Shown one piece after another: positions 1 through 64,000 of a stretch of 64,000 nucleotides of DNA. Position numbers and translations under genes: made by a program. A model generated the notes under the pieces. It did no database searches. It saw only the letters and a list, made by a program, of their open reading frames with translations, and was not told the origin of the DNA. Within the stretch, counting starts at the first letter, position 1, and each line of letters opens with the position of its first letter. Source of the stretch: Selaginella tamariscina (Eukaryota; Streptophyta; Lycopodiopsida; Selaginellales; Selaginellaceae); the NCBI GenBank assembly GCA_003024785.1, contig PUQB01000791.1:33163-97162 (forward strand). Reading direction: 5' to 3'.

Positions 1-2589
1 AATTTTAAAAATCTTAAATTTTAAAACAAATAAAACAAAATTATACCACTCTCACACCAAACAAACTACTTCTCACTTATTAAGATCATTTTATTCAAAC
101 ACTTGTTTTACAAAGTTTATGTTTGCATGCTTAAAAAACATTTTTACCAAAATATTTATTTTATTTAAATTTGAGTAATTACTTATGCTTGAACTATACT
201 GCTTATTGTTGCATCGTCGTCATGTTCTTTAAAAACTCTTATTAAAACTTCCATATGAGTCAATCTTATTATTTTTTTTTAATGTAAAATATAAAAAGAT
301 GTTTTTGCTACTTCACTTTTAATAAATTTGCATTGCTTAAAAGTGTTTCGAACTTAATGTAAAATATAAGATGTTTTGGCTACCTCACTTTTATTAAGTT
401 TGCATTATTTAAATGTATTTCTTATTTGATATAAAATATAAGAAAATGCTTTTATCAAGTTTGCATCACTTAAATGAGTTTCTTATATGATATAAAATAT
501 AAGAAAATGCTTTGACTACCTCACCTTTGTTAAGCTTGCAATGCTTAAAGGTGTTTCTCACCCTTTTAAGAGTAAATTTATTTTCCTCCTTGGGTAACTT
601 TCAACTCTTTTTCAACTTAACCATTCAAGTATCATTAAAACTATTATTATGTAGAAGGCATAAATTGTGAAGAACATAACATGTATCCACCTGATCCAGC
701 ACATACTTTAACTTGTTATTATTTTTCTTCATGAGAATCTTAAAATGAAGTTTTAATTTACTAATTGCACAACTCACTGACATATGAGTGTTAAATTAAA
801 TAAAGTTCTAATAATACTTCATTTAATTTAAACCTTGTTTACATTTTTTGTAGGGAAATAACATACGCAACATCTCTTACTAAACAATATAATCCAAAAT
901 GTCCTTTTGTGAAAACATTAGAGTTATGCAAGTTACAGTCTATCTAAAATTGTAGTCCTATATGTATTTCTTTTTAAATAATCAACTGTAGTATAATAAA
1001 ATAAAAATTCTTTTTTTATAATAATCTTATGGATGTAATTTTGGTGCAATCACTAATAAATAACTTTAATCATTATCTTCAATAACTCTAAGAATGTTCT
1101 AATCCTCTCAAACACTTTAATTAGTTTCTTTAACATTTGCAGTGATAGGTAAGTAATGCCTTTGTTTTTAAACTTCAATTTTATTATATTGTAAAAATCC
1201 TTAACTATCTGTATACCATTGTTGTTTTAATACCATACTACTAGTATCTCACCAAGGATATTGTGAATGGCCTAAGCTAGTAAGGGCAACACACACTCAC
1301 TTCTTAAATGAAATAACTTGTCATAGATGGATGCTATGCCATTATAAACATGAGACAAGTTCTGTACATAGAAATAAAAAAGTATCTTGTGCATGCATTT
1401 TCAATTTGAATATAACATTATTGTAAAAGCAAAAAATTGTTCTTTCAATATACACATTAGGCATGTCATACATCTAAATGGATGGAGAGTTCTTGTTTGC
1501 CATGCCATTGCACCCAATGGCCAATCAAAAGCCATTAAGCAGTAGCTCAATTGTCAACATACTAGTCATATTAGTAGTTTCTTCCAACATACTTTGAATA
1601 AAAATCACAATTATAATGACAACCCAATGAGTTGTATACAATCCATTGCGCTTTACTCATGATCTGGTGTAGCCTTTCTTCTTCAATCACTAGGAAATCA
1701 ATGTAACCCAAAAACATTAACCTATAATAAGGGATAAATGAAAACTATGAATTAATTTAATCTAATTAACCACTTTAAGTGTAAAACTATAGTGGGTTAT
1801 TATTAACAATGTGACATTTTTCTAATTTACAAGGGGCAAAATAACCCTCCATAGTGAAAACTTAATTTAAAAAAATTATGTCACCAAGCAAAATATTGGA
1901 TATATTCATGTTGATGTTGTATGCATGAACTATTCTTTGATTTATTATTAATTAATTAATTGGGGTGTCCTCCCCACCCTAAGTTAGGTTGACTTATTAT
2001 TTATGATGGCTTATATTATATGTTAAGTCACAAATTTGAGTTTCTTGAATTATAAATTTATATTTGTTCAATCCTACGAGCCAGTTAACTCCTTAGTGGA
2101 CTATAAACATATAAAACAATCTCCTTCTTATCACTTTAGGATGGTTGAGATCGATGAAGTATGCTCTTGTTTTATTTATACCTGAACAACAAAGAATATA
2201 TATGATAGCACGGGAGGAGAGAAATGAGCAAAGTCTAGAATTCTATTTGTGTTGGATCTAGATCATATAGATTCTTAATTGTGAGGTTGCAAGGCCATCA
2301 ATAAAGAAGCAGAGTCGCAAATTTAGAATTCTCATATTTATGTGAGTTTTGCCCATATTTTCTCTTTCATTAGCAACAAATATATGTATAGTGCACATGA
2401 TTTTAAGAAATGTTATCCTTCCACCCCCAAGTCACCCCTATGAATCTCAAGGCATTCCAATCACGTAATGATATATCACATCATCATTGAATTCAAGTTG
2501 GATGGATTGTTTACTCCATGTCAACACTCATATTCATGGGGAATATAGGATTTGCATCTTGTATTGATGTAATTAATGCTTCTTTTTAT
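1..2589. other. AT-rich intergenic DNA, no gene seen
   Basis: I see no conserved exon on either strand. The first 600 bases are low-complexity and contain the tandem repeat listed separately. The right part (about 2.0-2.43 kb) sits where the 3' end and LTR of the minus-strand Copia relic should lie. On the minus strand a purine-rich stretch at 2417-2436 could be its polypurine tract, but no matching pair of LTRs could be traced by eye. Confidence 0.5.
283..560. repeat. Imperfect tandem repeat, four units of about 61-74 bp
   Basis: Four successive units start near 283, 357, 429 and 490. Each carries a variant of TATAAAATATAAGA, then a TTTGCAT-like block and an AAxTGxGTTTC block. The third unit lacks the GCTACCTCAC segment present in the others. 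No coding potential is visible. Confidence 0.7.
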
Positions 2590-5130
2590 TGAATGGCTTA
2601 GTCATCACATCTACTGTCATTTCTCTAGCTAAAATATACTTTAGTTGTCACTGAACTTGTTTATAAATGAATTGCACTTTTAAATTAAAATGTTTAGTTC
2701 TTTCATGGTACTTAAGACTTTTTGACATCTCAATTGCACTTTGGTTGTCATAGTAGAGTTTAAGTGGACACTACACTAGAACTTTAATTTGTTCCAAAAA
2801 GTCTTTAAGCCATAAAGCTTCTTGGGTTGTTATTGTTGCTCCAATATATTTTGCTTTTATAAATGAAAAAACTGTAACAAATTATATTTTACTTGACCAA
2901 CTAACCAATTCGCCTTTTAGTTAAAACAAATATTCAAATGTGGACTTTCTAAAATCCTTGTCTCTAGCCCAATTAGAGTTAATAAACTCAACTATCTCTA
3001 ATTCTTTCTTTTGATTTACTATATTGTTGAAACTCCCATTGTCTTTGAGTATGTTGTTGTTGTTATAACTTAGCCTACAATCTACTATGCCTTAGAGATA
3101 CCTAAATATACGCTCCATTGCACTCCGGGTTTTCAAGAAATTTTGACATAGCTCCAGTAACAAATCCAATGTCTAAACATGTGCAAACTACTAAATAAAT
3201 AAGAGAACCAACAGTTCATGACATGTTTCTCCTCCTCAGACTGAGTACTTGAGAGATACACTCCAACTTCCATAGGAGTTGCTATAGGCCTATTGTACAT
3301 GTCTTACATATTAAACTTCTATAGAATCTCATGAACATAATGGGCGTGTGAAAGCTGAATAGTACCAGCATCACGATTCTTTTAAACTTGTATCCCAAGA
3401 CAAAAGGAGAGTGCACCTATAGCAAAACTTGTGAATTGAGACAAAAATTGCTGCTCAAAATAATGGACGAGCTAAATATCTATGGCAACCATAATATTAT
3501 TGTTCACATATAAAGCTAAAATAGCAAAATAGTAGTTGGAGGGTAAAAATAAATAATACCATTGGCTCCCAATTTTGTGAATCCAATCTTTCAAATAAAA
3601 ACATCGATATGTTAAGTCCATATAAAGATTTTTTAAGCCAACAAACAAAATCTCTATGTGGCACTACTCTAATCCCTTAGGCTAAGAGATCTACACTTCT
3701 TCCTAGAATTCTCTATATAAAAGAACAATTTTTACATCCAGCTAATGAATGTGTAATTTCCAAAGTGTAGTTGATAGATGTAGGTTTTGCCATGGGTAAA
3801 AAAGTTTTTATGAAATCAACACTAGCTATTTGTGAAAACCCCCTAGCAATAAACATGGCATGATGATGGACAACTTTGACTTGGGCATCCACAATGTGTA
3901 TTCACTAGCTTTTTGCATGTTGGTAATGGTATAAGCTCTTAAACTTGATTATGTAATAATGAATTATACTCCTTTTGCATTATTGCTCACCATTGAGTAG
4001 CTTTTGGTGAACTCATTGCCTTTACAACAATCTTCGGCTCTATTAAAACCTTTTTCACAGCTACAAAATATATGTATTGCCCTAACTCTTGTGCCTCATA
4101 AGCTCATTATGATAAGTAGCTTACCCATCCATGTGAGTAATTGCTTGAAAGAGGTGAGTAATTATCTATCCGATACTTGGTGATACTTATGTATTTAGAA
4201 GATCTATAGTAGAAAATGCTGGTGACTCAACTATGAAACCCACATGTTTTCGAAAGAAACTATTAAGCCTAAACCCATCATCAAATGGTGTAATTGCTTC
4301 CTCTTCAAGATCTAGTGTTTGTGGAGCTGGATCTTGTTGCACTAGTCCCAGGACTAGTTGTTGTACCTGCTACAATACAGTTGTTACACATGCAGTTGTG
4401 GTGCCTAGGGTGCCTTAGAAAATAATTCTTCATCATATAATATAACTTGGGTTGGTAATGTTTATTAATATAGATGCTTATAAAGAATTTGAACTTAACA
4501 TTTCGATTAATAATAATAGATCTAGTGATTATATTGTATAGTTGATAAGCTTTATTAGCTATACAATATCCTACCATGGTACATTGGATACTACGTGGCT
4601 CTAGTTTTTAAACATGAGTGTGAAGAACTCGAGCATATGCCACACATCCAAAAATTCATAAATGTTTCAAGCTTGATTTTTTGCCAATCCATAACTTATA
4701 TGGGATTTCCCCATCAGTTATTGATTTTAAATATATTAATAGCTTCTCCCCAAAAACTATATGGCATCCTAGCATGCATAAGCACATCCACATAGCACTC
4801 TCAACTAGAGTTCTGTTCATTCTTTTAATAACACCATTCTATTATGGATTATTTGGTATTGTAAACTACTGCTACATGCCGAATATATATTTACCTCCAC
4901 AATTAGTGTGGAGAATTTGAATATATATGCCTAAAAGATTTTTTGCAGTATTTTTTATAAATTATAAAATAGTTTAAAATTTCTGATTTGGTTACCAATA
5001 ACTTCACGACCACATCTCATGAATAATCATTGATAAATGCTAGAAAATATATCTTTTGTTGGTGAGTCCATACATGCAAGCATCCGCACACATCAGAATG
5101 CACCACTTGTAAAGGCTTAGTGCTTCATGA
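2590..5130 (-). mobile_element. Decayed Ty1/Copia retrotransposon, pol region
   Basis: Read on the minus strand, pieces of a Copia polyprotein appear in the right order (integrase, reverse transcriptase, RNase H) but in shifting frames with many stops. Near 5.0-5.1 kb is an integrase start (HSDVCG, then FINDYS). Near 4.82-4.86 kb is NGVIKRMNRTLVESA. At 4.47-4.58 kb is the post-integrase motif VGYCIANKAYQLYN. Reverse transcriptase lies at about 3.3-4.05 kb, and the catalytic YVDD box reads YVNN near 3.51 kb. RNase H fragments (YIGATITTQEALWLKDF near 2.8 kb; DNQSAIEMSKS near 2.73 kb) end near 2.59 kb. The element cannot encode a working polyprotein. It is an old insertion and may have lost gag and one or both LTRs. 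Confidence 0.85.
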
Positions 5131-5654
5131 CTCAAATAGTTGTGCTCATCATAATTAAAATTGCCAGTTAAATAGTTTTACCATAGTTAAAATCATTGTC
5201 ACTGGCATTTGAATATTTCTCACCGTAATTTAAAATTTACGGTGTTATCGTTATTCACGGTGTCAACTTCAAAATTAAATCGTTCATGTGTGTGTACACA
5301 TATTATATAAATAACACACCCACACACACGCATGCATACATTCATGCATGTTGCACATAAGAGATTACTAGCCTTTACTATTTGCTTAAATAAATAATTC
5401 AAACTATGGTTAGGAATATTTAAATGTTAAAGAATATCTAAACGTTAACCACATTGGTAACGTAAATTCTAATTATGATGAGGAATATAATAAATGAAGA
5501 ATATTCAAATCAATGATTAGATATTAACTTTGGTAATGATAACGATATACATTTTATTTGTATTTATAAATTTTATATAATCCTTTCTAAAAAAACCAGC
5601 TTTATTTTCCAGCAATATTATTGAAGTAAAATAATGTAAATTTCATAATAATAA
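5131..5654. other. Intergenic, no gene seen
   Basis: AT-rich DNA between the Copia relic and the costars stop codon. Short CA/TG runs occur near 5.28-5.35 kb. It would include the costars 3' untranslated region. No conserved reading frame was found. Confidence 0.5.
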
Positions 5655-5837
5655 TTAAGCTGTAAAGAGGATAATATCCACATTATCATGGACGCCCTGT
5701 AGCAGTAACTCCCCTTCATAACTTAACACTTTCCTCTTCTTGGCAGCCCTCAACGTCCCCACCAGAGCCTCGAACATATTTGCACATTTATCGTCGTTAA
5801 ACAACACTCCAAACTTCACCTGTTAGCTGTACGTAAG

Positions 5838-5873
<36 letters not shown>

Positions 5874-5986
5874 TCTGTGTGTAAAAAAAACACACAGATC
5901 TCCCTAGTATACAGCAGATCTGTGTGATCTATCTCGTAGATCTGACAAAATGCATAAAAACCAAAACAAGAAAACTTACAGATTTA

Positions 5987-6030
<44 letters not shown>

Positions 6031-6110
6031 CGGTGGAACCATCAGGGCGAGGAGTACCCAATCGACCAATCTCCTGCTTCAAAACAACCCACCTCCTCTT
6101 CAACATTCAT
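5655..6110 (-). CDS. Costars family protein (ABRACL-like), two exons
   Basis: Exon 1 (6110-6029) starts MNVEEEV and runs through a LKQEIGRLGTPRPDGSTV segment. Exon 2 (5819-5655) encodes the very conserved costars core: VKFGVLFNDDKCANMFEALV, then TLRAAKKRKVLSYEGELLLQ and GVHDNVDIILF, stopping at 5655. Joined, the protein is about 81 residues, the usual length for plant costars proteins. The animal/Dictyostelium family binds or influences actin regulators; the plant role is poorly known. Borders are GT (6028/6027) and AG (5821/5820); the intron holds a long CT repeat. Exon 1 has one base too many at the A run 6081-6084, which breaks the frame after residue 7. The start lies only about 116 bp from the ALIS stop codon. 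Identification is very secure; intactness is not. Confidence 0.9.
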
Positions 6111-6226
6111 CTTTGCAGACAACAACACCTAATTACTATACATTTAACAATAAACATCTACAAAACACACACACACACATGTGTGTGTGTGTGTATAGTA
6201 TATATATAGAACAGGATCACTCACAG

Positions 6227-7951
6227 TTAAGACTGATTCTCCTGTGCTGCTTTACGGTTCCAAGATAAGTAGCTAGGATCACCCAGAGGCCTGTAAAATT
6301 TCAAACATATTAAAGCAGTATTTAATATTAATATTAAAACAGCATTAACTATTAATACTAAAACAGTATTTATTCTTCAGTCCTACCTTGGAGCCTTTAT
6401 TTGCAGAGTGAGCAATGCCATTGCCAGAATTAAACTCACTGTACCTGCATAATATATATATAACCCATGAATTAGAAATTTATATAACTTAACATTAATT
6501 AAAAAAGAACTAATTAAAATTAAATATATAATTTAAATATTATATAATGTGGAACTTACCAGTACAAGATAAGCTATTCCCAGAAAATTCTTGCCACCAA
6601 GCCAGCTTGTAGTAGAAAGAACTAGTTTTTTCTTACCACCAAAACTATATGTATTATAATTATTAACAATGGTTACCACTAATAAATCTCCAGGATTAAG
6701 ATCACGCTCTATTTTCCCCCATAGTTTTCTAAAGGTTGGCAATGCTGCTGTCCTCATCCACACCATTAGATCCTCATTTACATTTAACTGTAGTAAATAA
6801 TATTTAAATTAATTAAAATATTATTAGTTAATTAAAAATAAATAATATGGATATATCTTACAGGTGTAGAAGGGTCCAGGCTTCCTCCACCAATACCACT
6901 TCCATCCACCGTTGGATCGAAATTATTGGGGAAATTCGAAGGTATACTCTTCCAAACTTATCATTTCGGTCACTTTTCCAGGATATTCCGTTCCTGTTAA
7001 GAGTTAAGGGTTTCCGTTTAACTGGAACGTATAAGTGTCGTTAAAGAATGTCCATGCTTAAACCACAAGGGACTATTATCTGTCCGTTAATGGTTTTTTT
7101 CAGGGTCACAGTATCTAGGCTTTTCGCACTTGCAGTTCCAGTTAGCAGCTGCTTATCGCTCCTGCTTTTAACATACTACACAAATATAATAACAAAATTT
7201 TTTAGAATTATAATTATAGTAATATTAATTAAAATTATTAAAGTTTAATAAAATATTAGGTCAAAAATATATACTTTAATTTATTAAACTGACTTGCACT
7301 ATATTATATAGAAAATTAACGTTGTTTTTTCGTAAGCACACAAGTTATATAAACATATACATAAATATTAATTATTTTTTAAACGTCTTATTAACGTGTT
7401 TTTAATAAATTCATGAGTAAATCCTTTGCAGTTATTCTTATTTCGACATATACACTTAAATAACATTTAAAAATATTTTATAAAAATAATATAAATTATA
7501 CTGTTTTGTTTAAAGATTAAGCATTATGGAAACTAAAATACCTACGATGATCTGAAAATAATTGTGTAACTCATAATAGACATAAACTGGATTCTTCAAT
7601 CTTCTTTGTAACCTATACACAGCAATGAAAATAATACTACTGATAGTAATTCTTAAGATTTTAACTGATAAATACCCAATATAAATAATAATACTAATTA
7701 AGCTTATGCTTATTTTAATGTAGTATTTCTATTTATTTATTTTGTTTGCCATACTAAGTTCTTATTAGTTTTTAACTGCTTACTGTGAGTGTTCTGGTGC
7801 AAGTTTTAGCAGTGTTGATATCTTGTATGTACTGAACCTGTCGATCCCTAGAAGTAGCGGATGGTATACACGCACTATCGTATCGATTAATAATCTCAAC
7901 CACTTATATACAAATAATGAGAGAGAGAGAGAGAGAGAGAAGAGAGAGAGA

Positions 7952-8024
<73 letters not shown>

Positions 8025-8727
8025 GGAGAGGGGAGGGGGAGAGAAAAGAGGGAGGGAGAGGGAGAAGGGAGAGAGAGAGAGAGGGAGAGAGGGAGAGGGA
8101 AGGAGGAGGGAGAGAGGGGGAAGAGGAGAGAGGGAGGGAGAGGGAGAGAGAGAGGGGGGGGGAGAGGGAGAGAGGGGGGGAGAGGGCAGTGCGTAATAAG
8201 AATATCTAAGTTTGTTACATGTGACAAGACAACAACATACACAAACGTATATGTCTGTACGTGTGTGCGTGCGTGTTACTGCTTACTTTTCTGGAAGAGC
8301 TAAGTGTTGCAGCACCAATGGGGATGAAGATAACTGCAATTATCATGAAAACAGATAGTGCCTGGTAAAAAATAAACAATTTTCACACAAGTTAAAAAAC
8401 TGGGAAATAATAATAATAATAATACCCATCCTGGCGTGAGCAAAGGTTTGCAAGCGGGAAGCTCTTGTTGTGTAAATTTTGAATCTGCTTGAAATTTTAT
8501 AATTAATAAATAATAATAGATAAATTTAACTAGTTAAATATTTATTAATCGTTAAATTTAATTAGTTAAGTCCGACTTATATATTAGATGATATAATTGA
8601 ATTTTAAATAAGATTAAAAAAATAAATAAAAATTACAAATAGGTTTTTTGGACTTCTCTGGAGGGTGTGGGGTGTGTGGGGTACTTGCAGATGAACTCCT
8701 GCTCTCAGAACTACTTACAACCTCCAT
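6227..8727 (-). CDS. ALA-interacting subunit (CDC50/LEM3 family), nine exons
   Basis: CDC50-type beta subunit of P4-ATPase lipid flippases, a two-helix membrane protein needed for export and activity of ALA flippases in the secretory pathway. Exons on the minus strand: 8727-8637, 8487-8426, 8361-8287, 7902-7784, 7612-7542, 7175-6862, 6787-6560, 6444-6387, 6290-6227. They give in order a Ser/Pro-rich tail, [19 protein letters not shown]1 (ending [10 protein letters not shown]), [79 protein letters not shown]2 and the diagnostic [13 protein letters not shown]. The reading frame needs several 1-base corrections, for example near 7550, 7600, 7008-7010 and 6941, plus apparent missing Gs at some exon borders. 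It is therefore either badly affected by base errors or a recent pseudogene. Intron 3 holds the 268-bp purine tract. Confidence 0.88.
7919..8186. repeat. 268-bp uninterrupted purine tract (GA/GGA repeats)
   Basis: Every base from 7919 to 8186 on the plus strand is A or G. It begins as (GA)n, becomes GAGGGAG-type and ends in G-rich runs. It lies in ALIS intron 3, so the transcript carries the CU-rich complement. Such mirror-rich purine tracts can form triplex (H-DNA). Open frames across it (Arg/Glu or Leu/Ser/Pro repeats) are artefacts. Confidence 0.95.
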
Positions 8728-8790
8728 AACCTAACTGTCTACATAAATGATTATTATAACTTAAATCTTTAATTTACATTAATTACATTG

Positions 8791-9644
8791 TTAATCCTTA
8801 GTTATTCTGTTTAATAAAACATCAAACAGTTTATCCCATTTTTGCGTATAAATCTCCTCGCGTGCAAGTCTCTGTTCTTCACGTTCTCTCCATATTAACC
8901 CTTGCTATCTTCTGCTCGTGCAGCTTCTGCATTTCACTTCTCCATTCCTCATCTCTCTCTTAAAACTCCTCTTGCTTCCTCTTCATTAGCTCGTCCATTC
9001 CCTCTCCAAAACCTTTTATATATGTATATGTATAACAGTACATATCCATACACACACACACACACACACTGGAAGTGGTTACCCCTTTCCCTCCTTCTCA
9101 CAAAAACCATCGTTGTAACCTTGTTTTTGTGAAAAAGAGGGAAAAATCAAGAGTAACCATTTTCCTAACAAAAGAATGTGTATAGTTATAGTGTGTGTGT
9201 GTGTGTGAACCTGTTGCTTGGCTATGAAGTCCGATAGCACGTGTTGCATTCCTTCCGTTTTCCTCTTCTTCCTCGATAACTCTACACTCTCCCCATCTTC
9301 GCTCACGTGCCCATTCTCGACTTTTGTGTATGTGTATATATATATATATAATAATGTATGTATGTATGTATATATATTCACACACACTTATCTTATGTAT
9401 AAATATACGTTATAATGTATATACATATATAGAGATGTGGCGCATTACAGTTTCAATATGAACTCACACACACACACGACACACCAGTAGATTCCTTGAT
9501 TTTATCGTCCTCTCTAAGCTCAGCCAACGCCACGTTTCTTCGTAACCTCGCATTGAAAATTCATCAATCTCCTCAAAGAATATAAACCTACGTCCATTTT
9601 CCTGACCGTGTGTCCTTTTTCCCTGGAATAAATAATAATAAAAC

Positions 9645-9681
<37 letters not shown>

Positions 9682-10463
9682 ATATTATATATATATATAT
9701 AAATCAAGTTTAAAATGACCTTATATCGATTGATAAGCTTTTTCCACTTCCTTCTACATTGCTCGGGATTCCTTGCATGTCCTCTCTGGCTCATTTTAGA
9801 AGCAATAGATTCCCAGATATTCTTCTGAAGAATATCCAAAGCATCTTCCATCTCTGCTCTTAGTGATATCAGATCCTTAGTCTCGGCATATCCCCACCGC
9901 ATACGGTCTTCTATTAACTCTTCTTTGCATTTGTTCCATCTTCCAACTAAAATCATGCTATATTATATTTAGAAATATATGTATATCATAATATTATCTA
10001 TTAACGATGTAATATACTTGTTTCGAAAACGATGGCTTTCCCACTGCTTCTTGTTGCCACACCACCCCGGAGGCACACATGGCATCCGTTGGAAAAGATC
10101 TGTATAATATAAACAACTTTCAATACAAAAATGAATCTATTAAGAATTAGAGAGAGTGTAATATATATATATTACCTTCTAGTACTTGTTGCACATCTCG
10201 AGACTCGTCATTGTACTCATCGTCGCTATCATCTAGAGTGTTCTTACTTGATGAATCCTCCTCATCAGAAAATGTGTAAAACTATAGATCAATAATCATA
10301 CCATATAAGAATAATTAGAGACCAATTAAAATAAAAATGTGACCTGTTGGCTTCCCTTGTAAATGGAGTCCATCTGTTGGAAAAGAGGGTAGTCCTCTCC
10401 AGAGGCATCCTTTCTCTATACATAACACAGTATATGTTTGTACTTTTATATATATAAATAATG

Positions 10464-10541
<78 letters not shown>

Positions 10542-10741
10542 GTGTGTGTGAAATACCTTATAGCGAGTGAACAATGTTTTCCATTGCTGTTTGCAATCTT
10601 GGCCAGTGCAATGGAAGCTCTTTTGGCAGCAATAAGCTCCCATAACCTGGCCTCCCGCACTGCATTCCCCTTACTCTCCCCAAAATCCCGATCCATGTTC
10701 ACCCGCACATTGATCAATTCCCTGCCTTCGCTCAATCCCAT
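8791..10741 (-). CDS. Trihelix (GT-factor) transcription factor, about eight exons
   Basis: Nuclear DNA-binding protein with trihelix (MYB-like tandem-Trp) motifs. Exon 1 (10741-10557) encodes a first domain: MDRDFGESKGNAVREARLWE, then TGQDCKQQWKTLFTRYK. Exons at 10415-10344 and 10281-10176 give an acidic linker (DEEDSSS, DDSDDEYNDES). 10099-10018 encodes PPGWCGNKKQWESHRFRNK. 9946-9720 carries a second trihelix domain (ETKDLISLRAEMEDAL, NPEQCRRKWKKLINRYK). 9622-9485 and 9320-9211 add a basic RKKRK patch. The last exon, ending at 8791, is a Glu/Lys/Arg coiled coil (ERDEEWRSEMQKLHEQKIAR) ending in EIYTQKWDKL. The start ATG fits the N-terminal domain. Frame breaks occur at the A run opposite 10621-10624, in the last exon (an in-frame stop and a 2-base loss near 8888), and possibly at an exon junction. 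Family assignment is firm; exact target class is not. Confidence 0.82.
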
Positions 10742-10907
10742 TCCCTCATTTCCTGTAAACCCTAAACTAAACCCTATAATGACTACAAATTCAACTATTT
10801 ATTTGAAATACATTTTAAATTCTTTACTGGCGACGTGTCGAGTAATCTTTAATTATGTGACGAAAATGCAGCCACGTGCAAATGGAGTAGGTTTATCATC
10901 CGAAGAA
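10742..10907. promoter_or_regulatory. Short divergent promoter (trihelix / lipase) with telo-box
   Basis: Only 166 bp separate the minus-strand trihelix ATG (10741) from the plus-strand lipase ATG (10908). AAACCCTAAA at 10757-10766, followed by AAACCCTATA, matches the plant telo-box. A CACGTG-like GCCACGTGCA element lies at about 10871-10880. Inference: both genes share this control region. Confidence 0.5.
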
Positions 10908-11774
10908 ATGGCGGCATGTCTCCCTTTCAAAGCACACGCAATTGATGGCTATGGCGCTAAACGCTCAATCCATGAACAAGCCTTACAAAATCAATCACAA
11001 GGTAAATCTCCTCTTCTTTCATAGAGGATCGAGAACAGGATGCAAATCTCTTCTTTCTGTGCACGGGATTCATCTGACAAACACACAAAATCTGTTCTTC
11101 AGCGACGGAAGTTCCCTGTTTTGGAGTCGGAAGAGGGAAATTCGATGCAACTGCTGTATGTGCCGAAGAACACAAATCCCTGTTCTTGAGCCGGATTGAA
11201 GTCGGAAAGATCACGAAATCCCCGTTTTTGGGCCGGATTAAGGACCGAAAATCGTTTGCTTGGGGTGGGAAGGTAAATGGAAGAACAGGATGCAATGCGC
11301 GGCTTTCTATGCACAGGATTCATCGGAATGAGGACGGGAACTCCACAAAATCCAGATTTGGGGCATTGAGAAGCGAAACAGGGTCAATGAAAGAGCAGGG
11401 AGGTGTAATGCACTGTTTTCTGTAAACGGGATTCAGTTGGAGAACATAAAGTCGGTTTTGGAACCGGATTGAGGACAAAGAGACTGATTGAGGAGGACGA
11501 GGGGGTTAGTGGCAGTCCGAATGATGTCCCAGAAGATGCTCAGTTTGATCTTGATCTTGCGGTTATACTGGCTGGATTCGCGTTTGAATCTACAACTCCC
11601 CAGCTGTAAGCATGTTGTGTGTGTTTGGGGGATATTACGTTTAGATACATACGTGTTACATACATAAATACACACGCATATACACACACATCTTCACTGT
11701 CGCTTCTCAGGAAAATGCTGGTTTATGGGAAACCGATGGATATAAATGTGAAACCACGTATTTATCCCAGTAAG

Positions 11775-11810
<36 letters not shown>

Positions 11811-14800
11811 TTCTTGTGTGATCGTGTTTAGAGATTTGGTCCGTGAAATATACCAAGGGCAACTTACTGTAGAACTGGAAAGAGCGTTTAATCTTCCTGG
11901 ACTTGATCTCTGGGTACGTTTATATGTATTGTATTGATCATTGTGTGTGTGTGTGTGTGTGATACTCAAATTATGTCAAATGCAGGGAACAAGTGACCCG
12001 TATGTGTGGCTTCGAGTAGGGGATTGTGCGAAACAGAGTAAAACAGTATGGGTGTAAGTATAATAAGGACCAATTAGTTATCCTTAATGTGTTTACATCT
12101 CAAAATCGTTTGCTTATATTTTGTTTGTTTAGTACAAAAGACCCCGTTTGGAATGAGACATTGGTATTGAACGTTTCAGATCCATCTGAACAAGTGCTTC
12201 AGATCGCAGTATGGGATGCTAATATTCTCAGTTTTCATCGACGGCTCGGCAATTCTCAAGTTGAATTGAGCAACTGGTGCGATGGTATGTAACCTGTTAC
12301 ATGTGTGTGCGTCGTGTGTGTGTGTGTGTGTTATTGTAGCACATGCATCTATACATGCATATATATATGGTGTCTGCGTATTCTGGGAATATGCAGCTAC
12401 ATTAACACACACACACGTGCGCGCGCGGCGTATCTTGTTGAATATAGTTGTTATGCTCTTCCAGGGAAAACGCATACGCTAGAGAGACACTTGGAGGGAA
12501 TGGGCGGAGGAGGAACCGTTCATTTTAAGGTACATGTGCATGTTGATGTATTACATCTATTCATGTATAGAGCTAAATCTGTTCATGTATCTGTGTATAT
12601 TCAGGGTCTCTAGATTATCTATAGATATTTAAGAATATCTAGATAAGCATAATATATCTTCATATTTACATGCAGTTCTATACATGATATCTTAAAGTAT
12701 AATGCAAATACATATAAAATAGACTTCATTGTATCTCATATGTATGCACATGTATAGAATATACTTTTCTATGTATATATGTATTTCAGGTTTCATATAA
12801 AACATTTGAAGAGATAGAAAAAGAGAGAAGAAAATGGGAAGTCCCCTTTCTATCAGATTTAATAAAAGGTGGTCTGGGCTCCGTACTCACGTCAATCCTT
12901 GGTACGGAAGGCATTAAAGTGCAAGACTTTGTTGGATCAACCATTGGCTCTGTACGTATATACTAACACTTTCTATTTAGCTACGTGTTATGAGTTTTTT
13001 ATTTGATGCATACGAAACCACACGCACCGCGCACACACACCAGAATTGCATCTCTCTCTCTCACACACACACTTGTTTCTGTTAAATTTCCCTCGAAATT
13101 CCCATTAAAACTAACGGACTCTAGTTTAAGAATAGCACTGATTATTGAATATACAGTAAGAAGTTTAACCATTGTAAAGAATAGTTATATCTACACACTA
13201 AAAAGAAAAAACAAAAAAAAATGAAAATGAAAATGAAAACATGAAAAATTTATTAATTTAAAGAGTTTTTGTAATCACAGACAAGAATTTAATCCCATGT
13301 TAAGTTATGAATTTAATACTGAGTTTATGACTTCTAAATGTATCAAATTTAGTAAACGTAATACCTATTCCTTTTTTCACTCATCAATATTTTAAAATAC
13401 TAGTTAAATTACGTGCAGACTTCTACTATTGTGGAGAGAGATGAACGGGAGCCCAATGGAGGAATCGATCTGACGGAGGTGATGAAAAACTACCTGGGAA
13501 GTTTCGAAGTGAACATTCCTTGGTTTAACTGGAATATGCCTGATGATAACGAGTTAATGAAGTCTGGGATCGAGTTACAGGCTAAAGCAGATGCACGGTA
13601 TATACAGAAAGGTTTAGCACATTCCCCATCAAGTGATATTTCCAAGGTAAATATGTGTGTGTGTTTGGGGACTAAACGGTTAGTTCTGCAGGAAGAAAGA
13701 AGTGATACCTCTACAGTTATAACACTTCCTGAGATAAAGAGTATACTTATAAACATGTCTGGGCAAATGGAAGAACTCTTAGGCTCGTGGCTAATAAAAA
13801 CTAGTGAAAAATCAGCAGCAGCAGATAAAAAAGAAGCCGCAATTCAAGGTGCGTGTGTCCTGACTTATTTATGTGTATGTGATGTATGTATATAGTTGTA
13901 TAAATGTGTATGAACGTGTATGTACACATATATGTACATATATTGAAGTACACTTGACAGTGGCGGGTCTGGATATTCACAAAGGGAGAAGATGAGAGAG
14001 ATGTTCAAGAGAGCGGAGACGGCAATGGAAGCTTGGGCAATATTGGCTACTTCACTGGGACGTACAAGTTTTGTCAAGTCAGAGTTTCAGAAGATATGCT
14101 TTCTAGAAAGTAAAAACACGGATACACAGGTACCTACCTCTCTCTCTCTCTCTCTCTCTCTCTAAATGTTAGACTTTGTTATTTATTTTGTATAGGTAGC
14201 AGTTTGGCGAGACCTTCGTAACCGAAGGTTGGTTGTGGCTTTTCGTGGGACTGAACAGGTGCCTCTATTATCATCATTGTTGTTGTTATGATGTGCCTTT
14301 ATATTTATTGTCTTCAGTTATTATTATTATTAATTCAACAGTTAACTTGAATTTCTGCAGACTAAATGGAGGGACTTAGCTACAGATCTGATGCTAGTGC
14401 CCACTAGGTAAGGCATTAAAGTCCACACACACACACACACATATGTACACTCCTGTATACATACACGCACGTAGAAACGGGCACACATGAGAGAGAGCGA
14501 GAGAGAGAGTTAGTTACGCTTTGAATTCCAGTTTTAACCCAGAACGAGTAACTGATGGTGAAACTAAGGATGAGATATTGGTAAGTTTTTGTTCAAGAAG
14601 ACATTTTAAAGAGAAGGTTATACGTTTATGTAATAAAATAAGTGTTTTTCTTAACAGATCCATACTGGCTTTTTAAACTGCTTATGACTCTGTTCGACCT
14701 CGGCTTTTGTCTATCATCAAAAAATGTGCTGCAAGGTGTGTGTGTGTGTGTCGTTTGTGTGTAACATACATACATACCTATATATATAGGAAGGGACGAC

Positions 14801-15118
14801 GACGAGGAAAATCCATCAAAATGGCACATATATATGACTGGTCATAGCCTGGGTGGTGCCTTAGCAACTCTCCTAGCACTTGATCTTTCACAAACTCAGA
14901 TGTTCAAGTATGTTTGAGACTTAATTTTTAATTACTTCCATCTTAGTACTATTTATTTACTTGAATCATTTATCTAGTTCCTTATCATCATAGGCAGGGA
15001 GAAGTGAAGCTATCAATGTACAACTTTGGTTCACCTAGAGTTGGAAACAAAGCTTTTGCTGAGCACTACAACAAGGTAAATAAATTATACGTGTGTGTGT
15101 GCGTGCGTGCGTGCGTGC

Positions 15119-15149
<31 letters not shown>

Positions 15150-15985
15150 TACAGTTATATTGTGTTATTCAGGTTATCAAGGATAGCTGGCGCATTGTAA
15201 ACCATCGAGATATCATTCCCACTGTGCCTAGACTGATGGGCTATTGCCATGTTGCTCATCCCGTTTATTTGTCTACTCTAGAGGTATGTACATCTTAGTG
15301 TTGAATACACATGCATACACACAGACACAGACACACACACGTGTGTGTGTCTGTGTGTACTATTTATACGTAGACATAAACAACACACACATATAGTAGT
15401 GTGTGTGTGTGTGTGAAGCAATATTTATTTGCAGGATAGTGATCTTTTGGACGATGTGATTGGTGAAGCAACACCCGTCGGAATTGTAGGAGAATTTGTA
15501 AGTAAAAACATAATTAAACGATGCATTAGTCATGTAACATAATTTAATGTAAATACTATTTTATGAATGATATAATTAAGTTTCTTTTTTCAGTTAAAAG
15601 GAGAGAAGCAGCTTATAAATAGGCTCCTTGAAACTGAGATAACCATGCTTAGAGCTCTAAGAGACGGAACAGCAATAATGCAACATATGGAGGATTTCTA
15701 CTATATCGCATTACTAGAGGTAACACACACACACACGTATATATATTATATATAGAGAGAGATCTACATCTGTGTCTAACATACATGGGTCTTTATATGT
15801 CTGTTTAACCTCACTTCTTATATGTGTGTGTGTGTGTGTGTGGTTATATACATACATAATTATAATCTTATTATAATTTGCTTCATTTGAAGGGAAATTC
15901 TGTACTAATTGTGCATATGCCCAGAGAGTTGGTTCGTCAAAGTGTAATATCACTGATGTTTGTGCCGCTGTCTCGCAGCGAGTGA
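10908..15985 (+). CDS. C2-domain class 3 lipase (plant triacylglycerol-lipase-like)
   Basis: Resembles plant calcium-binding C2 plus lipase-3 proteins such as Arabidopsis At4g13550 (from memory). Roughly 20 exons. After an N-terminal region that may be a plastid transit peptide (10908-11030, alternative ATG 10939-10942), exons from 11711 to 12284 encode a C2 domain: VREIYQGQLTVELERAFNLP, GTSDPYVWLRVGD, TKDPVWNETLVLNVSD. A linker (12465-13852) follows. The lipase domain (13961-15720) includes FKRAETAMEAWAILATS, VAVWRDLRNRRLVVAFRGTE, TKWRDLATDLMLVPTSF, the nucleophile elbow GHSLGGALATLLAL near 14840 and YNFGSPRVGNK. NHRDIIPTVPRLMGYCHV then supplies the usual Asp/His region. One base too many at about 14671-14682 breaks GFLN-AYDSVRP. 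The last exon (15893-15985) and the 5' end are uncertain. Confidence 0.82.
11030..11430 (+). repeat. Imperfect tandem repeats in the lipase 5' region
   Basis: A block reading GAACAGGATGCAA...TTTCT.TGCACxGGATTCAT recurs at about 11033, 11283 and, more diverged, 11392. A second block (CCCTGTTCTTGAGCCGGATT, then CCGTTTTTGGGCCGGATTA) repeats at about 11178 and 11220. Exon structure is unclear here. The stretch may be leader exon, intron or a recently expanded N-terminal coding repeat. Confidence 0.6.
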
Positions 15986-16430
15986 GCTCCAAGTATAAGA
16001 CCAAGCAGCTTTCTGTCTAGGAGAAATTGGTTATAACTCTTCCATAGGTATGTAAGAAAACAGTATATACTATGTACTACAGTCAATTTAATTCCATTGT
16101 CTCTCTCACATAATGAGCACAATTTGTATGTTAGTCAAACATTGCAAGACAGACATAAACACATAACTGAAGTACTCGCTCAGATAGTTTGCATGTGTGT
16201 GTGAATGTGTTATGTGTATAGATGGGGTAGATCTACTTGAAGTAAGATTACCAGCATATACAAAACACACACGTACACATAGCTGTGTGTGTTCGTGCGT
16301 GCATATTGGAGTTTGTATGTATGTGAATAGTGTCGTGACAAACACTGTTCTTTGGAAATAGTGTTAGCCAAAGAGACGCCTTTAAAAGCTTCAACTAAGC
16401 ATGTAAAAAAAAACTCTTATGTTGTATACA
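15986..16430. other. Lipase-carboxypeptidase intergenic region
   Basis: About 445 bp with TG/CA runs. It would hold the lipase 3' end and the carboxypeptidase promoter. An alternative lipase 3' frame runs on to a TAG near 16020. No other gene is seen. Confidence 0.45.
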
Positions 16431-19120
<2,690 letters not shown>

Positions 19121-19421
19121 TTTGTTTTAAATAATTATTAATTAATGGGAAAATTCCCTTCAAATTTTATTACTTACATTATAACAAGTTTTATACTTAT
19201 TAATTAAGCACACTGTTTATCATTAAACACTGTACTTACATTATAACAAGTTTTTAATTATACTAAGGTTGAGCAAAATAGAGGTTACTTTATATATCTA
19301 TCATAAATAAACACTTATTAACTATTAATTATTTTTAATAATTAATCTTTATTCTTAAAAACAAACTGTAGTTTTCATGGTTATTTATTTCATTATTCAT
19401 TTATTATCATCAATGTTATTG

Positions 19422-19453
<32 letters not shown>

Positions 19454-19788
19454 GGATGTACATAATACCGATTCATAAAATATATATACCCCATAAAGTA
19501 TAGTTTTGTGTGTACTACGGTGTATGTGATCATTATCGTATTACACTACATACACAACTGAACTTATGAAAATAGTATATTATATGTGTGTATATATATA
19601 CACATATAAAATTTATTATAATGCTCCAACAAACAGTCACTGGCTAAGTGTGTGTGTGTGTGGGTGTGGGTGTGTGCGGGTGTGTGTATGTATGAGAGAG
19701 AGAGAGAACGTATTGGTGATTGTATAAACCTAAAATGGTCATCATATATGTAGCGTTTCTACTTATACTATTACAAAAATGGCTGACC
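19121..19788. other. Convergent intergenic region with AT and TG repeats
   Basis: This separates the convergent ends of the carboxypeptidase and the transporter gene. It contains (TA)n at 19430-19453, a TGTGTATATATATACACA-type palindrome near 19587 and a TG tract near 19650-19690. No gene is seen. Confidence 0.5.
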
Positions 19789-20204
19789 TTAAACTTCTTC
19801 AGTTTCATTCTTACTTTGTGGTGTTTCTACACTTGCCAGCTCTTTCCCCACTTGCTTTGTGCGCTCCAAGTTGGCACTTTTCTCTCTTGCACCCGCATAT
19901 GACTTATAGTATAAGGAACCAAACACTAAAAACTGCAAAAACAATATACATGCATCATACGTGTGTGTGTGTGGGAGAGATAGAGTGCCAAGTACTGAAG
20001 CTTGGTTTGTGTAGACTTATAAATCACAATGACAATGACAGAAAAATATACATACGTTACTATACACACACAAACGAACTTACCATGCCTGTCCATTGCT
20101 TCCAGCTTAATGGGTGAGCGAACCATAGACATGACACCAATATACTGACGAGCTGTACATACAAAGAACAGAGTGGTCAGGCATATATTTATGGCAAATA
20201 CCTA

Positions 20205-20293
<89 letters not shown>

Positions 20294-22135
20294 CCTGTCT
20301 TGTGGTCATAATAATCGCAAAAGTTAGTGCTCCAAAAGTCCTGATCGTATGGTTAATGAAAAACTGACTAGCAGTGGCAGCCTGAGGACACAATCGTCAG
20401 TATGTGTGCATGATTGGCTCCGTGTATATGCGTCTGTAATAATATCAATTGTTTTATCTTAAAAGTACCAGTGATAAAACTAGAATATGAAAGAAGCAGT
20501 CCCTGTGCCGGGTGATGAAGGATAAAGCTGGTAACCAGTTACCTTGCGTTAAAAGACCTGTATCCATAGAGTTAATTATTTAAATCTTTAATGGTGAGCA
20601 TGTTGTGTGTATGTGCGTGTGTGTGTCAAATGCATATGAAAATTGTAAGAATAGATATACGCAACGAGACACACACACACACACACACACAAAGTAACGT
20701 ACCAAAGATGCTTAAAGCGCAGGAACAAAGAGTTACATATAATATTTGATTGAAAACTTCCATGCTGTAGCCTTTGAAGAGTTTGTCTTGGAAGGTGCTA
20801 GTAAAGCCATCAAATCTGAAAATAAAAAACAATTAATTAATTGAATAATGACTATTACTTAATGAATGATTATTGAGTTTACCCCAAGTAACCTGTCATC
20901 AGAAAAATACCCCATAAAGAGCTCTCTCTCCTCGTTTGATTCATATCCTGCATATAAAGACATATGAAACTAAAACTAACATAATAAAAAACACATAAGA
21001 AATAACGCATAATAATAAAAACACAAAAGAAATTCATACACCATACAGGAGAAAGACTGCGCAGCCCGCTGTGATGCAAAGGGCAAGCATGTAATCTTTT
21101 ACACCATATCTTTTCTGCATGATAATTGTCCCCCATATCTAAGACCATCAAACGATGTAAGTACATAAATCAATCATATACAAATGTTATATAGTGCGCA
21201 CACACACACACACACAATGCAAACATGCTAAGATGAATAAGCTCACCATGACAGGGATCGTCTTTGCAGATTTTCCAAGTGTTTGTACAGGAAAACTAAC
21301 GTATTTCAGAGCCTGAAAACACATTCATTATATATATAGACATACACACACACACACACACACAACACGCCTCATATTGACAGGTTGTTGCAAGAATGTT
21401 TGACAAAGACACTCCTCCATATTTATAAATTGGTGCAACTGGTGATAAATCCTTTTTAAGAAACTGCAACCACATAGAACAACATAAGCAAACACACACA
21501 CACACACATGAACAATACACATACATATTGATCAATTTTCCTGCATATAAAAACATATATACATATATGTATGTATGTACTTACACATTGAGGTATGTAT
21601 ATGTGTGTGCGTATCTAGCATCAGCAAATTGTACCAGCATCATGGATATAGCAAATGCACAAGTGAGAATCCGGTTGCAGAAGACGAGAAAAAGGGAATA
21701 TTGAAAAAACTCCCTATTAGGTGAGCCATAAGGTACTCGGATTATCCTCTCCTGAACAAAAAATTGTACACATTTAATAATGTAAGTAATATTTGAGCCC
21801 CCTTATTCCAATACTTTTAAGGGGATTTAGGGTGCCTAGTTGTTATGACATGGAAGGAAAACCCAATGAGACAAAATAAATAAAAAATTAAGAAAAAAAC
21901 AATGTGAATTCCTTACGTGGCCTTTTCCTATATAAGGTGTGGATCGGCACATAAATGGAAAATTTCTTATACATGGACATTTGATCATAAACACAATACA
22001 TATACAAAATACACACAAACAATACATACACACCTGCATCACGCCGTAGACAAGGAGCGTAGACATGATTCCCAACACGCAGAGAGCCAGCTCCAGAGAT
22101 CGCCTCCGCCGCATCAAAGCCTCCAATGCAGCCAT
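19789..22135 (-). CDS. UDP-galactose/UDP-glucose transporter (UTR5-like, SLC35B type), ten exons
   Basis: Nucleotide-sugar transporter of the drug/metabolite superfamily, expected in ER or Golgi membranes, exchanging cytosolic UDP-hexose for UMP. Exons on the minus strand: 22135-22034, 21751-21635, 21463-21371, 21312-21247, 21138-21040, 20947-20883, 20815-20703, 20557-20469, 20381-20295, 20152-20084 and 19932-19789 (eleven if the last is counted apart). They join without any frame break to 347 residues, close to Arabidopsis UTR5 (recalled). Landmarks are GIMSTLLVYGVMQERIIRVP, FFQYSLFLVFCNR, TTCQYEALKYVSFPVQTLGK, GYLGFDGFTSTFQDKLFKGY, ASQFFINHTIRTFGALTFAI, HPLSWKQWTG and FGSLYYKSY. The C-terminal tail is charged (KNETEEV). 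The intron after 21371 appears to use a GC donor. Telo-box sequences lie just upstream of the ATG. Confidence 0.93.
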
Positions 22136-23440
22136 CCCCTAGAACCCTAAATACAGATAAACCCTAAACGCAGAGCAGGTGCGCTCTTACTTAAACTTTA
22201 CGCGTGCCATGATTTTACCCAACATAATTAACGCATATTCTCGTTTCTTTCATCATGTACCTGGTATATACTTAGTGTGTATATGGACTGCATACAAAGC
22301 TCTATATATTATGTATATACCTGTATCAATAATATAACAAAAAATATAGATATACATGTATATTTGCTATATATTAATAATATATGCGGCTGATGCAGTA
22401 AACCGCTAGTGTCGTGTGTGTGTGTGTGTGTGTGAGTGTGAGAGAGAGAGAGAGAGAGAGATGTATCTACTTGGATATATATAATACTTAAGTTCTTATA
22501 TATAGTGCAGATGCAGATACCTATGTATATTCTATACAACTTGGCTAGTATTCCACTCCTTTAAGCTTGCATACATAAGCATTCACGCACACACACAAGG
22601 TATATACGTAGTTATTCATATACATATATAAATTAATATGGTTGAGGACATTAACATTAATATTTAATTTGAGTTTGATTTTTATGATTGATATTTAACA
22701 TTAATATGGTTAAGGACATTAACATTAATATTTAATTTGAGTTTGATTACCATGTGTCTGACTTAAACCATCTTAAGATGGTTTTCTTTGATACAAATAA
22801 ACTATATAATTTATATTCTTTTTAATTTATATACGTTTAATTTTTAAATAAATTTTATTTTACTGACTTGTCATATATGAAAAATAATAGCAATTTCCTA
22901 TGTGCACTAATTACGAATGATTTTACCATATAATAAAAAAAGATTTATTTATTCACCATCAATCTAAAACACAATGCTTACCATGGTTGATATGTATAAT
23001 CTTATTATAAGATTTATAAATAATCCTTATTATAATATTTATAAGAATCCTTATATTTTATAGTTTAAATATGAGTGGTTTATCAATATTATTAGTAAAT
23101 TAATTAAATTAATTAAAAACAACATCAACGAATCCACCGTGGCACAGATATCATTGTTGATTTTAAATTTATAAATTTAATGTTAATATCAGCAATGGAC
23201 CCACTATATATAATATAATATAATGTAATACATTTAATATATTAATTCTTACTATTTATAAATTTGAATATATAATACAAAATATAGGGTCTTATAAATT
23301 TGTGACGCGCCAATAATTTATGTGAAAGCTGGCAGCCACGTCAGCGTCTTCATCCTCTTACTTAAGCGACACGTGGACTGAAGAATATACCTCCTTCCTC
23401 GCCATTACATTCTAGGGTTTGTCTAAGGGAGCAAACAGTA
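22136..23440. promoter_or_regulatory. Divergent intergenic region, transporter / LON2, with telo-boxes
   Basis: CCCTAAA-type motifs lie close to both starts: GAACCCTAAAT and AAACCCTAAACG at 22142-22170 for the transporter, and CTAGGGTTT at about 23412-23420 for LON2. The middle is AT-rich, with TG/AG repeats at 22414-22460 and the direct repeat listed separately. No gene is seen inside. Confidence 0.5.
22634..22749. repeat. Direct repeat, two copies of about 48 bp
   Basis: TTAATATGGTTGAGGACATT and the following 28 bases at 22634-22681 recur almost exactly at 22701-22748 (one G/A change), separated by 19 bp. The function is unknown; it may be a local duplication. Confidence 0.8.
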
Positions 23441-25033
23441 ATGGCGGCACAATCTGGCGATGTCGTGGAGCTGCCTCAGCGCCTTGCAATTATGCTGTTT
23501 AGGAACCGTGTATTACTTCCTGGTGCAGTTGTGAGGATCAGATGCACTTCTCCCACTAAGTAAGTGTTCAAAATCTCATATAAATCTTAAGTTTTTCAGT
23601 TAATATGAAGCAAAAACTGTGAATTTATGTATTTGTGTTGTTAAAACTCTCCATTTCTTACTTAAGTTTTGCTTGAATTTCTCATTTAAAACTGTGGAAA
23701 TAATGTATTGCATTTTTTTTCAGTGTTAGATTGGTAGAACAAGAGCTGTGGCAGAAGGAAGACAGGGGATTGATTGGAGTCTTGCCAGTGAGAGACTTAC
23801 AACAGAGTACTGAGGGCTCACCTTCTCCTTCACCTGCAGTTCAACAGCAGTCAATTCAAGGTAAATTATTTTTAGTTAAGTATTGTACTGTTATGTTTTA
23901 TAAAAGACGTTTAATAAGAGATAGAGTATACACACACGCACACCCACACGTAGTACGCATATAAACAAATTTAATTTATGCAGGGGAGAAAGTTAATGGA
24001 TCAGCTTATCCAGATTTCCAACAAACATTAGGAAAGCAGAATCAAGACCTTGTACAATGGCATCCGAGGTATTTAACTTATGTTTAAACATAAACAATAT
24101 AATAAACAATATAGTTTATCAATGAATATCTAGGTGTCTTTTACTTACGGTTTTTGAGTTTTATATAGAGGAGTTGCAGCTCGAGCTTTACATTTATCAA
24201 GAGGCATGGAGAAGCCCAGTGGTCGTGTTACATACACAGTGGTGCTCGAAGGCTGCTGCAGATTCAGCCTCAAAGACATGAATGCACGTGGCTCTTATAA
24301 TACAGCTCGCATTGCACAGCTTGACATGACTAAAGCAGGTGCATAGATTTTTTTACATATGCAGGTGTGTGTGTGTGTGTGGATTTATGCATACATACAT
24401 AGACATGTTTCTGTGCAGAATTGGAGCAGGCAGAGCGTGACCCGGAAGTTCAAGTTCTTGGGAGACAATTCAAGGTGGTTGCAGCTGAGTTAATTTCTGC
24501 TTTGGAGCAGGTACTGAGTGATTTAAACACATAATTAATTGTCGATTTAAACTATAAAACTTAATTGTCGATCTAAACTATAAACTAAAGCATACTTAAA
24601 GTTACTAATATTTTGTTAAAAACTATGTATAACTGTGTGTTTTGCAGAAGCAAAAGACTGTTGGACGCTCAAAGATACTGTTGGAGACAACCCCTGCGCA
24701 CAGGCTTGCAGATATATTTGTTGCAAATTTTGAAAACAATTTTGAAGATCGGCTCGCCATGCTAGATGCTGTGGACCTTAAACAGAGATTAACTAAAGCC
24801 ACTGCAATAATCACTCGACACCTTCAGGTATTATATGTGTATTGATATATGCGTACTTTTGTGTATATCTTATTGGATTATGAATCCAGACTATCAAGGT
24901 TGCTGAGAAGATATCACAAAAGGTTGAGGGACAACTTTCGAAGTCTCAAAAGGAGTTTCTTCTACGTCAGCAAGTAAATGCCATTATATACATATACATA
25001 CACTAATGGGTGTGTGTCTCTGTGTGTGTGTGT

Positions 25034-25068
<35 letters not shown>

Positions 25069-28000
25069 TAGATGAAAGCAATCAAAGAGGAACTTGGAGA
25101 TAACGATGATGATGAGGATGATGTAGTAGCTCTGGAAAAGAAAATGCAAAATGTAGGCATGCCCGCTAATGTCTGGAAACATGCACAAAGAGAGTTAAGG
25201 TAATCTAACGACTTAATTGAATATTAAGAGACACACGCACACACATGATTACAGTGTACAGATCATGTGATATAGTATATGCATAAGTGTACTATTTGTA
25301 TATGAAAATATTTTCTTACCAATTTAGAAAAAACATGCACAAATAGAAATAAGATAAAGACCATTTTGTGAACTGGATACTAGTTTAACTTTGTTCGATG
25401 CTCAGTATCTTATATATACAATAGTATATTAAATGCTTATAATAACGATAATGTAGTATATCCGTACGTGATATTTATATACACTATTATATGATGGTTA
25501 ATTGGTTATGATTCATTGTATAGTATAGGTTTAGAAAACATTGTATATACTGTATAACCAGTACATGATGGTGCTTATATATGTATCGGTATTTTGTAGG
25601 AGGTTGAGAAAGATGCAACCACAGCAACCAGGTTATGGAAGCTCAAGAGCTTACCTGGAATTACTGTCCGAATTGCCATGGCAAATAAGCAGTGAAGAAC
25701 GCGAACTTGACCTTGCGGCGGCTAAGGAGCGTTTAGACAGTGAGCATTATGGACTAGGCAAAGTCAAAAAACGCATAATCGAGTATCTGGCTGTTCGCAA
25801 GGTGTGTGTGTGTTTAGATACTGGATAATGAGTATATTATTATGATATATGTGTGCTTTAAACTGTTGAGTTGGATATACTTCTTTGACACATTTACGGC
25901 TTAATGGTATTTGCTTGTTGGTTTCTATTAGTTATTATACTATATATTAACTAATTATATTTTTAATTTAACAGTTAAAACCGGATGCAAGGGGTCCTGT
26001 TTTATGTTTCGTTGGCCCACCTGGTGTTGGAAAAACATCTTTAGCTTCTTCCATATCTGGAGCTTTAGGAAGGCTATTTATTCGAATTTCGCTTGGTGGT
26101 GTGAAAGATGAAGCGGATATTCGAGGGCATCGTAGAACGTATATTGGGAGCATGCCTGGACGTCTCATTGAAGGCATCAAGGTTAGTATTAAACTGGTAA
26201 TAGTGTTAAATCAATATATTATCATGATTAACGTTATAAATATCGTTAATGATACTTTTATTTATATATCATTTTATTACAGAGGGTTGGGGTTAATAAC
26301 CCTGTTATGCTACTTGATGAGATAGACAAGACTGGTACAGATGTTCGTGGAGATCCAGCATCTGCTTTATTAGAAGTTCTTGATCCTGAACAGAATAAAA
26401 CATTCAACGATCAGTAAGTGTATGCACATATCTATACACGTGTGTGTGTGTGTGTGTGTATAGAGAGAGAGAGAGAGACATACATGCATATTGTGATTAT
26501 GTTAAAGCGAATCCATGGTAGCATTTTGAAGCAGTAAGTGTATATACATCACACTGTGCACTCGTATATAACTACGATCATATAGAAATCGCAACGAATG
26601 CCACTATGTGCATATACATATATATGGTGTATATTATGAAAACATATAATTACAGCAGATGCCGCTATTTGGCATATGCAGACAGCATTATGAACTACTT
26701 TTGAGTAGTGCTCAGACACATCAACACATGTCACTAAATTGGCAATCTATACATCTGTTATGCGCCAGTTAAATAGACATTCATTGCATAGTGACCTATA
26801 CCCAAGATACATGGTGTGTGTGTGAGAGAGAGTGTGAGTGTGAGTGTGCGAGTGAGTGAGTGAGTGAGAGAGAGATTTGAAACCCATTCAAACTTGTTTT
26901 GTTTTTTCAGCTATCTTAATGTGCCATTTGATTTGTCGAAGGTGGTCTTTGTTGCAACTGCTAACAGAGTACAGCCTATTTCACCCCCTTTATTAGACCG
27001 TATGGAGGTCATAGAGCTGCCTGGTTACACTTCTGAAGAAAAACTTTGTATTGCTATGCGGCATCTCATTCCCCGTGTACTTGAAAATCATGGTATTACT
27101 TCTCGGCATTTGGAAATTCCGGAGGTGTGTGGTGTGTGTGTGATTCAATGCTTTAAATACACAAAACACATATATATACATTATGGCAGTGAAAGATATA
27201 TATAATTAGCGGTGTTCATGTATGTGTGTGTGTGTGTGTGTGTTACAGCCAGTCATATATTGCTATTAATGGTGTTTGTCCATTTTCTTTTTATATACTT
27301 AGTTTATTTATTTATTTAAAACAGGCAATGGTAGAGCTAATAATCCAGAGATATACGAGAGGCTGGAGTTCGAAACCTGGAAAGGCACATAGCAGCACTA
27401 GCAAGGGCAGCAGCAGTCAAAGTAGCAGAGAGAGAATGTTCTCTTCGAGCAGTGCAATCTGAGCAGTCCAATTCTTTAAATGCTGTGCAATCTGAGCCGT
27501 CTACTGTTTCCGAGAATGGAGGACTTGCAGAAGGAGAGATTGATATGGAGGTTGAAGTTATGGGTGTTCATGGACGTGACCTCGCTCAGGACATCGCTGC
27601 TGGCGTGCAACCCTTACATGTGGATGAGGCTATGCTCGAGTCTGTTCTTGGCGTAAGTATATATTATATATATAAAACCTATACATACATATATTACGTA
27701 GTAACATATCGATTATTGATTTGTACACACACATATACATATATACTGTTGTTTACAACCACTGTTACCACTAAGGATTTAGTTTATTGGATGAACTTAA
27801 TTAAGACTTGGTTATTTGCAGCCACCTAAGTACGATGGGAAAGAAACGTCAGAGAGAGTGTCTACACCAGGAGTTGCTGTAGGACTTGTGTGGACAGCTG
27901 TCGGTGGTGAGGTTCAATTCGTGGAGGTTACCGCCATGACCGGTAAAGGCGACCTGCACTTAACCGGTCAACTTGGTGACGTCATCAAGGAATCTGCACA

Positions 28001-28219
28001 AATAGCCCTTACTTGGGTACGTTTTTACTAAATTATTATTATGCCATATATTTGGTGTTAATTCTGCTTTCCTCTTTGAACAAATGTGCACTTTATATAC
28101 CTGTTTAGAGAATTGGACATGTATGACGACATGTATGTATACTTTCCTCTTTGAGACACAGTCTGGCATGTATAAGCATTAGAAGCGAGTTTCGACTGTT
28201 ATACATATTGCGTATATGC

Positions 28220-28289
<70 letters not shown>

Positions 28290-29295
28290 CATGCAGGTGA
28301 GAGCAAGAGCTGCAGAACTGAGGCTAGCGACCGGAGAGGAGAGAAGGTATTTAACATTGAAGTTATTATAATTTAACATAATTAAATAGTCTTTGGTTTA
28401 ATGGTATTGTTAAACTAACTTGAAATAAATATGACGTAGTTTAATGGAGTTTCGGGATATTCACATACATTTTCCGGCTGGTGCTGTTCCTAAAGACGGC
28501 CCGTCAGCAGGTGTTACCCTGGTTACGGCATTAGTTTCTCTACTTGGAAAGAGGTGTGTACGTGCTGACACCGCGATGACGGGCGAAATGACGCTCAGAG
28601 GCTTGGTTTTACCTGTTGGTGGCATTAAAGACAAGGTGTGTCTCCGTGCGTGTGTGTGTGTGTTCAATCTACGTGTGTTTTATGTGCATAGGGTTGTGAT
28701 ATAAACAGGCTTATGATATGCAGCTTATAATAGCTTAGGCGTTCCTAAGTTAGAACATTTATATAGGACATAAAACACAGACATATATAATGTATGTCTG
28801 GACTGTCTACTATGACCTACAACTCTGTATTAAGGTTCGTATGTGCCTGGTATGCATATATTTATACACAAATATACATTCAATCTACATCACATACCTA
28901 TCTATACATACATGAAAGATTTACATAATGTGGATACGCTATAGTCCAGAGATGTACGTTCGTAGGTGTATATGTATATATAAACAGAGTAGTACATTTG
29001 TATGTGAATATATACGGTAATGTGTTTGCAGATTCTGGCTGCTCACAGGTTTGGCATCAAACGTGTCATTCTTCCAGAGAGGAATTTCAAAGATCTACAG
29101 GAAGTCCCGCCTAACATACTTGCAAATGTCGAGGTAAATAAGTTTGCACGCTTTGTGCCTGCGTGCGTGGGTGTATGGGAAGATTAATTTTGTTCACTGC
29201 TTGACTCGTAGATTTTATTGGCAAGACGAATGGAGGACGTACTACATGAAGCTTTTGAGGGAGGATGTCCCTGGAGAGTTAAAGCCAGGTTGTAA
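23441..29295 (+). CDS. LON2: Peroxisomal Lon protease homolog 2, eighteen exons
   Basis: ATP-dependent AAA+ serine protease of the peroxisome matrix, involved in matrix protein quality control and import maintenance. Exon 1 (23441-23559) starts [20 protein letters not shown] with no mitochondrial presequence. The Lon N-domain follows ([58 protein letters not shown]). The AAA+ module has Walker [10 protein letters not shown] near 26020, Walker [10 protein letters not shown] near 26306 and VFVATANR. The protease domain has the Ser motif [18 protein letters not shown] near 28490 and the Lys in GGIKDK near 28625. Exons total 2704 bases, about 901 residues after correcting a 2-base loss at 27357-27362 ([11 protein letters not shown]). 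The C-terminus is VKARL; ARL fits a plant PTS1 peroxisome signal. The product is otherwise complete, arguing for a base error. Confidence 0.95.
28218..28287. repeat. (TA)n microsatellite in a LON2 intron
   Basis: About 70 bases of pure TA sit just before the acceptor of the exon starting at 28297. Its length is likely to vary between individuals or assemblies. Confidence 0.95.
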
Positions 29296-29437
29296 ATATG
29301 TATATAGGAGGTATGTATTTGTGTATTTTTCTGTGTTATAAACTAATTTATTTGTATATATGGATTTGTATACAATACATAAGATCGTGCGCGCGCACAC
29401 ACGCACGATTTAGTCATAGTAATATAACGTATATTTG

Positions 29438-29480
<43 letters not shown>

Positions 29481-29508
29481 TGTTTTATACACAAGAAATT
29501 AAAGTATG
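29296..29508. other. Short convergent gap, LON2 / hydrolase 1
   Basis: About 213 bp hold both 3' ends. They include (GC)n/(CA)n near 29389-29405 and a TG then AG tract at 29439-29479. No gene. Confidence 0.6.
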
Positions 29509-30210
29509 TTATTCTGATATTTTTGTTTTACAGTAATCCTTAGAATTAAGAAATTCTAAAACAGTTGCATTAAAAACTTTGGGGTTTTCAGCTTGTGGTG
29601 TGTGACCAGACTCTGGTATCATCACTAGCTCTGCATGTTCATTAAGGTGGCTGCATTAAATTAAACAGTTAATCTTCTTAACTAGCAACATTATTATTAG
29701 TTAATTATCTTAATTTACATACCCCTTCAAGCTATAATGCTAGTTCTGGCAAGAAGATCAGGTCATGTTCGCCCCATATTATTAAGACATCCTATGAAAA
29801 CGTGTCATACGCTGGTATATATTTATATTGTGCTTTGTGCGTGCGTGTGTGTGTGTGTAGCACATATTTATACATTACCTTTGTCTTGAGAGAAGGCAAT
29901 GGTGGTGCATTTGGGGAACCAGCAATGAGTCCATCAAGTAATTCTTTTCTAAGTTCACGGTTTTGACCAAATATCTGACATTTTAATTGTTAATATTTAT
30001 ATTAATCTGCTCTAACCTGTTTTGTTTTTTGACATGCACACACACACACACAACACACACATGCACGTGTGTACGTACGTACCTCTTCAACAATGTCTTC
30101 TAAGAGGCAATTTGGTAGAAATGGCTTCTTATATACAGCGAAGTGGATAAGTTTTCGAGCATCTTCATTTGTATCAGGTATCATTGACTGACTAACACTA
30201 ATACCTGTAG

Positions 30211-30268
<58 letters not shown>

Positions 30269-30544
30269 CACACACACACGTATACATACATATACACACC
30301 TCCAAATCTTTTAACAAATGTTGGTAAGTAGTTCGGATCCATTGCAACTCCAGAGCTGCAGATAATTAATTTCTCTACTTTTTCAGGATAAAAGTGAGCC
30401 ATCCAAAATGCAACCATGCCTCCATAGCTCGTCCCAAGTATGTGAGTTTTACTTATATTCAACTCATCTAGTAGCTGCTTCATACATTCCGCTTGGTACG
30501 TTTCAGCCCTGTATAGTATGTGTAATATATAGTTTGTGTATACA

Positions 30545-30584
<40 letters not shown>

Positions 30585-31090
30585 GTTTGTCTTGCGTGTT
30601 GGAGTTTCCAAAGAACAGTAGATTAACAACATAGAGGTTAAATTCTTTTGTGAAGGGTTCAATTTGGTCTTCCCATTCAAGCAATGCTTCGAATACAATT
30701 CCATGAATAAGCAGTAAGTTAGGCCTGTCTAGCTTTCTACAAAAGAAACATTTTATCATTTTATGTGTGTGTGTGTGCGTGCGTACGTGCGTATGTGTGT
30801 GGACAATTGAAACTTTTTCCTTTCAGGGTTGCCAGAGTGGTAGAAGATTGATGGCAAGCAGCTACAGAACTACTTGCTGTGGTATAATCAATACATTTTC
30901 TCTCACTCACTCACGCACGCACGCATACACACGCACGCACACACACACACCTGTTTGAAGGCAACCAACAATCAAGAGTGAGAGTGCTGTTGTGCAGGTC
31001 GGTTTGCTTTTGCTCGAGGCCGTATTTTTGCATTCGCTTTCGAGACTGTTGCAATCTGAGCTTCACAAGGTTAAGTCCAAAACAGCCCAT
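29509..31090 (-). CDS. Alpha/beta hydrolase fold protein, copy 1
   Basis: Serine hydrolase of the alpha/beta fold, MhpC-like plant clade; substrate unknown. Exon 1 (31090-30951) encodes MGCFGLNLVKLRLQQSRKRM. Later exons on the minus strand give RPNLLLIHGIVFEALLEWED, NLYVVNLLFFGNS, the nucleophile elbow ILGTSYGGMVAFWMAHFYPE, VYKKPFLPNCLLEDIVEE, IFGQNRELRKELLDGL, DVLIIWGEHD (Asp) and IPESGHTPQAENPKVFNA (His). The last frame stops at 29509. A TAG codon falls in frame just after the Asp motif near 29732, where copy 2 reads AHRLKE. This may be one inserted base or a real nonsense mutation. Copy 1 lies downstream of LON2 tail to tail and next to its paralogue. Confidence 0.85.
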
Positions 31091-32223
31091 TATCAGCTTG
31101 TAGAATTCCCCACCTTAGAAAACATTTATATTAATGTTATCAATTTTTTTATTAATTATATATTCATTTTTGTATATAAACTATAGTGTTAATAATACTG
31201 TTATAATGTTAAAGTCAAAGGTGGTAGGCTTGGCTAATGGTTGGAGCAGCTTCCATCGTATTACATCAGTTTCAGTTCAAATATATTAGCACTATACCTA
31301 TAGTTTGACCGTTTAATTTGACTGGAATTATTTTATTTATATTAAATGTATATTTACGTATAGTTAAGATTAATTATTATTTATATTATTTAATAAAACT
31401 ATCTTGGAACATGGATTATTTATAGACATATTTACTTCAACAATATTAATTATATATCAATTATTAACGAGAGATCAAAAGTGAGAACATTAATATAATA
31501 TAAGTTTAAAATTATTATTAAATATGAATTTTTCTATTAGAACTAAAAAAATTAATATAATAAATTAAATAAGTAACTTTATCCATAATTATTATTTTAA
31601 AACTTGATTCTTTTTACTTTTTTTTTTTTTTAATAAGAAGTATTATTAATCTTTTATAAGATTATCCATCTCTACAACAATCTATAACGAAGAGATTATG
31701 AATTAATTATTAAGCTAAGATTTCTTATTTTATATATAAATTATGTATGTGTTCACAAAAGTGTAATAACATAGATTAAAATTAAAATTAATTAGTTTTA
31801 AAAAGGAAAAGGAACAATTTTACCCATAATAAATAACAAAATCTTTATGTGTATAATATGAAATTAAACCTTAAATAATATATTTCCACAACTAACCCTT
31901 GAGTTAAATTATTGTGATATGAAATTTAGATTAAGTTATCAAATAGATATAAAAACACTTTAAATCAAAATAATGAATTAAATAAATAAATAAATAATGT
32001 ACTTGTGTTTAAAATTTAAACATTATTTAATAATAAATGGATAAATGAGCGTTAATCTGACTCATTAGTTTAAATTAAATCGATGAATTTAAACGAATGA
32101 CTCGTACATCGAAATGAATATCCTGTTTAAAGATAAATAGCATATATTATTTAAATAATGTTCTTAAAATAATAAAGCAAGCACAACATGTTAATGTTTA
32201 TATTAATTAATTTTTCTTTCATT
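31091..32223. other. AT-rich spacer between the hydrolase paralogues
   Basis: Very AT-rich with long A or T runs. It should contain the copy 1 promoter and copy 2 3' region. No conserved frame was found. Confidence 0.5.
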
Positions 32224-33266
32224 TTAATCTTGACAATTTAAAAATCTTAAAACTGTTGCATTGAACACTTTAGGGTTTCTGCTTGAGGTGTATGAGCAGA
32301 GTCAGGTATGGTTACAAGCTTGGCATTCCCATCAAGGTGGCTGTATTAAAACAATAATTAATTAACGAATATTTAATATAATTATAAACTTAATATAAAC
32401 TACAATCTTACTCTTTTAATCTATGTGCCAGTTCTAGAAGGAAGATCTTGTCATGTTCCCCCCATATTATCAACACATCCTATAGAAAACAACATATATT
32501 AATTAAATATTAATAACATTAAATTAATTATATAAACCTTTTTTTAATAGAAGGCAATGGTGGAGCATCTGGAGAACCAATTACCAAACCATCCAGTAGT
32601 TCTATTTCTTTGCTCCCGGTTGCGTCCAAATATCTATAGAATTGTGAATATACATATGCACGCACACACACATATGCGTATGTGTGTGTATACATGTGTA
32701 CCTCTTGAACAATGTCTTCTAAGAGACAGTTGGGCAAGAAAGGCTTCTTATACACAGCAAAGAGGATGACATTTCGAGCCATGTCAACAGTGTGAGGGAG
32801 CAAAGCCTGGCTGGGATCCGTAATACCTCCGAATCTCTTAACAAACCGCTGTACGTCGCTGGAATCCATTGCAACTCCGGAGCTGGAAACGATCAATTTC
32901 TGGATGTTCTCTGGGTACAGATGAGCCAGCCAGTAGGCAACCATGCCTCCGTAGCTTGTCCCAAGTACATGGGTTTTACTTATATTTAACTCGTCCAGCA
33001 AAAGCTTTATGCACTCAGCTTGATATATCTCTGTCCTGCATAAAGAATTTACACACATACACACACGCACGCACACACATTACGTACCTTTCAGGGTTAT
33101 GTGTAGTTGAGTTTCCATAGAAGAGGAGGTTAACAACGTAAAGATTAAACTCCTTTGTGAAATGTTCAACTTGGTCTTCCCATTCTAGTAATGCTTCAAA
33201 GACTACCCCATGTATGAGTAGCAAGTTAGGTTTCTCTAGCTTCCTGAAATAAATACACACACCTAG

Positions 33267-33312
<46 letters not shown>

Positions 33313-33474
33313 CGAGAGAGAGAGAGATTTGTACCTGTTGGAGGGCAACCAAACATCGAGGCTGAGATTGCTGCTTTGGAGTTCGATTTGCTTCTGCTCC
33401 AAGCCACATTTAAGCATTCGTTTTCGAGATTGTTGCAGTCTGAGCTTTACAAGGTTAATGCCGAAGCACCCCAT
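32224..33474 (-). CDS. Alpha/beta hydrolase fold protein, copy 2
   Basis: Tandem paralogue of copy 1 on the same strand with the same exon plan. It starts MGCFGINLVKLRLQQSRKRM (ATG at 33474). It continues with LEKPNLLLIHGVVFEALLEW, NLYVVNLLFYGNST, the nucleophile elbow VLGTSYGGMVAYWLAHLYPE, FAVYKKPFLPNCLLEDIVQE, IFGRNREQ..ELLDGLVIGSPDAPPLPS, DVLIIWGEHDKIFLLELAHR and IPDSAHTPQAE. The catalytic triad (Ser, Asp, His) is visible. Two small frame breaks occur: one extra base (or two lost) near 32603-32611, and one lost at the T run 32276-32278. After that the C-terminus reads as in copy 1 (PKVFNATVLRFLN). With those corrected the protein resembles copy 1 throughout. Substrate unknown. Confidence 0.85.
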
Positions 33475-33606
33475 GAATGAATCAAGGTTAACTGCCCTTT
33501 TCTCCCCTTTCTTTCCTTTGTTTATAAAATGATCAATTAAACAATGTCATATAAATAATGTTATGAGGTAGTAGTTGATGTAGTAGCTGAATGAAGTTTT
33601 GCCTTG

Positions 33607-33639
<33 letters not shown>

Positions 33640-34946
33640 CTAGGAACCACGTGTGTGTGCGTCTGTGGGGTGCTGTTTATAATAGTATTATAGGCTGCAT
33701 GGAAACGTCACCATATAAAATACTTTGAAAAGTAAACATTGCTGTGCACTGATGGATATATAAGAGACTTCTTATTTATTATTATTATTATGTTGCAAGG
33801 GACTATATATTAAATTTAACATTAAAATTTCCATAAAAGATTCAATATATATCGTTCATTGACTTTATATATATATAAACTAATACTCACTAAATTAAAA
33901 AAGAAATTATAAAATTTTATTGAAAAACTATATATATATAAAATATACTCTACAAATTAAAAAGTTATAGGGTTCTGCTCCTGTGATTATTAATATATAC
34001 TACTATATACACGGAACTGTAGGATATGTATATACGTAAGACGTGATGTATTTATACACTTCAGCTTCGTCGTCGTCAGCTTCCTTATTGTCTCTCCTGC
34101 AAGCAAGCGTCACTGTCTACCCACGTCTTGTTTCTAGTGGAAGACGAGACGACACATACTAAATATTTTGTTAATTAAACTTACTAAAATATATAATTCA
34201 AGAGTAAATATGATAATTAAACTATTTCAAGAGTAAATAGGATAATTAAATTTATTATAATTTATAACTAAGAAATTTGTTAATTAAACTTAAAATTTTA
34301 CAATGAGTCAAACGAAGTGTCTATGTATTTCTCTTAACATGCAATGGATTCAATTGTGAAGAAATTTACTAATTAACTTTTTTAATTTATAATTCCAAGG
34401 TAAATATATCAATTAGACTTATTATAATTTATAATTAAGAAGAATAATGCCGTGTAGACTTATTATAATTTATAATTCACAAAATTATAATAACTCAATC
34501 CCGATTAAGTTTATTATTTTAAAGAATCGACCCCACGATTTAAAGGTGGTTCACATGTGCATTCACCCTCCATACACATGTAATATTTTACCCTGGGTAT
34601 AATGGCAAGATTTTAAATAAGTCTGAATTTAATATATTAATATAAATAAGTAAGATTTTAATTTTATTATTTTTTTTAAAAAGAATTATATAATTAAAAA
34701 ACTCATAATTTTAATTTATATTTATTTTTTTTAAAAAAATAAATTTTATTAAGTTTAAATTAATATCTAGAGGTTAAATATGTCATATGTAACCCTCATG
34801 TGAACCGCCTCTTAGTTTTTTTAGGTTAAATTTTTTATTAAATTTTTTAATGATTTTTTTTAATAATTACAAGGTTAATCGTGAAAATTATTAAAGATAT
34901 TTATGGTGTAATTAATTATATAATCAGAATAATCTACCTCACTTAA
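33475..34946. other. Intergenic, no gene seen
   Basis: AT-rich. A TG tract lies at 33612-33640 and AT dinucleotide runs near 33870 and 33930. I see nothing coding on either strand. Confidence 0.5.
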
Positions 34947-37195
<2,249 letters not shown>

Positions 37196-38970
37196 TTCAC
37201 TTGTACTGTTCCTTGCCTTAGACTTTGAAATGTATCAAAAGATTAGCAGACTGCCAATGCAGAATCTGGAAAACATGTCAATGTGTGTTACAACCTTGAC
37301 CCAAGAATACGAAATGTGTGTATTTCGTTACACAGAGAAATGAAAGATGAGAGATTAACCCGTCCAACTAACGGCATATATTGAAAGCTTACCTGCCAAT
37401 GCAACCAACAGATCGGGCCAATCGACTACTCGGAATCTGATTGCTTGTTGTCAGGGTAGGGCCCTGTATTCTTTGTCAAGTTCGAAAAGATGAGAAGTTG
37501 CGTTCTACCCACTATAAAATCCATAGCACACGGGACGATAAACTGATCCATAAGCTACTTGTTGTGTACAACTACACCCAATACACTCAATCTGAGAGAA
37601 GTGTGTTATACGTTTGTAGGAGAAAGAACGGGCCTCTCACTAGACTCTTCTTTGTAGGAACTTTTTGAAAAGCAAACGCTATAGAATAGTATATTTACTA
37701 TTTAATACATACTTGATGTATATGATTAATATATCTATTTATTCTCTAAACAATATTATTAGACTGGTTGGTCATGTTGGTCAGTCTTCGTTGGTATCTT
37801 ACTCGTGTGGAATTTACCTCCAATTACCGAAAGCCATGCGATTATACAAAGATCGTATAAGAGGGTGTATATTTATACACACAATTGATGTAATACGCAT
37901 AGATGTACCCCGTATGACTAAACACACACACCTACATGCGTAATGCAATTTTAAATTATTTATTAAATAAAATTTTTTATTATCTTAGATAAATAAATTC
38001 TTTTTTATTTTAACAAGTATAATAGAATTCTTCGTTTTATTATTATTATCAACAATTACAGAATCGGGCTCCCTTAATCCCCTCCATTCTCCACCGTTGA
38101 TACGTTCTTCCGCTATAAAATCGATAATATATGATACTAATTGCTAATAAAATTACGAAATTAAAACAACTTGAAATTTAGCAGAAATTAATAAAAAAAA
38201 CAATTGTTTATATTAACAAAATACATACATACATATATACAAGATCATATGTGAACATTTACTATTATCCATCCTGGCAAAGAGTATCCATCCAGATCAT
38301 AACGATAAAATTAAATATATTGCCATAGTCAGCAGCCAAGTGGCATGTAATACGTATATGTGTCAAGAATAATGCTGCGGATATACTGTCTGCCCTACGT
38401 AATATATTGAATTAAATTAATACTGACTTTAGTTATATTTAAATTTAGATATACGAGTATGTAAACGTCTTTATGATGGATATATAACATGTATGATATA
38501 TAATAATTTAATATAATTACTATGCATTATATGTCAGTCGTTTAACCATGAACTATGTAATATATTAAATTACTAGTCTAAGATAATCGTAGTTATATAA
38601 AACTAGTCAAATATATAATTTAAAACTAGTAAAACTATTTAACTATTATAAAACTAGTTAAATATTAATTTAGTAATTTTATTAGTTAATTATATTGTGT
38701 GAGTCATTTTTTCTTGTCAGATCTAATTAATTATATTGTTGTTTCTTTCGCACATAACGCATATCATTCTATCTTTCACACACACATTCGTGAACAATAC
38801 TTCTCTTAATACATACACACACAGTCGTATAGACACGTACATGCACACACAAATACACACTTTCTCATTACACATGTAATGGGTAGGCACACAAATATAT
38901 ATACATATATAGTCCTTCGGGTTATTTGACACTTAAAGTGAGAAATTTATATATATATATATATATATAT

Positions 38971-39008
<38 letters not shown>

Positions 39009-40361
39009 CCTGAGTATATAGCTTAGATTTTATTTTTATTTTAAACTTTGTTTTAAAAAGTGTAATTATAAAAAATTTAAAATATATGAATGATAGAATA
39101 TATGTTATTAATTCAATAAATTTTAAATTAATTATTATATTTTAAAACATTAAAATATATTAATTTAACATTGGATTCGGTATTGAATATGTTTTTAATT
39201 TGGTGGCTTAGACTAAATTAATTAATAAAAGATTAGATTAAATTTATATTCTTTATTATTATTTTAAAAGAAGAATTAACAAAGCTCAAAAAGTTTGACA
39301 AGCAATCCAAATTCTACATATATTATACATCACTTTCAAATGGAATTGTTATAGTATTCTCATCTCGTAAGATTATTCTTCCTTGAACATAATTTATACA
39401 AATATATTAACAATGTCTTATGTCTAAATTTATTATTCTGTGTTGTTGATGACGATGATGCATTTTAATTGAATGATTTAGATTTTATTTAATTTTAATT
39501 TAAAGATAGATTTCATTTAAATAGTTATATAAGAAATTTAAAATATATTAATATTTTATATATAAACATTATAATTAAAATGGGAATGATACGTGAAAAT
39601 GGGAATATAAAAGAAATCTTTAATTAATACGTATGTATTAATTATTAATATTTTAAATATACATTTTAAAGAATATTCATTTTTTAAACATATATTATTT
39701 TAAAAATTAATTTTTATATTAAACAATGTTAATTAAATAATTAAAATTATTAATTATTTTTTAAAAAAAACTATATAAACATTCCCATTTTAGTTACAAC
39801 ATTCATATAAATTTAAATTTTATTGGAAACATATGTGTGTAAGTATTTTTATATAAATAATGTGTTAAATCTGTCCACGATATCTTCTTTAGTCTCCCCT
39901 GCCGGCGCTTCCCCAGGCGGCGATCCCCATCGGTACCGGTGGGTGCGTATAATGACGTATCCATACTCATAAAATACAAACACAGCCGCATATACACGTG
40001 TGTACAATATGCATACATAGATGCACACGTGTGTACGCGTTCAATCTCAGAGAATCCCCTGTGACCTAACACGTGTTGTGTCTTCTCTAGCAATTGAATG
40101 TGTTATCATTTTTATAGTAAAAAACAGCGGGAAAAGCTAGGTTTTCAAGCGCAAACAACAAGTCAACGGTCAAGCTATGCGTGTGATCCAAAGAGTCAAT
40201 GTCGAGCGATCTTACATTTTTCCTCATCTTCGCACTAATCCTCCATAATCAACTGTTTATAATCTGCTAATTAGGTTTTCTGTATTGTGAAGCAGCTCAA
40301 TTCCGATGTAAGAGATCTCAGTTCATGTCTTAAGGTAATTTGATGCTTGATAGATCCACAG
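37196..40361. other. Long intergenic region, mostly AT-rich
   Basis: 3.2 kb between the divergent glucosidase and U-box ligase genes. It holds (TA)n plus (GA)n at 38951-39004 and several short CA/TG runs. A GC-richer island at about 39.87-39.95 kb has a minus-strand frame with a basic RRQGRLKK motif that I could not assign. The last 250 bp is the ligase promoter. No firm gene. Confidence 0.45.
40160..40200. promoter_or_regulatory. Cluster of three W-box cores
   Basis: AGTCAACGGTCAAG at 40161-40174 and AGTCAAT at 40194-40200 contain three TTGAC cores on the minus strand, within 40 bp and about 170-200 bp upstream of the U-box ligase ATG. W-boxes are the known WRKY binding sites. Functional relevance is inferred from spacing only. 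Confidence 0.4.
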
Positions 40362-43346
40362 ATGGCAACCATTCTCCTTGTGAAAGAGCTTAACAGCATG
40401 ATTGAAGAATGTAACCAGATTATAGTGAAGAAAGAATGCATTAAGGATCTAATCTCTTATCTGGATTCAATTAAGAGGATTCTACAAGACTTAGAGAGCA
40501 CTTCACAGGAGGATTCTGCACTAGGAACCCTCAATGACACACTGAGAAATGCACAGTTGCTGCTAAACAAGCACAAGGTCAAGCGGCGTCTGTATTGGGT
40601 TGTTTGTCTGCATTCAGTAAACCAAGAAGTCGAACAATTGGTTCACAGTATCGCGAAATCCCTTGGGGAAATCCGGCTTTCGGATCTCTCCTTCTCAGAT
40701 GATGCTTCTTCTAAGCTGAACGAGCTCATTCAAGACATGAATCAAGCACATTACGAGGTAATCATATGTGGTGTGTGTGTGTGCGTGCGTGTGTGTGTGT
40801 GAGAGAGAGAGAGAGAATAGTCAACCCCTCTGTTCTTACTACCAGCTGTGCTTAACAAGGAAAGTAGACGTATGTCTGACGTTAAACATGGGCCTAAGCA
40901 TAAGTGGTCTATATTAACTGTTTAATGTAGAAAATTTTGCATATACGACATACATTCATAGTCGGTGAGTACATTGTGCATATTTTTATTCCTGGCTTGT
41001 ATACATAGATAAGACAGACAAACACGCACGTAACCTCTGTGTGTGTGAGAGTGTGTGTGTGAGAGAGAGAGAGAGTAAGGAACATGCACACATAAATAGA
41101 GATAAACATATGTATTAAGAATATGTATGTGTGTGTGTGTCTCAAATGAGTATTTCTTTTTTGATCAGGCAGTGGACGTACAGAGTGAGCTGCTGAAGTT
41201 GGAGGATACAAGCGGTCTGGTGAAGAAATTTGCAGCAAGTTTGGGAATAAATTTTGAACGTGACAAGGATATTCTTGCAAGAGAATTACGCTACTTCAAA
41301 GCAGATATTGCAGACTCACCAAATAATCGTCTCATTAAGATTGTTGATGAAGTCCTTGAAAGCTTGGATGTTGATAACTCCACAACTCTTCAAAGTATGC
41401 ATAACATACATATATGTGTATACATACAACATACATATATATATACACATGGTCATATACTAACAGTTTCTTCTTTGTGTAGCACAAGAAAGTAAGGAAG
41501 CCATACCTTCATTTGACTCATTTGAGTGTCCTTTAACTAAGCAAATAATGAAGGATCCTGTTGTTTTGGAGTCCGAGATTACATATGAACGGGGTGCCAT
41601 CGAGGAGTGGTTCCGCACTTGCTGGCAGCACAACAAGCAACCGACCTGTCCTGTGAGTGGGAAACCCTTAACTACCACTGAACTACATTCAAATTTAGTT
41701 CTCAGACAAACTATAGATGAGTGGTATCAACGGAATGTGTCAGCTCGTATCCAGGTACTCATTTTTCCATCTAGCACACACATACACACACGCACGCACG
41801 CACACACGTAGATAGCGATATAAACACACACACACACCCTTCTGTAATACAGGTTATGTCGGATAAACTGAGAAAGCTAGAGGATGTTGATGATGCACTT
41901 GAAGAGATACTTAAGCTGTCGAATGAGAACCACTTAAACAAGTTTAAGCTTAAGGAGGCTAATCTTATTCCTGATATTGCCAAGATCTGGAGCCTTGAAA
42001 GTGCTGCTTATTTTCGTTCTAAGGCACTCGCTGTTCTAGATAAGATGGCCATCGATGATGTTGATAATCAGGTAACTACCATATACATATATAGAGATAA
42101 GTATATTGTAACTAAGAAAGCTAACTAAGTGTTTATGTTTTAACAGAAAGTTATAGTAGAGGTAGGAGTGTTGAGATGTGCAGTGAGAAGCCTTGGAAGC
42201 AAGGAAGAAGAGGAGAAAGCAAATGCAGCCAGGCTTTTATACCATGTTTCAGATGATCCACGGGTCTGTGCAAAGCTGGGAACTCTAAAAGGAGCTATAA
42301 TACATCTAGTCAGTTTAACAGCTAGTAAGGATCAAGATCTTGCTCAGATAGCTGAAAAGACATTGAAGAACTTGGAGCAGGTGGATGCTAATGTGTTGGA
42401 GATGACCGATGCTGGAAGGCTTCAACCGCTGCTTACTCGTCTTTGTGAAGGTAATATGTTGGTATAATAGCACGTATATGATACTTAAATGTTTATTTTA
42501 ACAGGCACCGAGGAAAGCAAAATAGAAATGGCAAGGTTCCTATCTAAAAGACACTTGGTAAAAAGCCAGAAGAAGCTGGTAGCACAGACTGCAACAAAAA
42601 GCCTTCTTGAAATGTTCTCAGGAAACAATATTGAGGCAAAACAGGCAAGCCTCGGAGTCTTTCTGATCCTCTCAGAAGATAACAGAGGTGCGTGTGCGTG
42701 TGCGTGCGTGTGTGTGATGAGATACTAATAGCTAAAGATATACACAGGTACACTGATCGAATCTGAGCTGCTGACTCCACTATTAAGCATAATGTTCAAC
42801 ATTCAATCTTCATTGAGTGCGCAGTCCCTGAAGCTGAAGGAGAATGCAGCAGTGGTTGTAGCAAACCTTGTGGCAGCTCCTGGAAAGTGGGAAGGGAGGA
42901 GTGTTGACTCTCGGGGAATACTATGCACTCGGAAGAAGTCGTGCATAGTTTGCTTGGGCTCATGGCACATGCCAAGCCTGACTGGAAACACTCCCTGTTG
43001 CAGATACTTATTGGACTGGCTTCCTCTCCTCAAGTAGCAGGTATGTTACAGACACAAATACATAGTGCTTATACATATCTATATATATGTACGTTGTGTA
43101 TATGCCCCATTATATTCGTGACGACTCTATGTGCAATTGTTAAAGAATGTGTGTGTGTGAGAGAGAGAGAGAGATTTAAGCATTTTTGTTTTCTTCCAGA
43201 TGAAACTTGTACACACATAGGCAGCGGAAATGGAATCAGAATATGCCTTGCATTTTTATCGGAGTCTAAAGAAAGGTTAAGGGTCAATGCAGCGAAGCTG
43301 TTATCATTGATTTCATCAAGAATAGGTACATATTCATCCATATATA

Positions 43347-43405
<59 letters not shown>

Positions 43406-44479
43406 TGACAAAGAAATATATAGGAGCAGAAATAGCTACGGAGCTCAAGGAAGGCGATGGCATGGTGAGCCTCAAAAGCATGGTCAGGTCCAAAAACAAC
43501 GAGGAACGTACTGCTGCTGCTTGTACGCTTGGTTCAGTCCCACTCTCTACCCAGCAGGTATACATATGTATATAGTATTAACGTAAATATGCTATATACA
43601 GACTGGTGGGGTGTGTGTGCGTGCGTGTGCGTGCCAAAAGGATATACATGATGTTAACCAGCTCATTTACAGATAAAGAGTTTGCTTGTGCCTGAATTTG
43701 TTGGCTGGACGGTAGACACATTATCGGAAGTACGGTCGAGCCGTCACGGTAGATCATTCACACGGATGATGTCAGAGATGTGTGAAGGTTTACTAGGCAT
43801 CATACTGCACATTCTCAAGTCGGATGACCCAGTTATACTGTCGGAACTAAGGCAACATGAGGCTGTAAGGGCGGTATTAAACCAGATGGACAGGCAGGGG
43901 GAGTTTTTAATAAAGAAGAGAGCTGCACTTGCCATCAAGATGATGTCGGAGAAAGCTGCGAGGTTGTGTAGGCAACCGGAGCCTCCAAGGAAGTCATTCT
44001 TCTGTTTCAATGTCAAGCGTGAGAGGACTTGTCCAGTTCATAACGGGGTGTGCGAGACAGGAAGCAGCTCCTTGTGCATGCTTGAGAATAAGTCGTTAGT
44101 TCCTGTGTTAGATCTTCTCGAGGAAGAAGACGAGGGTGTTCAGCTGGCAGCGATGGAGGCGATCTCCACCTTGTTTACGGACGCCGAGGGGATTCGTGGG
44201 GCTGTCGAGGAGATGGTCAAGGTGGACGGAGTGCGGAAGGTTATAGAGATGTTTTATGGGTTGCAGAGAGGGGAGTTGCAGGATAAGAGTGTGTGGGTTA
44301 TTGAGAGGATACTCCGGGTTGAGGAATACTCTAAGACTTATGCAGTTGACACCAGGTTGTTTAAGGCGTTGATTGAAGTGTTTAAGCATGGTAACCCTGC
44401 TTCTAAGGCGCTTGCTCAAGATTCCCTTACCAATATCAAGCACCTCTCTGGGGTTAGTGCTAAGAAGAAATTGAGATAA
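40362..44479 (+). CDS. U-box ARM-repeat E3 ubiquitin ligase (PUB42/43/44 clade), ten exons
   Basis: Transfers ubiquitin from an E2 to target proteins; the related SAUL1/PUB44 controls immunity and senescence in Arabidopsis. Exons: 40362-40757, 41169-41394, 41483-41754, 41853-42071, 42147-42450, 42505-42687, 42748-43040, 43200-43325, 43424-43557, 43673-44479. They give about 986 residues after one correction. The N-terminal helical UND-like region (1-207) precedes the U-box (about 218-290: FECPLTKQIMKDPVVLESEI, TYERGAIEEWF, CPVSGKPL). Armadillo-type helical repeats fill the rest (for example LRCAVRSLGSKEEEEKANAA, LVPVLDLLEEEDEGVQLAAM). One base is missing at the A run 42917-42918 (SRG-NTMHSEEVVHSLLGLM). 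The start at 40362 follows a CCACAG, so a 5' leader intron is possible. Longer than SAUL1, nearer PUB42 in size. Confidence 0.92.
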
Positions 44480-44810
44480 GTGTGATTTGGTTTTTTGTAT
44501 AGTAAAAAAAGAAGTTGCATTTGTTAAGCAGCGTGCTATACATGTATTTATATGGTTAAATACATATGCATATAGCAATTATATATATATCATACGTTAT
44601 ACCCTGTAGTGCAACAATTATATAAGACATTATCCTGTATTGATATATAAAACGTGTACTACATATACATACTATATATACATACATATTACTTTGTACA
44701 TGCAAAGAGTGTGTCTGTATAAATTTGCTATACATTTTAAACTTTGTAGGTATATGAGTTATATTAATATGTACGACAAGTCATATATAAATATCAACAA
44801 TATTCGCACA
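44480..44810. other. Ligase 3' region, no gene seen
   Basis: AT-rich with many short ATATAC repeats. It probably carries the ligase 3' untranslated region. Confidence 0.5.
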
Positions 44811-46110
44811 ACACTCCAAACTTCACCTGTTTAAAGTACACATCAGAACTTTACACGTTAAAACACATCAGAACGGAGAGACACACACACATGCGTGTGT
44901 ATAGCACGTACCGTACCTATCTTTAATATATATTATAATGCATTGTATTATAAATAAATTAAAGAAAATAAAACTTTGATATATAAATTTTTTATTTCTT
45001 TTTCCCTTGGGTTTTAATACTTTAAGTGATAATGATGATTAGTGTAAAAAGGAGGCTTATAACGGAAGTGGTCAGCATGTGTGTATGTGTGTTTCTTCAT
45101 GTCTGTACGTGCGTGCGTGCGTGTTACCGCTTTCTCTAAAAGAGCTAAGCGTACCAGCACCAATGGGTGATAAAAGAAACAGTTTTCACACAAGTTATTA
45201 TAAAATGACATTACAGCTTTTCATTTAAATCAAAGGCTAAGATTGAACCTTATTTTTAATTTAAGTAATAAGAATATTTCAAGTTATGTACTTATTAAAA
45301 TCAAAATATATTAATGAATTATAAAACATAATAAATACAAATATATGCATATATCAACTGGTGAAACACACACACACACACACACACATGTGTGTGTGTG
45401 TGTATAGATAGATAGATAGATAGATATAAGCGTGTGTAAGAAAATTAAAAATAAATAACATTATTTAATAAAACATAGTCTTTGTATTATAAGCAATAAA
45501 AATTAAACCACTATATATATATATAAAAGCTGTATAATACATGTAAAATTGTATGTGTTTATAAATATTAACATATATATATTGTAAGATAACTACGTAT
45601 TTACCGTAGTTATACATATATATTCAAATTTACATACATACCCATGTAAAAATTGAAATTTAAAAACCCTTCACAACATATTAAATGTATGTATATGTAT
45701 TACACCTACGTATGTGTGTATAAGCATAATTATATCTATCTAAATATATGTGATCAATCTATTTACACATCTCATTTCTTAGTATTTTAGTATAGTTTGT
45801 TACCATATATAACACTATATAAATATATTTTAAACTACATGTGAAATATGAATGTAAAACACACATATATGTCCGTACTGTGTTATATATATATATATAT
45901 AAAGGGTTTTGGAGAGGGAATGTGAAGCTTGTTTAATTTAATCCTTAATCTGTTTAACACCAATCAGTTTATCCCATTTTTTAAACTGTGTATGAATCTC
46001 CTGTTGTTCACACTTTCTTTACATTTCACTTCTCCATTCCTCCTCTCTTTTTAAACTGGTTCCATTCCCTCTCCAAAGCCCTTTTTATATATATATATAT
46101 AACACAGTAC
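44811..46110 (-). pseudogene. Decayed partial copy of the costars-ALIS-trihelix block
   Basis: Three anchors match the 5.8-9.0 kb block in the same order and orientation. (1) CAACACTCCAAACTTCACCTGT near 44811 equals the start of costars exon 2 near 5803-5822. (2) At 45130-45172 a stretch (AGAGCTAAGCGTACCAGCAC, then CAATGGGTGAT) matches ALIS exon 3 (8298-8330) and encodes on the minus strand PIGAGTLSS versus PIGAATLSS. (3) At 45965-46080, CAGTTTATCCCATTTTT, CATTTCACTTCTCCATTCCTC and CCATTCCCTCTCCAAA match the last trihelix exon at 8829-9010. Introns between anchors have shrunk or been replaced by CA/TG and GATA repeats. None of the three genes is complete. It is a non-functional fragmentary segmental duplication. 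Confidence 0.75.
45368..45425. repeat. (CA)n-(TG)n palindrome followed by (GATA)n
   Basis: A run of ACACAC passes through CATG into GTGTGT and then GATAGATA. It can form a hairpin and lies in the decayed duplicate. Confidence 0.9.
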
Positions 46111-46899
46111 GGACATATATGTGTGTGTGTGTGTTCGAGAGAGAGAGAAATCATTTTAATGTACCCAATCAATATGACGATGATTGTAAAATACACACAA
46201 ATGACGTACATACATGGGATGTTCGTATATATATATATATATATTTTCTTCCTATTTCCTCCGGTTGTTCTTGCTCATATCTAAGTAGCTTATACTTGTT
46301 TATGAAAGAGGCAGTGCAATTCTATTATAACAATATGAAGTTGTACATGAGAGTAACAGGTATTGCAGAACATATGATTAATGAAGTTAAGCAAGTCGAA
46401 TAAATATTTAATTTATAAGTTACATTGTTCTATATGTGGGTCACAAACATGCTTGAAACGATAAATTGATGTGAAGTTTGAACTTTATAAGTGTAGAATA
46501 TTTTACTTCTAGGGTTTTGGATATTACTTATATAGTTGCATTTGGCACAATAGATGTAAACTGCAGTTATCATGTTGTTATATCCTCAATCAATATTCTC
46601 ACTTAAGATTGGGAGAGTGGCTCCCCATTACAGTTTGACTCTCTCTCTCTCTCTCCCTCTCTCTTTCTCACACACGCACACACACATAAAGTATATATAC
46701 ACGATCACTGTGATATGATCACTTCAGTTTTCTTAGTTTGTAGTTGCGACTTCTCGTAAATAATTTTCCTGATGAAACCCAATAGCGTGTCACCGTCGTA
46801 CACACAGACTGTGTTATATAATATATTTATGTATTTAGCAAAAGTCAAGCAGCTTGAACAAGTCAGTTTACTATGCATTAGTTTGTCACAAAGAACGAA

Positions 46900-47358
46900 A
46901 TGGGGAGTTGGGACGAGTTCCTGGGAAACGGAATTCTGAAGGGAACAGATCGGATTTTCATATATGGAGGCTGGGATGACATCGATGCTGTCAGTGAGAT
47001 GTCAAAACGTGATATGAAACACTTGGTCTCTCTCCTATGCAGCAGGTTAGTTATACTATAAATTCTTAAAAATTGTTTATACATAATTATTATGATTTTA
47101 ATTAAATTAAATTAAATTCAGACGGCTTTGGAGCTGAGGAGCTACTTACTGGAGCGGTCGCTCTTGGCATATGGAGATGTCTTAGAAGAATCAGGCAAGA
47201 GTTTAGCACGGCTACTTCAAGATAGACCATCTACTTTAGTATCTCAGTATGGAATGAAACCAGGGCATGCATCACGATTCCTCAAGTATAACAAGAAGAA
47301 AGTTAACGATGGGCCAAGAGATTCCTGTGTTTTTACTTGCTCTATATGTAGTGGCTGA
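46900..47358 (+). CDS. Small protein of unknown function, two exons
   Basis: I do not recognise the family with confidence. Exon 1 (46900-47045) encodes MGSWDEFLGNGILKGTDRIF, then YGGWDDIDAVSEMSKRDMKH. Exon 2 (47122-47358) encodes TALELRSYLLERSLLAYGDV, then LEESGKSLARLLQDRPSTLV and SQYGMKPGHASRF, and ends in a short Cys-containing tail. Codon use and motif density look like real coding sequence, helical and charged, with a SAM-like feel in the second half. The exon junction as drawn is out of frame by one base, so a lost base or a different splice site is likely. It may be the end of a longer gene. It lies downstream of the decayed duplicate on the opposite strand. Confidence 0.5.
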
Positions 47359-50300
47359 TGATTATCTTGTACAGTTTGTACTGTTTATAAGAAAGTGTCA
47401 AAATTGTGAAGACATCTCAACTAATATTATATACTATAATTTATGATATAAGTTGTCAGTTTCTTATCAAAGAAAATATTTATTTATTTATTATCTGTAT
47501 ACTCGTGCTAAATGAGCTTATATCCTAATTATTATGGGTATGATAGATTAATCAATGTTTAACTCCCTCGACCTAGTTGTTTGGAATAGTTGGTGTCTAT
47601 ATGTAATGGATCTTCTATGAATAGTTGAAGACCAGTGTTTTTGGTGGGGTAAGAATGCCCTAGTTACATGGGGTACTCGCCATCCTAGATCCGTGCTAAA
47701 GTGCTTTGAGTTTTAATTGATTTTGTGAAGACAATAAAACCTTTTTAAATGATATACCAAAAGCAATTAAGAATGTGGCACCGCATATTTAAATATATAA
47801 TACTATGTATCATAAACTATTATTGTTTTATACTTATTATTACAGTGGATCTAACACAAACACACATACATATTAATTAACATAGAATTTAACTAAATAA
47901 TTCAAGTTGAATTTATTTGAGTTGCTAAAGACAATCTTAAATAAAGAACTTTAAGGAATTAAGAAGTTAAATTTACCATAAAAATAAATTTATGTTTAGC
48001 ATTAAATAATATTAGATTTATATATAAACAAAAAGGTGTTATTGATGGAATTTAACACGTATTTGGAAATGTGAAACCACATGCCCACAATAAATACAAT
48101 AAATATCTTTTATCAACAAAAAATACCCAATGGCATGTAACAACTTTAGGTTTTTTTTTTTTTCCATCTCATTTAAAGTCTTTTCAAAGTTAGTCGAAGA
48201 AATAGCTAGAGCAAAAACATAGGATGATGCTAAAAAATTGACTTTTACAACTTTGGTAGACATTGTTGAGACAAAGATTTATGATTCATATAATTGTGAT
48301 CATTATTATATTATTATCCAGCCGATTTTAATGTCTTTGAGATTTAGGCAAACCAGCATATTCATGTTGTGAACAGTGAAACAAAAACTTATTTTTATTT
48401 TAGTTAGTAAAAGATGAAGATTCTATGTGTTCATGTTGTAGTTATTTTGGAGAAAGTGCATGCAATATATGCACATCCTTGATACTCTTGACTTATAATG
48501 TGGTACTCACATTGGAGTAATATACTCATTTCATTTAGAGGGTTTACCAACTAATAATATGATATATCACCGAAAATATGTCATCTGCCTGATTGTCTGA
48601 AGAAAAATTAGATTCACATTAAGGATATTGATCATGAAAAGAGACATCATTTATGTTGTTATTCATTTATGTTGTAAAAGTTAAAATTACACGATACATA
48701 ACAACAACCTCTTATTTTCGAAATGATATTTCAAGGGCCAAGATTAAGAGTGAATTACATTTGAATGTGTCAACATAGTGGTGACTCACAACAATAATTA
48801 GTGGTCTTAGGCTACACACATTATATTCTTAACTAGGCCATAATTAACATTCATCTTTATGATCATTTATAAATTATGTGAAATATACTTATGTGTTTAT
48901 GATTAATGAATTCACCTTTTATCTTTTCAACCTACATTTGATGGAATAGCATATAATGACATGTGTTGAGAGAACAATGTTGCACTAACAAAAATTTTGA
49001 ATACTATGTTCAATATATGTCGAAAACAAAAACTTATTAACATCAATTTTGTGGGTTCATATATAACAAAGTTAGTACTATATGAGTACTTCTTTGTCAA
49101 GTATTCAATAATGATAATAAAATGAAAAGTTGGAAAAGAAGTTGTTTTTCCATTACATGCAATTAATAAGGCAAGTGACTAAGAAGTGGACTCCAAAAGA
49201 TACACGGTTAAGCATATGAATTTGGTGCATTTTTGGATGGAAACATTGACTTATGAACATAAAATGGAGAAACTAGTTATGTCAGAGTCTTTTTAAAATG
49301 AATGAGTATCAAATATTCACATATTGAAGACTTAGTTGGCATGGTTAATATTTTAATGGTAGAGATTTGTGATTTTATAAAAGAATGTGTGGCTAGCATA
49401 CCAACCACAAACAATGTGAAAGTGGTTTACGCAAGAGTAAAAAAGGCTTGATTAACAAAGTGTGTGACTTTATTAGAAATCAATAATGAGATGCGATCTT
49501 GCATAGTGTTAAGGTAAAGTTAGCACTAAATGGAAGGTATTCATGTTTTTGCTTTTTTAAAGACATGTTCATTGATAAATTTTGTCAAAAATTATCAATT
49601 AAAAAACTAACTATCATTATTAACCTTGTCAACACAAAGGAAAATCCTTTTTTAGGTGCCCCTTATATTTTTTAAGTCATGCGGTGGTATAAGACACATA
49701 GTGAGAATTTTTATTACATTTGAACACAATATATATACATGTATATATATATTATTATTATCTTAGCACCATAACCATAATGATATTAGATTAAAAAGTA
49801 TTGACAATTGAAAAATAAATAATCATGAAATCGTAATGTATAATAGTATTTGTGAAAAATATATATCATATATATGGTATATTTATGGAAAACATATATC
49901 ATAACCATAATGATAGATTTTTAAATATCCTAATAATAATATTCATGTGACTTGTGAAGCTATAATAATATTTACATGAGTAAATATATAGATCTTAATA
50001 TGTGATAATATTTAAACAGTTAAAATTTACATATTTATTTATAATGTGTGAATTCAAAATAGATTAGAAAAGTAAATAAATTAAAAGTACATAATATTCC
50101 TATAATTATTTACTAATAATAATAATTAAATATAAACATCTTATACTTATATATGATCTTAATATACGATAATCAATATATTTATAACATGTGTGAAGAT
50201 CTTAATATTTAATAACTCTAGCATGTGATAATATTCACATAACCAAATATTATTTAAGGTTATTTATAATTAAAATGAAAGTCTAAACAAGTGATTATTT

Positions 50301-52194
50301 ATTTATTTATCCAATTGATTATGTGCACTTACCAGATCTAAACTTAATGTATATATAATAATTTTGTATGAAATTTATTTTCAATCTTGAAATTTCACTT
50401 AGAAAATGAAGTTTTTCTTTGACAAACATTGTATTTGAAAAATTCACAAGAATACTAATGTTATCATTCATTATTTTTTACTTCCGAACTAGTGAATATA
50501 AAAAATGTTAAATGGTAAAGAAACAATTATCTAGTTTTGCATTTGTATTTTAAAATGCAGATGCCTCTTCATTTCAAATATAAATGTGTTTTTCTTTTTT
50601 TATAATTACACACCATGTTTATATAAAGAAAAATAAGTCATCTTAAATGATTAATTACCTCTTTCAAATGTTGTAAAAACCATGCCCAGTTTGCATCATT
50701 CCCAACATTAATCACTGCTTCTTTAACATTCATGCTTGTAGCAGTCAATAAACAATTCAAAAACCACCATTTTAATTTAAATCGATAAAATATTTATAAT
50801 ATTGAAATTGATTAATGATGTTTCAAATGAAATAAACAATTACTTAAAACATCCATCTTCATCTTTTTTTAAAGATGTTTTATTTTCAAGATTATTCTCC
50901 ATGATTTTTTATTTTTTAATAATATAATGTAAGCATAGCATAAGCTTGAGCATGATCCTCATGAATCTTCTACATAGCTTTCTCTTTCTTTTTTAAACTT
51001 TCAAGTAAGATACATTAATATCATTCTCATATCTTATATCCCAATTTTATTTTCCGCCTTTAATTTGGACTCTTCCATTAAGTTTTGTTAAAGTCTTTTA
51101 GTAATTCATTTGAAAAAGCTTCTTTGTTCCTTAAATGTAATACTCCACCACATTCATGAGTATCATTACATGTTTTGATTGAACAAGTTGATTCTCCCTC
51201 CAATATAGAAATATGTAATTTCCATGAGGAACCCTCATTCTTATAAACTAATGTGTATCTTTTATGATATGATATAACCATTTAAAGCTTAAACATCAAT
51301 AATCTATTGTTTAATCATCTTTTGTAGTTAATTAATCAAATTGAAACGATCTTCTACATTAATCACCATCATACACAAAACCTCAAATAATTAACCCTAA
51401 TTAACAAATTTGCCCAATTTATTTAGTATATTCTAAAATATTTTAAATGAAGTGTGTTGAAGGGTTGAGTAAGTGTATTTGTAAAATTGAAATGTTCATA
51501 AAAGCAAATTTGTAATTTAAAATACAAAAATTTTAAAGGAAAATTTGTAAATTTATCAAATTTAAGGGGCATAATTTTCCTTAAAGATAATAAATGTTAA
51601 TAAATTTTGTATGATATAAATTAATAAATGGAAATAAACTGAATGTATAAATGTATATTGTATAAATGAAGACTTTAGAAGCAGGATGCATACACATATT
51701 ATGATGTTTTTATTCAAATACTATCTACGGATCCTGATGCATACAGTAACACTTTCAAAGTATAAAGTTAATACACTTTTTCTTAAGTTTATAAGATAAT
51801 TACATATCAAACAATGCATTTGCACACAAATTAAAATGAACACATGTAAGTAACAAACATATTAAGCAAATATTTAATACCCCAAAAAACACATTCAACA
51901 CTCATTCATGATGGGTATTTTATTTATTTATAAATAAACAAAAATATACATATATTTATCTAATATGTATATAAATTAGGAGAATTGAGTTAAATCTAAC
52001 AAGTAGAAGTAGTAAGTCTACGTGTGATAAAGAGTTTATAAATATAAATGTGTGTGTGTAATTGTAAGAGTTAGTTGATAATATTTTATAAAAGCAATCC
52101 AAGACGACTCTTAATATATGTAGAAAATATGCTTGTAAGCAATTTTTAAAGTTACAATATAATGGAGAGAGGAAGAGTTATATAATGTGTATGT

Positions 52195-52229
<35 letters not shown>

Positions 52230-52706
52230 CACTTAAATGCTAAATATAAACCCTAGACCTTAAATGCAAAGAACTCTAAACCCTAAATCATGTGTGTTTG
52301 TGTATAATATACAAACATGGTATGTTGTGTATATGTATATCAATATAAGTTTTATATAATATTTAATTTTTAATATATGAAAATAATATTCTTTAATTTT
52401 TTAGTATAAAAAGTATTGTATAATATTAATATATATATATGAATTAAAACTATATATTCACATAGATAATCAAATATATAAAGTTTTTACTAACTTTCTA
52501 TATATTTGAAAATCAAGGAATATTATATGACTTTATGCATAACTATATATATTTATATCTATATACATATACATAAACACAATGTATGTAGGTTATGTAT
52601 AAAATACATATACACACTACACATATATTACATGATATAATATTCATATTATCTATTATATATGTGATATTTTGATATAATATACATGGGTCCATATATA
52701 TACTAC

Positions 52707-52750
<44 letters not shown>

Positions 52751-53450
52751 GTTTAATATTTATTGATATAAAGTTTAAGATTGATGACCATGTTTAAAAG
52801 TGAAATATTCTTTACTTAAATAATATTCTTGAAATAATAAGAACAAAATTAAGAAAATCTCATTTAAAAAATTGTAAAGTATTTCATTAAATTTCATATA
52901 ATTATGTAGCTTGTATTATTTCATATTATTAAAAATCATTTAATTATGCATTAAAATCATTAAAATATATGTTACACCACTCTTAGTGTGAATTAGTTAT
53001 TTATGTTAAATTTCTTTATTTGAACAAATTGTCATTAGTTTAAAATTTACTGTCTTGTTAGCATGATATATAATTTTGAAAACACATTGAATTTCCTTAT
53101 CAAATTAAGATTTGTATCTCTCACAAGGGTTTCTCATTTCAATTGTTTTCTTTTTTCAAAAATTACATTAGAATAACAATAAACAAAAGAGCCATTGTTT
53201 TCCATAAAAGCACAAGTAAATATAATGAACAATAATTAAGAACTACTTTGTAAAGAACAGTTGCACCTGGTCGTCGAACATGCGACAGGGGCAAAGGGAT
53301 AATAATAGATCATGTTGGGTGGTCCGGGGAACAACGAGGCGATCGATGGGGGTTTTGACCAAGCACTTTAATTCAACAAAATTTAGGGTTTAAGGGTCCT
53401 TAGATTTACACTCTCTATGTAAATTCCCATCTTTAGTGTTTAGTGTTGAA
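47359..53450. other. Six kilobases of AT-rich DNA, no gene seen
   Basis: Stops are dense in all frames and no conserved motif was found. AT-dinucleotide tracts occur at 52209-52228 and 52715-52748. The stretch may hold older decayed transposons that cannot be recognised by eye. Confidence 0.5.
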
Positions 53451-53456
53451 GTTTAG

Positions 53457-53540
53457 GGCGGGATTTATCCTGTCAAGAATTCAAAGTGACACAGAAGTGT
53501 GGCCAAGATGAATCCCACCACCAATTGTATTCATCCCACC
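53457..53540. repeat. Degenerate copies of the GGCGGGATTAATCCCGCC motif
   Basis: GGCGGGATTTATCCTGTC at 53457-53474 and the half sites GATGAATCCCACCACC and TATTCATCCCACC at about 53507-53540 resemble the palindrome of the two arrays. They lie about 0.5 kb beyond the stop of the DUF7869-type gene, so that gene has related sequence on both sides. Confidence 0.5.
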
Positions 53541-54059
53541 ATACAATCCTCTATGCAAGTTGTAACTAAAATGGGCATGGCTATAGTCCCATTTCCTAAT
53601 AATTAGCAATTTTAGCTATTTAATTAGCATTTTCTAATATTAAAGGAATATTCTTTAGAATATATGTTTGAAAAGAGAATATTCTTTAGAATATTCTATT
53701 TTGTATTCTACCCTTTAATAAATTATAGCATTCATTGAACAAAAATTAATAACATTATAAAAGTAGAATGTATTAAATTATATAATATATTGCCTAATAT
53801 AACAATTAAGGAAGAGCATAAGAGGTACATTATATAAATATTGATGTTGTTATTAAAATATTAATATTTAAATATAACATTATTAATTAAAAATTTGTAG
53901 TAGTAATAATATATATATAAAATCCTATAATAATATAGTCAATCTTCCATATCATTTTTTAAATTTATATAGTTAAGTATACAATTTGGTACTATTATTA
54001 AAGAGTTTATAATAATTATGAATATTAAATATATGATATTTTATAATTTTGTAATTGCT

Positions 54060-57000
54060 TTAAGCTTCAGAAAACATACATTCCCTTGCAGTTTTGTTAA
54101 TCGTGACTTTATCAACGCTTCTTGACATCCACCCATATCGAATGGATTTAACATTTATAAAACATGCTGGGTCTTTTTGATTGGGAGACCATGTTTTCTC
54201 TAGGCATCCATTATATCTTTCGCTCTCCTTCTCGTGTCGCCTTTTTTGTGGTTTGAACCATGCAACCTTAACAATACTATTTTTTGTGATTACTTCAGGT
54301 GTGTCGATAATTTGACCCATCCAAATAGGCTGATTATATGACGCATCTGGAGTAATGAGAACCATCATTAGTTTTTGAAGATCCTTGCAGCAATCAAAGT
54401 ATGCTTTAGGTTTTTGGTTCCTTTGTCCAACAAAGTGTGGGGTTTGCACTTCCACATCACTACTGGCTTCTATGTCGTCTATGCTCAGTGATGTCATTTC
54501 AATCTCCTCTCGCCACCTTGTTTTAGGCCAGAAAGGGTGTTGCAATTCTGTACTTGTGACAGTAGGCCCTTCCAACTCTCGAACAACAGTCTCCCAATAG
54601 TTGACCACATGCTTATATAGTTCTGAGTAACCAGTTGCCTTATCAGAATTCTTTGGCATCGATTTTTGAACCCATGCCACATATTTTTTGATGCCATCAA
54701 TAATAACCTCTTGTTCCTTGAGCTGGGCACTCAATGGAATAGGGGTCTGGTTGTCCTTCTGGGAAGTGGCTTTCCATCCTCTCCACTTTTGAAGAGCATT
54801 AAGCCTCTTTCGGTAACCACTCCTGCTCTGATGGCCGTAACTTGTACTGCATAATAGGTATACCATCTCGTATGGAGAAAAAGATTGTAGCGGCACAAGG
54901 TGACCAACTAAAGAATCACTCCCTTCTTTTATATACTCCTTGAGAAATTTTTTGAAGTCTGGCACCTCAGTCACAAGCAAAGCACAACTTTTTTTGGAGA
55001 TGCAATTTTCAAAAAGATTCATCATATGCGGTAAGGTAAGTGCACTTGTCCTTTTTGTAGAGTTGGAGACCTTGCTGAAGAACGCATCAATATCTTCATG
55101 AGTGTGACCAACCATAAGGAAACTGAGCGTGATTGTTTCAAACACACCTTTGGCAACAAGCATTGACAAGTATGCTAGCACATATCTAGAAAATAAAAGT
55201 AAGTATGAGCTTGAGAAACCCTTAAGTAAAATGATTTACCTATTTTTGTTCTCGCCTGCACAATTATCCATCTGTAAAAGCAAATGACGAGGAAGCTTAT
55301 TTGATGTTGAGGACACATGTACACTATTTGAGCTAGATCCCTCCACTGAACCTGAACTCTCAACAGGGCCATCTGTTTTTTGTGCAGGTTGCTGACAATG
55401 CCTCTCATATTCCCAAGTAGCCTCAAGTGCAGACGTGTTCATGAGAGCATTATGTAAAGGTTGAAGGTGTTGTTTCTTCACTTTGAGATCACTGATAGGA
55501 CTTGTCTGTGAGTGGGCTTCAAGGTTTCTGAAACACATGGCTAACGACCCAATAGTGAAATTGGAGTCGCTAGACCAATGTGGAAGTGAAAAGTGTCCAT
55601 ATGACTCACAACCGTGTCCATGTGTTAGCACACCTGTCAAAGAAATCGGAAGTTTCATGACATTTCCAAGGCACTTTGGTGTTGCAAAGAGCTTTGGAAT
55701 GCTGGTCTTTGAATGATCCATCTTGTCATGGATCAAGCACAGGTACTCTGATGGGCGTGACACAGAAAGCATGCGGTGTGCATAGTACTGAGACCGGCAA
55801 GTTTGTTGTGCAATCATGTGGGCCTCCATCTTCCTTTGAATGGTAGTGATCTCCACCAAGGTTTTTGCACAAGCCTCTGCAGCCTTCAATGATGTACAAG
55901 TGTCACACTTAGAAAAGCTAGAGTGTTTTGCAATCTCCACATCCTTAAAATGAGTATTCCATATGTTGTTGAAGGTACCAGTGCAGATTGCTTGGAGCCC
56001 CATCAAACTGAGGCACTTGTTCACATGTTCACACAGTTTCAATTGAGTGTAGATTGAAGGTAAAACCTTGAGATTTTCCCTGACCCTGCATTTTGTGGTT
56101 CGGCATTTGTGAGGCATCCTGTCTGCATTTGCTTCCACAAAAGCCTTGAGTATCTCTATGGCTGCCATGATGTGAGAGCGGGTTTTGACCAAGCAGTGTT
56201 CCCATGAACTGAGGTTCGCGCTCCATCTAGCCACTCATCCCTCCGACGGTAGAACGTGGTCTTTGGGATCCCGTATATACTGTACCAAGCTTTGAAGCAG
56301 ATGGCCACCTTATTAAATACCATGGATGTACTCTGATAACCTGTGTCCGAGGCCATTCCATCAATACACCCAGTTAGTGCAGCATATACAAACTCATGCC
56401 TTTGCTTTTGGGTGAGCATACGAAAGACATGTCTACATTGGGTAATTTCATTCCGGTCTGCCATCTGACAACACTTCTTCTTGCAACAGTCAATCGTGGA
56501 AATGCTCGTAACACTTTCGGAAGATGTAGGATCCATCTTTACCCTCTTGCTGAAACTTGCAGGGGAAGATCTACAACCCATGAATCGCCTTTTTCTTACA
56601 ATAGGACCAATGCAAGGAACCTCTTCAAATATGAGTTGTTCTTCCGGGTTGTTATTATTGAAATCCAACCCAGAATATGTTGAACCATCTTGCCGTCTTA
56701 ATTCAGATGTTCGCCACCTCACGAGGGATCCAGGATACAATGTGCCATTAGGTGAAACCTCTGTCACAACTACACCCACGAAGTCGGACCCTAGTTTCTC
56801 TTCTGACACTGCTTCCATTGGATTTATAGCTGTGATGATGCCTCTTCCGACTTCAATCTCACGAAGAAAGAGAATCACCTCATCCATCACAGCAGGCAAG
56901 CCATCATCTGGTAAACTCGTGCTACTATTTGTTTGTGACTCTGCATATTCTGTGTCAGCCTTGACTTCATCCAAATTCCACAATACAGGAGAACCCTCCT

Positions 57001-57181
57001 CAAATTCCATTCCCAGAACCTCAACATGCTTGTAAATGGTGTTCACCCATACGTACACACAAGATCCTTGGGCAATATTGTGACATGATGCATTATTATC
57101 TCGAACTTCCACAGTTCCAGTGCCAACTATCTCGTTGTTCCGAAGAAGACATACTTTATCTCCAGTATTAAACATATTGTC
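54060..57181 (-). CDS. DUF7869-type transposase-like protein
   Basis: Large protein (about 1000 residues). The exon at 57181-55240 and the last exon 55185-54060 join at ENKNR-YVLAYL. The 57181 end is preceded by TGTGCAG, so an upstream exon is likely; the first internal ATG is at 57175. The N-terminal part starts DNMFNTGDKVCLLRNNEIVG. A middle part has RRRDEWLDGARTSVHGNT and RSHIMAAIEILKAFVEANAD, followed by RMPHK. Cys pairs (CRTTKC; SKCDTC) suggest a zinc site. The core has LLQMDNCAGENKNRYVLAYL and FLMVGHTHEDIDAFFSKVS, the hallmark of DUF7869-type proteins, with conserved Asp/Glu/His that could bind metal. One C is missing at the run 56180-56182. Long, nearly uninterrupted exons contrast with the host genes here. 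A mobile or recently mobile origin is likely; the enzyme activity is unproven. Confidence 0.75.
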
Positions 57182-57328
57182 CTGCACATAAATAATTGTA
57201 TTATTTATGATATCTGTTTATGCAATATTTCTAAGAAATCTGAATTACGGTTACTTAATAATATGCATATGCAATAATACATAATTATGTTTAGAGATAA
57301 TATCTCATGTTTGATTAATACAACTGAT
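57182..57328. other. Upstream intron or promoter of the DUF7869-type gene
   Basis: AT-rich 147 bp between the splice acceptor of the gene and the first palindrome. No exon could be recognised in it. Confidence 0.4.
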
Positions 57329-58150
57329 GGGCGGGATTAATCCCGCCCACGAATCCCTCCGACGAGGAACGGTCGGCGGGATTAATCCCGCCGCCGACTC
57401 AACCCCTTCGGAGAGAGTCGGCGGGATTAATCCCGCCTTGGACTCCCTCCGACAAGGAAGAGCCGGCGGGATTAATCCCGCCGCCTCTTCCTCCTCGGGG
57501 GGAGTCCGGCGGGATTAATCCGCCGCCGACTCAACCCTTCGGGGAGAGTCGGCGGATTAATCCCGCCGACTCCCTCCGACGGAAGAGTCCGGCGGGATTA
57601 ATCCCGCCGACTCTCTCCGACGAGGAAGAGTCCGGCGGGATTAATCCCGCCGACTCTCCTCGCCGGGGAGTCGGCGGGATTAATCCCGCCGGACTCCCTT
57701 CCTCGTCGGAGGAAGAGGCGGCGGGATTAATCCCGCCGGCTCTTCCTTGTCGGAGGGAGTCCAAGGCGGGATTAATCCCGCCCACAATTCTTACGACGGG
57801 GAATGGGTGGCGGGATTAAACCCGCACATAACTCTCTCCAAAACTATGATTTCAAAGAGATCTCGGGATAAATCCTGTCCCCAAATCTTTAAAACAGGAA
57901 GTGGTGGCGAGATTAATCCCGCCACCCCTTCCCTGCCTCCTAAAATGGTTGGCGGGATTAATCCCGCCGACAACTCTTTCTAATAAATTCTGGTAACTCT
58001 TCATCAGTTGAGAAGGTTATCGACGGGATTAATCCCGCCACTCTTTTTCAGTGGCGGAGAAGCATTGCCCGGGAGATGGTGGCGGGATTAATCCCGCCAC
58101 TTCTTCAAAGAGGCGAAAAAGAAATGGCCGGATTAATCCCGCCGCCCCGG
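57329..58150. repeat. Palindrome array 1 (GGCGGGATTAATCCCGCC)
   Basis: About 17 copies of an 18-bp perfect palindrome or close variants, spaced roughly 40-45 bp in the first 450 bp and more loosely after 57800. Spacers are GC-rich and shared (for example GACTCCCTCCGACAAGGAAG). The spacers at 57418-57512 recur as the reverse complement at 57689-57784, so the array is itself an inverted repeat centred near 57.60 kb. Reading through any copy gives GGINPA or AGLIPP on both strands. Cores decay toward the right end. It lies directly 5' of the DUF7869-type gene. Confidence 0.95.
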
Positions 58151-58860
58151 TTAACCTAGAATATTAAGTTAAAAGGATATTTAAACGTGATAAATCCCTA
58201 ACGGAATATATTATAATCCTAATGCATTTCTAAACCCCTAAATTGTAATTTTAAGAGAGAATGTAAGAGAGTGAATCTTAATAAGTATTTTTAAATTTGT
58301 TTATAATACTTACTTGTAAACAGCACTGAAGGCGCCGTGCTTTCCTATAAAGAATAGCACCCAATTTAATCTCGCTCCTGAGATGATCACTATGAAGAAA
58401 AAAGAAGATCTAAAGAGTGAAAAATACAGAAATGAAGAAACCCTTGCCGGAGAAAGAACCAGATCTGAATTTGAGTGGGAAATTAAATGCATTTTCAAAT
58501 TTACATGTCAGACCGACAATACATATGTCAGAAATTCAAATTTTTTAAAAAAACAGAAAATAAAATTTAAGATGAGTTGACACAAATATCCGACACTCTG
58601 ACATATATACTCTCCAGTTCCAATGAGTATTTTAAAATTGCATTTAATGTTATTCAAGTGATTCAAGCTGTTTAATATTACGAAATTTTAGACTATATTC
58701 TACATTCTTAGTATTCAAGTATATTTATATTATATATATATATATATAAATATATACTTATACAATAAATAAATTGATATATTATTATGTATCATTTAAA
58801 ATATATTCATAGTCTGTTTATTATTATTATTTTCTTAATTACTCGAGTATTTAGTTTTCA
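58151..58860. other. AT-rich spacer, no gene seen
   Basis: No conserved frame. A short (AT)n lies near 58730-58750. Confidence 0.5.
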
Positions 58861-59510
58861 TTTCCTAGTATCAATGGGATATTCTTTAATATTTTATTAA
58901 TATTTGAAGAATATTCTAATATTAAACCTGATTATCATAATTAAATTAGTCTTGTTCTTAATTATTGCAGTAATTATTCTACATTTGTATATATTAATGG
59001 GATTTTCTCAATTAATTTGTTATTATTTCAAGAATATTCATGTGTTAAACCTTATTATCAATATTAAATTAATACACACTATGAACATATTTTAAATTAT
59101 ACATAATAATACATCATTTTATCTAATATATAGTCATATATAGTTTTAATAATATATATATTAATATCATTTCCTTAATTACTTGAGTAATTAATCTTCT
59201 TTATATTAATGGGATATTCTTTATTATTTTCTTATTATTCCAAGAATATTCCAATATTAAACATGATTATGATAATTAATTTAGTTAATTATTTGAGTAC
59301 TTAATTTACATTTGTATATATTAATGGGATTTTCTCAATTAATTTCTTATTATTTCAAGAATATTTCAATGTTAAACCTTTTTATCAATATTAAATTAAT
59401 ATATATTATTAAAACTATATATGGCTATATATTAGATAAAATCATATATTATTATGTATAATTTAAAATATGTTCCTAGTGTGTTTATTAATTTTATTTT
59501 CTTAATTATT
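58861..59510. repeat. AT-rich tandem repeat, unit about 330 bp, with an inverted segment
   Basis: TTAATGGGATTTTCTCAATT and its flanks occur at about 58995 and 59323, and ATGGGATATTCTTTA at about 58876 and 59210, an offset of roughly 330 bp. Separately, about 65 bases around 59083-59148 recur as the reverse complement at about 59410-59475. Noncoding. Confidence 0.7.
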
Positions 59511-59747
59511 CGATGTTTGTTTTGCACACATATATAAACACAATCATAAATTTACACACGCATTACAAGAACTTACAAAAACACATATGCACACACATGC
59601 ACAACCCTAAACCAAACTGAAGAAATAGTTGCTTCTTTATTGAAAACATCATGTTCAACGCATGTATGATATATGTACTCAATCTGTGTGACTGTATGTA
59701 ACACATTGAATTTACATGTGTAATATTTATATTAAGCTTGTTGGGAG

Positions 59748-59782
59748 CAAACCCTAAACCCTAAACCCTAAACCCTAATATG
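59748..59782. repeat. Interstitial telomere repeat (CCCTAAA)n
   Basis: Four tandem copies of the plant telomere heptamer in an internal position. A second run of about four copies lies at 60218-60246. Confidence 0.9.
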
Positions 59783-59879
59783 TAACACAATGAATTTACT
59801 CATGTAATATGTATGTATGTCTGTGTGTATACACGTGTGCATGTATATATGTGTACTCTGTATGTATATATGTGTACTT

Positions 59880-60420
59880 TCTGTCTTCTCTCATACATAC
59901 ACACCATGCATGATCCATGTTAATATGTACTGTCTCTCTTCTCTCAAACATACACACCATGCATGATCTATAATATGTACTCGGTCTCTCTAATATTATG
60001 TACTAATATGTATGTATGTCTGTGTGTATAATACACACCATGCATGATCCATATTAATATGTACTGTCTCTCTTCTCTCATATACTATGTATGTATATCT
60101 GTGTATAATATGTGTAAGTATATATGTGTACTAATATATGCAATGTGTACAAAAATAATTTTTCAACACTCTCTCTTCTCTCATACATACACACCATGCA
60201 TGATCCATCCTAAATCCAAAACCCTAAACCCTAAACCCTAAACCCATGTAATATGTGTGTATGTCTGTGTGTATACACGTGTGTATGTATATATTATGTG
60301 TATTAATATATGCAATGTGTATGTATGTATTGATACACATGAAACTTTAACACTCTCATGGACACACACATGTTAAATCCCTGCATGATTTATATTTTTG
60401 AGGTGTATGTGATACACCCA
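59880..60420. repeat. Satellite-like repeats around ACACACCATGCATGATC
   Basis: The phrase CATACACACCATGCATGATC, or a close form, recurs near 59897, 59951, 60026 and 60188. It is interleaved with CTCTCTTCTCTCA, TATGTATGTCTGTGTGTATA and the second telomere-repeat run (60218-60246). It looks like a complex subtelomere-type satellite. Noncoding. Confidence 0.75.
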
Positions 60421-60895
60421 CGCACACGCACGCGCTAATAATATAATGAAAGAATATTCGTTTAGGGCGAATCTATATTTTATTCTTTTTAGGGTTTAAG
60501 TATATTCTCAGAAGGAATATTCTATTAGGGTTGATATATATATTTAATTCCTTTAGGGTTTAGGTATATTCTTAGGGTTTCAAGAGGCGGCGGCTGTGAA
60601 ATCGGCGGCGGCGGCTGTGCACACAGGTGAGATCTGTGTGTGTGTGTGTATGTATATATGTATAGGAGTGTGCGTATAATTTTATTTTAGTTTTATCTCT
60701 CGCACACACACGCACACTCCTGTGTATGTATATGTGTGTGTGGGTGTGTTTGTTTATCTGTATGATTTATTTGTTTCGCTCACACACGCATACACACGAT
60801 ATACATATACACATATATATATATATACCTATATACATATATACATACATATATTATGTGTACCAGTATCTGTAAATTTTTTTTATTGATCTTGC

Positions 60896-60952
<57 letters not shown>

Positions 60953-61016
60953 TATGTGTACCAGTATCTGTAAATTTTTTTTATTGATCTATCTCTCCCA
61001 CACACACGCGCACTGC

Positions 61017-61058
<42 letters not shown>

Positions 61059-61780
61059 ATACACATATATTATATATATATATAATCAATGCATATTAAC
61101 AAATAGTATACAACACTAGTTTATATATATGCTTATATATTCATATGGGTTATATATCTATATACACACATATATATATGTGTGTGTTTTTCTGTATAAT
61201 TTTATTTATTTATTAGTTTTATCTCTCGCACACACACGCACACTCCTGTGTATGTATATGTGTGTGTGTGTGTTTGTTTATCTGTATGATTTTATTTGTT
61301 TCGCTCACACACGCATACACACAATATACATATACACATATATATATATACCTATATACATATATACATACATACAACACTAGTTTATATATATGCTTAT
61401 ATATTCACAGACTCTCTCTCTTTCTCTATAGATTATATATCTATATACACACATATATATGTGTGTGTTTATCTGTATAATTTTATTTATTTATTAGTTT
61501 TATCTTTCGCACACACACGCACACTCCTGTGTATATATATATGTGTGTGTGTGTGTTTGTTTATCTGTATGATTTTATTTGTTTCGCTCACACGCATACA
61601 CACGATATACATATACACACATATATATACCTATGTACACACATATATTAGGTGTACCAGTACTGTATAATTTATTTATTTATCTATCTCTTGCACACAC
61701 ACGTACACTCCTATACATACATACATACATACATATATATACACACACATATATATATGTGTGTGTTTTTATCTCGCTAA
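60421..61780. repeat. CA/TG and TATATA satellite, repeated blocks
   Basis: A block built from TTAGTTTTATCTCTCGCACA, then ACGCACACTCCTGTGTATG and TGTTTATCTGTATGATT, occurs near 60690, 61218, 61496 and, diverged, 61680. GTGTACCAGTATCTGTAAAT occurs near 60857 and 60955. Pure CA tracts are at about 60901-60932 and 61021-61056. A small GC-rich GGCGGCGGCGGC stretch is near 60588-60620. The apparent frames here are microsatellite artefacts. Confidence 0.85.
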
Positions 61781-61787
61781 GCCCCTC

Positions 61788-63385
61788 GAGCGGCGGGATT
61801 AATCCCGCCGCTATATGGGGCCATGGCGGCGGGATTAATCCCGCCGCCGAGGCCCTTCAGGCATGGGTGAGCGGCGGGATTAATCCCGCCGCCGAGGCCC
61901 TTCACGCAGGCTATGGGCGGCGGGATTAATCCCGCCGCTCTACGACAAACCGAAGAGCGGCGGGATTAATCCCGCCGCCCATGGCCTGCGTGAGGGGCCT
62001 CGGCGGCGGGATTAATCCCGCCGCTCATCCATGCCCTGCGCGGAATGCGGCGGGATTTATCTCGCCGGCAATGGCCTGTGTGAAGGTTCTAATGGGCGGG
62101 ATTAATCCCGCCGGATTCCGCGCAGGGCATTTACAGGGAATGGGCGGCGGGATTAATCCCGCCGCCGAGGCCCCTCACGCAGGCCATGGGCGGCGGGATT
62201 AATCCCGCCGCTCTTCGGTTTGTCGTAGAGCGGCGGGATTAATCCCGCCGCCCAGGGAATTCACGCAGGACATGAACGCCGGGATTAATCCGGCCCCACG
62301 CTCATGCCCTTCGCGGAGGGCGGCGGGATTAATCCCGCCGTTCATGTCCTGTGTGAATTCCCTGGGCGGCGGGATTAATCCCGCCCCCCCCATCCCTGTT
62401 CAAAAATGCCGCAGCCAATATATATGTGTGAGCGCATGATTTACGAGAGGGCGGCGGGATTAGCCTCCGAACCTTCATTACCCGGTGGCGAGATTAATCT
62501 CCGAACCTTCATTACCCCATTGGTATGTTGAATCAATCCCGACTAACTCTGTCTGAGACGGAGAAGGTTTACAAAATACCAATGGAGGGAACCGAGAAGG
62601 GTGGTGGGATTAATTTCACCATCCCTTACATGGTGGGCGGGATTAATCCCGCCGCGTACGCATGCCCTGCGCGGAATCGGGCGGGATTTATCCCGCCGCC
62701 ATTGGCCTGCCTGAAGGGCCTAGGCGGCGGATTAATCCCGCAAGATTTCGCACAGGGCATTGGCGTTCGGCGGGATTAATCCCGCCGACTAAGGCCCGAG
62801 TGAAGGGCCTGGGAGGCGGGATTAATCCCGCCGGACGCCAATTCCCTGCTCGGAATCGGGGGGATTAATCCCGCCGCCATTGGCCTGTCTGAAGTGCCTA
62901 GGCGGCGGGATTAATCCCGCCCGATTCCGCGAGGGAATTGGCGTCCGGCGGATTAATCCCGCCGCATAGGGACCGAGTGAAGCCCATAGGGCGGCGGGCG
63001 GCGGATTAATCCCGCCGAGTCTTCAATGCCTGTTGGAGGAATGAATCCCGCCACCCTTCCTTTGTTTTCTCCATTGGTGAGTCGGACCAATCCCAAACGT
63101 TTCTGTCTGAGACGTAGAAGGTTTTCAACATACCAATGGAGAGAATGGGAAGGGTGGGGAAATTCATTTAACCATCACTTACATGGTGGGCGAGATTAAT
63201 CCCGCCTCCTTTCTGGAGTCACTGAAGGGGTGTGAGAAATAAATCCTGCCCAGTTCTCTCTGAGACCGAGAAGGGTGGCAAGATTAATTCCGCACTCCCG
63301 TTCAAGGCCTCCAGAAAGGTGGCGAGATTAATCCCGCCCACTCTTTCAGGAGGCATTGAAGGGGTGGCGAGATTAATTTTCCATG
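61788..63385. repeat. Palindrome array 2 (GGCGGGATTAATCCCGCC)
   Basis: About 25 or more copies of the same 18-bp palindrome as array 1, spaced about 35-50 bp. Copies are near perfect at 61790-62390 and 62636-63020 and decay after about 63030. The spacers differ from array 1 (GAGGCCC, TTCACGCAGG, GCCCTGCGCGGAA). Spacers at 61915-62043 recur as the reverse complement at 62115-62253, giving a large inverted repeat centred near 62.08 kb. The array lies directly 5' of the partial plus-strand gene at 63676. Confidence 0.95.
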
Positions 63386-63487
63386 TGAATATATATGTGT
63401 ATTAGTATATATAAGTTGCATATCTCATTTTATTTACTTTTATCATCTTATCATAATATTTCGAGTAAAAGCTAGGAATCTATGTAA

Positions 63488-63572
63488 AACTGTCCAGAGC
63501 TCACATTTGTGGTTTCTAAAACGAAATGTTATCTTTCTTTTGCACTAACACAAATGTGAGCTTCGGACAGTT
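63488..63572 (+). ncRNA. miRNA-precursor-like hairpin (candidate)
   Basis: Arms 63488-63511 and 63549-63572 are 24 bases each and pair along their whole length, except for two adjacent mismatches (AGA against GAA). The loop is 37 bases. Short complementary stretches (GTAA / TTAC) flank the base. It lies between array 2 and the exon at 63676, perhaps in an intron or leader of that gene. It could equally be a tiny inverted-repeat element. Confidence 0.4.
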
Positions 63573-63675
63573 AATTACGTCTACTTCTCTCTGTGTATTA
63601 TTTTTGTATATTCGGGTTTATACAAGTGTGTGTGCGTTTTTATATAATTTATATTTATAGTGTATTATTTTGCAG

Positions 63676-64000
63676 AAGGACGATTTGATCAAACAAGGAG
63701 ATCGAGTCATTAGTATGGAGTCGTCGTCAAATTCTGGGTAAGAATTAAAATAAAATCTGTTATACTCGGATACTTGAACTAATCATTTTTGTATTCAGAT
63801 GTGGAATTGAAGTGACATTAAAGACAAGAGCAGGAGAAGAGATGGGCAGGGGGATTTGGAATCAACTTGGCCATATTTTAAGATAAATGGGAAGCGCATT
63901 GGAGCAACCATGGTTGCTGTCAAATTAACCTCTGTCACATCTCATGGACAAGCAAAACAATGGAAAGTAGATTCGCTAGTCAAGCACCCGAAAGCAGGCT
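63676..64000 (+). CDS. Start of a second DUF7869-type family gene (partial)
   Basis: Runs off the window. The first visible exon (63676-63737, after TTTTGCAG) encodes KDDLIKQGDRVISMESSSNS. The next starts at 63799 with CGIEVTLKTRAGEE and, after one missing G in the run 63849-63853, continues ESTWPYFKINGKRIGATMVA and WKVDSLVKHPKAG. The first exon begins after a splice acceptor just as in the gene ending at 54060. It aligns with it by eye: DNMFNTGDKV against DDLIKQGDRV, GTGTVEV against GCGIEVT, LWNLDEV against QWKVDSL. Relationship is inferred from this short stretch only. No start codon is visible in the exon; an upstream exon is expected. Confidence 0.5.

Follow-up and report, generated by a model that had tools for sequence, protein, structure and literature searches.

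Both genes and both palindrome arrays of the window (the whole analysed stretch of 64,000 nucleotides, positions 33,163 to 97,162 of contig PUQB01000791.1) are parts of one DNA transposon of about 13.6–15 kb in the Selaginella tamariscina genome. What sets it apart is a long array of a perfect 18-bp palindrome in both of its genes, each array probably within the first intron. The initial annotation had taken gene plus array to be one selfish unit; the unit is indeed selfish in kind, but it is a single transposon of about 14 kb comprising both genes and both arrays. The element is ordered as terminal inverted repeat (TIR), gene 2 (divergent), array B, AT-rich and microsatellite middle, array A, gene 1 and TIR. 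The contig (C1161) ends at window position 64000, so that only the first 0.3 kb or so of gene 2 lies inside the window, and the left 4–5 kb of the transposon falls past the contig end. The features are as follows.

53553..64000, no strand: right part of the DNA transposon; homology to other copies ends at about 53550–53553
53553..53579, plus strand: right TIR ATGCAAGTTGTAACTAAAATGGGCATG, the end common to copies
54060..55185, minus strand: last exon of gene 1, C-terminal part of DUF7869 (PF25273, E 2e-24) with a GHTHEDID motif; acceptor read from the sequence
55186..55239, minus strand: gene 1 intron of 54 bp (GT..AG) joining DNCAGENKN to RYVLAYL, read from the sequence; a single in-frame stop lies at its start
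55240..57181, minus strand: main exon of gene 1, encoding the N-terminal TNP-like module together with the first half of DUF7869; a frameshift interrupts the window copy, and other copies are open
57182..58313, minus strand: probable first intron of gene 1, holding array A; from donor and acceptor motifs
57330..58143, no strand: array A of GGCGGGATTAATCCCGCC, mode spacing 44–46 bp
58314..60626, no strand: AT-rich middle part containing microsatellites and AAACCCT repeats, where the divergent promoters presumably lie
60627..63675, plus strand: probable first intron of gene 2, holding array B; from donor and acceptor motifs
61792..63338, no strand: array B, with the same core and other spacers
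63676..64000, plus strand: first coding exons of gene 2, TNP-like module CGIEVTLKTRAGEEMGRG.., cut by the contig end; longer in copies L044/L039, L033 and L081

That this is a single element follows from the continuous alignment of copies through gene 2, array B, the middle, array A and gene 1, with common termini. The unbroken homology rules out two separate gene-plus-array units. The ends carry the terminal inverted repeats ATGCA[C/A]GTTGTAACTAAA[A/G]TGGGCATG. At least 959 exact left ends and at least 907 exact right ends (TGCAAGTTGTAACTAAAATGGGC) were counted in the 300.7-Mb assembly. These counts, like the junction and control counts given below, are lower bounds because the search patterns bar C at the first place and require exact neighbours. 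The genome holds roughly a thousand copies. An identical 4-bp target-site duplication was found at 17 of 36 paired ends, compared to a mean of 1.11 and a maximum of 5 in 2000 shuffles. Pairing was limited to 8–17 kb and covered 90 of the 100 listed right ends, those as far as contig C224, at which the list of left ends stops; in three contigs, one end was used in two pairs. The shorter copies L094 and L095, outside this limit, likewise have a 4-bp duplication. Among the matches listed, at least 16 pairs of gene 1 and gene 2 lie head to head, 8.5–9.3 kb apart, as judged by eye. With its terminal inverted repeats and target-site duplication, two defining traits of class II TIR transposons, the element reads best as a cut-and-paste-type DNA transposon with two genes.

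Gene 1 is probably the transposase, judging from its sequence. The Pfam family PF25273 (DUF7869) was recognized in two minus-strand open reading frames (E 2e-24 and 3e-13) and is the only one above the cut-off; a Transposase_23-like match is weak (E 0.14) and below it. A frameshift separates the open reading frames 56156–57187 and 55236–56234 in the window, and an open frame of 660 residues is present in copies elsewhere in the genome. Motifs containing D, possible traces of an RNase H-like DDE/D transposase, were noted by eye in the DUF7869 region, of which a single-sequence AlphaFold2 model had a mean pLDDT of 35, too low to give a catalytic fold. The donor of the first intron, GTTTACAA/GTAAGTATT, was found in nine of the ten stretches searched, the tenth stopping short of it, and the acceptor motif in eight of ten. 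DUF7869 was not mentioned by name in the literature searched. No relative of either gene was confirmed in IMG/VR.

The initial annotation had described a DUF7869-type gene and an apparent relative, of which the minus-strand DUF7869 gene was confirmed. The plus-strand gene proved largely unrelated to it once longer copies were read, an outcome that the initial annotation had itself named as a refutation: domain searches of these found no DUF7869 in gene 2, and the resemblance comes down to an N-terminal module of about 37 residues that are weakly alike (BLASTP E 2.5e-5; hhalign score 27.95, the best of 60 shuffles reaching 22.95). The C-terminus of gene 2, seen in other copies, has an NIF (FCP1-like) phosphatase domain (E 4.7e-11). 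A weak ParB-like motif of 18 residues scored 25.8 with hhalign (probability 16%), where 60 shuffles reached at most 9 and controls up to 17.8; no ParB domain was matched in Pfam and no counterpart of this part was found in phages. A motif-I-like stretch had suggested a methyltransferase, a candidate that was rejected since its hhalign score with two phage ParB-methyltransferases (17.9) was below the maximum of 40 shuffles (21.3). Pfam, NCBIfam and PHROGs gave no methyltransferase match either, though a remote one may exist. From these resemblances, the gene 2 product may well be an accessory protein with a TNP-like module, a weak ParB-like motif and an NIF/FCP1-like phosphatase domain; as part of the preferred explanation it shares its middling probability. 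The acceptor motif TTGCAG of gene 2 was found in eight of the ten stretches searched, and the donor region TTTCAAGAGGCGGCGG..CACAG/GTGAGAT in three (the window, L036 and L042), all of one subfamily.

With up to three mismatches, the palindrome has 43 matches in the window and none in 100 shuffles. All fall in the two arrays except one weak match at 53457. The weak cores reported earlier beyond the 3' end of the first gene, near 53457, lie outside the element, whose terminus is at 53553; the 313-bp flank in which they occur is nearly single-copy, with its own place and two partial matches. The other observations on layout were borne out: each gene starts after a splice acceptor, read from the sequence at 57181 (minus) and 63676 (plus), array A precedes gene 1 by about 150 bp and array B precedes gene 2 by about 340 bp, and the two arrays have one core and unrelated spacers. 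Both arrays are probably within the first introns of their genes, given the splice motifs. They are internal, about 5.1 and 3.7 kb from the element ends, and 110 of 155 intervals measure 44–46 bp.

Two checks suggested in the initial annotation, for arrays 5' of other DUF7869 genes and for shared ends with target-site duplications, both gave positive results, the latter as described above. Cores, 12–18 of them, lie directly upstream in 17 of 20 sampled copies of gene 1, and among the copies listed a core, exact or slightly changed, adjoins the gene 1 side of the array at 99 of 100 junctions. Six further gene 1 loci from the top of the list included four with an array; the other two, L057 and L058, are deletion copies without it. 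The copy L094 has TIRs and a CTGT duplication, yet no core at up to three mismatches. The assembly contains 27,128 exact cores, and the 100 listed form 11 clusters, each in an element copy, a truncated copy or a derivative. A single IMG/VR contig contained the palindrome, once, which was taken as chance. Array length varies among copies; spacer blocks are duplicated and one is inverted, and long inverted arms occur, for example one of 78 nt that is 99% complementary and one of 169 nt that is 88% complementary. In six copies of the second subfamily, array A showed no inverted block. Ongoing flipping of spacers between copies was considered and rejected, because the inverted block of array A keeps one position in all copies bearing it.

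The core was kept while the spacers diverged between subfamilies, as shown by 29 copies from two subfamilies: pairwise identity is 0.978 in the last core, 0.796 in its spacer and 0.935 in the 100 bp beyond. Bases 8–10, at the dyad centre, are invariant in 438 cores with up to three mismatches (294 exact). Among the young copies listed, the last core is inexact in 13 of 99, as counted by eye, and a fourteenth keeps the core without the next base; the 17-bp intron stretch beside it is changed in 3 of 100. The last core is thus more variable than the adjacent intron, which does not support recent constraint and speaks against a strong one. Part of the sameness of the cores may come from homogenisation between units. 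Cores may also be break-prone, because deletions end inside a core in three of six derivatives studied. Three of the twelve deletion endpoints of these derivatives are in cores, against about 0.6 expected by a hand estimate from a small, partly picked sample. A break hot-spot at the last core was not supported, with one of 100 listed junctions broken and none of 100 in the neighbouring control.

The preferred explanation, held with moderate confidence on sequence grounds, is a two-gene transposon in which the palindromes are the operator or assembly site of an element-encoded protein controlling both genes. A dimer of this protein would sit on each palindrome and coat the arrays, and the coated arrays would set the transcription of both divergent genes, as a feedback control. 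The divergent promoters would lie in the AT-rich middle; a bacterial promoter scan of this region was uninformative (28 sites, 26.5 in shuffles). The bound protein might also help to draw the element together, as TNPA, acting on its repeats, does in Spm/En. The arrays are internal, unlike the subterminal repeats that transposases are known to bind, which counts against this explanation. The core-less L094 and the array-less L057 and L058 also count against it, as do the greater variability of the last core among young copies, the gene 2 donor being found in one subfamily only, the weak ParB likeness and the low-scoring model of DUF7869. If an element protein binds the cores, DUF7869 would gain a testable role, and the element would offer a simple system in which to study how a transposon keeps count of its copies and controls them.

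The palindrome could instead be the site of a host transcription factor, co-opted by the transposon to serve as an array of intronic enhancers. Plant introns near the gene start often hold enhancers, each gene has its array on the 5' side, and the half TCCCGCC resembles an E2F site. However, the half-site AATCCCGCC deviates from the E2F consensus TTTSSCGC and the 100 listed cores are all within the element family, which makes a host factor rather unlikely. Similar doubt attaches to functionless, GC-rich satellite-like repeats, alike through slippage, template switching or unequal exchange. The copy-dependent array length, the duplicated and inverted spacer blocks, the deletions ending in cores and the core changing no more slowly than the adjacent intron in young copies would all fit. 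Homogenisation should nevertheless have taken the spacers too, and these differ from one unit to its neighbour, from array A to array B and from one subfamily to the other, some edge spacers being alike, while the palindrome is retained; moreover, two arrays with unrelated spacers occupy equivalent places in two genes. It is improbable that the cores act as RNA, forming 7-bp hairpins in the intron transcript, with the inverted blocks as longer duplexes that change splicing or supply small-RNA silencing. The location in probable introns and the long inverted arms suit such a role, but the most constant bases (8–10, TTAA) are at the centre, which would be the loop, and array A of the second subfamily shows no inverted block. 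Least probable of all, and decidedly speculative, would be a ParB-parS-like system in which the gene 2 protein, combining a ParB-like clamp with an FCP1-like phosphatase, loads and spreads on its own palindromic sites in the introns of both genes and sets the state of RNA polymerase II over the element. Were this true, the element would encode a switch for when its thousand or so copies are on.

A two-gene TIR transposon is of a known kind, and this one is possibly Sola-like. Sola1 elements have a 4-bp target-site duplication, as is present here. Duplications of 4 bp are also described for Sola2 in the part of the source covered (PMC3627910). According to the covered part of another article, the giant Sola1-1_Ec32 of Ectocarpus measures 21.5 kb and carries a second gene that runs opposite to its transposase gene (PMC12477816). 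The present element resembles it in its large size (about 14 kb) and in its second gene opposite the transposase strand. It differs in that gene 2 has an NIF phosphatase domain; of the ParB-like and DNA methyltransferase domains that mark the accessory gene of Sola1-1_Ec32, gene 2 showed a weak likeness to the first, and no methyltransferase was found. The text covered mentions no palindrome arrays in Sola1-1_Ec32 (PMC12477816).

Several copies of a perfect palindrome close to a gene with a ParB-like motif recall ParB-parS. The parS sites are bacterial partition sites, whereas here the motif is weak and the sites are many, evenly spaced and in a eukaryotic transposon. CACTA/EnSpm elements (Spm, Tam1) have repeats bound by TNPA or TNP1 and a GC-rich 5' control region. 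The present termini, ATGCA[C/A]GTTGTAAC, have no CACTA, the duplication is of 4 bp instead of 3 bp, and the arrays lie 5.1 and 3.7 kb inside the ends instead of being subterminal. The likeness to CACTA/EnSpm consists in the weak Transposase_23-like match of gene 1 (E 0.14, below the cut-off), in the many copies of a short motif, which are probably protein-bound, and in an array rich in GC close to a gene's 5' end.

The core, the perfect 18-bp palindrome GGCGGGATTAATCCCGCC, has 43 matches at ≤3 mismatches in the window versus none in 100 shuffles. Apart from a single weak match at 53457, these form the two arrays reported in the initial annotation, and a comparison of the arrays bore out that they have the same core and different spacers.

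57330–58143, array A, beside the minus-strand gene (gene 1): core matches with ≤3 mismatches
61792–63338, array B, beside the divergent plus-strand gene (gene 2): core matches with ≤3 mismatches

The splice acceptors noted for both genes were also recovered by reading the sequence, at 57181 on the minus strand for gene 1 and at 63676 on the plus strand for gene 2. A short hairpin (ACTGTCC..GAGCTCACATTTGTG / CACAAATGTGAGCT..GGACAGT, seen by eye) lies at 63487–63575, past array B and ahead of the acceptor in the probable gene-2 intron. Telomere-like or telo-box-like repeats of AAACCCT are found at 59749–59778 and 60209–60245, in the presumed promoter region; at least three in tandem occur in 3 of 10 stretches searched (the window, L036 and L042).

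The assembly (300.7 Mb, 1391 contigs), in which the window spans C1161:33163–97162, contains 27,128 exact cores, and none of the control, the core reversed without complementation. The 100 cores listed are all on contig C1, in 11 clusters, each of which is a copy, truncated copy or derivative of one repeated element. Copies aligned in one orientation have in common gene 2, array B, an AT-rich and microsatellite middle of about 3.0–3.7 kb, array A and gene 1. Homology between copies stops at window position 53553 on the gene-1 side and at about 5055 of locus L044 on the gene-2 side; contig C1161 itself stops at the last base of the window. The element terminates in inverted repeats, with ATGCACGTTGTAACTAAAGTGGGCATG at its left end (959 exact occurrences in the assembly) and ATGCAAGTTGTAACTAAAATGGGCATG at its right end (907). 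Directly outside the right end, at 53457–53552, are the weak core-like sequences GGCGGGATTTATCCTGTC and GATGAATCCCACC, in nearly single-copy DNA.

A complete copy, assembled from L044, L039 and L045, measures 13,641 bp, and the paired ends of most full copies are 13.7–15.1 kb apart. From the 100 left ends listed and 90 of the 100 right ends, 36 pairs could be formed at 8–17 kb, including L096 (8.4 kb). Identical 4-bp flanks were present in 17 pairs, versus a mean of 1.11 and a maximum of 5 in 2000 shuffles; flank matches of 2, 3, 6, 7 and 8 bp were within the shuffled range for these 36 pairs. Of the 19 pairs lacking a 4-bp match, one agrees over 5 bp; pairs without duplication may result from nesting, from wrong pairing or from loss of one end. 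Shorter copies outside the pairing limit carry duplications too: CTGT in L094 (4.0 kb) and AAAA in L095 (7.2 kb). The element is a large two-gene transposon with terminal inverted repeats and 4-bp duplications; the common ends and target-site duplications that the initial annotation proposed to seek were found. Rearranged copies also exist, since the derivatives L040 and L041 (C1:2054000–2076000) have some cores at 29-bp spacing as well and L040 carries, on its gene-2 side, an end of the right type.

Gene 1 encodes a DUF7869 protein; its long exon is followed by an intron of 54 bp and the last exon, with the domain crossing the intron. The window copy is frameshifted; other copies hold a 660-aa open frame. 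Its family profile gave 4250 candidates in the assembly and none in 14 control genomes, and among 5977 first-look candidates for the middle exon, the 121 that scored best have ≥95% protein identity. In other copies, the exon after the gene-2 acceptor corresponds to the plus-strand gene that is truncated in the window. Longer gene-2 copies (L033, L081, L044/L039) contain a TNP-like module, with an open frame of 651 codons in L081, and a NIF phosphatase domain (E 4.7e-11) lies at the C-terminus. The motif YYIISGQHTITAAQRL resembles ParB. Compared by profile with 12 phage ParB-like proteins, gene 2 gave a weak match, scoring 25.8 across 18 residues at a probability of 16%; 60 shuffles reached at most 9, the reversed sequence scored 13.5, and the highest of the other controls 17.8. 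The ParB-like part (197 aa) has 4944 candidates, 150 of them scored. About 37 residues are common to both genes (BLASTP E 2.5e-5; hhalign 27.95, with 60 shuffles reaching no more than 22.95). Among the matches listed, at least 16 gene pairs, counted by eye, are head to head 8.5–9.3 kb apart, and one (C738) is on the same strand, 9.6 kb apart. A lone core-like sequence lies inside the long gene-2 open frame, about 1.75 kb past array B (L081:2259 and equivalents in several copies).

In the copies examined the arrays accompany gene 1, an association that the initial annotation proposed to check. In a sample of 20 gene-1 copies (every sixth row of the best-scoring middle-exon list), 17 have 12–18 cores at ≤3 mismatches, ending about 150 bp before the acceptor. 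The other three are a stretch entirely of N, L066, which lost the array and gene start through a deletion ending inside its first core, and L079, where homology is lost about 100 bp beyond the array. The stretch beyond the last core has 947 copies, and a core precedes 99 of the first 100 listed, L094 being the sole exception; by eye, 86 of these cores are exact (one sits a base closer) and 13 changed. Of 10 stretches searched, 9 contain the gene-1 donor GTTTACAA|GTAAGTATT and the tenth does not extend to the site; this donor places array A in the predicted first intron. A gene-2 donor in 3 of 10 stretches, all of one subfamily, likewise places array B in that of gene 2. Both arrays are thus probably located in first introns of the divergent genes, as predicted from sequence.

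Core spacing is 44–46 bp in 110 of 155 intervals, and bases 8–10 are invariant across 438 cores (294 exact). The 337 array A spacers of 29 copies were grouped into families: a subfamily of 23 copies has repeated spacer blocks, one inverted in most copies, and in a subfamily of six the middle spacers have diverged, with several of those at the edges remaining similar. The core is constant between the subfamilies while spacers diverge. Pairwise identity in the 29 copies is 0.978 for the last core, 0.796 for its spacer and 0.935 for the 100 bp beyond. Young copies argue against strong constraint and give no demonstration of purifying selection: in them the last core varies more (13/99 not exact, by eye) than the adjoining 17-bp intron stretch (3/100). 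Homogenised repeats devoid of function are a rather unlikely reading. In a set of six derivatives that includes L094 (C213:116900–121050), L095 and L066/L097, three have a deletion ending within a core (3 of 12 endpoints, about 0.6 expected by hand estimate), as if the palindromes were break sites.

Most simply, the palindromes would be sites bound by a dimeric protein. There is about an even chance that this protein is encoded by the element; a host factor is an improbable binder, and action of the palindromes as RNA is more doubtful still. The arrays lie 5.1 and 3.7 kb from the element ends and in probable first introns, positions that would suit a part in expression control better than one in end recognition.

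In the literature searched, which was covered in part (including PMC3627910), no description of this layout was found. The nearest layout among the literature compared, as far as the portion consulted goes, is that of the 21.5-kb Sola1 element of Ectocarpus, which carries on the opposite strand a gene whose product is a ParB-like and methyltransferase protein; such proteins are suggested there to bind and modify their own element (PMC12477816). The likeness is one of layout, and the present element differs from Sola1 in its domains and its arrays.
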